Shown here piece after piece: positions 1 through 64,000 of a DNA stretch of 64,000 bases. The stretch is from Aciduliprofundum sp. MAR08-339 (GTDB lineage: Archaea > Thermoplasmatota > Thermoplasmata > Thermoplasmatales > Aciduliprofundaceae). The stretch's first letter is position 1, and each line of letters starts with the position of its first letter. The stretch lies in contig NC_019942.1 in NCBI RefSeq assembly GCF_000327505.1, forward strand, positions 558,001 to 622,000, in the 5' to 3' direction. The position numbers were made by a program, and so were the translations under genes. Under the pieces are notes generated by a model. It was given only the letters and a program-made list of their open reading frames with translations. It searched no databases and was not told the DNA's origin.

Positions 1-206
1 GTGCTGATATAGAGGCAGTGTGCAACGAGGCAACCATACTTGCACTTAGGGAATACATACAGAGCGGAAAGGATCCTGAGAATCCAAATGATGCAAGAAT
101 ATCAATGAAGCACTTTGAGGAGGCCTTAAAGAGGGTAAAACCACTGAGCAAGGAGGAGAAGGAGATGTACGAGAAGATGGCCGAGAAGTTCAGGAATAGG
201 GAATGA
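1..206 (+). CDS. CDC48/VCP-type AAA ATPase, C-terminal end (partial)
   Basis: The frame is open from the window edge (first full codon at 3) to the stop at 204-206. It encodes about 67 residues beginning ADIEAVCNEATILALREYI, which is the usual end of the last AAA module of CDC48/p97-family unfoldases (the alpha-helical lid and sensor-2 region). It finishes in a charged helical tail. The family uses ATP to extract and unfold proteins in the cytosol. The N-domain and Walker motifs lie outside the window, so a one-AAA relative cannot be excluded. Confidence 0.8.
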   Translation, partial: ADIEAVCNEATILALREYIQSGKDPENPNDARISMKHFEEALKRVKPLSKEEKEMYEKMAEKFRNRE

Positions 207-214
207 GAGAAAAT

Positions 215-222
215 TTTTTAAA
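215..222 (+). promoter_or_regulatory. TATA box of rnpB
   Basis: The run TTTTTAAA lies about 25 bases before base 243, where the P1 helix of the RNase P RNA begins. This is the normal archaeal TATA-to-start distance. It sits only 8 bases after the AAA ATPase stop codon, so the RNA has its own promoter. Confidence 0.6.
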
Positions 223-242
223 CCTGCCACCTTCTCTTTTAT

Positions 243-631
243 GGGGCCAAGAGCCAGAGGGCGGCCACGGGAAAGGGGAACCTTGGGTGCCCCTTCCTGA
301 GGAAAGTCCCCCCTCCATCGGGCAGCCGGCCCCGTGCAAGCGGGGATCCCGAGAGGGACGGCAACGGAGCAGAAACGACACAGCCCGCGGGGCAGGATGA
401 TTCCCTGCGGATGACGTTCCCGCGGGATTTGATGAAACGGCCGACCCCGGCGGAGCAAGTTCAAACCGTCCTGGTGAGTTGCCCGACGAAGGACAGGTAG
501 GACGCACAGTCGGATGCCGCCAGGGAGATACCGGTGGTTCCCAGTTCAATCTTACCAAGGGGAAGAGGGTTGAGGGAGAAACCGCAGGTGTCTCCCCAAC
601 AGAAGGGGGCTTACTCCTGGCACTTGGCCCC
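243..631 (+). ncRNA. rnpB: RNase P RNA
   Basis: This G+C-rich stretch carries the hallmarks of the catalytic RNA of RNase P, which matures tRNA 5' ends. GAGGAAAGTCC (299-309) is conserved region I, the AGAAAC core lies near 371, GGACAGGTAGGACGC (490-504) follows, and ACAGAA...GGGCTTAC (599-613) is conserved region V. The ends pair as P1: GGGGCCAAG (243-251) with CTTGGCCCC (623-631), nine perfect pairs. The length of 389 nt is usual for archaeal type A RNA. The last P1 base coincides with the first base of the stop codon of the convergent gene. Long open frames across it on both strands are artefacts of its base composition. Confidence 0.95.
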
Positions 632-1995
632 TACTTTGGCTCTTCCTTCAAGATATTTGCAATTTTTTCTATTTCCTTTTTGATTATCTCTTGCATATCT
701 TTGCTCTCCATATCTTCTGAGGCGAAAATCATATTTTGGACAGGATTTCTCAAAGCATCCAGCATATTGTTCAGGAATTCAAATCTCTTCTCTTCTTTGA
801 TCTGGAGAATTTTCCTCTCCGTTATATCTATTAAACTTACTATCTTACCATGGCCATAATTTATGGATTTTGACAGCACCCACCTGATATGGCCACTTTT
901 TGTTTTTATCTCTATCTCTCCCCCTCTTATGAGTTTTCTGAATATTTTTGTGGAGTTTATCTCCTGAAAACTGTAACCCAGAATTTTCAGGGCTTCCGGA
1001 TTGGCGTAAATGCATTTATCCTCTTTTATGTACAGCAGGCCAATTGGCATGTTTTCCATAAGTGTATTGGAGAGTTTTTGAAGGTTCTCAATTCTTCTGC
1101 CCTGCTCTCTGACCCTTCTCCTTTCCCTAACATATCTAACACCCATGTAACCAATGGCGCTCAGCGAGATTCCAAGGATCAGAGCCAAGCCGTAGATGTA
1201 GAGTGGAATGCCTGTGGATGTTTGAGGATTGAACCATTTGTTGTAAATTTCCGTGTACTCTCCGGAGTCCTTTATTTTGTTTATTGCCATATTCAGATCA
1301 TTCACGAGCCATGGCTCACTTTTTTTCACGGCGATTGCCAGAGGCATGGAAAAGGCCTGAATGTTTGTGAGAACAACATTTTTTAGATTCATCTTTGAAA
1401 TGTAATATGTGCATGTGTGAATCTCATATAAAAACAGATCCACGCTATTGCTGTTGACGAGTTCCAGTCCTTCCTGAGGTGTGTTAACCTCAACGATGTA
1501 GAGGTTTCTGTGTGTTTTGTTCATCCATTCCAAGGCGAAATTCTCTGTTATATCATTTTTCACAACGGCAATTGTGTGATTGGCAATGTCATTTATACTT
1601 TGTATTGGGGCCATGGTTGCACGCTGGAAGAAATTGAAGTATATGTGCTGATAAATCTGCGTGAACAAGAAGGTTCTGTTTCTCTCCTTTGTTGGCACCA
1701 TCGCCATCAGGGCATCTATTTGCCCCATCTTGAGTTTGTATATCAAAGAGTTCCAGGTGCCAGGTATGAACTCAAAGGTGATATTTGTGTATTTTTCCAT
1801 GGCCTTTAGCATATCTATGTTGAACCCTGTGGGCTCGTTGTTTACCATGTAGGAGTAGGGTGGAATGTTTATATCAACCCCTATTTTAATGGCTCTTCCG
1901 GATTTCTGAGGAATGGAGAATGCCATTCCTGAGTAATACAGTGCGGAAACAAGAAATATCGCGAGAACAATCAATGCTGTTGAACGCCCCTTCAT
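631..1995 (-). CDS. Membrane sensor: extracellular solute-binding domain plus PAS domain, no kinase domain
   Basis: The 454-residue protein starts with a signal anchor (about 5-27). A family-3 type solute-binding domain follows (about 36-265; IKIGVDINIPPYSYM and the end pattern YTEIYNKWF). Next come one membrane helix (about 270-290), a basic linker, a PAS domain (about 310-400, ending ITERK) and a helical tail. The tail residues LDALRNPVQNMI resemble a histidine-kinase dimerisation helix (normally SHELRNPL), but the histidine position holds Asp, and the protein ends without an ATPase domain. It probably senses an external amino-acid-like ligand and signals through a partner, or is a degenerate kinase. 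Signal output is unknown. Confidence 0.75.
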   Translation of the reverse strand: MKGRSTALIVLAIFLVSALYYSGMAFSIPQKSGRAIKIGVDINIPPYSYMVNNEPTGFNIDMLKAMEKYTNITFEFIPGTWNSLIYKLKMGQIDALMAMVPTKERNRTFLFTQIYQHIYFNFFQRATMAPIQSINDIANHTIAVVKNDITENFALEWMNKTHRNLYIVEVNTPQEGLELVNSNSVDLFLYEIHTCTYYISKMNLKNVVLTNIQAFSMPLAIAVKKSEPWLVNDLNMAINKIKDSGEYTEIYNKWFNPQTSTGIPLYIYGLALILGISLSAIGYMGVRYVRERRRVREQGRRIENLQKLSNTLMENMPIGLLYIKEDKCIYANPEALKILGYSFQEINSTKIFRKLIRGGEIEIKTKSGHIRWVLSKSINYGHGKIVSLIDITERKILQIKEEKRFEFLNNMLDALRNPVQNMIFASEDMESKDMQEIIKKEIEKIANILKEEPK

Positions 1996-2032
1996 TTCAA
2001 TAATAAAGTGAAGGGTGTAATATAAAATTTTC

Positions 2033-2458
2033 TCAACCCTTGAGTTTCTGGAGAACCACAGATGATTTTACCTTCTTCACACCGTCAATTTTTCCAATTC
2101 TCTCGGATATCAATTTTGCCAGATCCTCCCCATTTTCAGCCCAGATTTCAACAACTATCATGTTTTCTCCACTTGTCATATCCACGCACCTGACCTCCTT
2201 CATATTTTTGAGAGTTTCCGCCACCTTGTAAAATCTATCGGATTCGGTATCTATTCCAAGTATGGCCACGCATTTATAGCCGAGGGAGTGGGGATCAACA
2301 CACACTGTATAACCCCTTATGACACCCTCTTTTTCTAGGTTTTTTATTCTCTTGCGAACGGCGGTATCACTTATTCCCAAAATATTTGCTATTTTTGAAT
2401 AACTCATACGGGAATCCTTAAGAAGAAGTTCCACTATTTTTCTGTCTCTATCATCCAT
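2033..2458 (-). CDS. Lrp/AsnC family transcriptional regulator
   Basis: The 141-residue protein has an N-terminal winged helix (about 1-60; DRKIVELLLKDSRMSYSKIA and GISDTAVRKRIKNLEKEGVI). A RAM ligand-binding and oligomerisation domain follows (about 65-138). Length and order match feast/famine regulators, which bind DNA as dimers or octamers and often respond to amino acids. It lies 31 bases downstream of hel308 on the same strand and 37 bases upstream of the sensor gene. Its ligand and targets cannot be told from sequence. Confidence 0.9.
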   Translation of the reverse strand: MDDRDRKIVELLLKDSRMSYSKIANILGISDTAVRKRIKNLEKEGVIRGYTVCVDPHSLGYKCVAILGIDTESDRFYKVAETLKNMKEVRCVDMTSGENMIVVEIWAENGEDLAKLISERIGKIDGVKKVKSSVVLQKLKG

Positions 2459-2489
2459 GGAATCACCGTGTGTGGGATATTACCTCAAT

Positions 2490-4589
2490 TTATTTTAAAA
2501 TCTCCCTCCGTGCCTGTTTTAAGATCTCGTGGGCAAGTTTCTCACCTATGCCTGGAATTCTGGTTAACTGCGAAACTTTAGCCTTGCGCAGTTTTTCAAT
2601 TGAATTGAAACCATAATCAAACAATCTGCGCGCTCTCACACGTCCAATACCCTTTAAAGAGACTATGGGCAGCAGCTCTTCCCTGACTCCATACTTAACT
2701 CTCAATCTCAATTTTTCTACCTGATGCACGTGGGGATACTTTAGAACCCTTCCTATCTCTGCAAATGCGTATAAAAGCCAGTCTGTTATCTCCACCCTCC
2801 CATGGATATCCCCCGGACCCACATCGTACCTGCCTATAAGTCTGTCCTGAGAAACCTCATTTGTCCAGTCCATTATCATCAAAGCAGTTTTGAGTGCTCC
2901 GAAGAATGTATCCTGATCCACATCGAATTCATCAATTGCAAGATCGTGGGTGTAGGCCACGGGCAGAAGTTCGGGCAACTCGCTCTTTTTGGCCCTGATT
3001 GGAATGATGTCTGGAGTGCAGGCGATGGTGTGTAGAATGCAGAATTCGTCATAGTCCTTACTGTAACATTTTTTAAAGAATATCGCTGTGTATGGGTCAA
3101 TATACAGATCCGAAACCCTCTTTCCAAGGGGAGTTGCGAGTATTAATCTCTTTCGGGTTATGAACTCGTTAGCCTCAAGAAAATTCAAAACGTGCTCAAT
3201 TTTCTTATTCAGATATTTCACAGGCATTTTGAATCCGTAGAATGTTTTTGAAAAGAAATCAAACAGTTCCCCCTCCTTGTTTACCATGTCACTTGCAATA
3301 AGGGCAAGCACGTGGATTCTCAACGCTGCATCGTTTGAAAGTTGTGATTCTATATCCTCCGTCTCACCAAGAATGTACGTCTCCATGTACTCCTTGGCCC
3401 TGCTGGCGCTCCTGGCATAAATTATCCCCTCTCCGTACTTGTCATACTTCGGCCTTCCTGCGCGGCCAAGCATCTGCTTTACTTCCATTACGGGTATGTA
3501 CACACTTGTAAATCCATCGTATCTTGTAACATCTCTCACTATAACCGTGCGAGAGGGTAAATTTATTCCCGCTGCCAGGGTTGGAGTGGCAACTATCACC
3601 TTTAGCCATCTGCCCTTAAACGCTCTTTCAATGACGCTTCTCTGCCTGTTGCTCAGTCCCGCATGGTGGAAGGAGACCCCGTGCCTTATCATTTTTGTGA
3701 GTCTCTCTCCGTAAATGGTGTATTCCTCCTCCTGCAGCTCCTTGGATATGTTCATAAGCGCTTCCCTATCCTCCTTGCTTAAATATTTATCAACCCTCCT
3801 CCTCAGTTTCTCTGCAAGGGATTCAGCAGATTTTCGTCGATTTACAAAGATGAGCACCTGCCCACCAAGTTCAATGCTCCTGCTTACAAGGTTCCCTATG
3901 TTTATTCCGTCATGGGGTACGTTTATTGTTTCTCCATTTTCAAATAAAAGAGTATCGTCAAAGTATACGCCCAGTTTCAAAGGAACGGGTCTGAATTCAC
4001 TATAGACGTGCTCTCCTTCAAGCCAAGATGCAATTTCTTCAGAATTTTTTATTGTTGCCGAGAGCGCGATTATCTGTGCCTCATCATTTACATCCCTTAT
4101 TTTTGAAATCACCATTTCCAGGGTTGGGCCGCGGGTTGGCTCTCCCATCAGATGAACCTCGTCCACTATCACCACGCCTAGGTTGTAGGCGTATTCTAGG
4201 TCATGGCGTAGGATGGAATCCATTTTCTCGCTGGTTGCAATCACAACGTCGTAATGTTTCAGGTACCCGGAAGGGCTGTCGTAATCTCCAATGGCCAGTG
4301 CAACACGCATTCCAAATCTTTCAAATCTTTTCAGCTCCTCATATTTCTCCATGGCTAGAGCCCTGAGTGGCACAATGTACACACTTTTGAGTCCCATTTT
4401 GAATGCCCTTAAAATTGCAATGTATCCAACCAGTGTTTTGCCGCTGGCAGTTGGAATTGCCACAACAAGGTTTTTCCCCTTGAAAAGTTTTTTTATTGCC
4501 TCTTCCTGGGGAGGATAGAGTTCTCTTATACCCTCCTCTTCAAAAATCTGAAGCCACTCACGTTTCAAGGGAATATCACTGATTTTCAC
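2490..4589 (-). CDS. hel308: ATP-dependent DNA helicase Hel308/Hjm
   Basis: This 699-residue superfamily 2 helicase acts on stalled or branched replication forks with 3'-5' polarity. Visible motifs are Q-motif YPPQEEAI (about 25-32), Walker A PTASGKT (46-52), DEVH (143-146), SAT, the motif FHHAGLSNRQR, and motif VI QMLGRAGRP. The C-terminal part has the ratchet domain and a helix-hairpin-helix region (GIGRVRARRLFDYGF and IPGIGEKLAHEIL) typical of Hel308 domain 5. It sits 34 bases downstream of the XPF-like nuclease gene on the same strand, a natural repair pairing. Confidence 0.95.
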   Translation of the reverse strand: MKISDIPLKREWLQIFEEEGIRELYPPQEEAIKKLFKGKNLVVAIPTASGKTLVGYIAILRAFKMGLKSVYIVPLRALAMEKYEELKRFERFGMRVALAIGDYDSPSGYLKHYDVVIATSEKMDSILRHDLEYAYNLGVVIVDEVHLMGEPTRGPTLEMVISKIRDVNDEAQIIALSATIKNSEEIASWLEGEHVYSEFRPVPLKLGVYFDDTLLFENGETINVPHDGINIGNLVSRSIELGGQVLIFVNRRKSAESLAEKLRRRVDKYLSKEDREALMNISKELQEEEYTIYGERLTKMIRHGVSFHHAGLSNRQRSVIERAFKGRWLKVIVATPTLAAGINLPSRTVIVRDVTRYDGFTSVYIPVMEVKQMLGRAGRPKYDKYGEGIIYARSASRAKEYMETYILGETEDIESQLSNDAALRIHVLALIASDMVNKEGELFDFFSKTFYGFKMPVKYLNKKIEHVLNFLEANEFITRKRLILATPLGKRVSDLYIDPYTAIFFKKCYSKDYDEFCILHTIACTPDIIPIRAKKSELPELLPVAYTHDLAIDEFDVDQDTFFGALKTALMIMDWTNEVSQDRLIGRYDVGPGDIHGRVEITDWLLYAFAEIGRVLKYPHVHQVEKLRLRVKYGVREELLPIVSLKGIGRVRARRLFDYGFNSIEKLRKAKVSQLTRIPGIGEKLAHEILKQARREILK

Positions 4590-4623
4590 GGTGGATTAAT
4601 CCCTTATGGCTTTAATAGTTTTC

Positions 4624-5286
4624 CTAATGGAATATGCGGTAAATTTGCTTCGCCTTCTTTTCCCCTATACCCTCTACCTTTTTCAACTCCACAATGTTGG
4701 CCCTTGCTATTTTTTCAATGGATCCAAATTGGGCAAGCAACTTCCTCGCCATTTTCTCCCCAATATATGGTAGGGAGGATAGGGCATAGACCTTCCACTC
4801 CTCCTCACTCATGGATTTTTTGGGAGGGATACGCTCCCACCTTCTCTCAATTTCCCCATCATTCTTTCCCTCACCTTCCCTTTTTATGAGAATTCTGAAG
4901 AATTCAACAAGGGCCTCGTCACTCTCCGCGTGGAAAATAGGAATGCCATGCTTGAACTGAATTTCCATAAATGCACCCATAACATGGTTCCAGCCGAATC
5001 CTGAGAGGTGAAGTTCATCCTCTATGCTTCCATGTATGAGGAGTGCTCTTCTTAAAATTTTACAGTCCATAACCTCATCGGCAAGAAGTCTGCGCATTTG
5101 ATCCCACAGTCTATTTGTTTTCATGCTGCTCAGGAAATCCCGAGCACTCTTTCTCTCTATCAGCACACCATTTTCATCGCATATAAGAAAATCTCCAACC
5201 GGGAGGTTTACCATCTCAAATTTGCCCAGCACAGATTCAAGGAGGGAAATCACGGAGTGCTCTCTGTAATCCACGAATATTCTCAT
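4624..5286 (-). CDS. XPF/ERCC4-family structure-specific nuclease (short form)
   Basis: The 220-residue protein has an ERCC4 nuclease domain at the N-terminus. The signature is GD (31-32), then ERK (44-46) and D50, the GDXnERKX3D active site. Tandem helix-hairpin-helix motifs follow at about 168-220 (YIGEKMARKLL and VEGIGEKKAKQI). There is no helicase domain, so it is the short archaeal form, which acts as a dimer (with PCNA in crenarchaea) on flaps and forks. It lies between ABCE1 and hel308 on one strand with about 30-base gaps. It is either the sole XPF of the organism or complements Hef elsewhere. Confidence 0.9.
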   Translation of the reverse strand: MRIFVDYREHSVISLLESVLGKFEMVNLPVGDFLICDENGVLIERKSARDFLSSMKTNRLWDQMRRLLADEVMDCKILRRALLIHGSIEDELHLSGFGWNHVMGAFMEIQFKHGIPIFHAESDEALVEFFRILIKREGEGKNDGEIERRWERIPPKKSMSEEEWKVYALSSLPYIGEKMARKLLAQFGSIEKIARANIVELKKVEGIGEKKAKQIYRIFH

Positions 5287-5315
5287 AATTGTGTATGGAA
5301 AACAAAATAAAAAAT

Positions 5316-7076
5316 TTAAGCGTAGTAGTACTCGCCCCTTTCCTTCTGTTCCCTGTCAGTGTAACTTCCCGGCTTGTTAATTCTCGGCCTTCTTGTATCT
5401 CCATCCCTTCTGAATGTTATGCCCACATTTTTCAGGAATAAATTCATTCCTTCACGCATCGTGAATGGACCTCTTCCCACGCCATGCCTCGCTGGCTCTC
5501 CTCCAAAGACCATTACGTGATCTGAGATTATGTCTATGAAATACACATCGTGATCAACAACCAGGGCGCTCTTGCCCGTGTTTTCCATTACTCTGCGAAT
5601 GACCTTGGCTGCGATCATTCTCTGATTGGAATCAAGATAGGCGGAGGGCTCATCCAGAAGGTAAAGATCGGCATCTCTTCCCAGGGCCAGTGCTATTGCG
5701 AGACGCTGCATCTCGCCCCCAGATAGGGCTTGCACATCCTTGCTGTAAATGTGCCTTATGTTCAGGGGATGGAGCACCTCGGATTGGAAGAAGGAGTTGC
5801 TCATTCTGTCTTTAAGCGTGAGCATAAGGAGTTCCTCAACAGTTCCATCGTATTCTGGCTTTATGTACTGGGGCTTGTAACTCACCCTTATTTCTTCCTC
5901 TATTGCACCCCTATCCGCCTTGAGTACTCCCGCCAGGATTTTAACAAAGGTCGTTTTTCCAGTTGCATTTGGTCCCACTACACCAACAACCTGGCCGATT
6001 TTTATCTCTCCGGGCTCAACATCCAGTATGAAATCCTTGAACCTCTTCTCAATGTATGGCCATTTTACAAGGGTGGGCAGGTCCATACTCTTCTTTGGAG
6101 GATGTGCCGTGAACTCTATTTTCCATGGTCTGAACCTTATGTTTTCCTCGCGCAGGTATCCCTCAAGGAATGAGTTTATTGCATTTCTTGTGGGCCTTAT
6201 TTGGGAAACCACTCCATAGGCTCCTTCGGATCCATAAAGAATATGCACCACATCCGCTATGAAATCCAGAATAGCAAGGTCATGCTCAACCACAAACACT
6301 ATTTTTCTCTCCGCGAGATTTTTTATTATCCTCGCAATCCTCAGTCTCTGGTATATGTCAAGATAACTTGAAGGCTCGTCAAAGAAGTAAACATCTGCAT
6401 CCTTAAGCATAGTTGCCGCTATGGCAACACTCTGCAACTCACCACCGCTCAACTTATCCACATCCCTGTTTAGCGAGTTCTCGATTTGCAGAAGGGCTGC
6501 AATTTCATCAAAATCCTCGCTAACCTTTTTCAGCAATTCCCTGACCTTCCCCTTGAAAACCTGTGGAATTTTATCAACATACTGGGGTTTCAGGGCTGTT
6601 TTTATATCCCCATCCCTTAGCTTTGAGAAATAATCGGCCATTACAGTGCCGGAGAAGTATTCAATGACATCATCCCAAGATGGATTTTTTTCATATTTTC
6701 CAAGGTTTGGTATGAGAGTTCCAGAGAGAATGTTCAAACTCGTGGTTTTTCCAACACCGTTTGGTCCAAGGATTCCCACAACCTTACCCTTTTGGATCAT
6801 TGGAACCCTGTACAGGCGAAACCCATTCTCCCCATACTGGTGCACAAGGTCCTCCTGCAGTTCTTCGGGAAGTCCGATTATCTTCACCGCCTCAAAGGGG
6901 CATTTGTGAACGCATATGCCGCACCCCTCGCAGAGTTCCTCAATTATTTTTGGATATCCCTTTTCCGTTATCACAACGGTATCTATGCCCATTCGCACAG
7001 GAGGACAATAGGTCTTGCACTCATAGTTGCACTTCTTAAACTGGCATCTATCCTGCAAAACAACTGCAATATGCAT
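5316..7076 (-). CDS. ABCE1/Rli1 ribosome recycling ATPase
   Basis: The 586-residue protein is the full archaeal ABCE1. The N-terminal iron-sulfur domain has two clusters with Cys 11, 16, 20, 24 and 49, 52, 55, 59. Two ABC ATPase domains follow, with Walker A GPNGVGKTT (about 104) and GPNATGKTT, and signature motifs LSGGELQ and LSGGEMQ. It splits terminated 70S ribosomes together with aRF1 or aPelota; the aPelota gene is at 52075-53061. It begins 10 bases after the small hypothetical gene upstream, so the two are probably co-transcribed. Confidence 0.97.
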   Translation of the reverse strand: MHIAVVLQDRCQFKKCNYECKTYCPPVRMGIDTVVITEKGYPKIIEELCEGCGICVHKCPFEAVKIIGLPEELQEDLVHQYGENGFRLYRVPMIQKGKVVGILGPNGVGKTTSLNILSGTLIPNLGKYEKNPSWDDVIEYFSGTVMADYFSKLRDGDIKTALKPQYVDKIPQVFKGKVRELLKKVSEDFDEIAALLQIENSLNRDVDKLSGGELQSVAIAATMLKDADVYFFDEPSSYLDIYQRLRIARIIKNLAERKIVFVVEHDLAILDFIADVVHILYGSEGAYGVVSQIRPTRNAINSFLEGYLREENIRFRPWKIEFTAHPPKKSMDLPTLVKWPYIEKRFKDFILDVEPGEIKIGQVVGVVGPNATGKTTFVKILAGVLKADRGAIEEEIRVSYKPQYIKPEYDGTVEELLMLTLKDRMSNSFFQSEVLHPLNIRHIYSKDVQALSGGEMQRLAIALALGRDADLYLLDEPSAYLDSNQRMIAAKVIRRVMENTGKSALVVDHDVYFIDIISDHVMVFGGEPARHGVGRGPFTMREGMNLFLKNVGITFRRDGDTRRPRINKPGSYTDREQKERGEYYYA

Positions 7077-7085
7077 ATGAGCACC

Positions 7086-7496
7086 TCAACTGCGCATCCA
7101 TATATCCTCGGGAAGTTCTTCGTAAATGTCTTCAAAATCCTCTTCCCTTTTTTCATTTTCCATTTTATAGTTCACAAGTTCGTATATCCTCTCTTTATTG
7201 AGAAGCCAGTAATGTATGCGCCACTCTCTGCCGTCCCAGAGTGTTGTTTCCTCACGCTCGGTTTTTAGAATGCCCAGATCTTCCAGAATGTAAAACGTGT
7301 CTCTGTCCTCGGGTTCCAGCATGTTGTCTATGATCCTGTCCCCGTATCCGAAGAAATTGAGAACATGCTCGGCTGTCATTCTCGCCTCCTCTATGCTCAA
7401 TCTCCTCTTTGGTCTGCTCAACCCATTTTGAATTGCCATTGCCAAAAAATCCACTGTAACCACGAATTCGGCACTTTCCACGTATTCCATATCCAC
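7086..7496 (-). CDS. Conserved small protein, paralogue of 25860-26222
   Basis: The 136-residue protein has no function I recognise. Residues about 50-115 (FFGYGDRIIDNML, DRDTFYILEDLGILK, REWRIHYW) are closely matched by the protein at 25860-26222. The DRD-FY-LE-L-I pattern followed by a strand-turn-strand looks like a winged helix. From memory it may belong to the Thermoplasmata DUF6015 group, but I cannot verify this. It lies directly upstream of ABCE1 (9-base gap), suggesting shared transcription and perhaps a translation-linked role. The charged C-terminus is rich in Glu and Asp. Confidence 0.8.
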   Translation of the reverse strand: MDMEYVESAEFVVTVDFLAMAIQNGLSRPKRRLSIEEARMTAEHVLNFFGYGDRIIDNMLEPEDRDTFYILEDLGILKTEREETTLWDGREWRIHYWLLNKERIYELVNYKMENEKREEDFEDIYEELPEDIWMRS

Positions 7497-7659
7497 TTTT
7501 ATCTCACTCCTGGGCGCAGCATGATATTACTAAACTTTCCTATTTAAACATTTCTGATGGGTGGGGCATAAACCCTATTTTCTTAAATTTTTCCTGAGAT
7601 GCGATGTCATGGCAGGTAAGTTTAATAATGGCGAAATGTGTTGGGGTATGGGTGCTCGT

Positions 7660-8859
7660 ATGAATGTGGCGGTTATCGGCTTGCAATTTGGCGATGAGGG
7701 TAAGGGCAAAATCGTTGACTTTCTGTCCAAGGATTTTGACATAATAGCGAGGTTTTCGGGGGGAAGCAACGCGGGTCACAGTGTTGTTCATGATGGCAAG
7801 AAGTTCAAATTGCACCTTATCCCGAGCGGTGTTTTGAGGGGGAAAATAGGGGTGCTTGGCAATGGAATGGTTGTGGATCTTGAGGCTCTTAAAGGTGAAG
7901 TCGAGATTCTGCTCTCGGAGGGAATAGAGCCAAAATTGGTAATAAGCAGCCGTGCCCATGTGGTGACATCCTTTCACAGGGAGGTTGAGGTGATGGAGGA
8001 TGAGTTGATAGGTATTGGAACGACCAGGAGGGGTATAGGACCAACCTACGAGACAAAGGCAAAGCGCGTGGGTTTGCGCATGGGTGATTTGTTCTACGAG
8101 GACATGATTTTTAAAAGGCTGGAATTGATGACGAAACTCTGGGGAATTTACGATGATGAACGGGTAAGAAGAGAGGCAAGAAAATTGCATGCACTTGCCC
8201 TTGAGTTTAAGGAAAGTGTGAAAAACACAGAACTCTGGCTCAACGCTGCAATGGACTCTGGCAAATCCGTTCTTTTTGAGGGCTCCCAGGCAGTTTTACT
8301 TGATATTGATTTTGGCACGTATCCCTATGTGACCTCCTCAAATACGATTGTAGGTGGTATATGCACAGGTCTTGGAGTATCCCCTCGTAGGATTCACAGG
8401 GTGATTGGGGTTATGAAACCCTATATGACGCGTGTTGGAAGTGGACCCTTTCCCACGGAAATCTTTGGTGAGTATGCCCGTGAGTTGAGGGAAAAGGGAG
8501 GAGAGTACGGTGCAACAACGGGAAGACCGAGGCGCGTGGGCTGGCTCGATATGCCTCTTCTTCGCTACGCCACCCTTGTTGGTGCTGTTGATGAGATTGC
8601 CCTGACAAAGGTGGATGTAATCTACGGTATGAAGAATGTGCCCGTTGCATGGGAGTACAGGTGCAGTGGGGAAAATAACACATATCCTCCTTACAATTTT
8701 GAGGAATGTGAGCCCGTTTACAGAGAGTACGGTGGATGGGATAGCATAGAGGATGAGGAATTCAGAGAATTTATATCCATGATTGAGGGTGAAACCGGGG
8801 CAAGGGTTAAATTAGTATCGTACGGGGCAGACAGGGAAAATACGAGGATTATTGATTGA
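7660..8859 (+). CDS. purA: Adenylosuccinate synthetase
   Basis: The enzyme joins IMP and aspartate using GTP, the first committed step to AMP. The ATG at 7660 gives 399 residues starting MNVAVIGLQFGDEGKGK, which is the family N-terminus with the P-loop. Further motifs are GGSNAGH, IGTTRRGIGP and TTGRPRRVGW. The frame is open upstream, but those codons encode nothing conserved and lie upstream of a TATA-like TTTAATAA (about 7621-7628), so this start is preferred. The 3' end overlaps the convergent small regulator gene by 11 bases. Confidence 0.96.
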   Translation: MNVAVIGLQFGDEGKGKIVDFLSKDFDIIARFSGGSNAGHSVVHDGKKFKLHLIPSGVLRGKIGVLGNGMVVDLEALKGEVEILLSEGIEPKLVISSRAHVVTSFHREVEVMEDELIGIGTTRRGIGPTYETKAKRVGLRMGDLFYEDMIFKRLELMTKLWGIYDDERVRREARKLHALALEFKESVKNTELWLNAAMDSGKSVLFEGSQAVLLDIDFGTYPYVTSSNTIVGGICTGLGVSPRRIHRVIGVMKPYMTRVGSGPFPTEIFGEYARELREKGGEYGATTGRPRRVGWLDMPLLRYATLVGAVDEIALTKVDVIYGMKNVPVAWEYRCSGENNTYPPYNFEECEPVYREYGGWDSIEDEEFREFISMIEGETGARVKLVSYGADRENTRIID

Positions 8860-9157
8860 TCTCCTCCAGAATTCTGTTTATTTCTTCACACTGTCTTTCC
8901 ATATTTTTTATAAAATTTTTTATTTCTTCCAGAGCCTGGGGCGTCTTTTCCGTCACCCGTGCCCCGCTGGGTGATGCTTCTATTACTCCCTCCTGCTCAA
9001 GGAGACGGAGTGAATACCTTATTTTGTGTTCAGGCATATTCAGCATGTGTGATAATTTTATGATTCCCACTGGTTGATTTTCCATAACTGCTTTTAGCAC
9101 ACGAATATGTCTTTCTATCAGCTCCATTTCTGTCTCAAGTTTATAAGTTATGCTCAT
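8849..9157 (-). CDS. Small winged-helix DNA-binding protein
   Basis: The 102-residue protein has a helix-turn-helix core at about 14-68 (IRVLKAVMENQPVGIIKLSHML, HKIRYSLRLLEQEGVIEAS) and a C-terminal coiled coil (about 72-102) suited to dimerisation. This fits the small archaeal winged-helix regulators (ArsR/PadR-like size). It is convergent with purA and divergent from the S9 peptidase gene about 100 bases away, so it could regulate the peptidase, but nothing in the sequence proves that. Confidence 0.75.
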   Translation of the reverse strand: MSITYKLETEMELIERHIRVLKAVMENQPVGIIKLSHMLNMPEHKIRYSLRLLEQEGVIEASPSGARVTEKTPQALEEIKNFIKNMERQCEEINRILEEINQ

Positions 9158-9254
9158 TTTTTCACCCCCTGAGGCATGCTAACATGTATAGAATGAGGTA
9201 TAAAAAACTTGCGAGAGGCGAAACGTTTATCTTTTGTATTACCATGCAAACAAC

Positions 9255-11102
9255 ATGAACTTGGAGGATATGTACAGGATGAAAATGCCGGGAGATGTTC
9301 GCATCTCTCCGGATGGAAAGGTTGTTTCTTTTGTGGTTGGGCAGATGAACAGAAAAAAAGATGCATATATTTCTCGTATCTACCTTTATGATGGGAAATT
9401 GAGGATATTCACCAGCGGTGAAAATGATAAGATGCCCAGATTTGCCAGGAATGGTGAATTGCTAGTTTACTACAGAGCAAAGAAGAAGGGAGGGGAAATC
9501 AGGGTCTTGCCCATTGGGGGTGGGGAGTCAAAACCAATAGCCGCCCTTGAGAATGGTATTGTGGACATGAAGGTTGACGGAAACTACGTTTATTTCACAG
9601 CACCAGTGGAAAATAAGGAAAAGGATGATGTGAAGCGCATAACCAGCATACCCTTCTACTTTAACGGCAAGGGGTTCATATACAACAAGAACCTGCAGAT
9701 TTTCAGGGTCAAACTCACAGGTGGAAAGGTTGAAAAGCTTACCAGCGAGAAAGGAAAGATAGGGAGTTTTGATGTTAAGGCTGGAAAAGTGGTTTACACT
9801 GTGGTGGATGATGAGAGAGAGCCATTTATGGAGCATTTGCATCTCTGGGATGGAGAAAGCAGGAGAATAAGCAAAAGAAAGGCCGGAATTGGTGCATTTC
9901 GAATTTCTCCAGATGGAAAACGCGTGGCAGTTTTTTTGAAGTTCAATGAAAGGGGTCTTGCAGAGGATATGAGGCTTCATTTTCTCTCCACTGAGGGGGG
10001 TGATTATGAACTTGCTTGTGAAGAAGGTGTATCTCTTGGTCGTTCTTTAAATTCCGATGCCAGATTTGGAGGAGGCAGTGTAATGCAGTGGCTTGATGAA
10101 AGTATTTTATTCATAGCAACCCGCAAGGGAAAGCAGGAAATAATGATTTACACGGATGGCAGGTTCTACACCTTTATTGGAGGAGAGCGCAGCATTGAAT
10201 CTTTTGCCTACGCCTCAGGTACGCTGGCTTTTGTAGCGCAGAAAATAAATCGCCCGGCAGAGGTGTATGTGAAGAAGAGCACAGAGCGGCGGATTACAAA
10301 TTTTAACAGAAGATTTGCAAATCTTCCAAAACCAACGCATTTCACATTCAATGCGAGTGATGGCGAGGAGATTGATGGCTGGATTCTCCTACCCGAGGGC
10401 AATGGCCCCTTTCCCGCAATTCTGGAGATTCATGGTGGTCCCAAGACCTCATACGGCCACGCGTTCATGTTTGAGTTTTACTACCTTCTATCTCATGGAT
10501 TCGCGGTGATATTCACAAATCCCCGTGGCTCCTCAGGCTATGGCGAGAATTTTGCCCTGCACATCCGGGGTGCCTTTGGAGAGAGGGATTACAGGGACCT
10601 GATGGAGGCGATGGATTTCGTCCTGAAGAATTACCCAATTGATCCACAAAGGCTCTATGTCACCGGGGGCTCTTACGGAGGATTCATGACAAACTGGATT
10701 GTGGGCCATACCTCCAGATTCAGAGCGGCCGTGACGCAGCGCAGTATAAGCAATCAACTCTCCTTCTGGGGGACAAGCGACATCGGGCCATGGTTCAACA
10801 AGGATTACATAGGCGCAGGCAAGGATCTGTGGGAGGGATTTGAGGATTACTGGAACATGAGCCCGTTGAAATACGCGAAGAACATAAAAACTCCTCTCTT
10901 GATAATTCACAGCGAGGAGGATTATCGCTGTCCCGTTAGCGAAGCGTATCAGCTATTCTATGCGCTCAAGATGAATGGCGTGGATACAAAGATGGTTCTA
11001 TTTCCTAAGGAAAACCATGATCTCTCCCGGAGCGGAAAGCCAAAGCACCGTGAAATCCGCCTGAGGGAGATTTTGGAATGGTTTAAAAATCACCTGGAGT
11101 GA
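9255..11102 (+). CDS. S9 family prolyl-oligopeptidase/acylaminoacyl peptidase
   Basis: The 615-residue serine peptidase has an N-terminal beta-propeller (about 1-340; repeated ISPDGK-type blades at residues 17-22 and near 220). An alpha/beta-hydrolase domain follows. The nucleophile is in GGSYGGFMTNW, the acid in IHSEEDYRCP, and the histidine in KENHDLSRSGKP. It trims peptides in the cytosol, as expected for a peptide-using organism. No signal peptide is seen. ATG 9255 was chosen because it follows the TATA-like TATAAAAA (9200-9207) at leader distance and begins the conserved propeller. The 3' end overlaps the next convergent gene by 20 bases. Confidence 0.93.
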   Translation: MNLEDMYRMKMPGDVRISPDGKVVSFVVGQMNRKKDAYISRIYLYDGKLRIFTSGENDKMPRFARNGELLVYYRAKKKGGEIRVLPIGGGESKPIAALENGIVDMKVDGNYVYFTAPVENKEKDDVKRITSIPFYFNGKGFIYNKNLQIFRVKLTGGKVEKLTSEKGKIGSFDVKAGKVVYTVVDDEREPFMEHLHLWDGESRRISKRKAGIGAFRISPDGKRVAVFLKFNERGLAEDMRLHFLSTEGGDYELACEEGVSLGRSLNSDARFGGGSVMQWLDESILFIATRKGKQEIMIYTDGRFYTFIGGERSIESFAYASGTLAFVAQKINRPAEVYVKKSTERRITNFNRRFANLPKPTHFTFNASDGEEIDGWILLPEGNGPFPAILEIHGGPKTSYGHAFMFEFYYLLSHGFAVIFTNPRGSSGYGENFALHIRGAFGERDYRDLMEAMDFVLKNYPIDPQRLYVTGGSYGGFMTNWIVGHTSRFRAAVTQRSISNQLSFWGTSDIGPWFNKDYIGAGKDLWEGFEDYWNMSPLKYAKNIKTPLLIIHSEEDYRCPVSEAYQLFYALKMNGVDTKMVLFPKENHDLSRSGKPKHREIRLREILEWFKNHLE

Positions 11103-11835
11103 ATACGTACTCCTCACAGAACTGGGCAAAATCCCATCGGCCACCACCCATTTTTATTATTTTCCTCGTATTTTCTATATCCTTTATTCTCGTTCCTGCA
11201 ATCAGGTCAATTTTTCCATCGAGCCAGGAGGGATGAACTCCTGCTGTTGGACCCACAAGGAATTTTCTGTCCTCTGTGAGAGATAAAATGGCATCTATGC
11301 TGTCGTTAACAAGGGTTGCCCCCGTTATTATTACCACATCTGCCTCTGGTATTACTTTCGCTGCAAGAGAATCAGGATAAGCATTAAATCTCAATTTTGG
11401 ATTTCTTTCAAGCACCACAACATCCATTTTCTCCTTCAAATTTTTCACCAGTGGAATCATATTACCCACAACCGCTATTCTTCCCCCTGGGCAGCATTCC
11501 GGGATATGCTCCACTATGTTCCTGTACCTAACATTCTTGGGCATATCCACTTTCCATAGAATGTACTGGGAGATTGCGTTTATGGCTGCAATTCCAAGAG
11601 ATTTGTTCTGCATGTTTGTTGAACTCACCATATCTCTCAAATTATTCGCCCGTGGTTCATCGGCGAATCCTCTGCTTAGATCCTCCACCGGCATATATGC
11701 AACGCCCATTTCCCTACCCTTTGGGCCTTTTACGATGGCATAGGTGTATTTCAGACCAACAGCAAAATCCTCAAACACGAGTCCCTCCTTTTTTGCAAAC
11801 TCCATAGCCCTATCTGCCAGTAAATCCACAAGCAT
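11083..11835 (-). CDS. DUF4213/DUF364 protein (putative heavy-metal chelation domain)
   Basis: The 250-residue protein has an N-terminal DUF4213-like part (about 5-90) and a Rossmann-like DUF364 domain (about 105-245). Key stretches are GRIAVVGNMIPLV, VVLERNP, ADVVIITGATLVNDSIDAIL and LVGPTAGVHPSWL. Family members are thought to bind metals or act in cofactor chemistry, but the function is not established. It reads towards the peptidase gene (20-base overlap) and starts about 30 bases from the tRNA-Pro gene. Confidence 0.85.
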   Translation of the reverse strand: MLVDLLADRAMEFAKKEGLVFEDFAVGLKYTYAIVKGPKGREMGVAYMPVEDLSRGFADEPRANNLRDMVSSTNMQNKSLGIAAINAISQYILWKVDMPKNVRYRNIVEHIPECCPGGRIAVVGNMIPLVKNLKEKMDVVVLERNPKLRFNAYPDSLAAKVIPEADVVIITGATLVNDSIDAILSLTEDRKFLVGPTAGVHPSWLDGKIDLIAGTRIKDIENTRKIIKMGGGRWDFAQFCEEYVFTPGDF

Positions 11836-11866
11836 ACAGGTAAATTGATTTAGATATTAAAAAGAG

Positions 11867-11986
11867 TGGGGCCGCCCGGATTTGAACCGGAGTCACCGGC
11901 TTTTTTGAGGGTTGCAGGAGGTAGAGGAACCCGCTGGTGGTTCCCTTCCCAAAGCCGGTAGGATAACCAAGCTACCCCACGGCCCC
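11867..11986 (-). tRNA. tRNA-Pro (TGG) with intron
   Basis: Read on the minus strand, the acceptor arms GGGGCCG (11986-11980) and CGGCCCC pair, and the discriminator A is 11867. The anticodon stem CCGGC pairs with GCCGG around the loop TTTGGG|A, giving anticodon TGG. The 5' exon is 11986-11948 (39 nt) and the 3' exon 11901-11867 (35 nt). A 46-nt intron (11947-11902) sits at the canonical 37/38 position. The T-loop is TTCAAAT and CCA is not encoded. Confidence 0.95.
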
Positions 11987-12036
11987 GTGGGTGGTGAATG
12001 AGCAAACTTGTAAATTAATTTTTTGCCCGAGATTTG

Positions 12037-12070
12037 GTTTGAAATTCGAACGAATAAAATTAAATATAAA
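12037..12070 (+). promoter_or_regulatory. Promoter and candidate operator of the Mbx operon
   Basis: A TATA-like AAATATAAAA (12062-12071) lies about 46 bases before the first start codon (TTG 12116), which has a GGTGG ribosome site just upstream. Immediately upstream of the TATA/BRE region is the near-perfect palindrome GTTTGAAATTCGAAC (12037-12051; 7+1+7 with one mismatch). Position just upstream of BRE/TATA suits an activator or repressor site. Confidence 0.5.
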
Positions 12071-12115
12071 ACTTAAGATTACAGGGAAGACAAAAAGACT
12101 TAAGAAGGTGGTAAC

Positions 12116-12640
12116 TTGGAAAAGGTAAGCAAAGCGAACCGGTTCGTGTATGCCTTCCTGATATTCATTGTCATATGGTGCGGATTCACATTTTCACCTG
12201 GGATCAGGCCAGAGCAGTATCTTGAAGAGTTTCTGGCAGGAATTGTGTTTTCACTAATTGCGGCGGCCTTCAGTTATGAACACCTTTCCCAGAGGGGGTT
12301 GTATAATCTCTCTCCCCACAGGGTATGGTGGTTTTTGAAGTACATTCCTGTTTTCATATGGGCTATGATAAAGGCCAACCTTGACGTTGCCTACAGGGTT
12401 CTGCATCCTGCCAGACCCATAAGGCCTGGTATAGTGAGGATAAGAACAGATATTAAGAGTCCTGTTGGAAAGCTTGCACTGGCAAATTCCATAACCCTTA
12501 CCCCTGGAACAATGACCATGCAGATTGTTGACGATAAATATTACATTCACTGGATTTACGTGCATAGCGAGGATGAGAAGGAAGCTGGTGAGATGATAAA
12601 GGGGGAATTTGAGCCATACCTTAAAGAGGTGTTTGAATGA
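12116..12640 (+). CDS. Mrp-type antiporter subunit E (MbxA-like)
   Basis: The 174-residue MnhE/MrpE-family membrane protein has helices at about 8-30 and 38-55 and a third near 75-90. A cytosolic domain follows with the family motif SITLTPGT (about 121-128) and the end EDEKEAGEMIKGEFEPYLKEVFE. Translation probably starts at TTG 12116, since AAGGTGGT (12105-12112) sits just before it and no conserved residues are lost. It is the first gene of the 13-gene operon and overlaps the next by ATGA. In Mbx/Mbh complexes this small subunit belongs to the sodium/proton antiporter module. Confidence 0.9.
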   Translation: MEKVSKANRFVYAFLIFIVIWCGFTFSPGIRPEQYLEEFLAGIVFSLIAAAFSYEHLSQRGLYNLSPHRVWWFLKYIPVFIWAMIKANLDVAYRVLHPARPIRPGIVRIRTDIKSPVGKLALANSITLTPGTMTMQIVDDKYYIHWIYVHSEDEKEAGEMIKGEFEPYLKEVFE

Positions 12641-12903
12641 ATTGCCCAATAGATTTATGTGCCATCTACATAGTGCTCATAGCCATTGCAACTTTCCTCA
12701 CCATTGTGCGCTTGGTGAAGGGTCCAACAACTGCCGACAGGGCCGTGGCTCTGGATATTTTAACCAACGTCACAATAGTTTTCCTTGTTTTGCTGGGCTA
12801 CTATTTCGGTAGGTTTGTGTACCTTGATGTGGCCCTTGTGTATGGAATACTTGCATTTGTGGGTGTGATTGCCCTCGCTAGGTATCTGGAGGGAGGCCTA
12901 TGA
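12637..12903 (+). CDS. Mrp-type antiporter subunit F (MbxB-like)
   Basis: The 88-residue MnhF/MrpF protein has three membrane helices (about 8-25, 35-55, 60-80) and the family motif RLVKGPTTADRAVALD. It starts within the stop of the preceding gene (ATGA overlap), which implies translational coupling. It is part of the ion-translocating antiporter module of the complex. Confidence 0.92.
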   Translation: MNCPIDLCAIYIVLIAIATFLTIVRLVKGPTTADRAVALDILTNVTIVFLVLLGYYFGRFVYLDVALVYGILAFVGVIALARYLEGGL

Positions 12904-13247
12904 TCGATGTGATTATTTACATACTGAGGATCATAGGATACATTCTGATGGGCATAGGCACTTTTTTCCTGTTTCTTGCATCAATTGGCCTAATAAGGAT
13001 GCCAGATGTATACAACAGGATGCAGACGGCAACAAAGGCAACAACTCTTGGTGCTCTGAGCGTACTTGTGGGGATAGGGCTTGTTGATCTCTACTGGCTT
13101 CCCAAGAGCCTCATTCTTGCGGTTTTCATAGTTCTTACAGCCCCCATAGGCGCGAGCGCTCTTGCCAGGGCGAGTTACAAGCATGGCATACCCCTGTGGG
13201 AGAATAGTGTAATTGATAAATACAAAGAGGAAAAGGAGGATGATTGA
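12900..13247 (+). CDS. Mrp-type antiporter subunit G (MbxC-like)
   Basis: The 115-residue MnhG/MrpG protein has three membrane helices (about 5-30, 42-60, 65-88). It carries the family signature IRMPDVYNRMQTATKATTLG and ends in a charged cytosolic tail. It overlaps subunit F by 4 bases and the next gene by 8 bases. It belongs to the antiporter-like module of the membrane-bound complex. Confidence 0.93.
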   Translation: MIDVIIYILRIIGYILMGIGTFFLFLASIGLIRMPDVYNRMQTATKATTLGALSVLVGIGLVDLYWLPKSLILAVFIVLTAPIGASALARASYKHGIPLWENSVIDKYKEEKEDD

Positions 13248-13500
13248 ATTGATAGACATGTTCACCATAGTTTCACTAATCCTCATAATTGTGATGATAA
13301 TCTCCGCCATAATTGCAGCCGAGTTAAAGGATCTGCTCTCAGCTGCGGTGGCTCTTGGAGTTATGAGTCTTGTTGTTTCAATTCTCTTTTACATGCTCCA
13401 GGCACCGGATGTTGCAATCACCGAAGCGGCCATAGGTGCGGCACTGAGTATGGCTATTGTGATATTTGCTGTTAGAAGCACGAAGAGGTGGGAAAAATGA
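13240..13500 (+). CDS. DUF4040/MrpB N-terminal-like subunit (MbxD-like)
   Basis: The protein is about 86 residues, with three helices and the DUF4040 motif KDLLSAAVALGVMSL followed by APDVAITEAAIGAALS. It corresponds to MbhD/MbxD and to part of MrpA. The start is uncertain: ATG 13240 overlaps the end of subunit G, but AAGGAGG at 13233-13239 is spaced ideally for TTG 13249, giving MIDMFTIVS. The operon's first gene also appears to use TTG. Confidence 0.9.
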   Translation: MIELIDMFTIVSLILIIVMIISAIIAAELKDLLSAAVALGVMSLVVSILFYMLQAPDVAITEAAIGAALSMAIVIFAVRSTKRWEK

Positions 13501-14225
13501 AGAGGATACTTGCAGCAGTTCTGGCAATACTCATATTCATCGTATTTGCTCTTGCCTTTGCAAAGATACCCTTTGGTGAAAAAATGAGCACTTATCCCAA
13601 CTATACCGAGCCCCTGCTTAACAGTACCTCAAACATGTCCCTGCCCCAGCACTACCTTACCTATGGAAAGAAAGAAACTGGGGCCACAAACATGGTTACT
13701 GCCATAGTGGTTGACTACAGGGGTTTTGATACCCTAGGTGAGGTAACGGTGTTATTCCTTGCAGCCACTGGTGTGGGCTCCCTGATGTACGTTGAGGATA
13801 AACAAAGGAGAAGGGTAAGAAAATCAAATGCTGTTGTTGAAACAGGCTCAAAACTTCTGTTTGGTTTCATAATTCTTTTCGGCGGATACATATTCATACA
13901 TGGCCATCTTACCCCTGGAGGAGGCTTCCCAGGTGGTGCGGTTATTGCCTCGGCGTTCCTGTTACTCTACCTTGCATATCCAAAGTTCCATGCCAATCAT
14001 AAGAGGCTAAACGTCTCTGAAAGCCTTGCGGGATTGACCTATGTTATTGTGGGTCTTCTCGGATTGGTTTTGGCCGGTTACTTCCTCTACAACTTCCTGC
14101 CATTCGGTATTCCCACATATCTCTTCAGCGCCGGTGTGATTCCTGTGATTTATACGGCAATAGGTGTAAAGGTGGGATCTGAACTTACAGGAATAGTTGA
14201 TGCGATGATGGGGGTGAGAGAGTGA
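13497..14225 (+). CDS. Fused MbxE/MrpB-type antiporter subunit (MbxE-F-like)
   Basis: The 242-residue protein has an N-terminal membrane helix (about 3-25) and an extracytoplasmic loop. A VVDYRGFDTLGEVTVLF motif is typical of MbhE, and a complete MnhB-type domain follows (GGYIFIHGHLTPGGGFPGGAV). These are two separate genes in Pyrococcus mbh/mbx but one chain here. The start is the ATG of an ATGA overlap with the previous gene. Confidence 0.9.
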   Translation: MKRILAAVLAILIFIVFALAFAKIPFGEKMSTYPNYTEPLLNSTSNMSLPQHYLTYGKKETGATNMVTAIVVDYRGFDTLGEVTVLFLAATGVGSLMYVEDKQRRRVRKSNAVVETGSKLLFGFIILFGGYIFIHGHLTPGGGFPGGAVIASAFLLLYLAYPKFHANHKRLNVSESLAGLTYVIVGLLGLVLAGYFLYNFLPFGIPTYLFSAGVIPVIYTAIGVKVGSELTGIVDAMMGVRE

Positions 14226-14557
14226 CTCCCTACTACTATCTTGGCTCCCTGGCTCTCATAGCGATAGGAATATACATCGTGATTGCCAAGAGAAATCTGA
14301 TCAAAATCATAATTGGTCTTGATATAATGGATACGGGGGTTAACCTCCTTCTCATCTCGGTGGGTTATGTGAAGGGAGGAACTGCCCCTATTGAGAACGT
14401 GCCTGGCCCGTACGTGGATCCTGTACCCCAGGCCCTTGTACTCACGGCCATCGTTATAGGTGTCTCTGTAATGGCCCTTGCTCTTTCAATAGCCATAGGG
14501 ATATACAAAAATACGGGTACAATGGAACTTGATGAACTTCTGGAGGTGAAAAAATGA
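14222..14557 (+). CDS. Mrp-type antiporter subunit C / NuoK-like (MbxG-like)
   Basis: The 111-residue protein has three helices (about 3-22, 27-47, 70-95) and the MnhC/NuoK motifs NLIKIIIGLDIMDTGVNLLLI and DPVPQALVLTAIVIGVS. GTG 14222 overlaps the previous stop. It is a small proton/sodium-channel subunit that packs between antiporter-like subunits. Confidence 0.93.
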   Translation: MTPYYYLGSLALIAIGIYIVIAKRNLIKIIIGLDIMDTGVNLLLISVGYVKGGTAPIENVPGPYVDPVPQALVLTAIVIGVSVMALALSIAIGIYKNTGTMELDELLEVKK

Positions 14558-15975
14558 TGATAAGGCCAGTTTTGCTTATCGCATTTCCCCTGTTTTTCGC
14601 ATTTCTCATACCCATAATCGGCTTCTGGAGCAAAAAGGCTGTGAGGTACACAGTTTTATTTGCCACAGCGTTAAATATAATCCTTGCCTCTGTTCTTTTG
14701 TTTGAGGCTCTGAACAAACCTGTGTTTGATACGATTGGCGGATTTCAGCCCCCCATAGGTATCGTGCTCATGGTGGGGCCTCTGGGTGCTCTTATAGCAC
14801 TCCTCATTAGTGGGGTTGCATTCGTAATATCAATCTACAACCTTAAGGTGGAGAAAGAGCCTATTGTGAGGTACTCAATGCTTTACCTCCTTCTTATGAT
14901 GGGCTCAACTGGAATGGTTCTCACAGGAGATCTTTTCAATCTGTTCGTGTTCCTTGAGATAACCTCTATAGCCTCCTACGGTCTGGCCGCATATAACAAG
15001 GACAAGAAGGGTTATATGGGTGCGATGAAGTATGTTGTTGTTGGTTCAATAGGAAGTACGTTTGTTCTGCTTGGAATAACCCTCATCTACGCCCAGCTGA
15101 GAACTCTCAACATGCTGGATATCGCAGCGCGCCTTGGTGAGATGAGCCCCATAGTTAAGATAATGGCCTTCACATCCCTCTTTCTCGGATTTGGTGTGGA
15201 AGCGGAGATGTTTCCTCTAAACACATGGGTTCCGGATGCATACGATGGCGCTCCCAACCCAATAAGTGCAGCCTTTGCCTCCATACCTGCCAAGGCGGGC
15301 ATATTTGCTCTCGCAAGGGTTATATTCACCATGTTCGGTTTTTCAAATTTCCTCTGGTTCGTGGTCATAATGGGGCTTCTCACAGTGTTCTTTGGCGAGA
15401 TAATAGCCTACACGCAGAAGAATCTGAAGAAGATGCTCGCCTACTCGTCCATTGGGCAGATGGGAATGATAATAATGGGGCTGGGTATAGGAACGACCCT
15501 TGCAGTTGAGGGTGCATTTTACCAGATGCTCGCCCATGCCCTTGGAAAGGCTCTGCTGTTCATCGCTGCAGGATTTCTTATATACGCTGCCAAGAGCGAT
15601 AAAATTTCGGATATGAGAGGACTGGCCAGAAATCCATTGATAGGTATACCCCTTCTTGTTGGTGTGCTTTCAATAATGGGCATGCCTCCCTTTGCAGGGT
15701 TCTACGGCAAATTCTTCATACTCATGGGTGGCTTTTCCCAGGGTTACTATGCGGTAATTGCCCTGTTCCTGGCTGCCAGTATAGTGGAGGTTGCATATTA
15801 TGCTAGATTTATCAAGGTGGTGTTTGAGAAGGGAGATGCCAGCGTGAAACCGGATCCAATAACCTATGTGCCTCTTATAATCCTGGCAGTTGTGATAGTT
15901 CTGATTGGGGTATATCCAAAACCCGTGCTTAGCGTGTTGAGTCACGCGGCCGCGTTCATAGCAGGAGGTGCTTGA
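14554..15975 (+). CDS. Antiporter-like subunit MrpD/NuoN type (MbxH-like)
   Basis: The 473-residue membrane protein has about 14 helices of the proton-conducting transporter family. Key features are FVFLEITSIASYGLAAY (the conserved Glu in helix 5), PLNTWVPDAYDGAPNPISA, and the Lys/His-bearing helices QKNLKKMLAYSSIGQMG and YQMLAHALGKALLF. It is the first of two large antiporter-like subunits, a feature of Mbx that the simpler Mbh lacks. It overlaps subunit C by 4 bases. Confidence 0.94.
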   Translation: MMIRPVLLIAFPLFFAFLIPIIGFWSKKAVRYTVLFATALNIILASVLLFEALNKPVFDTIGGFQPPIGIVLMVGPLGALIALLISGVAFVISIYNLKVEKEPIVRYSMLYLLLMMGSTGMVLTGDLFNLFVFLEITSIASYGLAAYNKDKKGYMGAMKYVVVGSIGSTFVLLGITLIYAQLRTLNMLDIAARLGEMSPIVKIMAFTSLFLGFGVEAEMFPLNTWVPDAYDGAPNPISAAFASIPAKAGIFALARVIFTMFGFSNFLWFVVIMGLLTVFFGEIIAYTQKNLKKMLAYSSIGQMGMIIMGLGIGTTLAVEGAFYQMLAHALGKALLFIAAGFLIYAAKSDKISDMRGLARNPLIGIPLLVGVLSIMGMPPFAGFYGKFFILMGGFSQGYYAVIALFLAASIVEVAYYARFIKVVFEKGDASVKPDPITYVPLIILAVVIVLIGVYPKPVLSVLSHAAAFIAGGA

Positions 15976-15976
15976 A

Positions 15977-17812
15977 ATGGATGCTTGGACTTTGTTTGGT
16001 GTATTTGTACTTCTTCCCCTTGCGGGTGCGTTGATTTCCTATTTCGGCAGAAAGTACTCTCCCCTCATAGCCCTCATCTTCACAGCTGTACCTGGCGTAT
16101 TTCTCTATCTCTGGTACGGTGAATGGAACGTGAGTGCATACTCTTTCACGGTGAACATAGGGGTGCAGCTCAACTTAACCTTTGATGCTACAACCTGGTT
16201 CTTCATGGTGATGATGAACACCGTGATTTTCACATCACTTCTCTTTGCGATAAGTTACAATATGAAGAATCCTGGCGGTTTTTCAACTCTCATGCTTCTG
16301 AGCTTTGCGGGTGCTAACGGGGTCTTGCTCTCCAGAGACTTCCTCAGTTTGTACATATTCTGGGAACTGATGTCATGGTCCGTGTATGTTCTCGTTCTGC
16401 GCACATCTGGTGAGTATGCCCGCATATACCTTCTGTTCGGTGTGTTATCTGCGTACTTCATATTGATGGGCATAGGCATAGTTTACTATTTTACAGGCAG
16501 TTTTCTTTATTCGTCGGCCGCATCTGGAGTCATACCTCAATATGCCTGGGCATGGATCCTCCTGTTCTTCATCCTTGGATTTGGGGTGAAGATGGCCATA
16601 GTGCCCCTCCATGTGTGGGCACCCTACGCATACTCCTCTGAACAGTCATTTGTTGCGTTTCTATCCGGTGGTTTGAGCAAACTTGGAACCTTTGGGATAA
16701 TGATGAGCATGTACGCTGTGGCAGGGGTTAGTGTGCTATCCTCCTTTGGAACATTCAGGGGGATATCTCTTATGGGTTATCCCTTTGCCCTTCTGGGTGC
16801 AATAACGGCCTTCATAGGAACAATACTGGCCATATTCCAGGACGATCTGCGCAAACTGCTCGCATACTCCTCCATTGGGCAGTTGGGTTATGTTATGGTC
16901 GGTCTTGGACTTGGCACGCCCCTGGCACTTGGGGGAGCACTCTTCCATGCCTTCAATCACGCGTTCTTCAAGTCATTGCTTTTCCTGGGTGCTGGAGCGG
17001 TTATATACAGAACAGGAAAGTACAAGATAAGTGAGATGGGTGGCCTTGGATACAGAATGCCCTTCACATTCCTATTCGTGCTGCTGGCCATATTTTCCCT
17101 CGCAGGAATACCAATAACTTCAGGGTTCATATCAAAGTGGATGCTCTACGAAGCAGCCATAGCGAGGAAGTTCGTCATAATTGCCCCTCTTATGCTTATT
17201 GCCTCGGTTGGGGCTTTTCTATACTCCTTCCGCATACTTTATGGAGTCTTCCTGGGTCAACTGGATAAACCAAATGAGAATGTGAAGGAGGCTCCAGCGC
17301 CCATGCTGGCCGCCATGGGTATTCTGGCAATTCCCCTTGTTCTGTTTTCCATAGTTCCTGGCTGGATTATGGGGTGGATAAACCAGGTTCTTGTGAACAT
17401 GGGTGTTGGAAAGCTGGATTACACCACATTTGCATACTACTCATCCATAGGCGGAGCAGATATGGCAGTCTTCTGGGTCGCATTCATTCTTCTGTTTATG
17501 GCTGCTTTCATCGTATTCCTCAGGAAGGCAAAGACCACAGTTGTGGTTGATCAGTACGACAACTACCTCGGTGGAGAGGCAAGAGATTATGTGCAACTTC
17601 ACGCAGCCCACAACTTCTACAAGCCATTAAGGGATACCTGGGCTCCATTACTGAAATACAGCATGGATAGGGCCTATGTGAGGTTCAGCAAATTCTTCAC
17701 CGAAGGATTTGAGGAGATAAAGAGAATGTATACGGGTAATCCCCAGGATTATGCCGCTTATCTTGGTATTGCATTTTTGGTATTTCTTATCGTCGGGTGG
17801 TGGTTGCTATGA
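15977..17812 (+). CDS. Second antiporter-like subunit, NuoL type with lateral helix (MbxH'-like)
   Basis: ATG 15977 follows AGGAGGTG (15963-15970) with good spacing, giving 611 residues. The core repeats the transporter-family motifs (YIFWELMSWSVYVLVL, PLHVWAPYAYSSEQS, DDLRKLLAYSSIGQLG, HAFNHAFFKSLLFLG). Unlike the previous subunit it has a long C-terminal extension (about 510-611). This ends in an amphipathic segment (LLKYSMDRAYVRFSKFFTEG) and a final membrane helix, the layout of the NuoL/MbxH' lateral helix. It completes the ion-pumping arm. Confidence 0.92.
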   Translation: MDAWTLFGVFVLLPLAGALISYFGRKYSPLIALIFTAVPGVFLYLWYGEWNVSAYSFTVNIGVQLNLTFDATTWFFMVMMNTVIFTSLLFAISYNMKNPGGFSTLMLLSFAGANGVLLSRDFLSLYIFWELMSWSVYVLVLRTSGEYARIYLLFGVLSAYFILMGIGIVYYFTGSFLYSSAASGVIPQYAWAWILLFFILGFGVKMAIVPLHVWAPYAYSSEQSFVAFLSGGLSKLGTFGIMMSMYAVAGVSVLSSFGTFRGISLMGYPFALLGAITAFIGTILAIFQDDLRKLLAYSSIGQLGYVMVGLGLGTPLALGGALFHAFNHAFFKSLLFLGAGAVIYRTGKYKISEMGGLGYRMPFTFLFVLLAIFSLAGIPITSGFISKWMLYEAAIARKFVIIAPLMLIASVGAFLYSFRILYGVFLGQLDKPNENVKEAPAPMLAAMGILAIPLVLFSIVPGWIMGWINQVLVNMGVGKLDYTTFAYYSSIGGADMAVFWVAFILLFMAAFIVFLRKAKTTVVVDQYDNYLGGEARDYVQLHAAHNFYKPLRDTWAPLLKYSMDRAYVRFSKFFTEGFEEIKRMYTGNPQDYAAYLGIAFLVFLIVGWWLL

Positions 17813-18777
17813 CTGACTGGATAGGTGTGCTCATCACGGCAGGGGTCACTGCTCTGTATCTGTTTCTGGCCATAGTTATAGGTCTTCTGTTTATGGGTAT
17901 AGCCAGGAAGATAACGGCAAGGATACATAACAGGGTGGGTCCTCCAGTTTACCAGAATTTCATTGATGTTGGCAAGTTACTTGCCAAAAAGACAAATATA
18001 AAACATAACTGGATATTTGACCTGGCTCCCCTTTTTGGATTTTCAGGGGTGCTTCTGACCCTTGCATTCCTGCCAATGGGTGGCTACAGAATGCTGAGCG
18101 CGCAGGGGGATTTGATTCTTCTGCTTTACATAATGGTGATACCTGCCCTTGGCTTCGCTCTGGGTGCAGGAGCATCGGCGAATCCAAATGCGGGAGTGGG
18201 CGTCATGAGGGCCCTGACCCTTATGCTCTCCTATGAAATGCCATTTCTTCTTGTGCTTTTATCCCTAATGATTTACTACAACACCGCGTCCCTTAACGTT
18301 CTTCTTCAAAAGCAGATGGGAATGTGGGCCATTGCAGTGCTTCCTATATCCGCCCTGGCTGCGGATATGGCGCTTCAGGGTATGATGATGGAGAAACCTT
18401 TTGATATACCAATAGCCCCCCATGAAATTGCCTCGGGACCAATGGTGGAGTTCGGTGGTAATTACCTAGGTATGCTTATGCTCTACTCTGCTGGTGCTGT
18501 GGTTGTGGAAACATCTCTCTTTGTTGACCTATTCTTGGGTGGAGGTATCGTTTTGAATCTAGCCACCTACGGTATTCTTGCATACATCGTGAACTACATT
18601 GTGTGGTTCATACTTATCCTCGTTGTTTGGCTCATAGCCATATTTATAAACGCTGTGTTTCCAAGGTTCAGAATTGAGCAGGCCTTCAAGTTCTACTGGA
18701 AATGGCCAACCATAATTGCCATAATCGGGCTGGCGCAGGCGTATATAATGAGCGTGTTCCTGGGGGTGGTACCATGA
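17809..18777 (+). CDS. NuoH-like membrane anchor subunit (MbxM-like)
   Basis: ATG 17809 (ATGA overlap) gives 322 residues with about eight helices of the respiratory complex I subunit 1 family. Signature stretches are ARIHNRVGPPVYQNFIDVGKLLAKK near the start, FDIPIAPHEIASGPMVEFGG, and INAVFPRFRIEQAFKFYWKWP. It joins the peripheral redox arm to the ion-pumping arm and forms the channel that transmits redox energy. Confidence 0.95.
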   Translation: MTDWIGVLITAGVTALYLFLAIVIGLLFMGIARKITARIHNRVGPPVYQNFIDVGKLLAKKTNIKHNWIFDLAPLFGFSGVLLTLAFLPMGGYRMLSAQGDLILLLYIMVIPALGFALGAGASANPNAGVGVMRALTLMLSYEMPFLLVLLSLMIYYNTASLNVLLQKQMGMWAIAVLPISALAADMALQGMMMEKPFDIPIAPHEIASGPMVEFGGNYLGMLMLYSAGAVVVETSLFVDLFLGGGIVLNLATYGILAYIVNYIVWFILILVVWLIAIFINAVFPRFRIEQAFKFYWKWPTIIAIIGLAQAYIMSVFLGVVP

Positions 18778-19316
18778 ATGAGAATCCCTTGCCAAACGTC
18801 ATACCTGAAAAGGACTGGAAAAAGATACAGAGGATGCTCTCAAAGCGTTCACTCTGGATGATTCACTTCTGCACGGGATGTGGTGCAATGGAGATGCCTC
18901 CAACAATGACCTCAAGATACGATATGGAAAGATTTGGCATAATACCCATGGCCACCCCACGTCAGGCTGATTTGCTTCTCGTTACGGGATATGTGGCCGT
19001 TAAAACCCTTAAAAGAATAGTGCGTGTTTACGAGCAGATGCAGGATCCAAAGTATGTGATAGCCTTTGGCTCATGCCCGATAAACGGTGGAATATACTGG
19101 GATTCATACAATATCATAAAGCGCCTTGACAAGTACATACCTGTGGATCTATACATTGCGGGCTGTATGCCAAGGCCTGAAGCCATAATGGATGCATTTC
19201 TTAAACTCATGAAGGATATTGACGAGGGTAAGGCCAATGGATGGATGAGATATCGCAAATATTACGAGAAGTACAAGGCTAACCAGATGCGCGTATTCAA
19301 GAGGTGGGATGAATGA
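18774..19316 (+). CDS. NuoB-like 4Fe-4S subunit (MbxJ-like)
   Basis: ATG 18774 (ATGA overlap) gives 180 residues. Four cysteines of the proximal 4Fe-4S (N2-like) cluster are present: C33 and C36 in FCTGCGAME, C100 in FGSCPINGG, and C130 in GCMPRPEA. The protein resembles the small subunit of group 4 hydrogenases and complex I and passes electrons from the ferredoxin-like subunit to the catalytic site. All cluster ligands are intact, in contrast to the large subunit. Confidence 0.96.
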   Translation: MNENPLPNVIPEKDWKKIQRMLSKRSLWMIHFCTGCGAMEMPPTMTSRYDMERFGIIPMATPRQADLLLVTGYVAVKTLKRIVRVYEQMQDPKYVIAFGSCPINGGIYWDSYNIIKRLDKYIPVDLYIAGCMPRPEAIMDAFLKLMKDIDEGKANGWMRYRKYYEKYKANQMRVFKRWDE

Positions 19317-19810
19317 AGGCAGAGGCGATATTCAAGGAGTTGGGCTTGGAATATGAGCCTATGAAGGTCAAGGGTAATAGTGCACCAAGATTCAAGGCCA
19401 GGGTAGAGCCCGATAAACTTGAGAACATAATTTTGAAATTCAAGGAAAATGGATTTAACCACTTCGTTGCCATGAGCTGTGTGGACTGGATAAAGGATGG
19501 AAATCTTGAACTCATATACCATCTCTTCAGTTACGAGCATATGGAGGATGTATTTCTCAGCATATACCTCCCAAGGGATGCTCCGGAATTCAAGAGCCTT
19601 AGACATATATTTCCTCAACTGGAGACATACGAGAGGGAGACCCATGAGATGTTTGGCGTAAATTTTGAGGGCAATGATAGGCTTGGAAATTTCATACTTG
19701 AGGACTGGAGCGATATGCCTCCAATGCGCAAGGACTTTGATACTGTGAAGTATGCCAAGGAGCATTATGAGGATGTACCCCTCGTTGAAGAGGAGGGTGA
19801 TGAGAAATGA
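19313..19810 (+). CDS. NuoC-like subunit (MbxK-like)
   Basis: The 165-residue protein carries the complex I 30-kDa subunit signature PQLETYERETHEMFGVNFEGN, preceded by the FNHFVAMSCVDWI region and followed by EDWSDMPPMRKDFDT. It has no cofactor and scaffolds the NuoB/NuoD-like catalytic subunits. It overlaps both neighbours by 4 bases. Confidence 0.94.
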   Translation: MKAEAIFKELGLEYEPMKVKGNSAPRFKARVEPDKLENIILKFKENGFNHFVAMSCVDWIKDGNLELIYHLFSYEHMEDVFLSIYLPRDAPEFKSLRHIFPQLETYERETHEMFGVNFEGNDRLGNFILEDWSDMPPMRKDFDTVKYAKEHYEDVPLVEEEGDEK

Positions 19811-20934
19811 AGGAATTTGAATTATTTGTTGGTCCTCAGCACGTTGGTGTTACGGGAAATATGATGTATCACGTCTGGGTTGATGGTGACACTGTGGTTA
19901 AGGTGGAAACCAATGTGGGATATTTGCACAGGGGTTTTGAAAAACTTATGGAGAGACGCAGTTGGCTTATGAATGTGGCTCTCATTCCAAGGATATGCGT
20001 TCCCGAGCCAGACGTGAATGAGGCAGTATATGCAATGGCCGTTGAATCGCTCATGGATTGGGACATTCCTGAGAGGGCAAAGTACATCCGTACCATTGTG
20101 CTTGAGATGGCCAGGATAAGCGGACATCTTCTCGCAATAAGTGGATATGCTGGCGCCATAGGTCTCTACACCCTGCCAAACTGGGCAATAGGTGACAGGG
20201 ACTACCTCCTTGATCTCTTTGAGCAACTGACTGGAGCAAGGGTGTATCACATATTCATATTCCCTGGAGGCGTGCGCTGGGATCTGCCCGATGGATTCCT
20301 TCGCAAATTGAAAAAGGTTTTGGATTACCTTGAAGAAAGATTGAAACTCTACGATGAGGTTATGTTCCGAAACGAGATATTCTTCCGCAGGGCCATTGAT
20401 GTGGGGGTGATTCCCAAGGATAAGGCAATAGAGTGGGGAGTAACGGGGCCAAATCTCAGAGCCTGCGGATATCCGTATGATGTGAGAAAGGTGGATCCCT
20501 ACGCCGCCTATCCTGATCTGGAGTTTGAGATTCCCCATTATCCCAAATTTGGAGAGTTTGAAGCCTACGGGCACGGATGCGATGCCTATTCCCGTATGAT
20601 TGTGAGGCGCTTGGAAATAGAACAGAGTATAAGGATTCTAAGACAGATTATAAAGAAGATACCGGAGGGACCTCACACGCTCAAACTTCCAAATCCTCTC
20701 GCCTGGAAGGTTCCTGCAGGTTATGCATTTGCCCGTGTGGAGAGTTCAAAGGGCGAATTTGGATATCTTGTTGTCAGCGATGGTGGAAAGATGCCTTACA
20801 GGGTACATGTGCGTGGCCCATCCTACACCCATGGGATAAATGTGATTGAGAAGATCTCACCCGGATTGAACATTGCTGATTTCTCGCCCACGGCATTCAG
20901 TCTTGACGTTTGCCCGCCGGATATTGAGAGGTGA
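19807..20934 (+). CDS. NuoD/NiFe-hydrogenase-like large subunit with half-lost cysteine motifs (MbxL-like)
   Basis: The 375-residue protein has the group 4 large-subunit fold (GPQHVGVTGNMMYHV, YLHRGFEKLMERRSW, RISGHLLAISG). True NiFe hydrogenases have RxCGxC near the N-terminus and DPCxxC at the C-terminus. Here the motifs are RICVPE (C64, E67) and DVCPPD (C369, D372), so one Cys of each pair is gone. Known Mbx/MBS large subunits of Thermococcales also lack two of the four ligands and act in sulfane sulfur (polysulfide) reduction rather than hydrogen production. I therefore read it as a sulfane reductase subunit. Complex I NuoD lacks all four. Confidence 0.93.
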   Translation: MKEFELFVGPQHVGVTGNMMYHVWVDGDTVVKVETNVGYLHRGFEKLMERRSWLMNVALIPRICVPEPDVNEAVYAMAVESLMDWDIPERAKYIRTIVLEMARISGHLLAISGYAGAIGLYTLPNWAIGDRDYLLDLFEQLTGARVYHIFIFPGGVRWDLPDGFLRKLKKVLDYLEERLKLYDEVMFRNEIFFRRAIDVGVIPKDKAIEWGVTGPNLRACGYPYDVRKVDPYAAYPDLEFEIPHYPKFGEFEAYGHGCDAYSRMIVRRLEIEQSIRILRQIIKKIPEGPHTLKLPNPLAWKVPAGYAFARVESSKGEFGYLVVSDGGKMPYRVHVRGPSYTHGINVIEKISPGLNIADFSPTAFSLDVCPPDIER

Positions 20935-20938
20935 TAAA

Positions 20939-21424
20939 ATGAGTATAGTTAAGCCATTTAAGGCATTAAAGCATCTTGGTAGGAAGCCGCATACCGTCAG
21001 ATATCCGTATCAGAAGCATACCGATATTGAGGGACTAGAGTTACCTACCGAGAGATACAGGGGTTTTCATTCAAATAACATTGAAACCTGTATTGGCTGT
21101 CAGATGTGTGCCAAGGTCTGCCCAGCAAATGCCATTACCTATGTGAAGATTGAGAACTCTGGGAAGAAGGGATTGAAGTGGAGACCCGTTATAGATTATG
21201 GAAGATGCTGCTACTGCGGTTTCTGCACGGACATATGCCCCACAAAATCTCTGATTCTCACTCCCAGGTACGAACTTGTGACGGAGAATATTGAGGAGTT
21301 CAAGTTCATACCCACATACCAGATCAGGGAGGGAAAGGATAAGGCAATACATATGGATGAGGTTCTCTTCAAGCCAGAAGATTATGTACCTCCAGAGCCA
21401 AAGGAGGAGAAAGAGAAAACTTAA
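20939..21424 (+). CDS. NuoI-like ferredoxin-type subunit (MbxN-like)
   Basis: The 161-residue protein has two complete 4Fe-4S motifs: C51, C54, C57, C61 (CIGCQMCAKVCP) and C90, C93, C96, C100 (CCYCGFCTDICP). It receives electrons from reduced ferredoxin and passes them to the NuoB-like subunit. ATG 20939 lies four bases after the large-subunit stop. It is the last gene of the operon; a T-rich stretch (21437-21447) follows shortly after. Confidence 0.95.
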   Translation: MSIVKPFKALKHLGRKPHTVRYPYQKHTDIEGLELPTERYRGFHSNNIETCIGCQMCAKVCPANAITYVKIENSGKKGLKWRPVIDYGRCCYCGFCTDICPTKSLILTPRYELVTENIEEFKFIPTYQIREGKDKAIHMDEVLFKPEDYVPPEPKEEKEKT

Positions 21425-21449
21425 TAATCTCTCAATTTTTCCCAATTTT

Positions 21450-21743
21450 ATGAGATTGTATCCTTTCAAAAGAGGGCACAAGAAGGGCATTGATGAAATT
21501 GAGGTAATAATGAAGGAGATTTTCGGAGATGTGAGCAGGGAGAATGGACACCTTCTTGCCTCCTATGGAGCACTTGAGAAAATTGAAATTTGGATTGAAG
21601 AGGGTAAGATGGCTGCGGAGACAAAGAGCAGGAAAGTGGAGAGTTCAATTTCACAGGAAACTTTGAAGCGCTGGAACGATTTTCTTTTCAGGGTTACTGG
21701 CTATACTGCCAAGGAGAGGAAGAAGAGGATGACCAAAACATAA
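21450..21743 (+). CDS. Conserved hypothetical protein (97 aa)
   Basis: I do not recognise this 97-residue protein. It begins MRLYPFKRGHKKGIDEIE, contains a possible alpha/beta fold (EVIMKEIF, KIEIWIEEGKMAAETKS) and ends with a basic segment (KERKKRMTKT). ATG 21450 is preferred because a TATA-like CTTAATAAT (21419-21427) lies about 25 bases upstream, giving a leaderless message. The frame is open upstream only inside the previous gene. It sits between the Mbx operon and tRNA-Arg. Confidence 0.7.
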   Translation: MRLYPFKRGHKKGIDEIEVIMKEIFGDVSRENGHLLASYGALEKIEIWIEEGKMAAETKSRKVESSISQETLKRWNDFLFRVTGYTAKERKKRMTKT

Positions 21744-21772
21744 ATAAATGGGATCAATTATCCCTATCCTGT

Positions 21773-21902
21773 GCCCGAGTGGGGTAGCTTGGATATCCTA
21801 GGGGCCTGCGGAAAGCCCCTTTCTTAAAAAGAAAGCGGCTTTATCTGGAAAGAAGGGGTTTGCAGGCAGCCCCGGACCCGGGTTCGAATCCCGGCTCGGG
21901 CA
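21773..21902 (+). tRNA. tRNA-Arg (GCG) with intron
   Basis: Acceptor arms GCCCGAG (21773-21779) and CTCGGGC pair, and the discriminator A is 21902. The anticodon stem GGGGC (21801-21805) pairs with GCCCC around the loop CTGCGG|A, giving anticodon GCG (21808-21810). A 56-nt intron (21812-21867) interrupts after position 37. It contains a nested hairpin (AAAGCC...GGCTTT enclosing CTTTCTT...AAGAAAG). The T-loop is TTCGAAT and CCA is not encoded. Confidence 0.95.
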
Positions 21903-21976
21903 CTGATACGTATTTTATCCATTTGTTGAAAAAATATATATCTCACTAAGCCATGATTTTGCCTGGAGTGATTAAA

Positions 21977-23038
21977 ATGATCAGCAAAAAGCTTATGGGC
22001 ATCATCTCTGTGCTTATTTTGATTGTGGCAATGGTGGCTGGCTATGTTTACTTCACTCGGGGGAGTGAGGAGATAAAACCCATGGAAATTTCACCTTCCA
22101 ATTGGGATGGAAATGGAATACTTCTCAACACGGGAAGCAAGATATATCTTCTGGGGACCTCGGATAAAGGTGAGAATACAACTCTTCACATAGTGTCCAT
22201 TTCCTCCAGTGGAGACATTTCATTTGGCAATACCAGTGAAATCCAAACGCTTTCAGGGCATCCAGTGTATTTCAGCAAGGTGAAACTTGGGAATAAATTC
22301 TATGTGGCAATTGCAATGAACAACGACACGAGCAGCAATACTGCCGTCACAGAGATTATTGAGCTAAGCGAGAGAGGAAAGATGCTTTCCACCCACTGGC
22401 TCAGAAATGTTCTTGTGTATTCCATCTCGGAAAACGATGGGAAATTTTACATGATGGGTTTGAATGGCAGCACGGCCACTCTACTGATGACCACTGATTT
22501 CAGGAGTTACGTTGTCATAAAATCCATTGAAAATGTTAAATTTATCATGGGCAGCTATTTCATGCAATATGGCGCGAATTTCTATCTCACATATCTGCTC
22601 TCTCTGAAAAACGATATTAATGATGACCTGTCGCTGATAAGAATATCTGGTAACAGTACCGAATGCATTTTTCACAGCAAACCCCATACTCCCATCATAT
22701 ATTCCTACGCATCGCAGGGAAAGCTGTATCTCTATGTACCCATGAAGAATAGCATTGAACTTTACATAATTTCCCCTGATGGAAAAAATATGGGAGAGCG
22801 TGTTGTAGCATTGCCATTCTATCATTCCACCAGTGGAATAACCTTCGGTGTTGGGCCAGAGAGAACCCTCATGTACTCAAAGGACGGTGTGCATTTCACT
22901 GGATTTTACAAGTTGGATGGTGTGCAGATAGATTATTTACAACCCACCAGTACCATTATAAATGAAAAGCTTTACATAGCCGCTCTGGTCAATGAAAGCC
23001 CGGAAATTCTGGAATTTGACCTCTCCTCCAAACTCTGA
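21977..23038 (+). CDS. Membrane-anchored extracytoplasmic protein, unknown function
   Basis: The product is 353 residues, with a single N-terminal helix (about 7-26) followed by an extracytoplasmic domain. The domain is rich in short strands and in Asn-x-Ser/Thr sites, with a blade-like repetition (LGTSDKGENTTLHIVSISSSGDI, MMGLNGSTATLLM, YVPMKNSIELYIISPDGK) suggesting a beta-propeller. ATG 21977 has GGAGTGAT just upstream and lies beyond the expected transcript start from the TATA at about 21933-21939. The ATG at 21953 would lie before that start. No enzyme motif is visible. Confidence 0.7.
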   Translation: MISKKLMGIISVLILIVAMVAGYVYFTRGSEEIKPMEISPSNWDGNGILLNTGSKIYLLGTSDKGENTTLHIVSISSSGDISFGNTSEIQTLSGHPVYFSKVKLGNKFYVAIAMNNDTSSNTAVTEIIELSERGKMLSTHWLRNVLVYSISENDGKFYMMGLNGSTATLLMTTDFRSYVVIKSIENVKFIMGSYFMQYGANFYLTYLLSLKNDINDDLSLIRISGNSTECIFHSKPHTPIIYSYASQGKLYLYVPMKNSIELYIISPDGKNMGERVVALPFYHSTSGITFGVGPERTLMYSKDGVHFTGFYKLDGVQIDYLQPTSTIINEKLYIAALVNESPEILEFDLSSKL

Positions 23039-23043
23039 TTTTT

Positions 23044-23712
23044 TCATTTTCCAAGGCAGTAAAGTTTGTAAGGTATGCCTGGAACTATTCTGCTCTTTCC
23101 TTTAAACATCTTCTTCACGGCATACCTCGCCACTTTATCCGGGGAGAGCATTATCCTCTCAAGCCCCTTGGTAGGCATACCTGCATTTTTGAAGAAATTG
23201 GTGCGCGTTGGACCGAGGAGAAGATGGGATATTTTTATTCCTTCAGGCAATTCTCTTTTCAAACTTCTTGTGAAATGAGCCACATAGGATTTGGATCCTG
23301 CGTAAACGCTCAATTTTTTCTGTGCTCTGCAGGCTGCCACAGAGGATATGTTCAGGATGTAGCCTCTCTTATTCACATCTATGAATTTCTTTGTGAGATG
23401 GGTCAATGCCACCACATTCAACATAAGCATATCTTCAATTTCATTCCAATTCTGCTCGGAGAGTTTTCCATAAAGCCCAAATCCAGCGTTGTTTACCAGA
23501 ACATCGGGTTTGTACTCTTCAATTATCTTTCCTGCCTCCAGGTATCTTTTTGAGAGATCCATGGCGAACCATTCTCCATCAAGCGTGATGGCAGCTTTTT
23601 GTAACTTCTCCTCATCTCTCGCAATTAATATTGGCCTGTATCCCCTCTCCTTTAACTCCCTGGCTATGAAGAATCCAAGTCCACTTGAACCGCCCGTTAT
23701 CAAGGCCCACAT
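23044..23712 (-). CDS. Short-chain dehydrogenase/reductase (SDR)
   Basis: The 222-residue classical SDR has the nucleotide-binding motif TGGSSGLG (about 6-13), NNAG (about 75-78), the active-site Ser in LNISSVAA, and YAGSK (Tyr and Lys of the catalytic set). The missing basic residue after the first strand leaves NAD versus NADP preference open. The C-terminal region (LLLGPTRTNFFKNAGMP) matches the DltE/SDR type that often acts on lipids or polyols. Substrate is unknown. It is convergent with the preceding gene, with only 5 bases between the two stop codons. Confidence 0.9.
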   Translation of the reverse strand: MWALITGGSSGLGFFIARELKERGYRPILIARDEEKLQKAAITLDGEWFAMDLSKRYLEAGKIIEEYKPDVLVNNAGFGLYGKLSEQNWNEIEDMLMLNVVALTHLTKKFIDVNKRGYILNISSVAACRAQKKLSVYAGSKSYVAHFTRSLKRELPEGIKISHLLLGPTRTNFFKNAGMPTKGLERIMLSPDKVARYAVKKMFKGKSRIVPGIPYKLYCLGK

Positions 23713-23754
23713 GGGCGGAAATGGGTTTAAATATATCTAAATCTTTCCACGCAT

Positions 23755-23979
23755 ATGGATCTTGAACTCAATGATGTGGACGAAAATACCCGGTTTGAGG
23801 TCAAACTTCAGATATCACTCTACAACACCGCCCTGAAGGTTTTCAGGGAAGACAGGAAGGAGGATTTTGAAAGGTATATGCTTGAAAGGGTCGAAAAGAT
23901 AAAAAGAATTCTGGGTATTGAGGTGCAGAGTTTTAGAGTTCTGGAAAACGGAAACGTTATATTTGAGGTGCGGGAATGA
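23755..23979 (+). CDS. Small conserved hypothetical protein (74 aa)
   Basis: The 74-residue protein is mostly helical and highly charged (YNTALKVFREDRKEDFERYMLERVEKIKRIL), ending in two short strands (VQSFRVLENGNVIFEVRE). I do not recognise a family. It has its own TATA-like AAATATATCT (about 23729-23738) and starts near-leaderless at 23755. Its stop overlaps the start of the TatD-like hydrolase gene (ATGA), so the two are translationally coupled and may work together. Confidence 0.75.
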   Translation: MDLELNDVDENTRFEVKLQISLYNTALKVFREDRKEDFERYMLERVEKIKRILGIEVQSFRVLENGNVIFEVRE

Positions 23980-24803
23980 TAGTGTTTGACAACCACCTCC
24001 ATCTTCAGTTCCACGGGGAGAATGTTCTTGCTGTTAAAAGATTTGAAAAGCTTGGAGGTACGCACATAAACCTCACCAATGTGCCAAACCCTAACTACAA
24101 GAAGGATGAGGATTATTATCGCAGGATTTATGAAGACACGTTCAAACTCGCAGACATGGTGCGCGCGCATACATCTGTTAAGGTGCTTGTTACCATAGGC
24201 CCGTATCCTGTGGATATGGTTGAGCTGGTTAATGATGGAAAATCTGTTGCGGAAGCGAAGGAATTTATGATTCATGGGCTTGAAATTGCAGAAGAGTTCA
24301 TTGAGAGCGGCATGGCGCATGCCATCGGCGAGATTGGAAGACCGCATTTTCCCGTAAGCGATGAGATCTGGAATGCGAGCAATGAGGTAATAGGGGAGGG
24401 CATGAAAATAGCAAAAAATCTCGGTGTGCCTGTGGTTCTCCACACCGAGAGTGCCACGGAAAAAACATGGAAGGATCTGGCTTCTCTGGCAGACCGCGCA
24501 GGTTTGCAGAGGGATATGGTAATAAAGCATTACTCGCCCCCTGTAGTGGATGAGAGAAATGGGGGAATATTTCCTTCGGTGCTCGCCTCAAGAAAGAATG
24601 TGAGGGAAGCCATTTCTCAAGGTACAAGATTTCTCCTTGAGACGGATTTCATGGACGAGCCAACGAGAAAGAACGCGGTGCTGCCTATAGAATCCGTGCC
24701 TAAGAGAGCAAAGTGGATCGTGCAGGAGTACGGCAAGGAAAAATGGTGCAGAATAATGGAGAATGCAAAAAGAATTTACAAAACATTTGAGGAATGGTCT
24801 TAA
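23976..24803 (+). CDS. TatD-like metal-dependent hydrolase
   Basis: The 275-residue amidohydrolase-fold protein shows metal ligands in order: DNHLHL (HxH, about 5-10), GEIGRPH, VVLHTESA, IKHYSPP and LLETDFMD. This matches the archaeal TatD-related branch. Family members are deoxyribonucleases or phosphoesterases, but the archaeal branch is poorly characterised. The preceding 74-residue gene overlaps it by 4 bases. Confidence 0.88.
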   Translation: MIVFDNHLHLQFHGENVLAVKRFEKLGGTHINLTNVPNPNYKKDEDYYRRIYEDTFKLADMVRAHTSVKVLVTIGPYPVDMVELVNDGKSVAEAKEFMIHGLEIAEEFIESGMAHAIGEIGRPHFPVSDEIWNASNEVIGEGMKIAKNLGVPVVLHTESATEKTWKDLASLADRAGLQRDMVIKHYSPPVVDERNGGIFPSVLASRKNVREAISQGTRFLLETDFMDEPTRKNAVLPIESVPKRAKWIVQEYGKEKWCRIMENAKRIYKTFEEWS

Positions 24804-24826
24804 TATATTTGTTCCATTTTCCACCC

Positions 24827-25300
24827 ATGAACTTCAAAGATCTCCTTGATTATGCTGGTAGGTTGAAGAGGATAAAACGCACAGGATGGGTTGTTCGGGG
24901 AATACCTGAGCCTGAGAGCATAGCAGACCATTCTTATCGTGCTGCACTTTTGGGTTATTTTCTCGCGTTGGAAAGGGGCCTTGATGCTGGAAAGGTTGCG
25001 GGTATGCTCCTCGTTCACGATATGGGCGAATCACTCATAGGTGATATCACACCCGAGGGAGAGATGTTTATGGAAAAGATTGAGGCCGAGGATAAGGCGA
25101 TGAAATTTCTGGCGGATAAAATAGGGAGCAGGAAAATATATGAATTGTGGAGAGAGTTTAATTACGGAAAATCTCCGGAGGCCGAACTGGCAAGGGAGGT
25201 TGACAAGGCTGAGATGGCCTATCAGGCCCTGGAATACTCAAATATGGGATTTCCTATTTATAGGGACATGTTAAAATACCTTCCAGACTATTTGAAATGA
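24827..25300 (+). CDS. HD-domain phosphohydrolase, YfbR/HDDC2 type (5'-deoxynucleotidase-like)
   Basis: The 157-residue protein carries the HD signature of the 5'-deoxynucleotidase family. ESIADHSYRAALL has the first His, LLVHDMGESLIGDI the HD pair, and EVDKAEMAYQALEY the distal Asp. Family members remove phosphate from dNMPs. ATG 24827 is preferred: TTAATATATTT (24800-24810) forms a TATA box about 25 bases upstream, and the conserved protein starts here. Confidence 0.9.
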   Translation: MNFKDLLDYAGRLKRIKRTGWVVRGIPEPESIADHSYRAALLGYFLALERGLDAGKVAGMLLVHDMGESLIGDITPEGEMFMEKIEAEDKAMKFLADKIGSRKIYELWREFNYGKSPEAELAREVDKAEMAYQALEYSNMGFPIYRDMLKYLPDYLK

Positions 25301-25338
25301 GGGCATAGATTTTTATACATCCCTCCTCTTCACAATTT

Positions 25339-25644
25339 ATGGACGAGGAATACTGCAAATTGCTTGAAGAGTATGTGGAGCATTTGAGCATGGCTCTGAT
25401 AGTGGATATGATGAAGAGGGGAGTTTTCAAGGATAGTGCAACAGAGATTAAGTTGGAGAAAAAATTTGTGGATGAGGTAAAGAAGGAGTATGCAAATCTG
25501 GATGTTGAAGATGAGGAAGAAAGGGCTGTTGCCGCAGTTCTCAATGCTCTCTCAAATTATTATGGCAGTGATATGTACGAGGAGGAGATGCTCGCTAGAG
25601 CCAACATAATTTTGAATTTCATAGGTGATGAACTGGAAAAATAA
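25339..25644 (+). CDS. Hypothetical acidic helical protein (101 aa)
   Basis: This is a 101-residue, strongly acidic, all-helical protein with no recognisable family (EEYVEHLSMALIVDMMKRGVF, EERAVAAVLNALSNYYG, EEEMLARANIILNFIGDELEK). A TATA-like TTTTTATACA (about 25310-25319) precedes ATG 25339 at leaderless distance, which supports expression. It lies between the HD-domain gene and tRNA-Gln. Confidence 0.7.
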   Translation: MDEEYCKLLEEYVEHLSMALIVDMMKRGVFKDSATEIKLEKKFVDEVKKEYANLDVEDEEERAVAAVLNALSNYYGSDMYEEEMLARANIILNFIGDELEK

Positions 25645-25672
25645 AAATTAAAATATCTGAAAAATATTGCAC

Positions 25673-25690
25673 CGTAGCCCCGTGGTGTAG
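25673..25690 (+). repeat. Partial copy of the tRNA-Gln 5' end
   Basis: The 18 bases CGTAGCCCCGTGGTGTAG recur exactly at 25732-25749, which is the upstream flank plus the first 15 bases of tRNA-Gln. The 41 bases between the copies are G+C-rich and contain a GCACC/GGTGC hairpin (about 25693-25706), but no anticodon arm or T-arm. It looks like a broken duplicate of the tRNA 5' half. Confidence 0.8.
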
Positions 25691-25734
25691 TGAGCACCGG
25701 CAGGTGCGAACTAGCCCCGGAGCAAGCAGAGCGT

Positions 25735-25855
25735 AGCCCCGTGGTGTAGCGGTCAAGCATGCGGGACTTTGGTGGAGCCCCTTTGGAAAAGGTGCTCTAC
25801 CCCCAAAGGGCTTCGAGGACATCCCGCGACGGGGGTTCGAATCCTCCCGGGGCTG
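25735..25855 (+). tRNA. tRNA-Gln (TTG) with intron
   Basis: Acceptor arms AGCCCCG (25735-25741) and CGGGGCT (25848-25854) pair, and the discriminator is G 25855. The anticodon stem CGGGA pairs with TCCCG around the loop CTTTGG|A, giving anticodon TTG (25769-25771). A 48-nt intron (25773-25820) interrupts after position 37 and can form a long hairpin (AGCCCCTTTGG with CCAAAGGGCT). The T-loop is TTCGAAT and CCA is not encoded. Confidence 0.95.
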
Positions 25856-25859
25856 CTAC

Positions 25860-26222
25860 TTATTCCATTTCCTCAAAAAGCCTTTTGTAGAGTTCTTCAG
25901 GGGACTCTTCTTTCTTCTTTTGAGGTTTGCTATTCAGCACTTCCTCTATTTTGTCCTTTCTGTAAACCCAGTAGTGGATTCTCCATAGTTTACCCTTGGA
26001 TATGGTAATTTCCTCCTCCATGGGCTTTACTATTTCAAGTTCTTCGAGATAGTAAAACACGTCTCTGTCCGCAGGAGTTAGCATATTGTCTATTATTCTG
26101 TCACCATAACCAAAAAAATTCACAACGTACTCTGCCAAATCCTTAATATCCTCTTCTTCCATTTTTCCCCCAAGCAATTTTTTTAGAACAGTGTACAAAA
26201 TCTCATAGGTGACAATATCCAT
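25860..26222 (-). CDS. Conserved small protein, paralogue of 7086-7496
   Basis: The 120-residue protein shares the core FFGYGDRIIDNML, DRDVFYYLEELEIVK and LWRIHYW with the protein upstream of ABCE1. The core again looks like a winged helix. The C-terminus is charged (KPQKKKEESPEELYKRLFEEME). It ends 5 bases from the tRNA-Gln 3' end on the opposite strand and is divergent from nth. Function unknown; DUF6015-like from memory only. Confidence 0.8.
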   Translation of the reverse strand: MDIVTYEILYTVLKKLLGGKMEEEDIKDLAEYVVNFFGYGDRIIDNMLTPADRDVFYYLEELEIVKPMEEEITISKGKLWRIHYWVYRKDKIEEVLNSKPQKKKEESPEELYKRLFEEME

Positions 26223-26301
26223 TGCAAGGGGGCATGTCCATAAAAATTATAAAATTTTCGTGAAAGGTCGAATATTTTTATACGCAGTGCCCTTTAAGGT
26301 T

Positions 26302-26934
26302 ATGATGCCTGAGAATATTGAAAGGGTTGTGGAAATTTTAAAGGCCACGGTGCCGCCCCACCCCTACAAATCCAAGGAACCATTCAGGGTTCTAATAGCC
26401 ACGGTGATTTCACAGAGAACAAAGGATGAGGTCACATATTCAGTGGCGGAAAGATTGTTTGAGAAGTATCCCGACCCATCCTCTTTAAAAAATGCGCCGG
26501 TGGATGAGATAGCACGTTTGATCTATCCAGCCGGGTTTTACAAGCAGAAGGCCAGGAAAATAAAGGAGATTGCGAGGATCATAGACGAGGAATACGATGG
26601 TGTAGTGCCTCGCACTCTGGATGAACTTCTCAAACTTCCCGGGGTGGGCAGGAAAACCGCCAACATAGTTCTCTCAAGATGCTTTGATCAGGATGTAATT
26701 GCAGTTGATGTTCATGTGCACAGGATATCAAATCGTCTCGGTTGGGTCAGTACCCGCACCCCTGAAGAAACGGAGAGGGAGTTGATGAAAATTTTACCCA
26801 AGAAATATTGGAGGGAAATAAACGAACTCCTTGTGATGTTCGGGCGCACAATATGCAGGCCAGTTGGGCCCAAATGTGATGAATGTCCCGTAAGTGATTT
26901 CTGTGATTATTTCAAAAATAAAAAGAAAAGGTAG
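26302..26934 (+). CDS. nth: Endonuclease III (DNA glycosylase/AP lyase)
   Basis: The 210-residue HhH-GPD glycosylase removes oxidised pyrimidines and cuts at the resulting abasic site. The helix-hairpin-helix LPGVGRKTAN carries catalytic Lys118, and VDVHVHR carries Asp136. The C-terminal 4Fe-4S cluster ligands are C185, C192, C195 and C201 with the classic 6-2-5 spacing. ATG 26302 (or 26305) follows TATA-like ATTTTTATAC (26273-26282). Confidence 0.95.
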   Translation: MMPENIERVVEILKATVPPHPYKSKEPFRVLIATVISQRTKDEVTYSVAERLFEKYPDPSSLKNAPVDEIARLIYPAGFYKQKARKIKEIARIIDEEYDGVVPRTLDELLKLPGVGRKTANIVLSRCFDQDVIAVDVHVHRISNRLGWVSTRTPEETERELMKILPKKYWREINELLVMFGRTICRPVGPKCDECPVSDFCDYFKNKKKR

Positions 26935-26947
26935 GGGGTCAGCGTGA

Positions 26948-27010
26948 TTACTTTCTCCTTCTCATCTCCTCTGCCTTGTTCTTTCCTATTGCAAGCATCA
27001 TCTCTATCAT
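26948..27010 (-). CDS. Candidate 20-residue small protein with strong ribosome-binding site
   Basis: On the minus strand, ATG at 27010-27008 opens a 20-codon frame ending TAA (26950-26948). The product begins MIEMMLAIG and ends EEMRRRK, an amphipathic basic helix. AGGGAGGTGAT (27026-27016) lies six bases upstream, one of the strongest ribosome sites in the window. AAATATATAGG (27054-27044) forms a TATA box at the right distance. It is divergent from the tandem Lrp gene. Translation is inferred from these signals only. Confidence 0.5.
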   Translation of the reverse strand: MIEMMLAIGKNKAEEMRRRK

Positions 27011-27180
27011 TTTTATCACCTCCCTTTTCGGGTCTCTAAATTCCTATATATTTACCTTATATTTGAAGTGTTGTTTAGAAATTGGAAAATTTTTGGAAAA
27101 AAATACATTTAATTGGGAATTTTTAGAATAAAAAGTAACAAAAACGGAAAATTTATAAGGTTTAGATCCATTTACCCCAT

Positions 27181-28050
27181 ATGGATGATCTTGATGTGAA
27201 GATTCTGAAACTGCTTTGGGATGATGGGAGGATGCCCATATATTCAATTGCGAAGAATATCGGTATTTCAAATGGGGCGGTGTACAAGAGAATGGTGGCG
27301 ATGAAGGAGAGGGGGGAATTGAATGGATTTTCCATCCTTCTCAATTCTGACAAGATCCTAAACAGCGCTGTTGTATCTATAAGGGCTAGGAAAAAGCGTG
27401 ATGAGGTCATGGATATCCTCGGAAATTTGAGTGGAACCATGCATGTTGTGGCAGGTTTTGGAGGTAGGTATTACGCGGAGATATGGTACAGCGATGACTA
27501 CGAATTGAAGGACAAGGTCAATTACTTGAAGCATCTAACCGGTGCCTACAGAATTGAAGTTTACAAACACAGGAAGGATGAAAATATAAAACTCTCAGAT
27601 TTGGATTGGAAGATTCTTCTTGCCCTGAAGAATGATGCGAGGCGTCCATTCTCTGAAGTGGCCAAGGAGGTCAATGTCTCTTCAAAAACTGTGGCGAAAA
27701 GGTGCAGGAAATTAAGGGAAATGGATGCATGCAAGGTTTACCCCGTTGTGAACAGACCTTCTACCAAGGAGATATTCTGGTTCTCCCTGTTCATAGAGAC
27801 GGATGATGTATTGTTTGAGAGCCGAATAAGGAGAATAAAAAATCTGTGGAGAACATCCACATTTGCAGAACCTTCAATGGTTTATGGGGTTTTTTACGGT
27901 CGAACCATTGAGGAGGTTGATGAAATCATGGAAACCGTTGTGGGGATGCCCGGTGTCAGGCGTGTTTTCTACGAGATAATCGTAAAGGAAAGATTTTACC
28001 CAGATTATGTGGATTACGTTGCAACAAAGATGGGATTCAGAGCAGATTGA
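27181..28050 (+). CDS. Transcriptional regulator with two Lrp-type winged helices
   Basis: The 289-residue protein is a tandem arrangement. The first Lrp-like winged helix (about 1-55; DDLDVKILKLLWDDGRMPIYSIAKNI) is followed by a RAM-like segment. A second winged helix (about 138-195; LSDLDWKILLALKNDARRPFSEVAKE) precedes another effector-like domain (200-280). Ordinary Lrp proteins have one copy of each, so this behaves as an internal dimer. TATA-like AATTTATAAGG (27148-27158) lies at leaderless distance from ATG 27181. Its 3' end overlaps the convergent NAD-locus regulator by 14 bases. Confidence 0.88.
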   Translation: MDDLDVKILKLLWDDGRMPIYSIAKNIGISNGAVYKRMVAMKERGELNGFSILLNSDKILNSAVVSIRARKKRDEVMDILGNLSGTMHVVAGFGGRYYAEIWYSDDYELKDKVNYLKHLTGAYRIEVYKHRKDENIKLSDLDWKILLALKNDARRPFSEVAKEVNVSSKTVAKRCRKLREMDACKVYPVVNRPSTKEIFWFSLFIETDDVLFESRIRRIKNLWRTSTFAEPSMVYGVFYGRTIEEVDEIMETVVGMPGVRRVFYEIIVKERFYPDYVDYVATKMGFRAD

Positions 28051-29014
28051 ATATTCTCCTTGAGCTCTCCTCAGTTAATTTTATTCCGAAATCTTCCAGA
28101 ACCCTTTTTGCTTCCTCAAATTCAAGTTTCCAGTGGTAGTGGTATCCATCAAAGGACCTTTCAACATCTCTTTTTTTAATTCTCAATGCCCTGCTCTCAA
28201 GGGATATGGCCTCATTCCTTCTTGTGGGAATATTCTCTACGGCGCTTATGTAAGAATTAAGAAATATTTCAATCAATTTGCTGTTTTCCACCCTGTTGTT
28301 TATGGCCAGAGTGCAGCATGGATATTTTCCAAATATGGAATCAAATCTTGCGGTTTGATATCTTTCAGATAGAACCGTGAGATAAGGCTCCCATATGGCA
28401 AGTGCTTCTATCTCCCCTTTTTCAAAGGCTCTGAGCATAGACTCTGGAGAGTTAAAGTACCTTATTTGTGCGTCATCTCGTGCACCAATGTATTTTCTAA
28501 GCATATATTCCATTGTGGATAGCTCCGTGCTTCCAAAGATCCTCGGATTTTCAACCCTTTTCACAACGCCTCCTCCACCAAAACCGCATCCTGCTCTAAT
28601 TTTTATGCTACGGTAAACAAGGGCAAACATACTCTGGGTGATAAGGGGCGAGCATCCCACCTCCAGGTATCCCTCTGCAAGATCCTTTGTGAGTTCAAAC
28701 GCGTTTTTGTAAATCTTTATGATTATCCTGGGGCTCTTCAAATCATTTGCAGTAAGAAATATTGAGGGATATTCGATGGCCTTGAGTATGCCAACTCTTA
28801 TTATTCCATGCGGGGTGTAGGGAGAGTGATTAACATACCAGACCCTGTAAGATTTTCCTGCAACCTTCTTCCTAAAGATAATCCCCTCCTTTTCGAGTCT
28901 TGAAAGCACTGTGGATACGGTGCTCTTGCTTATTCCATATATGCCTGTAAATTCTTCCTGCAGCACACCATCCTTTCCCGCTCTTTTGAGAATTTTCAGA
29001 ATTCTTTCCTGCAT
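28037..29014 (-). CDS. Putative NAD-locus regulator: winged helix fused to a periplasmic-binding-protein-like domain
   Basis: The 325-residue cytosolic protein starts with a winged helix (about 1-70; QERILKILKRAG, GISKSTVSTVLSRLEKEGII). A type 2 substrate-binding fold follows (about 75-275) like NMT1/SsuA proteins (VGILKAIEYPSIFLTANDL, LAEGYLEVGCSPLI, EALAIWEPYLTVL). No signal peptide is present, so the binding domain should sense a small molecule inside the cell. ATG 29014 is preferred over upstream codons because a TATA-like AATTAAAATC (about 29044-29035) lies at leaderless distance. It is divergent from nadX-nadA-nadC, with operator-like palindromes between them. Confidence 0.82.
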   Translation of the reverse strand: MQERILKILKRAGKDGVLQEEFTGIYGISKSTVSTVLSRLEKEGIIFRKKVAGKSYRVWYVNHSPYTPHGIIRVGILKAIEYPSIFLTANDLKSPRIIIKIYKNAFELTKDLAEGYLEVGCSPLITQSMFALVYRSIKIRAGCGFGGGGVVKRVENPRIFGSTELSTMEYMLRKYIGARDDAQIRYFNSPESMLRAFEKGEIEALAIWEPYLTVLSERYQTARFDSIFGKYPCCTLAINNRVENSKLIEIFLNSYISAVENIPTRRNEAISLESRALRIKKRDVERSFDGYHYHWKLEFEEAKRVLEDFGIKLTEESSRRIFNLL

Positions 29015-29048
29015 AGACAATAATTGATTTAGAGATTTTAATTTTTGG

Positions 29049-29064
29049 TTAATCGCAAGATTAA
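29049..29064. promoter_or_regulatory. Inverted repeat in the nadX/regulator intergenic region
   Basis: TTAATC-GCAA-GATTAA is a perfect 6+4+6 inverted repeat. Its right arm runs into the nadX TATA-like GATTAAAAT (29059-29067), and its left side lies just upstream of the TATA of the divergent regulator gene. A protein bound here could affect both directions. Confidence 0.45.
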
Positions 29065-29086
29065 AATTGAAAATCGGCATGCACCC

Positions 29087-29102
29087 TTGAACACATGTTC
29101 AA
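29087..29102. promoter_or_regulatory. Candidate operator of the NAD biosynthesis operon
   Basis: TTGAACA-CA-TGTTCAA is a perfect 7+2+7 inverted repeat. It covers the predicted transcription start (about 26 bases after the TATA at 29059-29067) and runs into the AAAGGTGATT ribosome site (29101-29110) of nadX, a position suited to repression. The divergent HTH/binding-protein regulator is the obvious candidate ligand. Confidence 0.6.
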
Positions 29103-29113
29103 AGGTGATTCAC

Positions 29114-29848
29114 ATGAAAATAGGAATAATTGGTTGTGGTGCGATTGCGCACGAGATTGCAAAGCATCGCGATGATGTGGCGGCCCTTTACGATATGGAC
29201 TGCAATAAATGCAAGGATTTACCCGGTTTTCTCTGCAAGGATATTGACTCCCTCATCTCCCGCTCGGATCTTATCATTGAGGCTGCATCACCCTCCGCCG
29301 TGAAGGAGTACGCTGAAAAGATAATTGAGGCTGGGAAAGATCTTTTGATTATGAGCGTTGGGGGCCTTGCAGATGATGATTTTCGTGCCAAGATTTTCAG
29401 GATGGCCAGAGAGATGGGTGTGCGCATATACCTTCCTGCAGGGGCAATAGGTGGCATAGACATAATACGGTCTGCCCGTATGGCCGGGATAAGAAAAGCA
29501 AAGATAATGAGCACCAAAAACTCAAAAACTCTGGGTGTGGATTGTAAAGAGCGGACGTTGGTGTTCAAAGGCTCTGCCAAGGAAGCAATTAAAAGGTTTC
29601 CAAAAAGTACCAATGTGACCGTGCTCCTCAGCATTGCCACGGGGGTTGATGTGGAGGTTGAGGTTTATGCCGATCCAAAGGCAGAGAGAAACACCCACGA
29701 AATTCATCTAGAGGGTGAGTTTGGGGAAGCGGTAATAAGGGTGAGCAACAACCCCAGCAAGAGCAATCCAAGGACCAGTTACCTTGCTGCACTCTCACCT
29801 CTGGAAGTGCTTGATCTAATAAATTCTCCTGTTTGGGTGGGGGTGTGA
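29114..29848 (+). CDS. nadX: L-aspartate dehydrogenase
   Basis: The 244-residue enzyme oxidises aspartate to iminoaspartate with NAD(P), the first step of NAD synthesis in organisms without NadB. It begins [16 protein letters not shown] (Rossmann dinucleotide motif), and later carries [16 protein letters not shown] and [14 protein letters not shown] with the catalytic-domain signature around [15 protein letters not shown] 29114 follows AAAGGTGATT (29101-29110). It is first in the nadX-nadA-nadC operon and has a palindromic operator upstream. Confidence 0.95.
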
Positions 29849-29850
29849 GG

Positions 29851-30738
29851 ATGAACTATGTGGATGAGATAAAAAAATTGAAAAAAGAGATGAACGCTGT
29901 GATTCTGGCTCACAACTATCAGAGAGGTGAGGTGCAGAGGATTGCCGATTTTCTCGGAGATTCCCTTGAACTTGCGAGAAAGGCCACAAGCATAGACGCT
30001 GATTACATAGTATTTGCAGGGGTGGATTTCATGGCCGAGACTGCGGCGATTCTCAATCCGGATAAGGTGGTATTGATCCCATCAAAAACTGCCAGTTGTG
30101 AGATGGCCAGGTATCTCACTCCCGAGATTATTTTGGAGGCGAAGAGAAAATATCCTGATGCAAAGGTTGTGCTGTATGTTAACTCCACCGCAGCATGCAA
30201 GGCCCTTGCCGATATAACCTGCACCTCTGCCAATGCCGTTAAAGTTGTGAATTCCCTTGATGCAGATACCATTCTTTTTGGACCAGATGCCAATCTAGCC
30301 CATTATGTGTCTGAGAGAACGAATAAGAAGATCATTCCTCTTCCACCCAACGGACACTGCTACGTGCATACCAATCTTACGCCTGAGGTTGTGAGACGTG
30401 ACGGTGTGCTAATGGTGCATCCCGAATGCCCACCAGAACTGCAGAAAGAGGCAGATGTCATCGCGAGTACCGGGGGAATGGTCAAATTTGTGGCAAAAAG
30501 TGATGCCAGGAGATTTGTGGTGGCTACCGAGCGTGATATGGTGGAGCGTCTTCGCTCGCTCTTTCCCGATAAAGAATTTGTTCCTGCTTGGGAAAATGCC
30601 ATATGTCTTGGAATGAAGCAGATCACCGTGAGAAAGATTTATGAGAGTTTACGTGATAAAAAATATGTGGTGAAGGTTGATGAAAAAATAGCCGAAAGGG
30701 CGAGAATGGCTATTGAGCGTATGCTGGAGGTTTCGTGA
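29851..30738 (+). CDS. nadA: Quinolinate synthase
   Basis: The 295-residue enzyme condenses iminoaspartate with dihydroxyacetone phosphate to quinolinate. NadA landmarks are [43 protein letters not shown] and HPECPPEL. The three conserved cysteines for its 4Fe-4S cluster are in SCEMARY, ITCTSAN and PECPPE. The start is ATG 29851, two bases past the nadX stop, with a G-rich ribosome site in the end of nadX. Confidence 0.96.
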
Positions 30739-31538
30739 TGTTCTGGAAGATGTATCAGGAGGATACAATTTTCGGGGATGTGACCTCGTCCACAGTGATC
30801 CCCGAGAATTTGATGGCGGAGGGGCAAGTTATAGCAAGGGAGGATTGTGTTCTGGCGGGTGCAAAGTATATCAAAAAAAATTTGAAAAAGCTTGGTTTAG
30901 AAGTCTATTCCTTGGATGATGGAGCCAATGTTGATAGGGGCACAGTGGTGATGAGAATAGTGGGAAATGCGCGAGATATTTTGATGGTAGAAAGAACGCT
31001 GCTGAATATCCTTAGCAGGATGAGTGGCATTGCGACTGAAACGCGGCGTGTGGTGGAAAGGGTGCGGGAAATCAACAAGAATGTGAGAATTGCGGCAACC
31101 CGTAAAACACTATGGGGTTATCTTGATAAGGTGGCTGTGGAGATTGGGGGAGGAGACACTCATCGCTGGAACCTCGGGGATATGGTGATGATCAAGGACA
31201 ATCACATAGCCCTAGTGGGTTTTGAGGAGAGCATCAGACGTGCCAAAGGTGTGAGTTTTACGAAGAAGATAGAGGTTGAGGTGGAGGATGAAGAGCATGC
31301 AATAAGAGCTGCTGAGCTTGGTGTGGACATAATAATGCTTGATAATATGGATCCCGACGATGTTTGTCGCATTGCAAAGAAACTTAGGGTATACAACGTT
31401 ATAATCGAGGTATCTGGAGGCATAACCCCAGAGAATGTGGAAGAATACGCAAGATGCGATGTGGACGTGATTTCAATGGGTTATCTCACCCATTCTGCCC
31501 GCTCCTGCAATTTTTCCTTGGAAATAAAAAAATGTTGA
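30738..31538 (+). CDS. nadC: Nicotinate-nucleotide pyrophosphorylase (quinolinate phosphoribosyltransferase)
   Basis: The 266-residue enzyme converts quinolinate and PRPP to nicotinate mononucleotide. It contains EDTIFGDVTS, the motif TLLNILSRMSGIAT, ATRKT, GGGDTHRWNLGDMVMIKDNH, and IMLDNMDP. ATG 30738 is six bases after GGAGGT (30726-30731) and shares one base with the nadA stop; GTG 30735 is the alternative. This gene completes the de novo route from aspartate to the pyridine nucleotide. Confidence 0.96.
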   Translation: MFWKMYQEDTIFGDVTSSTVIPENLMAEGQVIAREDCVLAGAKYIKKNLKKLGLEVYSLDDGANVDRGTVVMRIVGNARDILMVERTLLNILSRMSGIATETRRVVERVREINKNVRIAATRKTLWGYLDKVAVEIGGGDTHRWNLGDMVMIKDNHIALVGFEESIRRAKGVSFTKKIEVEVEDEEHAIRAAELGVDIIMLDNMDPDDVCRIAKKLRVYNVIIEVSGGITPENVEEYARCDVDVISMGYLTHSARSCNFSLEIKKC

Positions 31539-31543
31539 AAGGG

Positions 31544-32386
31544 TTATGAGGGCGGCGGTGGTATTGCTCCAAAATCTTTCTGGCACTGGTCCTTCCTCAC
31601 GATCAGATATATGATCAATCCGATGAGCCCCAGAAGAAGCACAACCAGGAACCATACTATAGGGCTATCCATGCACCTGCTCTTTGCATCCTTGTATGCC
31701 CACCAGGCCACGATGATCCAGATTATGATCCACACAAAGATGCATGCCAGGTATGTTGCAAGGATTCCCATACCGTAGAGCATCCCCATATCGCTGCTTC
31801 CCTCCCCACCATTGCCACCGTTGTTTCCTCCACTTGATCCTCCGCTCTGGGCGTTGTGATAGTACTCGGCCTCATCTGCATATGTGTTGAGCATTGAGGG
31901 ATTGTTTCCCAGCGCATGCACACTTTCCACGGTAACGCTGTATTCATCACCTATGCCTGAAAGCATCTGTGCATCTATATGGTAAGTTATCTTGTTTCCA
32001 GAAATTTTTATGTCATTTGCGGGCAGGGGATTGGTGTTCTCTCCAACCTTGAACCAGCCAAGATATTGTATGTTTCCATTTGCGTTAAACCAGATGGATG
32101 CAATTTCATAATCCGTGTAGCTGTTTATTTCTATTACGTAGGCGTTCATATATCCATTTTCTGGTTGTGTGTTGATATTGCCCCTGACCTGAATCCAGAA
32201 ATCCACATAGTTTCCGTTTGGTGTGGCTCCAAAGGCAACGATATCAAAATCAGGGTTCGTTGTGTCCACAGGATCACTGGCTTCAAAACTCATTGTTGCA
32301 GCACTTGCTATACCGCTCACTCCTGTCAAGACCATCATAATAATGGTCACAACCAGTATCATGCCCCATTTTTTCAAATACTTCAC
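31544..32386 (-). CDS. Secreted/membrane protein with Gly-Ser linker and C-terminal membrane helices
   Basis: The 280-residue protein has a signal peptide (about 1-30, ending GIASAA) and a beta-rich extracytoplasmic domain (about 31-175). A low-complexity Gly/Asn/Ser linker (about 180-200) leads to two membrane helices (about 205-233 and 243-265; the second is LLLGLIGLIIYLIVRK, like PLDc_N-type membrane segments) and a proline tail. I do not recognise the outer domain. GTG 32386 follows the TATA-like AATTTATAAATAA (about 32424-32412). Confidence 0.7.
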   Translation of the reverse strand: MKYLKKWGMILVVTIIMMVLTGVSGIASAATMSFEASDPVDTTNPDFDIVAFGATPNGNYVDFWIQVRGNINTQPENGYMNAYVIEINSYTDYEIASIWFNANGNIQYLGWFKVGENTNPLPANDIKISGNKITYHIDAQMLSGIGDEYSVTVESVHALGNNPSMLNTYADEAEYYHNAQSGGSSGGNNGGNGGEGSSDMGMLYGMGILATYLACIFVWIIIWIIVAWWAYKDAKSRCMDSPIVWFLVVLLLGLIGLIIYLIVRKDQCQKDFGAIPPPPS

Positions 32387-32432
32387 CCCAGAAAGTATAT
32401 TGTTTGAAATTATTTATAAATTTCTAATGGTA

Positions 32433-32837
32433 TCACGAGGATTTGAGGTAGTAGTGCCAAGAGCCATGATGCAAAATCTGAAATCCATAACTTAGAGCCA
32501 CCGAGTCCATAGAATCATCGGGCAGAGATGTCAGGGCGATTATCCCAAACTGCTTCATTGCACTGTTTCCAAGGTAAAAGGCATATCCAGGGGTGTATGG
32601 AAAATATTCGGGGTCTATGATCCAAATGTCAAATCTTTTCATGGGTAGGTACATTCCTGTGGGGTGCATTGTTATGCAGTTTTTATCCTCTTCCTTGCAC
32701 TTGATGGATGTGCATTTTATGCTCTCTGCCTTTATTTCCTCGATCCACTCCTCTTTCATCAAATCGCATGGAGTTATTAAGACATCCGGAGAGGATGTGG
32801 TCAAAAAACTCAGCAGGATCTTTATCTCTTCTTTCAT
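32433..32837 (-). CDS. Hypothetical protein, possibly a degenerate archaemetzincin relative
   Basis: The 134-residue cytosolic protein has no clear family. The central part (RFDIWIIDPEYFPYTPGYAFYLGNS) followed by IALTSLPDDSMDSVALSYGFQILHHG resembles, in order, the strand and helix pattern of archaemetzincins. The zinc motif HExxHxxxGxxH is absent and the cysteine zinc site is lost. I treat this as a weak resemblance. Several Cys residues cluster at 38-54 (CTSIKCKEEDKNC). Confidence 0.55.
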   Translation of the reverse strand: MKEEIKILLSFLTTSSPDVLITPCDLMKEEWIEEIKAESIKCTSIKCKEEDKNCITMHPTGMYLPMKRFDIWIIDPEYFPYTPGYAFYLGNSAMKQFGIIALTSLPDDSMDSVALSYGFQILHHGSWHYYLKSS

Positions 32838-33142
32838 ACCCTCGTATCTTCATTGTGCATATAAAATTTTTGAAATCAGAGGCTCAGCATTAACCCTACC
32901 GTCCCGAGGCAAGAATGAACAGAAACGATGAAAATTGATATTGCAGTGATTATACGAACTCCATTGTTGGCATGGTGAATATTGATATAAGGAGAAGTGA
33001 AACCCAAAATAAAAAACTCTTGACCCTTCTTAATTTTTTACATTCTCATTTATCGGCTTAAATTCTGCCTTTCTCACTCATAGTTTTTTATTGAGAAGGT
33101 ATTTATAGGGTTTTATATTTCCCACACACAAAGGTGATTGAA
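32838..33142. promoter_or_regulatory. Intergenic region with the ppdK promoter
   Basis: About 300 bases without a convincing gene. Near its right end, TATTTATAGG (33098-33107) and TTTTATATTT (33111-33120) are TATA-like, and AAAGGTGATT (33130-33139) is the ribosome site of ppdK, the same sequence as before nadX. The rest is AT-rich. I saw no tRNA, hairpin or complete C/D box set in it. Confidence 0.5.
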
Positions 33143-35881
33143 ATGAAGTACATATACGCGTATTTCCTGAAGGAGGACATAGAGAAGTTAAACGAAGTGG
33201 CACCCACCATGGCAGAGAAGAAGAAACTGCTCGGGGGCAAGGGAGCAGGGCTTGCAGAGATGACCAGGATCGGATTACCCGTTCCACCGGGTTACACCAT
33301 AACCACGGAAACCTGCATGAAGTATTTTGAGGAAAAGGGATTTCCAAAGGGGCTCTGGGAGGATGTTCTTGAAGCCACCAAGAAACTTGAAGAGCACACC
33401 GGCAAGAAATTTGGAAGTGAAGATAACCCACTTCTGGTATCTGTCCGCTCAGGTGCACCAATCAGTATGCCTGGAATGATGGATACCATTCTCAATCTCG
33501 GGCTCACGGAGAAGAGCGTTGAGGGTCTTGCCAAGCAGACCTCAAATCCCAGATTTGCTTGGGATGCTTATAGAAGACTCATACAGATGTTCGGTAATGT
33601 GGTTCTCGGGATAGAGCATAATGAGTTTGAGGAGGAACTTGAGAGGATAAAGGAGAAGTACGGAGCCAAGCAGGATGTGGATCTCACCGTGGATGCTCTT
33701 AAGGAACTGGTTGAGGCATACAAGAGGGTTTACAAGAGGCATGGCTATGAGTTTCCTCAGGACCCTTACGAGCAATTGAAAATGGCCATAAAGGCAGTTT
33801 TTGACTCCTGGAACAACGAGCGTGCCATAGTTTACAGGAAAATAAACAAGATCCCAGATGATATGGGCACTGCCGTTAATGTGGTTATGATGGTATTCGG
33901 TAACATGGGTGATGACAGCGGCACAGGTGTGGCATTCACACGCGATCCAAGAACAGGAGAGAAGCATCTTTATGGTGAGTTTTTACCCAATGCGCAGGGT
34001 GAGGATGTTGTCGCTGGAATTCGCACACCTCATGCAATAAACGAGTACAGCAAGCAGGATGCAAACCGTGATTTGCCCACGCTGGAAGAGTCTATGCCTG
34101 AAGTTTACAAGGAACTTCTGCACGTTGCCGAACTTCTTGAGAAGCACTACAAGGATATGCAGGATATTGAGTTCACCATTGAGAAGGGCAAATTGTATCT
34201 TCTGCAGACCAGAAATGGTAAGAGAACCGCAGCGGCGGCTGTACGCATAGCTGTTGAAATGGTTGATGAGGGGTTGATAACCAAGGAAGATGCCATAATG
34301 CGCGTTACTCCGGATAATGTGGATACCCTCCTGCATCCTCAGATAGATCCAAAGGCCAGGAAGGAGATAATCGCCAAGGGCCTAGCCGCAAGTCCTGGAG
34401 CAGCGGTTGGCAAGGTTGTTTTTGATCCAGATGAAGCGGTAGAGCTGGCAGAGAAGGGAGAGAGAGTTTTGCTTGTGCGTCCTGAAACAACGCCGGATGA
34501 TATCCACGGCATGAATGCGGCCCAGGGCATATTAACTGCGAGAGGTGGTATGACCTCCCATGCCGCTGTGGTTGCTAGAGCCATGGGCAAGCCCGCAGTG
34601 GTGGGCTGTGAGGAACTTAGCATCAATATGCGTGAGGGGTACTTTGTGGCCAGAGGACACAGGATAAATCACGGAGATATGATCACTATTGATGGAACAA
34701 CGGGCGAGGTTTATCTGGGAGAGGTGCCCCTTATTCCTCCATCCATAAGTGGAAATCTTGAGAGAATACTTGAGTGGGCAGATGAGATTCGCGTTCTAGG
34801 TGTGCGTGCAAATGCCGACACCCCTGAGCAGGCAAGAAGAGCCAGAGAATTTGGAGCGGAGGGAATTGGACTGGCAAGGACTGAGCACATGTTCTTCGGT
34901 GAGGAGCGCCTGCCCATAATGCAGGAGATGATAATGGCCCAGAGCAAGGAAGAGCGTGTGAAAGCCCTTGAAAAATTGCTGGTTATGCAGCGCAGTGACT
35001 TCATTGAATTTTTCCGCACCATGGAAGGGTTCCCTGTGATAATCCGACTCCTTGATCCCCCACTGCACGAGTTCCTGCCCAGCAGAGAGGAACTTACCGA
35101 GGAGATAAATGAACTCAAGATGAAACTTAAAGAGGCAATGAGTTTGAAGGAGATGGATTTGCTCCTATCTCAGATAAACGAGAGGAAGAGGGTACTGAAC
35201 GTGGTAAACGAACTGCACGAGTTCAACCCTATGCTTGGGTTCCGCGGCTGTAGACTTGGGATAATATATCCAGAGATATACGAGATGCAGGTCCGCGCCA
35301 TAATTCAGGCGGCTATTGAGGTCAAGCGCGAGGGTAAGGAAATATACCCGGAGATTATGATCCCGCTCATAGGGCATGTAAACGAGTTGAAGATCTTGAA
35401 GGAGGATCTTGAGAGGGTTGCCAGAGAGGAGATGGAGAAGGCCGGTGAGGAAATCAAATACATGTTCGGTACAATGATAGAGATACCCCGCGCAGCCTTA
35501 ACTGCCGACGAGATTGCCAAGGTTGCAGAGTTCTTCTCCTTCGGTACAAACGATCTCACGCAGATGACCTTCGGATACAGCAGAGACGATGCTCAGGCAA
35601 AGTTTCTTAAGAAGTATGTGGAGATGGGAATACTGAAGGATGATCCATTCAAGAGCCTTGACTGGGATGGTGTCGGGCAGCTTGTGAAGATGGGTGTTGA
35701 GAAGGGCCGCAGCACCAATCCAGATCTTGAGGCGGGTATATGCGGTGAGCACGGTGGCGACCCCAAGAGCATTGAGTTCTTCCATATGGCTGGGCTCAAC
35801 TATGTGTCCTGCTCTCCATATCGCGTGCCCATTGCAAGGCTCGCCGCAGCTCAGGCCCAGATAAAGCATCCCAGAAAGTAA
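33143..35881 (+). CDS. ppdK: Pyruvate, phosphate dikinase
   Basis: The 912-residue enzyme interconverts pyruvate, ATP and phosphate with PEP, AMP and pyrophosphate, linking peptide-derived pyruvate to gluconeogenesis or glycolysis. It contains the nucleotide-binding domain (LLGGKGAGLAEM, SVRSGAPISMPGMMDTILNLG), the phosphohistidine domain (ILTARGGMTSHAAVVARAMG), and the PEP/pyruvate barrel ending in AGICGEHGGDP with the catalytic Cys. ATG 33143 is chosen because AAAGGTGATT is 3 bases upstream; GTG 33134 lies inside that site. Confidence 0.97.
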   Translation: MKYIYAYFLKEDIEKLNEVAPTMAEKKKLLGGKGAGLAEMTRIGLPVPPGYTITTETCMKYFEEKGFPKGLWEDVLEATKKLEEHTGKKFGSEDNPLLVSVRSGAPISMPGMMDTILNLGLTEKSVEGLAKQTSNPRFAWDAYRRLIQMFGNVVLGIEHNEFEEELERIKEKYGAKQDVDLTVDALKELVEAYKRVYKRHGYEFPQDPYEQLKMAIKAVFDSWNNERAIVYRKINKIPDDMGTAVNVVMMVFGNMGDDSGTGVAFTRDPRTGEKHLYGEFLPNAQGEDVVAGIRTPHAINEYSKQDANRDLPTLEESMPEVYKELLHVAELLEKHYKDMQDIEFTIEKGKLYLLQTRNGKRTAAAAVRIAVEMVDEGLITKEDAIMRVTPDNVDTLLHPQIDPKARKEIIAKGLAASPGAAVGKVVFDPDEAVELAEKGERVLLVRPETTPDDIHGMNAAQGILTARGGMTSHAAVVARAMGKPAVVGCEELSINMREGYFVARGHRINHGDMITIDGTTGEVYLGEVPLIPPSISGNLERILEWADEIRVLGVRANADTPEQARRAREFGAEGIGLARTEHMFFGEERLPIMQEMIMAQSKEERVKALEKLLVMQRSDFIEFFRTMEGFPVIIRLLDPPLHEFLPSREELTEEINELKMKLKEAMSLKEMDLLLSQINERKRVLNVVNELHEFNPMLGFRGCRLGIIYPEIYEMQVRAIIQAAIEVKREGKEIYPEIMIPLIGHVNELKILKEDLERVAREEMEKAGEEIKYMFGTMIEIPRAALTADEIAKVAEFFSFGTNDLTQMTFGYSRDDAQAKFLKKYVEMGILKDDPFKSLDWDGVGQLVKMGVEKGRSTNPDLEAGICGEHGGDPKSIEFFHMAGLNYVSCSPYRVPIARLAAAQAQIKHPRK

Positions 35882-35908
35882 TTAATACCTCTTTTTTCTT
35901 CTCTTTCT

Positions 35909-36424
35909 GTGGAAGAGATTAGGCTTCATATTTTGCATCTCAATGAGGACGATCCTAAAAAATGTACGGCTAAAAAACTTGGGAGGTTTGGATATGCGAG
36001 ACTCACATCGCAGATTTCCCGCATACCGAGAGGGAGCATAATTCTCTCACCCTACACCTCCCGTGTTTTATCCCCGGCAGACAGGCGCACTGCTGAGAGG
36101 CAGGGAATAACCGCGGTGGACTGCTCTTGGAAGAATGCCAGGGAAACGTTCTACAGGCTGCGTGGAAATTTTCGTCGTTTGCCCTATCTCGTGGCTGTAA
36201 ATCCCACAAACTTCGGGCATCCTTATCAATTGAGCAGTGCTGAGGCTCTTGCCGCGTCCTTATATATAATCGGCTACAAGGAGCAGGCAAAAAAAATCAT
36301 GGGAATTTTTAAGTGGGGCCCGAATTTCTTTGTGGTAAATAAAGAGCCCCTTGATCTCTACGCTCATGCTGAGAGTTGGGAGGAAGTAATTAGCTATGAA
36401 AAAGAATTTTTGGAAATAACGTAA
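35909..36424 (+). CDS. tsr3: 16S rRNA aminocarboxypropyltransferase Tsr3 (DUF367)
   Basis: The 171-residue SAM-dependent enzyme transfers the aminocarboxypropyl group during small-subunit rRNA hypermodification. It shows the family pattern DDPKKCTAKKLGRFG, SRVLSPADRRTAERQGITAVDCSW, LPYLVAVNPTNFGHPYQLSSAEALAA and IFKWGPNFF. GTG 35909 is supported by ATTAATACC (35881-35889) at leaderless distance. A T-rich run (35890-35908) between it and ppdK may end the ppdK transcript. Confidence 0.92.
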   Translation: MEEIRLHILHLNEDDPKKCTAKKLGRFGYARLTSQISRIPRGSIILSPYTSRVLSPADRRTAERQGITAVDCSWKNARETFYRLRGNFRRLPYLVAVNPTNFGHPYQLSSAEALAASLYIIGYKEQAKKIMGIFKWGPNFFVVNKEPLDLYAHAESWEEVISYEKEFLEIT

Positions 36425-36523
36425 AATTCAAGGAAAATTTAATGAAAATTGCACAAATTTTGGACCTATGTCTTTTTTAAAACTACAAAAATTTATTATT
36501 TTTTAGGAACCTTTCTCTGGCTG

Positions 36524-36934
36524 ATGACCGATGTCAAGGACTGGGAATACTTTGCGAAACTTCAAAAGAATAATCCTCTTAAAATATACTATCCCCTTTG
36601 TGGGGGTGGCGAGGAATGCATATCAGCTTGTCCGTTTGGAGATGAGATATGGGATGTTGTGGAAATGAAAGTCTCTCTATTTGGATTCAATTACAAAATC
36701 AGAAGGAGGCCTGTGATGGCGCATCCAGAACTTTGTAAAAGGTGCAACATATGTGTAGAGGCATGTCCCACAGGAGCTCTTAGACCTGCAGGAAAGGAAG
36801 TTAAGCATCCTGGATTTGTTCTACTTTACAACACTCTGAAACTCCCATTCAAAAAGAGATATGGTATAAAATTTGTGTTTAGAGATGAACACAAAAACAA
36901 ATTTTTGAAAAATAATTCAAAAGAGTCAGGGTGA
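36524..36934 (+). CDS. Two-cluster ferredoxin-like protein
   Basis: The 136-residue protein has two iron-sulfur motifs. CGGGEECISACP is spaced C-x5-C-x3-C, while CKRCNICVEACP is a standard 4Fe-4S motif. The first is unusual and may bind a cluster with a ligand from elsewhere. The C-terminal basic segment is probably peripheral. ATG 36524 lies about 30 bases after TATA-like AATTTATTAT (36490-36499). The last bases overlap the convergent alcohol dehydrogenase gene. It may serve that enzyme or other redox partners, but nothing shows this directly. Confidence 0.82.
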   Translation: MTDVKDWEYFAKLQKNNPLKIYYPLCGGGEECISACPFGDEIWDVVEMKVSLFGFNYKIRRRPVMAHPELCKRCNICVEACPTGALRPAGKEVKHPGFVLLYNTLKLPFKKRYGIKFVFRDEHKNKFLKNNSKESG

Positions 36935-37936
36935 AAATCTAATCACCTGCACCATACCATTAATTTCTCCTTTTTTCAGGCGTATCATCGCCTCGGGTAC
37001 CTCTTCAAATTTCACCATTTCCTTCTCTATCGTTAGACCAAGTCTGTTTGCAATCTCTATGAACTCCCTGCCGTAATCCCTCCGAACCTGGTATATGGTC
37101 TTTATCTTCCTGCCCCAGAGGTTCGCGGTGTAGTTCTGGATGGTTATTGGACTCATCGTTACCGCTCCAAGCACAAGCGTTGCCGCAGGAACGGAATTCT
37201 CTAATGCTCTCTCCACAAGATTCCCGGCGGTGGGAAAGAATATGAAAGCGTCCACCTTATTTGGAAAATTCTCCCTTGCGAGATTTCCGACCCAATCAGC
37301 TCCATAATCAAGTGCAATTCTTTTATGCTCTTCGCTCCGGGTGCTGATGTACACCTCAATGCCCATGCTCTTTGCCACGCGGAGAATGTAATATGCGGTG
37401 GGCCCGAATCCCAGCATACCCAGGCGCTCGCCCTCCCTTATCTCTGAAATTCGGAATGCGTAATGACCAGTTATCCCAGGACACATTATGGGTGCGAGGT
37501 CTTCAGGGGGGAGGGAAATATTACGGAGATCAAAGGCGTAATCTTCGTGAACAAGCACATACTCAGCGAAGCCGCCATCCACATCGTAGCCCGTTCTCTT
37601 TATGTTAGGGCAGTAGTTTTCATCGCCTCGCATACAATATTTGCATTTGCCGCAGGTGGAGTTGAGCCAGGAGATACCCACACGATCCCCTTTTTTGAAT
37701 CTCCTCGCCTCATCTCCCAGCGAATCCACGATGCCCACAATCTCGTGCCCCGGAATTATTGGTCTCTTGCTCAAAGGAATATCTCCCTCCGCAATGTGCA
37801 GATCAGTGCGGCAGATACCGCAGTGCGTGACCTTAACGCGGATTTCCTTGCCGCGCGGCTCGGGAATCGGCACCTCACGCATTTGCAGAGGGCCCTCTTC
37901 TATTGGTTTTTGCTCCTCAACTAGCCAGGCTTTCAT
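36926..37936 (-). CDS. Zinc-dependent alcohol dehydrogenase
   Basis: The 336-residue medium-chain dehydrogenase has catalytic zinc ligands in THCGICRTDLH and PGHEIVG. The structural zinc site has four Cys in CGKCKYCMRGDENYC, and the Rossmann motif is LGFGPTAYYILR. ATG 37936 gives the conserved start MKAWLVEEQKP; upstream codons add nothing conserved. It could reduce aldehydes from amino-acid fermentation or oxidise alcohols. Substrate cannot be assigned. Confidence 0.93.
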   Translation of the reverse strand: MKAWLVEEQKPIEEGPLQMREVPIPEPRGKEIRVKVTHCGICRTDLHIAEGDIPLSKRPIIPGHEIVGIVDSLGDEARRFKKGDRVGISWLNSTCGKCKYCMRGDENYCPNIKRTGYDVDGGFAEYVLVHEDYAFDLRNISLPPEDLAPIMCPGITGHYAFRISEIREGERLGMLGFGPTAYYILRVAKSMGIEVYISTRSEEHKRIALDYGADWVGNLARENFPNKVDAFIFFPTAGNLVERALENSVPAATLVLGAVTMSPITIQNYTANLWGRKIKTIYQVRRDYGREFIEIANRLGLTIEKEMVKFEEVPEAMIRLKKGEINGMVQVIRFSP

Positions 37937-38027
37937 AATGGGATATGGTGGTAAGAAGTAAAATGTTTTTCTGATACTTCGGCGGCACATATTTATACAG
38001 TTAAAACTAAAAGCAATGGGTGAAAAT

Positions 38028-38777
38028 ATGGATTGGTATTTCCCGTGGCTGGAAGATAAAGAGAGAATTAAGCATGCCTTAAATTTGAAGAGGCGTAGAA
38101 ATTATTACAGACTTGTTGTAAGAGACGATACGAGGGAATTTTTCTTGAGAGCATATCCCACGAAGGTTGAGGCGAGGAGTGCGTTGCTTCTGTTTCAGGA
38201 GGCTGTATGGGAGGAGAGGAAAGTGCATGATTATGTTCCTCAGGTTATTGATTGGGAGGGAAATGTAATTTATGATGGTTCCCGATTTTTGCCGGACTAT
38301 TCGTACGAAGTTGTGGCCATACCCGAGATAATCTACGGGATAAGGGCAGCGCTTCTTGAAAAGGAAAATAAGAAGTATCTTATGGTGACCATTATTGATG
38401 ACATTTTTATCTTGCCCGTGGATTATGAGTTTCCAATTGAAAAGAAATGGATTGTGGTAGTAGCCAAAAAGGAGGATGTTGGAATCAATTTTGAAACGGT
38501 GGAAATGGACAACTGGAAGGAGGCAGAAATCTATGCTTGGGACTATGCTATGGAGTCACACTCCTGGGAGGAAATCATTGTGGTAAGCGACATTGGTGGA
38601 GTTTACGGCTCGATAGTGAGGGTCTATGAACATGCTCCTGTTCCCTGGAGAGGTCCTAAGGATCCGATTTTGGTTATGGGCGATAAGTTTGACAGGATTT
38701 ACCTGAAACTGCCCAATAGGAAGCGGATCTCCACCTTCCGTGGATTCTATCTTCGCTATATGCGGGGGGCATGGTAG
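38028..38777 (+). CDS. Hypothetical protein paired with the alarmone-hydrolase-like gene
   Basis: I do not recognise this 249-residue protein. It has an alpha/beta look with many aromatic residues (MDWYFPWLEDKERIKHAL, FFLRAYPTKVEARSALLLFQE, VVAIPEIIYGIRAALLEK, KKYLMVTIIDDIFILPVDYEF), no membrane helix and no obvious catalytic motif. GGGTGA (38018-38023) favours ATG 38028 over 38016; ATTTATAC (37990-37997) is the TATA. One base separates its stop from the HD-protein start, so they form an operon. Confidence 0.7.
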   Translation: MDWYFPWLEDKERIKHALNLKRRRNYYRLVVRDDTREFFLRAYPTKVEARSALLLFQEAVWEERKVHDYVPQVIDWEGNVIYDGSRFLPDYSYEVVAIPEIIYGIRAALLEKENKKYLMVTIIDDIFILPVDYEFPIEKKWIVVVAKKEDVGINFETVEMDNWKEAEIYAWDYAMESHSWEEIIVVSDIGGVYGSIVRVYEHAPVPWRGPKDPILVMGDKFDRIYLKLPNRKRISTFRGFYLRYMRGAW

Positions 38778-38778
38778 G

Positions 38779-39582
38779 ATGGTGTGTAAAAGGATGAACT
38801 CTCCCACGATTCCCGGTGATGGCTCTTTTGAGCACTGGCTCCACGGTGGGCACTGGCTGATGGCAAAATCTGGAATAATGCTACCCAGCACATACCGCAC
38901 TTATCCCGGGCTTGGGGACAAGAATGACAGAAGAACGGTGCTCATTGATCCCTGTTTTCAGGAAGAGGACCTGAGAATATGGCTTGAGTCTCGTGGATAT
39001 CTGAATGATAGGGTGGAGAGGGCAATAGAACTTGCCAAGAAAGCACACTGGGAGCAGAGAAGAGACGATGGCTCCCCTTATCTGGAACAGCACATATATC
39101 CTGTGGCTGCAATGGTACTGAGGACTCGCGCTCTCAAGGGGAAACTCCTGGATGAATACAGGAGTACATTTTCCGAGAAACCCGCTCCGAATTTCTCGCC
39201 CCATAATTTGAAGGATATGGTAATCGTTGCCCTGCTGCATGATTCACTTGAAGATAGCTATATTGATGAGAATATCCTGAAGGAGGAATTTGGAGAGAAG
39301 GTTTACAGAATGGTGAAGATTCTAACCAAGAAAAGACCATGGGAGAAATCATACAAAATGGATGATTATACGGCAAATATAAGAAATGGTCCCCAAGAGG
39401 TCAGAATAGTGAAACTTGCTGATCGCCTCAACAACATTTTTTGTCTCCAGCACACATCTGAGGAGAAGATGAGATGGTACCTTGATGACACGCTCAGATG
39501 GTACTATCCCCTTGCTGCCGAGACGTTGGCTTATTTTCATCTCTGGTACTACAGGACGCTCAAATCCCTTGGTGTTATTTAG
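38779..39582 (+). CDS. RSH-type HD hydrolase (small alarmone hydrolase-like)
   Basis: The 267-residue protein contains the (p)ppGpp-hydrolase signature of RelA/SpoT and Mesh1: AIELAKKAHWEQRRDDGSPYLEQH (H105), VALLHDSLEDS (H154, D155, E158, D159) and VKLADRLNNI (D215, N218). No synthetase, TGS or ACT domain follows, so it is hydrolase-only. The first 60 residues are not conserved. It may hydrolyse (p)ppGpp or, like Mesh1, NADPH; the neighbouring nnr gene repairs NADPHX, which makes a nicotinamide-nucleotide substrate worth considering. Confidence 0.85.
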   Translation: MVCKRMNSPTIPGDGSFEHWLHGGHWLMAKSGIMLPSTYRTYPGLGDKNDRRTVLIDPCFQEEDLRIWLESRGYLNDRVERAIELAKKAHWEQRRDDGSPYLEQHIYPVAAMVLRTRALKGKLLDEYRSTFSEKPAPNFSPHNLKDMVIVALLHDSLEDSYIDENILKEEFGEKVYRMVKILTKKRPWEKSYKMDDYTANIRNGPQEVRIVKLADRLNNIFCLQHTSEEKMRWYLDDTLRWYYPLAAETLAYFHLWYYRTLKSLGVI

Positions 39583-39588
39583 AGATAA

Positions 39589-41160
39589 TCAAACCACCTC
39601 AATCTCATACTTCCTCCGCACCCTGTCAAAATCCTCACGAATGCGCCGTACTGCCTCAGGCAGAGCGTTCATAATGTCCCTTGCAGTCATCCCATCCTCA
39701 CCGATTCTCTCTGCCGCAATATCCCCAGCGAGGCCATGCACAAACACGCCCATGCGCACAGCATCCTCAAATTTCAATCCCAGGCCGAACATCGCTGCTA
39801 TGGTGCCTGTGAGAACATCGCCGCTGCCTGCTGTGGCCATTCCGGAATTACCTGTCATATTGATGTAAACTCTTCCATCAGGCATGGCGATTAGGGTGTG
39901 CGCGCCTTTGAGCACAAGAATTGCTCCATGTTCCATGCTGAACTCCCTCGCAACTTCAATTCTATTTTTCAGAATATCCTTAACCGATATTCCAGTTAGG
40001 CGGGCCATCTCTCCTGGATGAGGAGTCAAAACGATGTTCTCTTTACCCTCCAGTACTTCAAGATATTTACTCAACGCCGTCAATCCATCACCGTCAACCA
40101 GGATGGGTTTATTTATTTCTTTTATCAAATCCACCATGAGCTTTTGTGTTCTCTCATTTAATGATGTTCCCGGACCTATGACAACAAAATCCTCGCTTCT
40201 TGCAATCTTCAGTATTTCTTCCTTGGCAATGTAGCTTATACTTCCCTCATCCGTCTCCGGCATGGGGTGAAAAACGATCTCCCTTCCCTGGGTGCCGATA
40301 AATGGCACCACAGATTCTGCGGTGGCAAGACGAGAATACCCCCCTCCGGCTTTGAGGAAAGATAATGCCGAGAAGTATGGTGCACCGTAGTATTTCCTTG
40401 CACCTGCCACAAAAAGCACATCTCCGAATGTGCCCTTGTGCCCATCCCTTTTTCTGGGAGGTAAGGGCATGGGATCGTTTGTGAGAATATTTATCTCTTC
40501 ATCCTCATAATTCTCCGGTGGAAAAGATATGTGCGAGACATACAATTTTCCGCAGTACTCAAACCCTGGATAAAGGACATTTCCTATCTTTGGCAATCCA
40601 AAGGTGACTGTGTAATCCGCTCGCACTGCAACGCCCATAACCTCGCCGGTGTTACCGTTTATCCCCGAGGGTATGTCCACCGAAAACACGAGCTTTGCAA
40701 GGCTATTTATTAGATCAATCGCCTCTGCGTACTTTCCCTCAACATTGCGCGATATTCCCGTGCCCAGTATTCCGTCAATAATGGCATCCGCTCGCTCCAC
40801 CTCGTACTCAATCATCGCATTTCTGCCCTCAAATCTCTCCATAGGTATGCCTATTCTCTCCGCAATCTCGTAGTTCATCCTCGCCGCTCCCTTATATTTT
40901 GAGGGATCGCTCATAAGATAAATTTTCACATCAGCGCCGTTGGAAAATAATTTTCTGGATAAGGTGATTGCATCTCCCCCATTGTTCCCCGGCCCTGCGA
41001 AGGCCACGAATTTTTTCCCCTTCAACTCTCCAAAATGCCTCAGGATCACGAAGTACAGCGAATGCGCCGCATTTTCCATAAGCAACTTATCCTCAATTCC
41101 ATACTTCTCAATGGCCCTTTTATCCAAATTATGCATCTGCTCCACGGTGCTTATTCTCAT
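39589..41160 (-). CDS. nnr: Bifunctional NAD(P)HX epimerase/ADP-dependent dehydratase
   Basis: The 523-residue fusion protein repairs hydrated NADH and NADPH. The N-terminal epimerase domain (about 1-215) contains FAGPGNNGGDAITLSRKL and DGILGTGISR. The C-terminal dehydratase (about 225-510, ribokinase-like) contains VIGPGTSLNERT, VDGDGLTAL, LTPHPGEMARL and NSGMATAGSGDVLTG. It runs convergent to the HD hydrolase, 6 bases away. Heat-driven NAD(P)H hydration makes this enzyme useful in thermophiles. Confidence 0.96.
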   Translation of the reverse strand: MRISTVEQMHNLDKRAIEKYGIEDKLLMENAAHSLYFVILRHFGELKGKKFVAFAGPGNNGGDAITLSRKLFSNGADVKIYLMSDPSKYKGAARMNYEIAERIGIPMERFEGRNAMIEYEVERADAIIDGILGTGISRNVEGKYAEAIDLINSLAKLVFSVDIPSGINGNTGEVMGVAVRADYTVTFGLPKIGNVLYPGFEYCGKLYVSHISFPPENYEDEEINILTNDPMPLPPRKRDGHKGTFGDVLFVAGARKYYGAPYFSALSFLKAGGGYSRLATAESVVPFIGTQGREIVFHPMPETDEGSISYIAKEEILKIARSEDFVVIGPGTSLNERTQKLMVDLIKEINKPILVDGDGLTALSKYLEVLEGKENIVLTPHPGEMARLTGISVKDILKNRIEVAREFSMEHGAILVLKGAHTLIAMPDGRVYINMTGNSGMATAGSGDVLTGTIAAMFGLGLKFEDAVRMGVFVHGLAGDIAAERIGEDGMTARDIMNALPEAVRRIREDFDRVRRKYEIEVV

Positions 41161-41241
41161 CTCACATCACCACAACAGCATGCCAAGACAAGAGATTAAA
41201 CTTTTCCATAATATTTTTGTATGCGATTTTAATATTGGTAG

Positions 41242-42408
41242 GTGAAAATTTTACCTTTTAAAAAACTACCACGATATGCGCGAAATTTGATAATTTACTA
41301 TACCATAGCTGAGCCAGGAGTAATTGGATATGTGATATTCAACGCATATCTGTTCAAACTTGGTTATTCCGTGATTTATGTGGGTGGTATTATTTCTGCA
41401 TCATCATTTCTCTCCGCAGCGTTACTTCCTCTGCTTGGGTACCTCTCCGATAAGAGAATAAACGCAAAATATTACCTTATGGTTCTGGAAACCCTTGTTG
41501 GTATTAGTTTTTTGATTTACGCAGTGGCTTATAATGGTGCGTGGATATTCATGGGGCGTATTCTTTTCTCCACTGCCATGCTATTCTCATTCTCTTACAG
41601 CGTCTATGAAAGGGAGGTTTATACAGAGGAAATTATGGAAGAGATATATGTGTGGCACTGGATTCTTCCATCTCTTGGAGGAATGGTATCTTATCTTGCA
41701 GGTTTCATATATTTCTCAATTTTTCCTAATGTTCAAGCCATGCGTTTATATTATCTCCTATTTGGCACGATGTTTCCTTTTTTCGTGGTTTACATATATT
41801 TTTATCTGCCGAATCTTCCAATTTATCGGAAGAGAGAAAAATTGATCATACCAAGAAGATTTTTGAAGATACTGATAACTTTCATTCTGTTCAATCTCAC
41901 CTCTTATTTTCTCTTTGGCATAGCCCTGGATAATTTGATCATCAATTATTTTGGAGCAGGTGTTGCGATAATAGTGTTTTTGTCACTTGGGGATAGCGTT
42001 CTATCCTTTTTATCCAGTATTTTAAAGGCACATATTTCGCAAGAGATCTGGCCCAGATTGCCCTACCTCTCAATAGGAGGAATGGGAATAATTGCGATTT
42101 TGCTATTCCTTCTTGACTATTTTAAATTGGCCACGATACTTCTATTTATACTCTTCTATCTTCTTATAGCTTTCCTCTACCCTCTCTGGCATATGGGCTT
42201 CAAACCCCTCCTGCAGAGTTCCATACCCAGAGAGTATAGGGGCACAATATTTTCCAGTCTCTCATCCTTAACTAGGATCATAAACATACCACTGGCCTTT
42301 ATAACAGCGTTAATAATATCCATCTGGAGTGCCTTCTCACCCCTTCTCCTGGCAGGCATATTGGCCTTTTTAACACTAGTCGCATTGCATATTACAGTGG
42401 GGAAGTAA
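41242..42408 (+). CDS. Major facilitator superfamily transporter
   Basis: The 388-residue membrane protein has about 11-12 helices. A cytosolic loop after helix 2 (LGYLSDKRINAKYY) matches the MFS loop motif, and a second half begins near 205 after a basic loop (KREKLIIPRRF). Substrate is not evident; the SPREYRG-like IPREYRGTIFSSLSSL near the end is common in drug and sugar exporters. GTG 41242 follows ATTTTAATATT (41226-41236). It does not overlap its neighbours. Confidence 0.85.
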   Translation: MKILPFKKLPRYARNLIIYYTIAEPGVIGYVIFNAYLFKLGYSVIYVGGIISASSFLSAALLPLLGYLSDKRINAKYYLMVLETLVGISFLIYAVAYNGAWIFMGRILFSTAMLFSFSYSVYEREVYTEEIMEEIYVWHWILPSLGGMVSYLAGFIYFSIFPNVQAMRLYYLLFGTMFPFFVVYIYFYLPNLPIYRKREKLIIPRRFLKILITFILFNLTSYFLFGIALDNLIINYFGAGVAIIVFLSLGDSVLSFLSSILKAHISQEIWPRLPYLSIGGMGIIAILLFLLDYFKLATILLFILFYLLIAFLYPLWHMGFKPLLQSSIPREYRGTIFSSLSSLTRIINIPLAFITALIISIWSAFSPLLLAGILAFLTLVALHITVGK

Positions 42409-42495
42409 TTTTTTTCGATCTTAGGGCATACGCCAAAAATCTATCTGAGAGAGATACCACGGCATAATGCTTCTATCTATCTTTCATATGCTCAC

Positions 42496-43209
42496 TCAAC
42501 ATTCCTCTATTTTTCTGATCCTTTTCTTTATAAAAGATTGCATTTTCTTCGATGCAGAAGAATATTGAGAATTTATTTTCATCAGCGCAGATATCAAAAA
42601 CTCTTTCCTTACAAATTTGATGGCGAGGCAATCTGCCTCATACTCAAAATACTGCCACATTAATCTGCGTAATACCAGATAAAATAGAATTGTACCCCAG
42701 AGAATTATCACTTTCAAGTTTAGTTCCGTATTGGCGGATAAATGTAAAAGAGGAAGCAGTATCACTCCGTTAACTCCTGCACCGATTGTGACATCGAATA
42801 AAAATATCTTCTTCATTACATGCCTGAGTTTGATATGTGCCAGTTCATGGGCTAATACTCCCAGAATTTCATTCTTATCAAGTATTGAAAGAATTCTTTT
42901 TGTGAAAAATATGTACTTTCCTTTCGCACCTACCTGAAATGTATTAACTACTTCAAGATCCATTATGTATATTTCTATATTTTTCACTTTCATTCTTTTC
43001 ATAAGTTCATCAATTTCCCTCATACGGAGTCTCTCGATCTTTGCGGCCAATTTTTCTGCTCCGGGAAGCTCATACCAGATTGTGGAAGCGATGAGCAAAA
43101 GAAGACTGAATATTGTCACATACCTCCACGGTGCAGATAAAATCACGAAAAATAGTAAAGAAATGAAAATGAGTATGCCGATGTACAGCCAAAAAATCCT
43201 AATCCTCAT
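42496..43209 (-). CDS. Membrane M48-like zinc metalloprotease
   Basis: The 237-residue protein has two N-terminal helices (about 5-25 and 29-45). A cytosolic domain carries the zinc site HELAHIKLRH (about 142-151) with a downstream Glu in YFEYEADCLA (the third zinc ligand pattern ExxxD). Two further helices lie between. This is the layout of HtpX/BlaR-type proteases. It overlaps the preceding gene of the four-paralogue array by 11 bases, so it is co-translated with them and may process or degrade them. Confidence 0.85.
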   Translation of the reverse strand: MRIRIFWLYIGILIFISLLFFVILSAPWRYVTIFSLLLLIASTIWYELPGAEKLAAKIERLRMREIDELMKRMKVKNIEIYIMDLEVVNTFQVGAKGKYIFFTKRILSILDKNEILGVLAHELAHIKLRHVMKKIFLFDVTIGAGVNGVILLPLLHLSANTELNLKVIILWGTILFYLVLRRLMWQYFEYEADCLAIKFVRKEFLISALMKINSQYSSASKKMQSFIKKRIRKIEEC

Positions 43210-43726
43210 TGTTTACTCCCTTCAGATATTTCACATCTCCCGTCTCCAGGAATTTTATATACCTATCTGGAAGTATGAGTGTGATTTTCTGTGCTCTTGT
43301 CATTGCTGTGTATAACATCCTTATCCTGACTGGCGGTGTTCCTTTGGCAAATTTACCCACTTTCTTTAAATATACCATATATCCGTAATAGACCACTACA
43401 AAGGAGAGTAGAAATACAGCCAGTGAAATATTGCTTAAAGTTAACCCTTCAAGTAAGGTTTGGATGCTCATCATTATCAATACAATTGCCATCAGATTAA
43501 GAAGTAGAAGATATGCAGGACTTTTAAAAACAATTGCCCACCTTATTATTCTAAGTGTTCCTCCAAACATCACGTATGCTGGAACAAATGCAATTAGCAT
43601 ATTTCCTGCTAATGAATATCGCGGATTGTAATATACAAAACATAACATTATCCATGCAAAAATTATAGAAAGCGAAAGGCTAATTATGAGTTCCTCAACG
43701 AATCCTTTTTTGGTGTTATCAAGCAT
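43199..43726 (-). CDS. Four-helix membrane protein, array paralogue 4
   Basis: The 175-residue protein is the last of four tandem homologues. It starts MLDNTKKGFVEELII, has four membrane helices (about 12-32, 38-58, 65-85, 92-112), and ends in a cytosolic tail with PPVRIRML, QKITLILPDRYIKFLETGDV and KYLKG. The tail is the most conserved part of the array. No known family. It overlaps genes on both sides, including the M48-like protease. The DNA at 43235-43272 is nearly identical to 44790-44827. Confidence 0.8.
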   Translation of the reverse strand: MLDNTKKGFVEELIISLSLSIIFAWIMLCFVYYNPRYSLAGNMLIAFVPAYVMFGGTLRIIRWAIVFKSPAYLLLLNLMAIVLIMMSIQTLLEGLTLSNISLAVFLLSFVVVYYGYMVYLKKVGKFAKGTPPVRIRMLYTAMTRAQKITLILPDRYIKFLETGDVKYLKGVNNED

Positions 43727-44231
43727 TTTTCTTCACCTCTAAATATTTTATGTTTCCTGTTTCTAAATATTTTATGTATCTGTCTGGAAAAATTAAAGTA
43801 ATTCTCTGCTTTTTTGACATTATTGATCGGAGTATTGCGTATCTTTCAGGGGGAATTTTTACCCGATACACTTTAAACTTTTTATGGAATTTAATTATAA
43901 GAAGCAATGAGAAGTATAATCCTGCGAATACGAGAAATAAAATAATATTGGCCCAACTTGGATTATTAAATAGTGATTCTCCAGTGGCTATAACCATGGC
44001 AATGCCCGGAAGATTCAGCATGTGCAACCACACATGGCTTCTGTAAACTATAGAAAGCCTTAAGATATGAAAAATATAAAAACTTAAAGGAAATAAAATT
44101 ACTGCAGATATTACAATATCAAAAAACTTCATGTTCTTTTGGGTAGCTATCTCCATCAATATAAGTGCAGAACTCAAAGAAATTGTTAGTATCATCTCAA
44201 TGGCAAAACCTCTTCTGGTATTGTCAAGCAT
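43719..44231 (-). CDS. Four-helix membrane protein, array paralogue 3
   Basis: The 170-residue protein starts MLDNTRRGFAIEMIL, with four predicted helices and the tail PPERYAILRSIMSKKQRI followed by TLIFPDRYIKYLETGNIKYL. It overlaps paralogue 4 by 8 bases and shares one base with paralogue 2. Function unknown; the strict conservation of the start and tail, against divergent helices, suggests that both ends contact partners. Confidence 0.8.
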   Translation of the reverse strand: MLDNTRRGFAIEMILTISLSSALILMEIATQKNMKFFDIVISAVILFPLSFYIFHILRLSIVYRSHVWLHMLNLPGIAMVIATGESLFNNPSWANIILFLVFAGLYFSLLLIIKFHKKFKVYRVKIPPERYAILRSIMSKKQRITLIFPDRYIKYLETGNIKYLEVKKNA

Positions 44232-44764
44232 TATTCTTCACCTCTTATGTATTTTACGTCTCCTGTGTCCAAGAATTTCATATATCTCTCAGGGAGAATC
44301 ATTGTGAATTTTTGTTTTCTGGTTAAGATACTACGCAACATCTGTATCCTTTCAGGGGGTACTGTCTTTTTGAAAAGACCTTTTACTCTTAATGAATAAA
44401 TCCACAGGGTATAAAGAATGGCACCTACGAGTATAATTATAAAAAATATCTCACTACCCCCGAATTTTAATCCTTTAGTTAAGTCTTTGAACGTATCTAT
44501 TCCAATGAAAAGGAGAACTATGAAAAAGAATGAGTACATGAAGTATAAAACTACATATGCTCGAAAGACAAAAGCATATCTCATCAACCTTATGAACGGA
44601 AAATATATGAATAGAGGAACTATAAAGGCCATGAAGTAATCTCCCGCTGATATGCCTCCTGATGAACTTTTGTGCGTTAAGAGCAAAGCCAAGCCCGTCA
44701 GTATGTCTAATGTTGCTACAATAACAATCTCTTCAACGAATCCTTTTTTGGTATTCTCAAGCAT
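44231..44764 (-). CDS. Four-helix membrane protein, array paralogue 2
   Basis: The 177-residue protein starts MLENTKKGFVEEIVI, has four helices, and ends VPPERIQMLRSILTRKQKFT then MILPERYMKFLDTGDVKYI. It is slightly more divergent in the tail than its neighbours (Glu for Asp, Met for Ile). It overlaps paralogue 1 by 8 bases. Function unknown. Confidence 0.8.
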   Translation of the reverse strand: MLENTKKGFVEEIVIVATLDILTGLALLLTHKSSSGGISAGDYFMAFIVPLFIYFPFIRLMRYAFVFRAYVVLYFMYSFFFIVLLFIGIDTFKDLTKGLKFGGSEIFFIIILVGAILYTLWIYSLRVKGLFKKTVPPERIQMLRSILTRKQKFTMILPERYMKFLDTGDVKYIRGEE

Positions 44765-45287
44765 TATTCTTCACCCCCAAATATTTTTTATCTCCCGTCT
44801 CTAAGAATTTTATATACCTATCTGGAAACACCAAAGTAATTCTCTCCCACATACTCATTTTCCATTTTAATTGCTGAATTCTAAGTCCGGGCGGTGACTT
44901 TTTTCTTATGGCATCTCTTTTTAAATACATAATTACAAAATAAATAAATGAGGTGAGGATGAGGCCAAAACCGATAACAAAGCCATCTAAACTTTTCACA
45001 TTTCCTATCGTTGCCGCACCTATGAAAACTGCTATGAATGCGGGAAAATGCAGAAAGTAAAGGTATATGGGTGCATGGTACACTATAGCCCAGCGAATTA
45101 TTCTGAGCACACTTCCAAAAATCACCAGAAGCAGAATGAAAACCACTATGTTATCGATATAAGAGTGCCCGGATGATGCTCCCGTATAATTGTAAAGAGC
45201 CATACTCCCGATTGCTAAACTAAAAGTAATTAGCAGTTCCTCCGCAAATCCGGCCCATGTGTTGTCCAGAAATCTTCTTGGCTCCAT
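44757..45287 (-). CDS. Four-helix membrane protein, array paralogue 1
   Basis: The 176-residue first member of the array begins MEPRRFLDNTWAGFAEELLI, so the FLDNT...GF..E motif lies slightly inside. Four helices precede the tail PPGLRIQQLKWKMSMWERI, TLVFPDRYIKFLETGDKKYL. ATG 45287 is chosen because the T/A-rich TATA region (about 45325-45311) lies at leaderless distance; an upstream ATG at 45341 would precede it. This promoter probably drives all five overlapping genes. Confidence 0.8.
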   Translation of the reverse strand: MEPRRFLDNTWAGFAEELLITFSLAIGSMALYNYTGASSGHSYIDNIVVFILLLVIFGSVLRIIRWAIVYHAPIYLYFLHFPAFIAVFIGAATIGNVKSLDGFVIGFGLILTSFIYFVIMYLKRDAIRKKSPPGLRIQQLKWKMSMWERITLVFPDRYIKFLETGDKKYLGVKNNA

Positions 45288-45370
45288 GCTACTATTGGTT
45301 ATGTTTGGAAAATAAAAAAATTTTGGGATATCTGATAACAAAGTCTATTTAAATCTAAGAAAACTTCCTC

Positions 45371-45739
45371 TCAGTGCTTATCCTCCTCAATTCTCTCCTT
45401 CCATCTGGAATCCGTCTCAAGATTTTGCTCTATGAACGCACGGACCACATCACCCACCTTTCCATAGGCACCTGTTATCACCGCTATTTCCATATTCTGG
45501 AAGAATTCCACTGCACGATGCCCCATGCCGTAGGCAATCACCACCTCACCACCATGCTCCCTTACAAAATTTGGAAGGTCTCCAGGACCATGCTCCGCAA
45601 ATGGAACCGCAATGGTTTCCACATTCTTTATCTCTCCGTTTTCAATCTTCACGAAGGTGTAGTAAGGCGCGCGGCCGAAGTGCATACTGATCTCGCTTTC
45701 CAGGCCATCTGGATCTGTGCTGGGTACTGCGATTTTCAT
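45371..45739 (-). CDS. Dinitrogenase iron-molybdenum cofactor (NifX/NafY)-like domain protein
   Basis: The 122-residue protein is a single NifX-type domain: MKIAVPSTDPDGLESEISMHFGRAPYYTFV, then EHGPGDLPNFVREHGGEVVIAYGMGHRAVEFF and ITGAYGKVGDVVRAF. Archaeal members occur without nitrogenase and probably carry or sense metal-sulfur clusters. There is no nif gene in the window, so a nitrogen-fixation role should not be assumed. Confidence 0.9.
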   Translation of the reverse strand: MKIAVPSTDPDGLESEISMHFGRAPYYTFVKIENGEIKNVETIAVPFAEHGPGDLPNFVREHGGEVVIAYGMGHRAVEFFQNMEIAVITGAYGKVGDVVRAFIEQNLETDSRWKERIEEDKH

Positions 45740-45778
45740 GGTTGTGCATGCTTGGCGTATATTTTAAGTTTTTTTGAA

Positions 45779-46036
45779 TCATCTTTCAATTATGGTGGTT
45801 TTTGCAACTTTTATGGCGTTGGGTATTGCCCTCCTGAATATGAAGCCCCCTTCCATTATGATATCCTTCAACAGATACACGGGGCGCAAATAGAATGATA
45901 TGTATGCCCATTGGAGAGACTTTGTAATCTGCTCCGATGTGAAATTTTTTAGTTTCATCACAGGATCCAATGTTGTGTATTTTCTCCAGTTGAACGTAAG
46001 TATGAGATTTCTCTTTTCGAAATCTGAACTCATCAC
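45779..46036 (-). pseudogene. C-terminal remnant of a B12-binding-type radical SAM protein
   Basis: The 85-residue frame reads FNWRKYTTLDPVMKLKNFTS then AYISFYLRPVYLLKDI, the conserved end of B12-dependent radical SAM proteins (W-x-KYD...P, AYRRFYLRP). Upstream on this strand (46037-46266) there is no cobalamin or radical SAM domain. No good ribosome site precedes the frame. I treat it as the tail of a lost gene; expression as a small protein is possible but unlikely. Confidence 0.6.
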
Positions 46037-46266
46037 GAAAATTTTTCACGCTACTTCTTGGGACATGTCAATATGTCCTGCAAAACCCTTCATGAAAAGA
46101 AAAAATCTCTCAAGTAAAGGAGTTTCAATGCATATTCCAGCGTCCGATTCGAAATTCGATTCGAACATACATCTCGGATTTTCTCAAAACCAGAAAAACA
46201 CGGTAAAAGAGTGAGCATGTAAAATCTCGAACACTCTCGAATCGAGTCCTCTTCATCCATGATGAC
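46037..46266. other. Intergenic region with palindromes, no gene
   Basis: I see no gene here. Three repeat features stand out: GGACAT-GTCAAT-ATGTCC (46061-46078), CGATTCGAAATTCGATTCGA (46145-46164) and ACTCTCGAATCGAGT (46233-46247). They lie downstream of serS and upstream of the radical SAM remnant, so they may be relics of its regulatory region or a serS terminator zone. Confidence 0.5.
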
Positions 46267-47586
46267 TCAGAATTCTATGTACTCAAACCCCGTGTATGGC
46301 ACGAGAGCCTTGGGGATTCTTATTCCCTTATCCTCCTGAAAATTCTCAATTATGGCCACCATTATTCTCGTTGTTGCCAGTGCCGTGCTGTTCAGGGTAT
46401 GCACAAATTTCATCTCTCCCTTATGGCGGTACCTTATCTTCAACCTTCTGGATTGGTATTCAAGGCAATTTGAGCACGATACAACTTCGCGGAACTTCTG
46501 TTGGGCGGGCATCCACACCTCTATGTCATATTTCTTTGCCGCCACAGCGCCCAGTTCTCCAGAGCATATGTTTATGACCCTGTAGGGCAGTTCAAGTTTC
46601 TGAATTATCTCCTCCGCATTTCCAACGAGTTCCTCCATGAGAGAGGGCGATTCTTCCGGTTTTGAAAATATTACCTGTTCAACCTTGTAGAAGTTGTGAA
46701 CGCGGAATATGCCCTTTGTATCCTTTCCATGTGCGCCCGCCTCCTTTCGGAAGCATGGAGATATGCCAACATATTTTATTGGAAGATCTTTTTCCTCCAA
46801 AATCTCCTTCATATGCATGGCTACCAGAGGATGCTCAGCCGTTGCGATCATGTAGAGATCCTCTCCATCGATCTTGTATATCATCTCCTCAAATGCCGAG
46901 AAATCAGTTACGCCCTCCATGGCTTCACGGCGAATCATCAGGGGTGGAGATACAGGCGTGTAGCCCTTTTCAACCATAATGTCAAGGGCAAATCTTATCA
47001 GGGCAAGTTCAAGGAGAACAAGTTTATTTTTGAGGTAGTAGAATCTCGCTCCCGCCACCTTGCCTGCCCGTTCAATATCCGCAAGATCATACTTGTCCAG
47101 GATATCCACATGACTCTCAGGCCTATTTTCCACAATTTCAAAATCCATGTTTGGGGCCCATCGCCTGAAATTCTCCAAGGTACCATCTAAAATCTTCGCC
47201 CTTCCCCAAACCCTCAGCACGGGAGAATTTTCCTCGTTCTCGCATACTGGAGTGTCTTCCATAAGAATATTTGGAAGGCGCATGAGGAGATAATCCCTCT
47301 TCTCCTTGTACTGCTGCACCTTCTCCTCAAGTTCTTTTATCCTTGCATTGATCTCCTTCATTCTCTCCTTCAAAGGTCCTATATCCCCGCCACTTTTCTT
47401 CATCTTTCCTATCTCCACGCTTTTTTCGTTTCTCTCATGCCTCAGGGCCTCTATCTCCTTGAGCGACTCTCTCCACATCCTGTCGTACTTCAGAATCTCA
47501 TCCACCACGCCGGGATCTTCGAATCTCTTACGTAGGTGTTCTCTTATCGCATCCGGATTTGTCCTAATGATTTTTATATCAATCAT
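46267..47586 (-). CDS. serS: Seryl-tRNA synthetase
   Basis: The 439-residue class II enzyme has an N-terminal coiled-coil arm (about 30-105) that grips the long tRNA arm. The catalytic domain has motif 2 ([23 protein letters not shown]) and motif 3 ([19 protein letters not shown]). It is the common type, not the rare methanogen type. ATG 47586 follows GGTGAGG and overlaps the end of the dCMP deaminase gene by 8 bases; GTG 47595 is less likely. Confidence 0.96.
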
Positions 47587-48064
47587 CTTCCTCACCCAGA
47601 ATTTTCTTTACTTCCTCATCTGGAAGTGTGAATTTTCTCACCTTCACATCACTCTCAAGAAGCATCAATGCTGCAAGATCATCGGGATAACCCTCCGCAT
47701 ATATTATTTCTTCAATCTCTGCGTTTATCAGCATCTTTGCGCACACAACGCATGGGTGATTTGTAACGTAAATCTTTGCTCCCTTTATGGATACGCCATG
47801 CACCGCCGCCTGGATTATGGCGTTCTGCTCCGCATGAAGTCCGCGGCATAACTCATGCCTTTCTCCGCTAGGCACCCCCAATTCTTCACGAATGCATCCC
47901 GTAACATCGCAATGTGCCAGTCCCTTTGGGGGCCCATTGTACCCCGTGGCGAGGATTCTCTTATCCTTCACTATGACCGCCCCAACCTTTCTCCTTGTGC
48001 ATGTGGAGCGTGTTGCTGCAAGATATGCCATTCGCATAAAGTACTCATCCCAGGAAGGACGCAT
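47579..48064 (-). CDS. Deoxycytidylate (dCMP) deaminase
   Basis: The 161-residue zinc enzyme forms dUMP for thymidylate synthesis. Zinc ligands and the catalytic Glu are in LHAEQNAI and [10 protein letters not shown], and [16 protein letters not shown] with [10 protein letters not shown] completes the signature. It overlaps serS by 8 bases, so both are on one transcript. Its start is 72 bases from the divergent DUF4129 gene. Confidence 0.94.
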
Positions 48065-48136
48065 AAATCTCCATGCCTATGGGGTATTTAATATTTGATG
48101 GGAAGGTTTTAAATTTCTTAATTCATTCCCCCTGCA

Positions 48137-48961
48137 ATGAACATAAGCCTGAAGATTCCTGCAGCATTACTTCTAATATGGCTTACCGTTTCTCTAGGTG
48201 CAATTTTGCCCACCACAACCATAAAGTTCAGCACCCCAGTATCCACGAGACCACAGCAGGTCGTGGTTTCTCCACCAACTCAGGAATCCTCAGGCCCCTC
48301 TTACTTTATGTATTTCCTGCAGGCAATTCTCTGGGGTATAGTGGCCATAGCCGTCGTGGGTGCATTTGTATACCGTCAGAGATTTCTTAAAGAGGCCCTT
48401 ATGGGCGTAGTTGGTATGTTTTTAGCGCTTTTGCTGTTCGGTGCAATATATTTTCTTGCAGATAAGATCACCTTCATTCTTTACTCAAAAAGTGGTGCGA
48501 TTCCCGCCCATCAGGGAAGTACGCCCTCCTACGCGGGGAATATGCTCATTCTCATTGTGCTTTCTGTTGTAATGGGTCTTATTTTTGGGTTGTTTGTGGT
48601 TATGGTTTACCGTCGCAGGGAGGTTAAGGTTGAAAAGAAGAGGATAACCACAAGGGAAGCGGTTGAAAAGGCGATTTATGAGGTTAAGATTGGCAAGGAT
48701 GTCCGTGGAGCAATACTTTCTGCCTATAAGGAGATGGAGCTTCTAATGCGCACTCATGGTGTTGAGGATAAGAGCTACTACACGCCCCGTGAGTTCAGAG
48801 AATTTGCGCTCAGCACGCTCAAAATATCTCCCAAGCCTGTGGATGTGCTCACGACCCTTTTTGAAATTGCCCGGTACAGCGGTCACCATATGAGTGAGGA
48901 GCACAGAAAACTTGCCCTTAATGCCCTGGAGGAGATAAAAAATGAAACCGGAGGAAAGTAA
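48137..48961 (+). CDS. DUF4129-domain membrane protein
   Basis: The 274-residue protein has a signal anchor (about 5-24) and an extracytoplasmic Pro/Ser/Thr segment. Three more helices lie at about 60-80, 88-112 and 135-160. A cytosolic DUF4129 domain follows (about 175-265; VRGAILSAYKEMELLMRTHG and YTPREFREFALSTL). ATG 48137 is leaderless after GTTTTAAATT (48106-48115). It opens a five-gene cluster (48137-52110) that includes MoxR and DUF58 proteins. It resembles the transglutaminase/DUF58/MoxR surface-protein systems but lacks the transglutaminase gene here. Confidence 0.85.
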   Translation: MNISLKIPAALLLIWLTVSLGAILPTTTIKFSTPVSTRPQQVVVSPPTQESSGPSYFMYFLQAILWGIVAIAVVGAFVYRQRFLKEALMGVVGMFLALLLFGAIYFLADKITFILYSKSGAIPAHQGSTPSYAGNMLILIVLSVVMGLIFGLFVVMVYRRREVKVEKKRITTREAVEKAIYEVKIGKDVRGAILSAYKEMELLMRTHGVEDKSYYTPREFREFALSTLKISPKPVDVLTTLFEIARYSGHHMSEEHRKLALNALEEIKNETGGK

Positions 48962-49508
48962 GGTAACGAGAATGGTTATTGCGAGAAGAATGGGCTTTAT
49001 GGGCATGAATCCTGAGCCAACCGGAAAGAGCAATGCATGGGTGTGGTATATTGCCATAATCCTGGCCTTCTCATTCTACGCAATAATGTCCATTGAGTTT
49101 TTCCTTCTAATTGTGCTTCTCATATCCCTGATTTACATACCATTCATCTTTGCCATAAGAAATGCTCCCAAGCCCAGAGTTGAAGAGGAGGAGCGTGTTG
49201 TTGTTGATGAGGATATTGCCCATTTCAAAGAGACCGTGAAAAAGGCTCTTGAGGGTAAGGCTGTGGCCCAGAGAGATATAGAGCTGAGGGTTCTCAACAC
49301 TCTAGCCATAGATATGAGTATAAGGTACGATATTCCCGAGGTTCTTGTCAGGAGAAACCTATCCAATGAGAAATTTCTCCGAAGGTATCTGGGAGATAAA
49401 GCAAAAATAGTGGCGGAAATGTTCAGAAGAATTCACGATCTTAGGACTGCTCTGCCCAGGGACGAGTTTTTGGAAAATATAAATACCATTCTGGAGGCGA
49501 TGAAATGA
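48942..49508 (+). CDS. Membrane protein of the MoxR cluster
   Basis: The 188-residue protein has two central helices (about 28-45 and 50-68) and a helical cytosolic tail (VKKALEGKAVAQRDIELRVLNTLAIDM). No family assigned. It overlaps the DUF4129 gene by 20 bases and the MoxR gene by 4 bases, so it belongs to the operon. The tail could dock the AAA ATPase. Confidence 0.75.
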   Translation: MKPEESKVTRMVIARRMGFMGMNPEPTGKSNAWVWYIAIILAFSFYAIMSIEFFLLIVLLISLIYIPFIFAIRNAPKPRVEEEERVVVDEDIAHFKETVKKALEGKAVAQRDIELRVLNTLAIDMSIRYDIPEVLVRRNLSNEKFLRRYLGDKAKIVAEMFRRIHDLRTALPRDEFLENINTILEAMK

Positions 49509-50437
49509 AGGAAAAGATGGAAAAAATTATTGATGAAGTGAAGAAGGTAATAGTTGGAAAGGATGAGGTACTGCGCGAGGTCCTCTACACCATTCTGGCC
49601 GGAGGGCACATACTCTTCGAGGACTATCCTGGTCTGGCAAAGACGCTCATAGTGAAATCCTTTGCACAGGTTCTCGGCTGTGATTTCAAGCGTGTGCAGT
49701 TCACACCCGATCTTATGCCCAGTGATATCACGGGTGCCTACATATTTGACAGAAAAACCTCCGAGTTCAAGTTTATGAAAGGACCGGTGTTTACGAATAT
49801 TCTTCTTGCCGATGAAATAAACCGCTCTCCCCCCAAGACTCAGGCAGCACTTCTTGAGGCCATGCAGGAGAGGCAGGTTACAATTGAGGGAGAGACCTAC
49901 AAACTTGAAGAACCATTCATAGTCATCGCAACCCAAAACCCGATAGAGTATGAGGGCACATACCCACTTCCGGAGGCACAGCTTGACAGGTTTTTGGTTA
50001 AGTTGAGCATAGGGTATCCGAGCAAGAAGGACGAGATTGAAATTCTGAAGAGGAGAATAGCATGGAGGAGAGATGAGATTCCTTTGAACAAGGTGGTTAC
50101 AAGGGATGAATTGCTTGAAATGAAAAAAATGGTGGAGGATATATTCATTCAGGACGATATTCTTGATTACATAGTGCGCATAGTCCGTTCCACACGCAGC
50201 CATGTGCAGGTTGAAGTCGGGGCAAGTCCCAGAGGAAGCCTCGCCATAATGAGGCTATCCCGTGCCAGGGCGCTTGTATACGGTAGGGATTATGTGGTTC
50301 CTGATGATGTTAAGGCCGTTACACGGATCGCACTGGTGCATAGAATAATTCTCAAGCCTGAACCTTGGATCCGTGGTGTTAGACCAAGGGATGTTGTGGA
50401 GGATGTGTTAAAGAAGGTGCCTGTGCCCAAGGTGTAA
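49505..50437 (+). CDS. MoxR-family AAA ATPase
   Basis: The 310-residue chaperone-like ATPase shows a Walker A variant EDYPGLAKT (about 39-47), Walker B LLADEINRSPPKTQAALLEAMQERQVT, sensor 1 FIVIATQNPIEYEGTYPLPEAQLDRF and the lid GASPRGSLAIMRLSRA. MoxR proteins with DUF58 partners typically aid maturation of complexes through a MIDAS/vWA partner. The start overlaps the previous stop (ATGA). Confidence 0.95.
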   Translation: MKEKMEKIIDEVKKVIVGKDEVLREVLYTILAGGHILFEDYPGLAKTLIVKSFAQVLGCDFKRVQFTPDLMPSDITGAYIFDRKTSEFKFMKGPVFTNILLADEINRSPPKTQAALLEAMQERQVTIEGETYKLEEPFIVIATQNPIEYEGTYPLPEAQLDRFLVKLSIGYPSKKDEIEILKRRIAWRRDEIPLNKVVTRDELLEMKKMVEDIFIQDDILDYIVRIVRSTRSHVQVEVGASPRGSLAIMRLSRARALVYGRDYVVPDDVKAVTRIALVHRIILKPEPWIRGVRPRDVVEDVLKKVPVPKV

Positions 50438-50440
50438 AGG

Positions 50441-51616
50441 ATGCGGACCCTCCACTACTATGCTCTTACGCTATACTTTGCCCTGCTCCTGTTTGTTGGG
50501 ATAGTTCTGTTTTCTCCCTTGGCCATGTTTCTTGCCCTGCCCATACTCTGGCTTATAATATTCTCTGAAATTCTACCGTTCAAACCTGTAAAATTCAAGC
50601 GCAAATTTGAAGAGCGCAGGTTTGTGGAGGGTAATACCACAGAATTTGTTTACACTCTTAATGGAAGGGGTTATTACTTCCTTCAAGATGCCATTAACGT
50701 ACTTCAGGGGTACTGCAAGGATCGATGCGTTGTAAAGAAGAAAGTGCATCTGGACAAATTCGGCAAGATAGAATTTAAGGAGGCATTGCTCTACTCTGAA
50801 GATGTTCTTGGTATAAGAAGTTACGGCAGGAAGGTCAGAGACAAGGGTGAGCTGAGGATTTATCCAAAAATAGAGTACATAAGGAAACTGAAGATAAAGC
50901 CTCGAAAAACACGCAGTATCCTGGGGGATTATCCTTCACGCCTAAAGGGGCCCGGAATGGAATTTGCGGATATAAGGGAGTATTACCCCGGGGATGATAT
51001 GCGCTGGATAAACTGGAAGGCAACTGCACGTAGGAATGAACTCATGGTCAACGAGTACGAAAGTGAGCGCACAGGAGATACCGTGATACTTCTGGATGTT
51101 CGGCGCTTTATGAAGGGTGCAGAAGAATACGAAAAATTGCTCAATGCTTCTGTTCGGGCAGCAGCAACACTTGCCACGTATCTTTCACGTACAAGAAGCA
51201 GGGTGGGATTTGTCGTTCTTGGTAATACTGTGGATTGGATATACCCAACCTACGGAAAGAGAGCAATGTATTTGATTTTGGAGAGATTGCTGTACCTACG
51301 AAGTGAGAAGATAAGTCGTTTGACCTTTGATTATGGGAAGTTTATAGTTTCCAGATTTTTCCCTCCAAATTCATTTGTGATACTCATATCTCCACTGCTT
51401 TCTTGGGATATTGATGATGCCATTGTTGAACTTCTTGCCAAGGGTTACGACGTTCTCACAATATCCCCCACGCTTATAGGACATGGTGGGGATATGGCCT
51501 CAGAGATACTGCGTGCTGAGAGGGAAGTGCGTTTGAGAAGGATAAGGATGTTTGGGAGAGTGGTTGATTGGAACATAGAATATCCTCTGACTTCCATACT
51601 GAAGGTGATGAGATGA
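50441..51616 (+). CDS. DUF58 domain protein (MoxR partner)
   Basis: The 391-residue protein has two N-terminal helices (about 8-40), a beta-sandwich segment, and the DUF58 signature GMEFADIREYYPGDDMRWINWKATAR (about 175-200). A vWA-like domain follows (TVILLDVRRFMKG). DUF58 proteins usually pair with MoxR ATPases, whose gene ends 3 bases upstream. Substrate of the pair is unknown. Confidence 0.92.
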   Translation: MRTLHYYALTLYFALLLFVGIVLFSPLAMFLALPILWLIIFSEILPFKPVKFKRKFEERRFVEGNTTEFVYTLNGRGYYFLQDAINVLQGYCKDRCVVKKKVHLDKFGKIEFKEALLYSEDVLGIRSYGRKVRDKGELRIYPKIEYIRKLKIKPRKTRSILGDYPSRLKGPGMEFADIREYYPGDDMRWINWKATARRNELMVNEYESERTGDTVILLDVRRFMKGAEEYEKLLNASVRAAATLATYLSRTRSRVGFVVLGNTVDWIYPTYGKRAMYLILERLLYLRSEKISRLTFDYGKFIVSRFFPPNSFVILISPLLSWDIDDAIVELLAKGYDVLTISPTLIGHGGDMASEILRAEREVRLRRIRMFGRVVDWNIEYPLTSILKVMR

Positions 51617-52110
51617 AAAAAGAATGGTACTTCTTGGGCACTTACTACGCCCTTCTTCTGGTTGTTCCCATGGGGAATCTGCGCTACATATGGCTTGTTG
51701 TTCTTGATGTTCTTGCATCTCTTGCATTCTTGTATTTATATAGGGTGGTTAAGGATGAGATCCTATTCTACGTTTACAATTTCATAGCCCTCGTTGGTAT
51801 AGTTTTCGCCCTGGGAAATTACAATCCATACTCTCCCCTGACTCTCGGAGTAGCTTACACACTCATGGCCCTGTGGATGCTCCACATGACCTATGCAAGA
51901 TTTGAGCCCATGTTTGGAAAAGTTCGTCTTGACACGATAGCGTACACCCTTCTAACATTTCCACTGGCCTATTTTTCAGTTTATCTCTTTCTCATATATC
52001 CCATCGGATACGGGTTCTGGGGCGTGTTCACCCTGGTGATGCTGATTGTAATTTTGATTTATGTGCTTATGCGCTCACCGAAATCTGAGAAGCGCAGCCA
52101 CACCCCCTAA
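51613..52110 (+). CDS. Polytopic membrane protein, last gene of the MoxR cluster
   Basis: The 165-residue protein has about five or six helices with short loops and no recognised motif. ATG 51613 overlaps the DUF58 stop. Its end overlaps the convergent aPelota gene by 36 bases, the longest gene overlap I see in the window. Confidence 0.75.
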   Translation: MKKEWYFLGTYYALLLVVPMGNLRYIWLVVLDVLASLAFLYLYRVVKDEILFYVYNFIALVGIVFALGNYNPYSPLTLGVAYTLMALWMLHMTYARFEPMFGKVRLDTIAYTLLTFPLAYFSVYLFLIYPIGYGFWGVFTLVMLIVILIYVLMRSPKSEKRSHTP

Positions 52111-53061
52111 ATGCTCTAAAATTTTTCCCGCCTCATGGGAGGTACTGATTATATGGATCTCTGCTCCCGTTTGAACTGCTAGGTTCATAAGGTCTCTGTA
52201 TTTCTTGTAGTTTTTGTCTGAGATCAAAAGATGCTTCACCGCACCCATGTTGAGGTAATTTTTTACCTCTTCCTCTCCGTAGGCGTACAACCCCTCTTTC
52301 TTTATCTCCGTGAGCAACTCCTCCACTAGTTGCTCTTCCCTGGCAATTCTGTGTTGTTTGAGTATCTTGTCTAGGGCTCCTGATTTCAGAACTTCATATA
52401 CGCCCCTCAGATCACCGTGGGATGCCTGGACCATGATGTAATTTTTAATGCTGCTTCCTGCAAAATTCACAAAATCCTCTTTGTAAAATCCAGGGCCGAG
52501 TATTATTAGGGGAGATTTTTCATCCCATGCATCCTTGAGTGCTGCCAGGACCTCTCCAAAGAATTCATCATCTTCGTCTCCCCTCTTTCTCAGGGTTGCA
52601 AATTCCTGTATTCCATAGGTTTTCATTATTGCAATTGTTGCAAGGCCGTGTTCAAGTCCCAGAAAATACACCATGGGCCTTTCTGAATTTTTCACTGCCT
52701 CTTCAAGAAGTTCTTTATCTTTTACGCTCCACTCTTTTATTATTGAAATTTCATCACCGAGCCCCACATTTATGGTTTGATGGGAGCCCAGATAATCCTC
52801 TGGACCTGCCACGATTATGCCTGAGATGCGAAGCCTATCTGAAAATTCCTGAAAATCAAGTTTTTTCACCCTTATTCCAACTCTGATTTTTTTCCTCTCA
52901 ACCTTCTTTGATCTCTTCATATCCCCACTCGTCGTGTCCTTTCGGAACACGTAGCCGAAAACAAGATCCTCCTCTCCCAGCATCGTGCTCAGGTACCAGA
53001 GATCATCTAAATTGTCCACCCGCACCGTGATCTCTCCCCGCTCCTTCTCTTCAACCTTCAT
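52075..53061 (-). CDS. pelA: aPelota (Dom34) mRNA surveillance and ribosome rescue factor
   Basis: The 328-residue eRF1-like protein has an N-terminal Sm-like domain (about 1-110; NLDDLWYLSTMLGEEDLVFG, SGIIVAGPEDYLGSHQTINVG). A central domain follows (about 120-235; SPLIILGPGFYKEDF, without GGQ). The C-terminal domain runs from about 240 (LISDKNYKKYRDLMNLAVQTGAEIHIIS). The N-terminus is shorter than in most archaeal homologues. It rescues stalled ribosomes together with ABCE1 (5316-7076). Confidence 0.94.
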   Translation of the reverse strand: MKVEEKERGEITVRVDNLDDLWYLSTMLGEEDLVFGYVFRKDTTSGDMKRSKKVERKKIRVGIRVKKLDFQEFSDRLRISGIIVAGPEDYLGSHQTINVGLGDEISIIKEWSVKDKELLEEAVKNSERPMVYFLGLEHGLATIAIMKTYGIQEFATLRKRGDEDDEFFGEVLAALKDAWDEKSPLIILGPGFYKEDFVNFAGSSIKNYIMVQASHGDLRGVYEVLKSGALDKILKQHRIAREEQLVEELLTEIKKEGLYAYGEEEVKNYLNMGAVKHLLISDKNYKKYRDLMNLAVQTGAEIHIISTSHEAGKILEHLGGVAALLRFR

Positions 53062-53510
53062 TCTCGTGCCTCCATGATTTTTCGTATTTTTCTTTCAATC
53101 TTCTCAGTGTGTGTGCCCCACCAGTAAACACGGCCGCATTTTGGGCATATGTAAAACTCATCCCTGTGATCATACACGTATTTAGGAACCTTGTCTCTCA
53201 CACTCTCTTTGTTAACCGGTATTAGGGGCTCGTTGCATATGGAGCACCTTGAGAGCATGTTATCCTTGCTCAGATTGAATTTCCTTATAACAATTTTCAG
53301 TTGCTCTTCGTAATTTTCACTTTCAATGTAGAATCCGCCACTTCTCCGTGCAAGTTCTTTATCCCTTGTAAGTATTATCCTGTTCTCAATCTTGGAGATC
53401 TCAATTATCTCATCATCGCTCATTCTTCCGCTGGGATAATAGGTATCGTACCCGAGAAACCTCAAATATTTGGCGAGTTTACCGAGCATGTGGTCAGCGA
53501 GGAATTTCAC
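53058..53510 (-). CDS. Mut7-C domain protein (PIN-like RNase with zinc ribbon)
   Basis: The 150-residue protein has a PIN-like N-terminal domain (FLADHMLGKLAKYLRFLGYDTYYP, ILTRDKELARR with the acidic residues of the active site). The zinc ribbon (CSICNEPL ... CPKCGRVYWWGTH) is at about 90-130. GTG 53510 is the start. It overlaps pelA by 4 bases, so a nuclease acting in RNA surveillance next to the ribosome-rescue factor is a reasonable inference. Confidence 0.88.
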   Translation of the reverse strand: MKFLADHMLGKLAKYLRFLGYDTYYPSGRMSDDEIIEISKIENRIILTRDKELARRSGGFYIESENYEEQLKIVIRKFNLSKDNMLSRCSICNEPLIPVNKESVRDKVPKYVYDHRDEFYICPKCGRVYWWGTHTEKIERKIRKIMEARE

Positions 53511-53548
53511 AGGGAATAATTACTCACTGGATTTATTATTTTCCCGGG

Positions 53549-53645
53549 GTAACGTTTGGCGGGTATCTGAAGTCGCCGAAGGCGATTTGGGTGAGGGCTG
53601 AAAGCCCGAACCAGATACCCGCTTGTTATGGGACAGTCGCTCGTC
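53549..53645. repeat. Left structured boundary element (three-way junction)
   Basis: The outer stem GCGGGTATCTG (53559-53569) pairs with CAGATACCCGC (53612-53622), 11 perfect pairs. Inside are two hairpins: TCGCC/GGCGA with GAA loop (53573-53585) and GGGCT/AGCCC with GAA loop (53595-53607). Flanks are GTAACG on the left and GTTATGGGACAGTCGCTCGT on the right. The element at 59551-59652 has the same architecture, and the inner boundary sequences of the two are inverted copies (see findings). The block 53663-59498 lies between them. Confidence 0.8.
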
Positions 53646-53662
53646 AAATTGGTTTTGGTTAT

Positions 53663-54553
53663 TTATTTAACATGCAATATGTATTTATGGAAAGAATCTT
53701 CAAGATATTCTTTCATATTCCACAATGAGATACTGATTTCAGGAAATATATAGATGTTGTATTCATTATATATTTCCTTTACAAATTTAAATGCTTGCTC
53801 TTTAATGTGCTCAAGTTTGTTTTTAAAAATGAGACTATATAGGTAAGCTAAACCATCCTGATCAAAAGAATTATTTGTTTGCTCATATAAATTTAAATAA
53901 TATTTTTGGGGATAATCTACTTTATATATTCCCAGAGTTTTTTTTGGTAATTTATCAGTATGCCTAATCAAATGACTTACTGGATGTTCATTTCCAGGCT
54001 TACCATATAGCTCTTTTTCTGAAAAGTTTTTAGGCACCACACCAAATTGTTTTAAAAATGAGAGGCTCTTGTTTAAAACTTCTTTTATTTTATCTTTTGA
54101 GTAATCGTCTCTTTTGAGATCTATCGCTTGATCTTTGAAGAAAGCCCCCACACTAATCAGAGTCCATAGTATTACTTTTTCTTTGTTTGTCAGATTGGGT
54201 ACTTTTTTGTACTCTCCAAAGAATTTCCGATCTAAATAAGAAACTATCCCATCAATTCCAAGTATATCTTTTTCAATGTACCATATTCCTTTTCCAGACA
54301 ATATATATCTTACTGTGTCAGCATCCAAAATTTTTATGATGTATCCTTGGTTAATTAATTCGTCTCTCACGAGCTTCCCTATACCTTCTCCTTTAACAGC
54401 AGATGATTTCAGGAGCATTTCAAATCTTCTATTTGATTTCATCTCAATTAATGAAATTAATACGGATTTTTGTTTTAGTTTTTCACTCTTTTTTAATTCA
54501 TCATATAATTTGTCATACATGAATTTTAACACATCTTTTGATGTGTCATTCAT
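53663..54553 (-). CDS. Unknown protein of the HerA-NurA-SMC block (296 aa)
   Basis: I do not recognise this 296-residue, soluble, AT-rich-coded protein. Residues about 70-110 (GIGKLVRDELINQGYIIKI, YILSGKGIWYIEKDILG) could be a winged helix. The rest is alpha-helical with a basic central part (SLSFLKQFGVVPKNFSEKELYG). No nuclease or ATPase motif is visible. It is last in the block and overlaps the SMC-like gene by 8 bases, so it is probably made together with it. It could be a loader, sensor or effector. Confidence 0.75.
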   Translation of the reverse strand: MNDTSKDVLKFMYDKLYDELKKSEKLKQKSVLISLIEMKSNRRFEMLLKSSAVKGEGIGKLVRDELINQGYIIKILDADTVRYILSGKGIWYIEKDILGIDGIVSYLDRKFFGEYKKVPNLTNKEKVILWTLISVGAFFKDQAIDLKRDDYSKDKIKEVLNKSLSFLKQFGVVPKNFSEKELYGKPGNEHPVSHLIRHTDKLPKKTLGIYKVDYPQKYYLNLYEQTNNSFDQDGLAYLYSLIFKNKLEHIKEQAFKFVKEIYNEYNIYIFPEISISLWNMKEYLEDSFHKYILHVK

Positions 54554-56702
54554 TCAAATCCCCCCTTGTAAAATTAGTAACTACGACTCCTCCATCATGA
54601 AAACGAGTGATTACAAAAGCAATTAATTTTCCTTTGGAATAAAGAATATTGCATCTATCTATTACTGGAGCTAAAGTCTTAGAATCTATATAACTCTCAT
54701 CAAAAAGAGCAATTATTTTTCGGGGATCATCTTTATTAAGAAGGGACATAATATATGCGGCCAGCGAATGTCCCGTACCTAGATTAGTCAAATCTATGAT
54801 TTTTCCACCATTTAAATATATAGTATCATTAATCATGTCTACTTTCTCCACATCATACTTTTCGTTAACATACTTGATTGTTTTAATTTTTTTACCAAGA
54901 TATTTTCCTACAAGCTCATGGTATTTAATAAACCCCCACTCATCTAGATCAATTGAATTTTTGGAATGTTGTAGTGCATTATTGTACTCCGGAAATTCAA
55001 CCATAAATTTCCGCTCAATCCTAGAAATAATTTTTGTGAGTTTTTCAATATTTTCTTTGTCAGATTGATATTTATGCTCTGGAAGGGATTTCATTTTCTT
55101 TAGTTGCTTTTCTTCCTTTTCTAACAGTGCTTTGAATTTTCCTATCTCTTTAAGGCTTTTTTCTATAGATTTCCTTAACTCTATTAATTTATCTTCAAAA
55201 GATGTCTCATCCAAGTCCATATAATCTTTTATGTATTCTTCCTCTTCAAATCTTTCCTTTATTGAAAAGATTAGAGATAGATCTATTTCCCCATTCTCTC
55301 CAAATCCATATTCTATACATTTTATTCCATAGTTCTCAACTTTATCCTCAATGTTCTTTAATTTCTTTTCGAGCTCTTCCAAAGAATTATCTTGATCGCC
55401 CGGATCTTTAGGAAAATCATCTTCTGTAATTCCTAATTTCTTGATATTTTTAATTATAATTGGAATTGTTTTATCTAGAATATACTCTATCGAATCTATC
55501 TCCCTTACAATCTTTTTTAACAATTCATACTCTTCTTGAATGAACTTTTTTGAGGAGTATTCTTCTTCAAGTTTTTTAATGTATTCTTCTATCGCTATAT
55601 TTGTGCCAGGTAGTTCTATATTATATGAAGAAAAGTCACGTAAAACGTTAATAAGTTTCTGGATGATTTCTATCTCAATTAGTTCCTCTTGAATTATTTT
55701 TTCCCTTTCATTTAATATGTCATTTACCTTGTTTTTTAGATCCTGCAGTCTTGCTATAGCTAAAATGCGTGCATCTTCGTTGGCAGCAAGGTTTTTTGTA
55801 GCATTTGAAATACTCTTTTTTATATTTGGTATCTCTCTGATAAGATCTGGATAACCAAGATCATTTATGGTATCGATAATAACTTCTTTTGAGTTAATTA
55901 CCTCATCAATTAGTTTTTTTAAATTATTTACAAAATTATTATATTTTTCTATTTTCTTTTTAGATTTTTTATCTTCTCTTTTGATATTTTTCATGCGATT
56001 TTTAATAATATCTCTCATCATGTAATTCTCTACAAAAAATTTAACCGCACGGTATTTCTGCAAATCCTCCAATAGTGCATTTTGCCCATTATATTTTTTT
56101 TCTTCTTCGGTAATCCTTTTTTTATAATCTTCAATACGTTTCTCTAATTTTTTGATCATATCTGGATCTTGCGAGTTATATATTTCCTCCTGTACCTTTT
56201 CGATATACTTTCTGAAATCCGATAAAGCTGTACCTATACTGGTGTATAGACTAACTAGTTCCTCTACTGCATTTTTAATTTTTTCTCTTGGGTTGTCAGG
56301 AATGTCATATATTAGCCTGTATTCTTTATTAAACCTTTCAGGAGAAATAGGAGTTTTCTTCCCATTTTCAAAAAGATATACTATGGGATTATCCATCTCC
56401 CTGGTCTTTTCGGAAATTAGGGTTTCATTAGGAATATTTATTTTTATTTTAAATTCGATTTTGTTTTTCTTACCGTCTATCAGTTTTTTCATATCTTTTA
56501 ATAAAGTATGAGTTATATTTTCATTATTTTTCAAACCATAGAGCGCAATGGCAAGCATATTAAGTAATGTGCTTTTACCGATACTATTTGGCCCCTCTAT
56601 TAATACTATATTTGGTAATTTTTTACCTATTTTTTCATTTGGTGTGAATTTTCTTATCTCATTGCCTTCATCCCTTTCTAGTACATAATCATATTCTATC
56701 AT
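54546..56702 (-). CDS. Rad50/SMC-like ATPase
   Basis: The 718-residue ABC-type ATPase has Walker A GPNSIGKST (37-45) in the N-terminal lobe. Long coiled coils follow (about 145-300 and 330-600). The C-terminal lobe has a divergent signature LGTGHS (641-646) and Walker B IALFDES (D668, E669). There is no CxxC zinc hook visible in the coil. It resembles RecN/SbcC/Rad50-like proteins more than condensins. It overlaps the 60-residue gene upstream by 4 bases. Coding is unusually rich in A and T compared with flanking genes. Confidence 0.85.
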   Translation of the reverse strand: MIEYDYVLERDEGNEIRKFTPNEKIGKKLPNIVLIEGPNSIGKSTLLNMLAIALYGLKNNENITHTLLKDMKKLIDGKKNKIEFKIKINIPNETLISEKTREMDNPIVYLFENGKKTPISPERFNKEYRLIYDIPDNPREKIKNAVEELVSLYTSIGTALSDFRKYIEKVQEEIYNSQDPDMIKKLEKRIEDYKKRITEEEKKYNGQNALLEDLQKYRAVKFFVENYMMRDIIKNRMKNIKREDKKSKKKIEKYNNFVNNLKKLIDEVINSKEVIIDTINDLGYPDLIREIPNIKKSISNATKNLAANEDARILAIARLQDLKNKVNDILNEREKIIQEELIEIEIIQKLINVLRDFSSYNIELPGTNIAIEEYIKKLEEEYSSKKFIQEEYELLKKIVREIDSIEYILDKTIPIIIKNIKKLGITEDDFPKDPGDQDNSLEELEKKLKNIEDKVENYGIKCIEYGFGENGEIDLSLIFSIKERFEEEEYIKDYMDLDETSFEDKLIELRKSIEKSLKEIGKFKALLEKEEKQLKKMKSLPEHKYQSDKENIEKLTKIISRIERKFMVEFPEYNNALQHSKNSIDLDEWGFIKYHELVGKYLGKKIKTIKYVNEKYDVEKVDMINDTIYLNGGKIIDLTNLGTGHSLAAYIMSLLNKDDPRKIIALFDESYIDSKTLAPVIDRCNILYSKGKLIAFVITRFHDGGVVVTNFTRGDLNE

Positions 56703-56881
56703 TCACTATCACCACCCTTCTCCCTTAAATACTGGAGAATTTCCTCAAGTATTTCTTCATGTTTTTTGCCACTCATCACAAGGAAAACTATTTTCCTTTC
56801 AAGTTCATCATCCAACAGTCCATTTAATAGTTCTTTTATTTCATCATTCAGTTCAATATTATGTACCACCATCTTTTTCAC
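56699..56881 (-). CDS. Small helical protein between HerA-like and SMC-like genes (60 aa)
   Basis: The 60-residue acidic, helical protein (IELNDEIKELLNGLLDDELERK, HEEILEEILQYLREKGG) overlaps the HerA-like gene by 4 bases and the SMC-like gene by 4 bases. Both overlaps imply translational coupling and a stable stoichiometry. No family is recognised. It may be an adaptor between the two ATPases. Confidence 0.7.
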   Translation of the reverse strand: MKKMVVHNIELNDEIKELLNGLLDDELERKIVFLVMSGKKHEEILEEILQYLREKGGDSE

Positions 56882-58443
56882 CTCTTTATCTCAAACACTC
56901 CTGCTAACGCTAATGGGAATTTAAATATTTTGAGATGAGGCATTCCATATATAGATCCTATAGCATATCCTTTTTTCAAAGATTCAACTTCCACCAATGA
57001 AATATCCAATCCCAGAGATTTTATAATTTTATAATTTGAGTTGAAAAATATTTTTGTGTTAATTACGCTCTCAAGTCCTCTGGGTATATCTGTTGGATTC
57101 TGAGATGAAAATATAATACCTATTTGTTTACTTCTTCCTGTTCTGCAGATGGTATCTAAATCACCTAATGCCTCTTTGGAACTATCTGTTTTATAGAATT
57201 GATGAACTTCATCTATAATTATTAATATTGGTGGGTATGCCTTTCTTTTCTCGTCTTTAGCTTTAACAATTTTATGAAGTAGGTCCCTAAGTAAGATAGA
57301 ACCGAAATCTATCCCTCCTGACTCTGCCACATGAATAACGGACATCTTTCCAGGGAATAATATATCATCTACATCTAAAGTCTTAGCATCCGGATTATCA
57401 AAGAAAATGCGTGCGTTATCCAGATTATATAAAAGGTTTGTGTATGTAGAATGGTGTAGCTGAGTTTCTCCAATTTCTCCCCGCTCATTTAGTGTTTTAT
57501 ACATATACTTGTCATTTTTGCCTCTTTGAAAATAGGTTACAAAATCTGAAAATTTAGCCTCGGGCATATCTTTTTCAATTCTCCAACAATCCCTCCAATA
57601 CCTAAAAATATTAGGTAAACTTTGAGCGCCAACATCTGAAATATTGTGAAGCAATCCAGTAAGAGCATTTGGATCTATGTCGTTTACATTAAGTGTTATC
57701 TTTTCCCCATATTCGGTCTCTACTCCCGCAGGAAGATTTGTGGTGGAAGGATAGTAAATAACAAAATTCTCTATTCCATGTGGTGAGACCCCCAAATCTT
57801 CCCATTCTTTTAGTATTTCTCCATTATTTGTTTGAGAGGGGAGATACATCTTTAATAAGTCATCTCCTTTTACATTTACGGCTAATACTGAACCCTGCAT
57901 CTCTTCTACAAAATATTGCGCTAAATACTTGGCAGCTACTGTTTTTCCACTACCTGTTTTTCCACAGATTAGTATTTGATGATAATACATATCTTCTGGA
58001 AGATTCACGGTTATATATTTTCCATGCTCATCTATCAATTTCTGATTTTCCCCATATTGAACAGTAGCCAAGAAAACTTTGGGTCCCTTTTTTTCACTAC
58101 CTATAGCAATATCTATTTCCTCTTGAGTAGATCTTCTTGCTATACTTTGCGGCTTTAGAAAATCTATTAACCCATCCTCACGCTTGCTTATTATTCTCAC
58201 AATATCTGCGTACACAATATTTAAAGTTCTCCTATCCGCCGCCAAGGGTTTTAGATCCATATCTACAATGAGTGGAGAAGGAGCGTAGGGTGAATATTGA
58301 AAGCTCTTTGTAACTCTCAAGATAAATTTAGTCCCACCTTCTTCAACAGTAAGATAAGATCCTTTTGGAAGCATTCCTTTTATATCAGTTTTCGATATTA
58401 GTTTTATCGATCCTTTTTCCTCACCTAATACTATCCAGCTCAT
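56878..58443 (-). CDS. HerA-like DNA translocase (DUF87)
   Basis: The 521-residue protein has a HAS-barrel-like N-terminal region. The RecA-type ATPase domain shows Walker A GKTGSGKT (161-168), Walker B ILIIIDE (D411, E412), and CRTGRSKQIGIIFSSQNP with the arginine/sensor region. HerA hexamers feed DNA to NurA for end resection. ATG 58443 overlaps the NurA-like stop (ATGA). The partners around it differ from the usual Mre11-Rad50-HerA-NurA repair operon because no mre11 is present. Confidence 0.88.
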   Translation of the reverse strand: MSWIVLGEEKGSIKLISKTDIKGMLPKGSYLTVEEGGTKFILRVTKSFQYSPYAPSPLIVDMDLKPLAADRRTLNIVYADIVRIISKREDGLIDFLKPQSIARRSTQEEIDIAIGSEKKGPKVFLATVQYGENQKLIDEHGKYITVNLPEDMYYHQILICGKTGSGKTVAAKYLAQYFVEEMQGSVLAVNVKGDDLLKMYLPSQTNNGEILKEWEDLGVSPHGIENFVIYYPSTTNLPAGVETEYGEKITLNVNDIDPNALTGLLHNISDVGAQSLPNIFRYWRDCWRIEKDMPEAKFSDFVTYFQRGKNDKYMYKTLNERGEIGETQLHHSTYTNLLYNLDNARIFFDNPDAKTLDVDDILFPGKMSVIHVAESGGIDFGSILLRDLLHKIVKAKDEKRKAYPPILIIIDEVHQFYKTDSSKEALGDLDTICRTGRSKQIGIIFSSQNPTDIPRGLESVINTKIFFNSNYKIIKSLGLDISLVEVESLKKGYAIGSIYGMPHLKIFKFPLALAGVFEIKR

Positions 58444-59498
58444 GGTGACCACCCAAATCTTTCTTGATTAACAGTAGGAGTTAATCTTGATGATTTAATA
58501 ATCTCATCTAGGTTAAATAAGTGTAAAGTTTCTCTAGCGTATTTTTCTGCTATAGCAATAGGTCTAATTTGCGGATTTTTTACATCTCCTTGAACCAATA
58601 AGAAATAATAGATCATGTCTAAAATATCTTGGATTGTATTTTTATATTTTTCAAAAGTTAATGGATGGAACTCAACACGCAAAGGACTAGTATCAAAAGC
58701 TTTTATATAACAGAATATTCTTGCATTTCTGGGATTATTTGGATCTTCATATTTAAAGAAGGCTGTTCTCATACCTTTTCTTAGTTCAGAATATACCCAA
58801 TGCATATCTGAGTTATATCTCCCTTTAAGTTGGGGTATATTATCTACGATTATACTACTTTGACTATTTTTTACTATAAAAACAGGAATTATATTTTTTG
58901 GTGTGAAAAACTCATATATAGCATTTATTACATAAACATACCAATCTCCACCAATCAGAGGGCCATCTATAAAGAGAAGAGTATTTGAATATAGATTCTC
59001 TTTTAAAAAATCTACTTTGTCCCTAACATACACTTCTTTGGAGGCATAAGGTATGTCCTCCGTAACAACAACCCCACTATTAAACATAGATTTATATTTT
59101 TTAGCTTTTGTAAAGAAATATAAAGCAATCAATGATGATGGTAGATATTCCCCTTCATACATATACACAAGTGTATGTGAAAACAAATATGCTATTCCTT
59201 CAAGGGCAGTAAATTTATTTATAGATTCATCATAAGCCGCAATTAACGGATATTTTCCTATGCATTCCATACCTTTTTTAGCATCCAATTCATATCCTAC
59301 ATTTACTTCCTCCAATGGATAAAACTTCATAATTTGGTTGGAAATTACATCATACTTTCCAAATCCAATATTGTGTTCTACCTCAATTATTTTTAAATTA
59401 GAAATATTACTAATAGTGTTTTTAAACTTAGGATGCAATGTTACACGTTTTAAGGGTTTAGGTATCGTCTCAATTTTTTGCTTATATTTTTTTATCAT
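58440..59498 (-). CDS. NurA-like nuclease
   Basis: The 352-residue protein has a NurA-type RNase H-like domain. The first acidic motif is AAYDES (D90), the second is LFIDGP (D178), and the C-terminal motif PIAIAEKYARETLHLF is the usual NurA ending. Its N-terminal 60 residues are basic (IKKYKQKIETIPKPLKR). A strong ribosome site GGAGG (59513-59509) precedes ATG 59498. It is first in the block and is read directly from the right-hand boundary element. Confidence 0.8.
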   Translation of the reverse strand: MIKKYKQKIETIPKPLKRVTLHPKFKNTISNISNLKIIEVEHNIGFGKYDVISNQIMKFYPLEEVNVGYELDAKKGMECIGKYPLIAAYDESINKFTALEGIAYLFSHTLVYMYEGEYLPSSLIALYFFTKAKKYKSMFNSGVVVTEDIPYASKEVYVRDKVDFLKENLYSNTLLFIDGPLIGGDWYVYVINAIYEFFTPKNIIPVFIVKNSQSSIIVDNIPQLKGRYNSDMHWVYSELRKGMRTAFFKYEDPNNPRNARIFCYIKAFDTSPLRVEFHPLTFEKYKNTIQDILDMIYYFLLVQGDVKNPQIRPIAIAEKYARETLHLFNLDEIIKSSRLTPTVNQERFGWSP

Positions 59499-59550
59499 AC
59501 TTACTATTCCTCCATTTCATTACTAAATGATTAATAGCGAGCGATTTCCC

Positions 59551-59652
59551 ATAACGTTTCAGCGGCTATGCGAAGTTCGCCCGAAGGGCGAATTTGGGCA
59601 AACAAAGTTTGCCGTATAGCCGCGTGTTTCCTGAAGTTTCGGCGAGCGTTAT
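59551..59652. repeat. Right structured boundary element (three-way junction)
   Basis: Outer stem GCGGCTAT (59562-59569) pairs with ATAGCCGC (59616-59623). Two inner hairpins follow: TTCGCCC/GGGCGAA with GAA loop (59576-59592) and GGCAAAC/GTTTGCC with AAA loop (59597-59613). The ends ATAACG (59551-59556) and CGTTAT (59647-59652) are complementary. The left flank CGAGCGATTTCCCATAAC matches the inverted boundary of the left element. Architecture is the same as 53549-53645 while stem sequences differ with compensating changes. Confidence 0.8.
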
Positions 59653-59887
59653 ATTTGATTACTTTTTTGTTTGTTAATTTTTTTGATATTTCTGCCTGTT
59701 CAAATAACTCCGTTATTTCTCTGTTTTCATTTTTTATTTTGTTGGTTGCTAATATTTTTCTTCTTTATTTTCTTTTGAGCGAGCCGAAATTTGGGCGTTC
59801 GGCCACGGAAACTCCAAATATACGAAATTCGTATAACCCTCCTTATAGGTGTTATTCGGAAGTTTTATTACCTTATAACCCATTGAG
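59653..59887. promoter_or_regulatory. Region upstream of xerA with palindrome and hairpin
   Basis: AT-rich DNA without a gene. It holds a hairpin GCCGAA/TTCGGC (59783-59803, 9-base loop) and the perfect palindrome TATACGAA-A-TTCGTATA (59819-59835; 8+1+8). TTTTATTA (59863-59870) is a TATA-like box for ATG 59888. The palindrome may be a recombinase or regulator binding site. Confidence 0.5.
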
Positions 59888-60706
59888 ATGAATATGTCCT
59901 TCGAGAATAAAAATCTTACTCCAAAGGAGCGATATGAGCTGATTGGAAGACTGATTGAAGAGCTCAAACTCCGCAAATACTCTTACCGCACTGGAAAGGC
60001 GTACATAAACGTGGTGCGAAGATTTCTTCGTTCTGGTATGCAGCCGCGGGAGTTCCTGCTGAAGTATTACGGAGATAAAAGCCGTTCCTCCATTCGGCAG
60101 GCGTATTTCGCCCTGAAATTCTTCTACAAAAATGTCCTTGGCGAGAGATTTGACGAGAGCATTCCGCTGGCGAAGAAGAAGGAAAAATTGCCGGTTGTTC
60201 TCTCTCGAGAAGAGGTAAAGAGAATGATTTACGGCACGGAAAATATGAAGCATCGCCTCGTGCTGATGTTTCTCTACTACGCAGGCATGCGACTGAATGA
60301 AGTTCGCAATATCAAATGGCAGGACATAGATTTTGATAGGGAGGTAATCCACATAAAAATCGCAAAGGGTGAAAAAGAGAGGGTGGTATTTCTTCATCCT
60401 GAACTGAAGGGACATCTGGAGATGTTCGGAAAAAGGAGATATGGATATGTTTTAATTTCCCAGCGGGGGAAAAGATACTCCCCCAAGAGTATCCAGCTCA
60501 TAGTGAAAAATGCGGCAAGGAGAGCGAAAATAAATAAAAATGTGACTCCTCATGTTTTAAGATACAGCTTCGCCACGCACCTGCTTGAAGGCGGCGCGGA
60601 TATAAGGTACATTCAGCAATTACTTGGCCACAAATATCTGAAAACAACACAGATTTACACGCATGTGGCAAATAAAGAAATAAAAGAGTTAGCAAAATTA
60701 CTCTGA
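59888..60706 (+). CDS. xerA: XerA-type tyrosine recombinase
   Basis: The 272-residue recombinase has an N-terminal SAM-like DNA-binding domain (about 15-90) and a catalytic domain (about 105-265). The active-site set is complete: R135 (AGMRLNEV), K160, H222 and R225 (PHVLRYSFATH), H248 (LLGHKY) and Y257 (TTQIYTHV). Length and motifs match archaeal XerA, which resolves chromosome dimers at dif, but integrases of mobile elements look similar. It lies directly beside the right boundary element. The last 9 bases overlap the convergent DUF35 gene. Confidence 0.93.
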   Translation: MNMSFENKNLTPKERYELIGRLIEELKLRKYSYRTGKAYINVVRRFLRSGMQPREFLLKYYGDKSRSSIRQAYFALKFFYKNVLGERFDESIPLAKKKEKLPVVLSREEVKRMIYGTENMKHRLVLMFLYYAGMRLNEVRNIKWQDIDFDREVIHIKIAKGEKERVVFLHPELKGHLEMFGKRRYGYVLISQRGKRYSPKSIQLIVKNAARRAKINKNVTPHVLRYSFATHLLEGGADIRYIQQLLGHKYLKTTQIYTHVANKEIKELAKLL

Positions 60707-61114
60707 TTTCTCATTCCAATCAGGCACAAACTTGTACCCGTACTGGATTATTCCCGCCTTGCCATCCTCTGCTATTCTTCTGAACACGGCCCTCACGGGC
60801 ATTCCAATATGAACATCCTCTGGATCAACATCCACAATCTGCCCGGTGATTCTAGGCCCTTCAGGAGTTTCTATTATTGCCATCACATAGGGCTTCTGGT
60901 ACTTGTATCCAAGCACGTTCTGATGCACAATGGTGTAGGAGTAAACCTTTCCCCTGCCGCTCAGCTGGAACTCCTCCATCTTGCCCACGCTTTCGCGACC
61001 GCACTTGGGGCACACGCTACGGGGAGGGAAATAAACGGTGCCGCACACGGGGCATTTTGTACCGATGAGATTGTACCTGTACCTTCTCTCTCTCCAGAAT
61101 CGTGGCACGACCAT
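60698..61114 (-). CDS. DUF35 zinc-ribbon/OB-fold acyl-CoA-binding protein
   Basis: The 138-residue protein has an N-terminal zinc ribbon (CPVCGTVYFPPRSVCPKCG) and an OB fold (about 55-130). In archaea it bridges acetoacetyl-CoA thiolase and HMG-CoA synthase into one complex that channels acetoacetyl-CoA. It lies directly after the thiolase gene in the operon HMG-CoA synthase, thiolase, DUF35. Confidence 0.95.
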   Translation of the reverse strand: MVVPRFWRERRYRYNLIGTKCPVCGTVYFPPRSVCPKCGRESVGKMEEFQLSGRGKVYSYTIVHQNVLGYKYQKPYVMAIIETPEGPRITGQIVDVDPEDVHIGMPVRAVFRRIAEDGKAGIIQYGYKFVPDWNEKSE

Positions 61115-62281
61115 TTAGAACACCTCCAGAATGTGCACGATGCTTGAAGTCATGGTCCCGCCCACATTGTGCGCAAGACCAACCTTTGCATCAGGCACCT
61201 GTCTCTTTCCTGCTTCGTTGCGCAGTTGCTTGACAATCTCCACAACCTGCCCAACGCCAGTGGCACCCACCGGATGGCCCTTGGCCTTAAGCCCACCCGA
61301 AACGTTGTATGGCAGTTCTCCATCGTAGTACAGCTGCCCCTCCTCGGCCAGTTTCCAAGCCTCTCCCTTCTTTGCAAATCCAAGATCTTCCAGTCCCTCT
61401 ATGGCTATTATGGAGAAGGCATCGTGAATCTCTACCAGATCTATATCCTTTGGCTCCTTCTTTGCCATTCTGTATGCCTTCTGACCCGCCTCAATGGTGG
61501 AAACTGATTTTATAAGAGACTCCCTCGAATGCAGGGAGATGTACTCATTGGCAAATGCAGAGGCAGATATTTTTATCGGTGAATCGGTGTACTTTCTTGC
61601 GATATCTGCCGAGGTGAGCACCAGAGCAGCGGCTCCATCACTGACTGGAGAGCAGTTCATAACACGCAGAGGCTCGGCAACGATGGGTGATTTCAGCACG
61701 GTTTCAACGGAGATCTCCCTCTGGAAGTGGGCATCCGGGTTCATGGAGCCATGCTTGTGTGCTATTACCGGGAAGAGAGCCATCTGCTCATCTGTCATTC
61801 CGAACTCGTACATATAGCGGCGAGTCATCATGGCAGCCAGCGCAGGAAACGTTGCACCAAGGAAAACCTCCCATTCTCTATCTGCGGCACCTGCAAGTAT
61901 ATCAGTTACCATATCTCCCTGTAAATCGGTCATCTTTTCAACACCGCCCACCAGAACAATGTCGTATAGTCCGGAGGCCACAGCCATGTAGCCCGCGTGT
62001 AATGCGGCAGCCCCACTTGCGCATGCAGATTCAATACGCAGTGCGGGCACCCGATGCTCAGCCAGTCCTGCAAAATCAGCCATAAGAGCGCCAACATGAT
62101 CCTGACCAACGAAACTTCCAGCGCTCATGTTCCCTCCAAATATCGCCTGAATGTCCTCGGCTGTTATGTTTGCATCTTCAATTGCCTTCAATCCTGCCTC
62201 CACCACAAGATCTCTCAAACTTTTCTCCCAGTGCTCTCCGTACTTCGTCTCACCTGCGCCAATTATTGCCACATCTCTCAT
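61115..62281 (-). CDS. Acetoacetyl-CoA thiolase (SCP2/archaeal type)
   Basis: The 388-residue thiolase condenses two acetyl-CoA to acetoacetyl-CoA at the start of the mevalonate route to archaeal lipids. It shows catalytic C87 in IESACASGAAALHAG, VEIHDAFSIIAIEGLEDLG and GGLKAKGHPVGATGVGQ. It begins one base after the stop of HMG-CoA synthase and ends next to the DUF35 gene, the classic three-gene complex. Confidence 0.95.
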   Translation of the reverse strand: MRDVAIIGAGETKYGEHWEKSLRDLVVEAGLKAIEDANITAEDIQAIFGGNMSAGSFVGQDHVGALMADFAGLAEHRVPALRIESACASGAAALHAGYMAVASGLYDIVLVGGVEKMTDLQGDMVTDILAGAADREWEVFLGATFPALAAMMTRRYMYEFGMTDEQMALFPVIAHKHGSMNPDAHFQREISVETVLKSPIVAEPLRVMNCSPVSDGAAALVLTSADIARKYTDSPIKISASAFANEYISLHSRESLIKSVSTIEAGQKAYRMAKKEPKDIDLVEIHDAFSIIAIEGLEDLGFAKKGEAWKLAEEGQLYYDGELPYNVSGGLKAKGHPVGATGVGQVVEIVKQLRNEAGKRQVPDAKVGLAHNVGGTMTSSIVHILEVF

Positions 62282-63325
62282 TTAATCCACCTCCACGATC
62301 ATGCGTCTGAATTTCAGATACTGCGCATAATCGATGAACTTGCCCCTCTTCACCAGGTCCCATGTTTTTGGTGCTGCGTCTCGATTGAAATTCTCAATCT
62401 CATCCGTCACCGTTATGTCAAACGCATCGCTGCCTGCGCCGCTTCCAAAGGAAACGGCGAGTATTCTGTCCCCAGGCTTTGCCACGTCAAGCACAGCGCT
62501 GAGCCCTGTGGGTGTTGCACCGGAGTAGGTGTTTCCTATGTAAGGTGTGAGCAGCCCCTGCTGTATCTGCTCTTTTGTGAACCCCAGTCTCTTTCCAACG
62601 CGCATTGGAAACTTGCCATTGGGCTGGTGGAAAACCACGTAGTTGTAATCCTTGGGCTTCGTGCCCATTTTATCCATAAGCATCTTCGCTGCTGTCATCA
62701 CATGTTTGAAATATGCGGGCTCACCGGTGAATCTGCCGCCATGGGATGGATACCTCTGCCCCTCCCGGCGCCAGAAATCGGGGGTATCGGTAACGAATGA
62801 TACGGTGTCGTTTATTTCTGCAATAACTTCCTTTTTCCCTATTATGTATGCCGTTCCCCCTGCCGAGGCTGAATAGTCAAGTGCATCTCCCGGCTGCCCC
62901 TGGGAGGTGTCGGTGCCAATTGCAATTCCGTATTCAATCATACCGGCCTTAACCATGGCGTAGACATTCTGCATGGCAGCAGTGCCTGCTTTGCAGGCGA
63001 ATTCCAGATCTGCAGCATGAGCCTTATACGCGCCCACTACCTCTGCAATTAGAGATGCAGTGGGCTTAACCGCGTAGGGATGTGATTCACTACCCACAAA
63101 AATTGCACCTATTTTCTCACCGGGAATGTTCTTCCTGCGCAGTGCATTTCGAAGAGCCTCCACGGCTATTGTGGCAGCATCCTCATCGTAGGCGGGCACA
63201 CTTTTGCTCATTATGCCGAGTCCCTTCTCAGGATGCTCCGGGTTGTCACCCCATATCCTTGCTATCTCCGCAGTCTTTATCCTGTATATGGGTATGTACG
63301 AGCCATAAGTTACAATACCTACCAT
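62282..63325 (-). CDS. Hydroxymethylglutaryl-CoA synthase
   Basis: The 347-residue enzyme forms HMG-CoA from acetyl-CoA and acetoacetyl-CoA. It starts [18 protein letters not shown], with catalytic C111 in [12 protein letters not shown], Glu in [14 protein letters not shown] and HQPNGKFP. An AGGTGAG ribosome site precedes ATG 63325, and AAAAGTTAAATAGG (about 63371-63358) is the promoter. It heads the lipid-precursor operon. Confidence 0.96.
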
Positions 63326-63530
63326 ATTCTCACCTGCGGTGTAGAATGAAAATGGCCTATTTAACTTTTATCGTGTTTATGTTCGTTTATTGACGAATTT
63401 TTTGCTTTTTAATTCCTTGATGATATCTCTTTTGGTGTATTTTTGTCATCATAGCCCTCATGGGAGGCAAACCTTTGAATCCACATATTTGTCCAACAAC
63501 ACTTAAAAATGATTAAATCTTCCCGCAATT
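63326..63530. promoter_or_regulatory. Divergent promoter region between HMG-CoA synthase and sufC
   Basis: About 200 bases with TATA-like sequences at both ends: one for the HMG-CoA synthase operon (63371-63358, minus strand) and ACTTAAAAAT (63501-63510, plus strand) about 25 bases before sufC ATG 63531, which is leaderless. Nothing else is seen. Confidence 0.5.
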
Positions 63531-64000
63531 ATGAAACTGCTCAAGGTGGAATCTCTCGGAGTTGCCGTGGAGGATAAGGAGATAATCAGGGATATGAATT
63601 TTGAAATGGGAAAGGGGGAAATTCATGTGATCATGGGCCCAAATGGCTCAGGTAAGAGTACCCTGGCCCTGGCTATTATGGGACATCCCTCGTACAGAAT
63701 CACGAGGGGGCACATATATTTTGAGGATAAAATCATAGATTCTCTACCCGTTGATGAGCGTGCCCGTATGGGCATACTGATGGCCTTTCAGGCACCTGAG
63801 GACATTGAAGGGGTGCGAATAATTGACTATCTCACGCTCCTCCTTGAAAAGGTAAGGGGCATGGAAACCTTGGAAGCCAAGGAATTAATATTCAAAAAAG
63901 CAAGAGAGGTCTGGTTCTCAGAAGACACGCTCTCCCGTTACATTAATGTTGGATTCTCAGGTGGTGAGCGCAAGAGATTTGAGATTCTCCAGGCACTTCT
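63531..64000 (+). CDS. sufC: SufC-type Fe-S assembly ATPase (partial, 3' end beyond window)
   Basis: The first 156 codons of an ABC ATPase are visible: Walker A GPNGSGKSTLALAIMGHPSY, the SufC-typical FQAPEDIEGVRIIDYL and signature FSGGERKRFEILQ. SufC drives Fe-S cluster assembly with SufB/D, which should follow downstream. The many Fe-S proteins in this window depend on such a system. The gene is cut by the window edge. Confidence 0.93.
   Translation, partial: MKLLKVESLGVAVEDKEIIRDMNFEMGKGEIHVIMGPNGSGKSTLALAIMGHPSYRITRGHIYFEDKIIDSLPVDERARMGILMAFQAPEDIEGVRIIDYLTLLLEKVRGMETLEAKELIFKKAREVWFSEDTLSRYINVGFSGGERKRFEILQAL

Follow-up and report, generated by a model that had tools for sequence, protein, structure and literature searches.

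A family of four-helix membrane proteins with a common tail, encoded beside a divergent M48 protease in Aciduliprofundaceae

The window, that is, the whole 64,000-nucleotide stretch that was analysed from the genome of the thermophilic vent archaeon Aciduliprofundum sp. MAR08-339, holds five overlapping ORFs, all on the minus strand, which run in the order A-B-C-D-M48 from position 45287 down to 42496. ORFs, alignments and Pfam agree with the original prediction that these are four paralogous four-helix membrane proteins and an M48-like protease. The type A gene (44757..45287, 176 aa, conserved head and tail) begins with ATG; an alternative upstream TTG start would lengthen it to 45341. It is followed by types B (44231..44764, 177 aa), C (43719..44231, 170 aa) and D (43199..43726, 175 aa; AlphaFold2 model below). 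The last gene (42496..43209, 237 aa) encodes a divergent, short-form, HtpX-like M48 membrane metalloprotease, assigned by its match to Pfam PF01435, a motif scan (HELAH...EYEAD) and a tree. Overlaps are 8 nt between A and B, 1 nt between B and C (TAATG), 8 nt between C and D and 11 nt between D and M48. To call the protease fused by overlap to its possible substrates, as was done previously, overstates the case, since the genes overlap and the proteins are separate. The overlapping genes leave no space for a promoter between them. A possible archaeal TATA-like element, TTAGATTTAAATA, can be read from the sequence upstream of A (45339..45360, minus strand). GC content of the array is 0.352, as compared to about 0.45 in the flanks, and its neighbours are an MFS-like gene beyond M48 and a NifX-like protein beyond A. 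Two further clusters were noticed in the window. On the opposite strand, some 3 kb away from the array, is a DUF4129, MoxR-type AAA ATPase and DUF58 cluster (48137-52110). At 53663-60706, a phage-integrase-family recombinase comes after HerA-like, NurA-like and SMC-like AAA genes. HerA and NurA are the usual end-resection pair; the window cluster has extra partners.

The four proteins form one family. The only matches of D within its own 1.44-Mb genome were A, B and C (E 4e-22 to 1e-29), and in a full-length alignment the other types are 34-40% identical to A. The head motif M-x-(D/E)-N-T-x-x-G-F and the tail motif given in the original prediction describe the window genes correctly; among relatives, the type B head reads MLGNK..DF and not MLDNT..GF. 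A tree of 17 full-length members resolves four types, each spread over genera: A (window A, G010a, G004a and G015; support 100/98), B (window B, G004c, G011a, G010c and G002b; 100/98), C (window C, G002a, G002c, G011b and G003; 94/96) and D (window D, G010b and G004b; 90/87). With whole-protein and tail HMMs the family was found in 7 of 18 Aciduliprofundaceae genomes and nowhere else. It is important to note that five of these seven are fragmented drafts, with several arrays at contig ends. The view that the tail belongs to no known family holds as well, as outside Aciduliprofundaceae the tail HMM yielded no convincing match in searches that covered 101 relatives and 390 genomes of the phylum. 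No convincing match to the four-helix proteins was obtained in Pfam, NCBIfam, PHROG, PADLOC or PDB sequences; hits in the first four were weak, involved one or two members each and stayed below cut-off. One of them, UvrD_C_2 on D (E 0.002, below cut-off, a single member), was rejected as a chance match. The family was also not found in viral contigs, plasmids or phages. Weak A1/A2 matches outside the family were rejected: the one in G044 is part of an M48 protein, and the others are unrelated ORFs, mostly broken or isolated, with no adjacent M48. Weak tail matches in 248-284-aa proteins of G004, G010 and G015 span only 16-18 residues and were likewise set aside. The dN/dS values of the array genes (0.15-0.25) demonstrate that these genes are maintained under purifying selection.

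By hydropathy, 16 of the 17 members have four hydrophobic helices; in window C three rise above threshold. The AlphaFold2 model of D (mean pLDDT 84.2, pTM 0.73) has long helices at residues 6-30, 39-66, 76-92 and 97-123, followed by short helices at 132-141, 144-149 and 154-162, so that the tail forms a small helical region (pLDDT about 88 over residues 131-160). By the positive-inside rule, charges of the head, the middle loop and the tail all fall on one side, and the N-terminal end, the loop that joins helices 2 and 3 and the approximately 45-residue tail are presumably cytosolic. This is the side on which HtpX-type proteases carry their catalytic domain. Against PDB, neither Foldseek (best E 2.5) nor VIA-align (best Z 6.2) found a fold above unrelated helical bundles, and such values are ordinary for helical bundles. 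Conserved positions lie in the head, loop and tail and do not make up a catalytic set. This pattern would suit subunits of a hetero-oligomeric membrane complex (a transporter, channel or scaffold) with the tail as subunit interface and the protease as a helper in assembly or quality control, or acting on other substrates. The four types are older than the split of the genera and share one operon of overlapping genes, as could be expected of such subunits. However, incomplete sets are found: G003 has only C, G015 only A, and G002 B and two copies of C. A fixed four-part complex is thus not obligatory. Taking into account also that no known fold is matched, we regard a hetero-oligomer as possible but on the unlikely side.

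The tail deserves separate attention. Its coding segments, located by tail HMM matches and alignments, lie on the minus strand at 44760..44906 in A (about 49 residues, the recombination zone; HMM match G000:C1:602760-602903), 44234..44374 in B (G000:C1:602234-602374), 43722..43868 in C (G000:C1:601722-601868) and 43205..43351 in D (G000:C1:601205-601351). Across genomes, tails of different types share 70% amino-acid identity and tails of one type 72%, while for the bodies the values are 22% and 48%, respectively. The tail is thus constrained independently of the body that it follows. Gene conversion was considered as the sole cause of tail conservation and rejected, because codon identity at identical residues is too similar in tails (about 0.44-0.51) and bodies (0.38-0.50); selection at the protein level is still needed. 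Recombination, rather than a binding role, may nevertheless account for part of the conservation.

Genes of different types show an abrupt change of similarity inside the tail-coding segment: identity at third codon positions is about 30-50% ahead of the switch and 86-100% beyond it. For B and C of G010, identity over all sites is 57% before and 94% after a breakpoint 81 nt from the stop codon; at third positions it changes from 0.35 to 0.93 with the break 79 nt from the stop (P 0.002), and the high identity runs on into the M48 gene. The same switch at third positions is found between B and C2 of G002 (0.47 to 1.00, P 0.01) and between G010 B and G004 D (0.27 to 0.86, P 0.0025). For A and C of the window genome the crossover is significant over all sites, though not at third positions (P 0.44). 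The switches indicate that recombination or duplication events had their breakpoint within the tail and placed different bodies onto a fixed downstream gene. Types B and C and the M48 also look traded between genera. G010 B is 69% identical to B of G002, which belongs to another genus, and 37% to B of G004 from its own genus; for comparison, the uracil-DNA glycosylases of G004 and G010 are 94% identical. C proteins of G002 and G011, which are of different genera, share 76% identity, and the window M48 is closer to that of G009 from another genus (54%) than to that of G002 from the same genus (37%). Together with the low GC content of the array and its dN/dS values, this exchange speaks for an accessory array of traded, shuffled cassettes and not for a core quality-control operon. 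One G002 array adjoins a zincin-like metallopeptidase (weak MPTase-PolyVal/DUF6782) and a PD-(D/E)XK/Cas4-like nuclease (L029 4481-8217), which suggests a mobile element. In G004, similar-looking gene pairs are present on the outer sides of two array contigs (L026 3-1420 and L027 3489-4932), each consisting of a membrane/extracellular-type protein of about 350 aa and a membrane protein of about 140 aa.

Patchy distribution, an AT-rich array, exchange across genera and swapping of bodies behind a constant tail could also be expected of a conflict module, i.e. a membrane-acting toxin/immunity or anti-virus defence system in which the protease would mature or activate the membrane proteins; the mobile-element-like cargo beside one G002 array points the same way. 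Such a module is quite unlikely in our opinion. No PADLOC or PHROG family is matched, no member turned up in the viral contigs, plasmids and phages, most arrays sit among housekeeping genes, the types are stable under dominant purifying selection and there is no obvious small toxin.

Regarding the protease, its association with the paralogues is real, as originally described, and it recurs in related genomes. Both paralogues and the divergent M48 are present in five of the 18 genomes examined, where the genes are always adjacent and co-directional. Apart from A-B-C-D-M48 in the window, the orders are A-D-B-M48 and C-M48 in G010, A-D-M48 and M48-B in G004, C-B-M48 and C-M48 in G002, and C-D-M48-B in G011, where the array was joined over two contigs through a common 15-residue overlap and the join is therefore putative. 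Linkage holds for short and long forms of the M48 alike. The genes flanking the arrays (NifX-like/MFS in the window; L7Ae/FtsZ-like; PAS kinase/metallopeptidase; UDG/amidohydrolase; a methylase side in G011) are unlike between most arrays and define at least four distinct neighbourhoods. Exceptions exist on both sides. The complete G003 genome (1,486,778 bp), of the same genus as the window, has a single type C paralogue and no Peptidase_M48 match at all, unlike most other Aciduliprofundaceae genomes, in which an HtpX-like M48 is present. The 70% complete G015 has a lone type A paralogue on a contig that carries no M48. G006 has the M48 and no paralogues; so does G009, but there the locus ends at the contig end. 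Homologues spread widely with no protease nearby, which would have spoken against the association, were thus not found, though G003 and G015 do hold a lone paralogue and lack a linked M48. The lone paralogues of G003 and G015 and the lone M48 of G006 indicate that neither partner strictly requires the other. Co-occurrence over the 18 genomes is modest (Fisher P 0.039), and the fact that the genes adjoin each other in several neighbourhoods carries more weight as evidence for linkage.

The neighbourhood could in principle be accidental, with tandem duplicates that happen to adjoin an old, vertically inherited M48 gene. The M48 group is indeed older and much wider than the paralogues: it is found in 60 of 117 genomes of the order, a count that takes in ordinary HtpX-like matches, and elsewhere in the order it usually adjoins unrelated genes. 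Lone M48 genes and lone paralogues exist, and a single ancestral association, inherited and then lost, would yield several linked genomes. Nevertheless, the linkage has survived re-ordering and is seen in four or more different neighbourhoods, with the M48 either terminal or in the middle of the array, and we find a mere accident of descent improbable.

The protease matches the Peptidase_M48 profile (PF01435) with 64.5 bits at a cut-off of 20.3 and has intact-looking zinc motifs, HELAH and FEYEAD (HExxH with the third ligand Glu in ExxxD). In the M48 of G002 (L029/L060 3479-4126) the corresponding motif is FDYDAD, with Asp for the third zinc-ligand Glu, and its activity is uncertain. The window M48 is a short form, without the two helices that come first in its long relatives; its predicted structure, made from three sequences, is poor (pLDDT 63). 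It shares with HtpX the M48 domain, HExxH and ExxxD, membrane helices and a presumed cytosolic catalytic face. It differs from HtpX in its short form, in being operonic with private membrane paralogues and in falling far below the NCBIfam HtpX equivalogs (at most 47 bits against cut-offs of 245-422; best 46.9 against 341). Elsewhere, the window genome encodes another M48, which scores higher against the Pfam profile. Of the suggested resemblance to HtpX-like systems, a role in quality control is possible, while orthology to HtpX does not hold. The other suggestion, signalling by regulated proteolysis of the BlaR/MecR type, is very improbable: M48 and M56 are related, and the protease is like BlaR1/MecR1 (M56) a membrane gluzincin with remote sequence resemblance, but its M56 match of 21.8 bits is under the cut-off of 31, the 237-aa protein consists of the M48 domain only, with neither a penicillin-binding-like nor any other extracytoplasmic sensor domain, the array contains no repressor, regulator or DNA-binding gene and the tail matches no regulator.

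We therefore favour, with a probability of roughly 40%, the explanation that the paralogues are an accessory set of membrane proteins subject to shuffling, and that the HtpX-like protease encoded with them reads their common tail. Up to four ancient types would be produced together with the divergent membrane-anchored M48. The tail, which stays the same whatever body precedes it, would be the handle by which the co-translated M48 recognizes each member; it may also be recognized by other paralogues. The protease would then remove or trim unassembled, damaged or surplus copies. The sequences demonstrate linkage and shuffling; recognition and proteolysis are suggested by the linkage, the predicted topology and the conservation of the tail. 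All types resemble each other in their tail-coding DNA, and this segment therefore also serves as a crossover point, through which bodies are swapped and re-ordered before a constant downstream gene and pass from one genus to another. A bolder form of this explanation, in which the array represents a new membrane cassette system with the tail acting as both recognition tag and recombination joint and bodies exchanged under one dedicated protease, is unlikely.

A function in membrane quality control has been proposed for archaeal HtpX homologues (PMC9263693). Other arrangements resemble the array in part. An M48 next to an RDD-SpoIIM fusion was observed in other genomes of the order, with Pfam matches in both, at L087 19-1829 (G009) and L112 416-2472 (G044); a similar layout occurs at L109 434-2487 (G034), where the partner has no Pfam match. 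In the G009 and G044 pairs, too, the gene for a multi-helix membrane protein overlaps or adjoins that of a divergent M48 from the same wide group; however, the RDD+SpoIIM partner is unrelated in sequence to the four-helix paralogues. A search of the family for SpoIIM found no match in any of the genomes with paralogues. Clusters for head-to-tail cyclised bacteriocins contain SpoIIM, hydrophobic proteins and occasionally an M48 (PMC8659200). The window array similarly combines hydrophobic proteins and an M48 in one cluster. In contrast to those clusters it has no precursor peptide, SpoIIM or exporter, and its paralogues are about 175 aa long with four helices and a predicted long cytosolic tail.

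The protease is of a known kind; no description of the four-helix family, or of its shuffling by way of the tail, exists in the libraries searched. Hardly anything is known of the natural substrates of membrane M48 proteases in archaea (PMC9263693). In the present array an M48 is tied genetically to a few private membrane proteins that have one tail in common. These proteins are directly testable candidate substrates, few in number, and the shared tail is a candidate recognition element for the protease. Our results also document that bodies of a membrane-protein family are swapped through the common segment that codes for the C terminus, and what looks like exchange of cassettes between genera of vent archaea.
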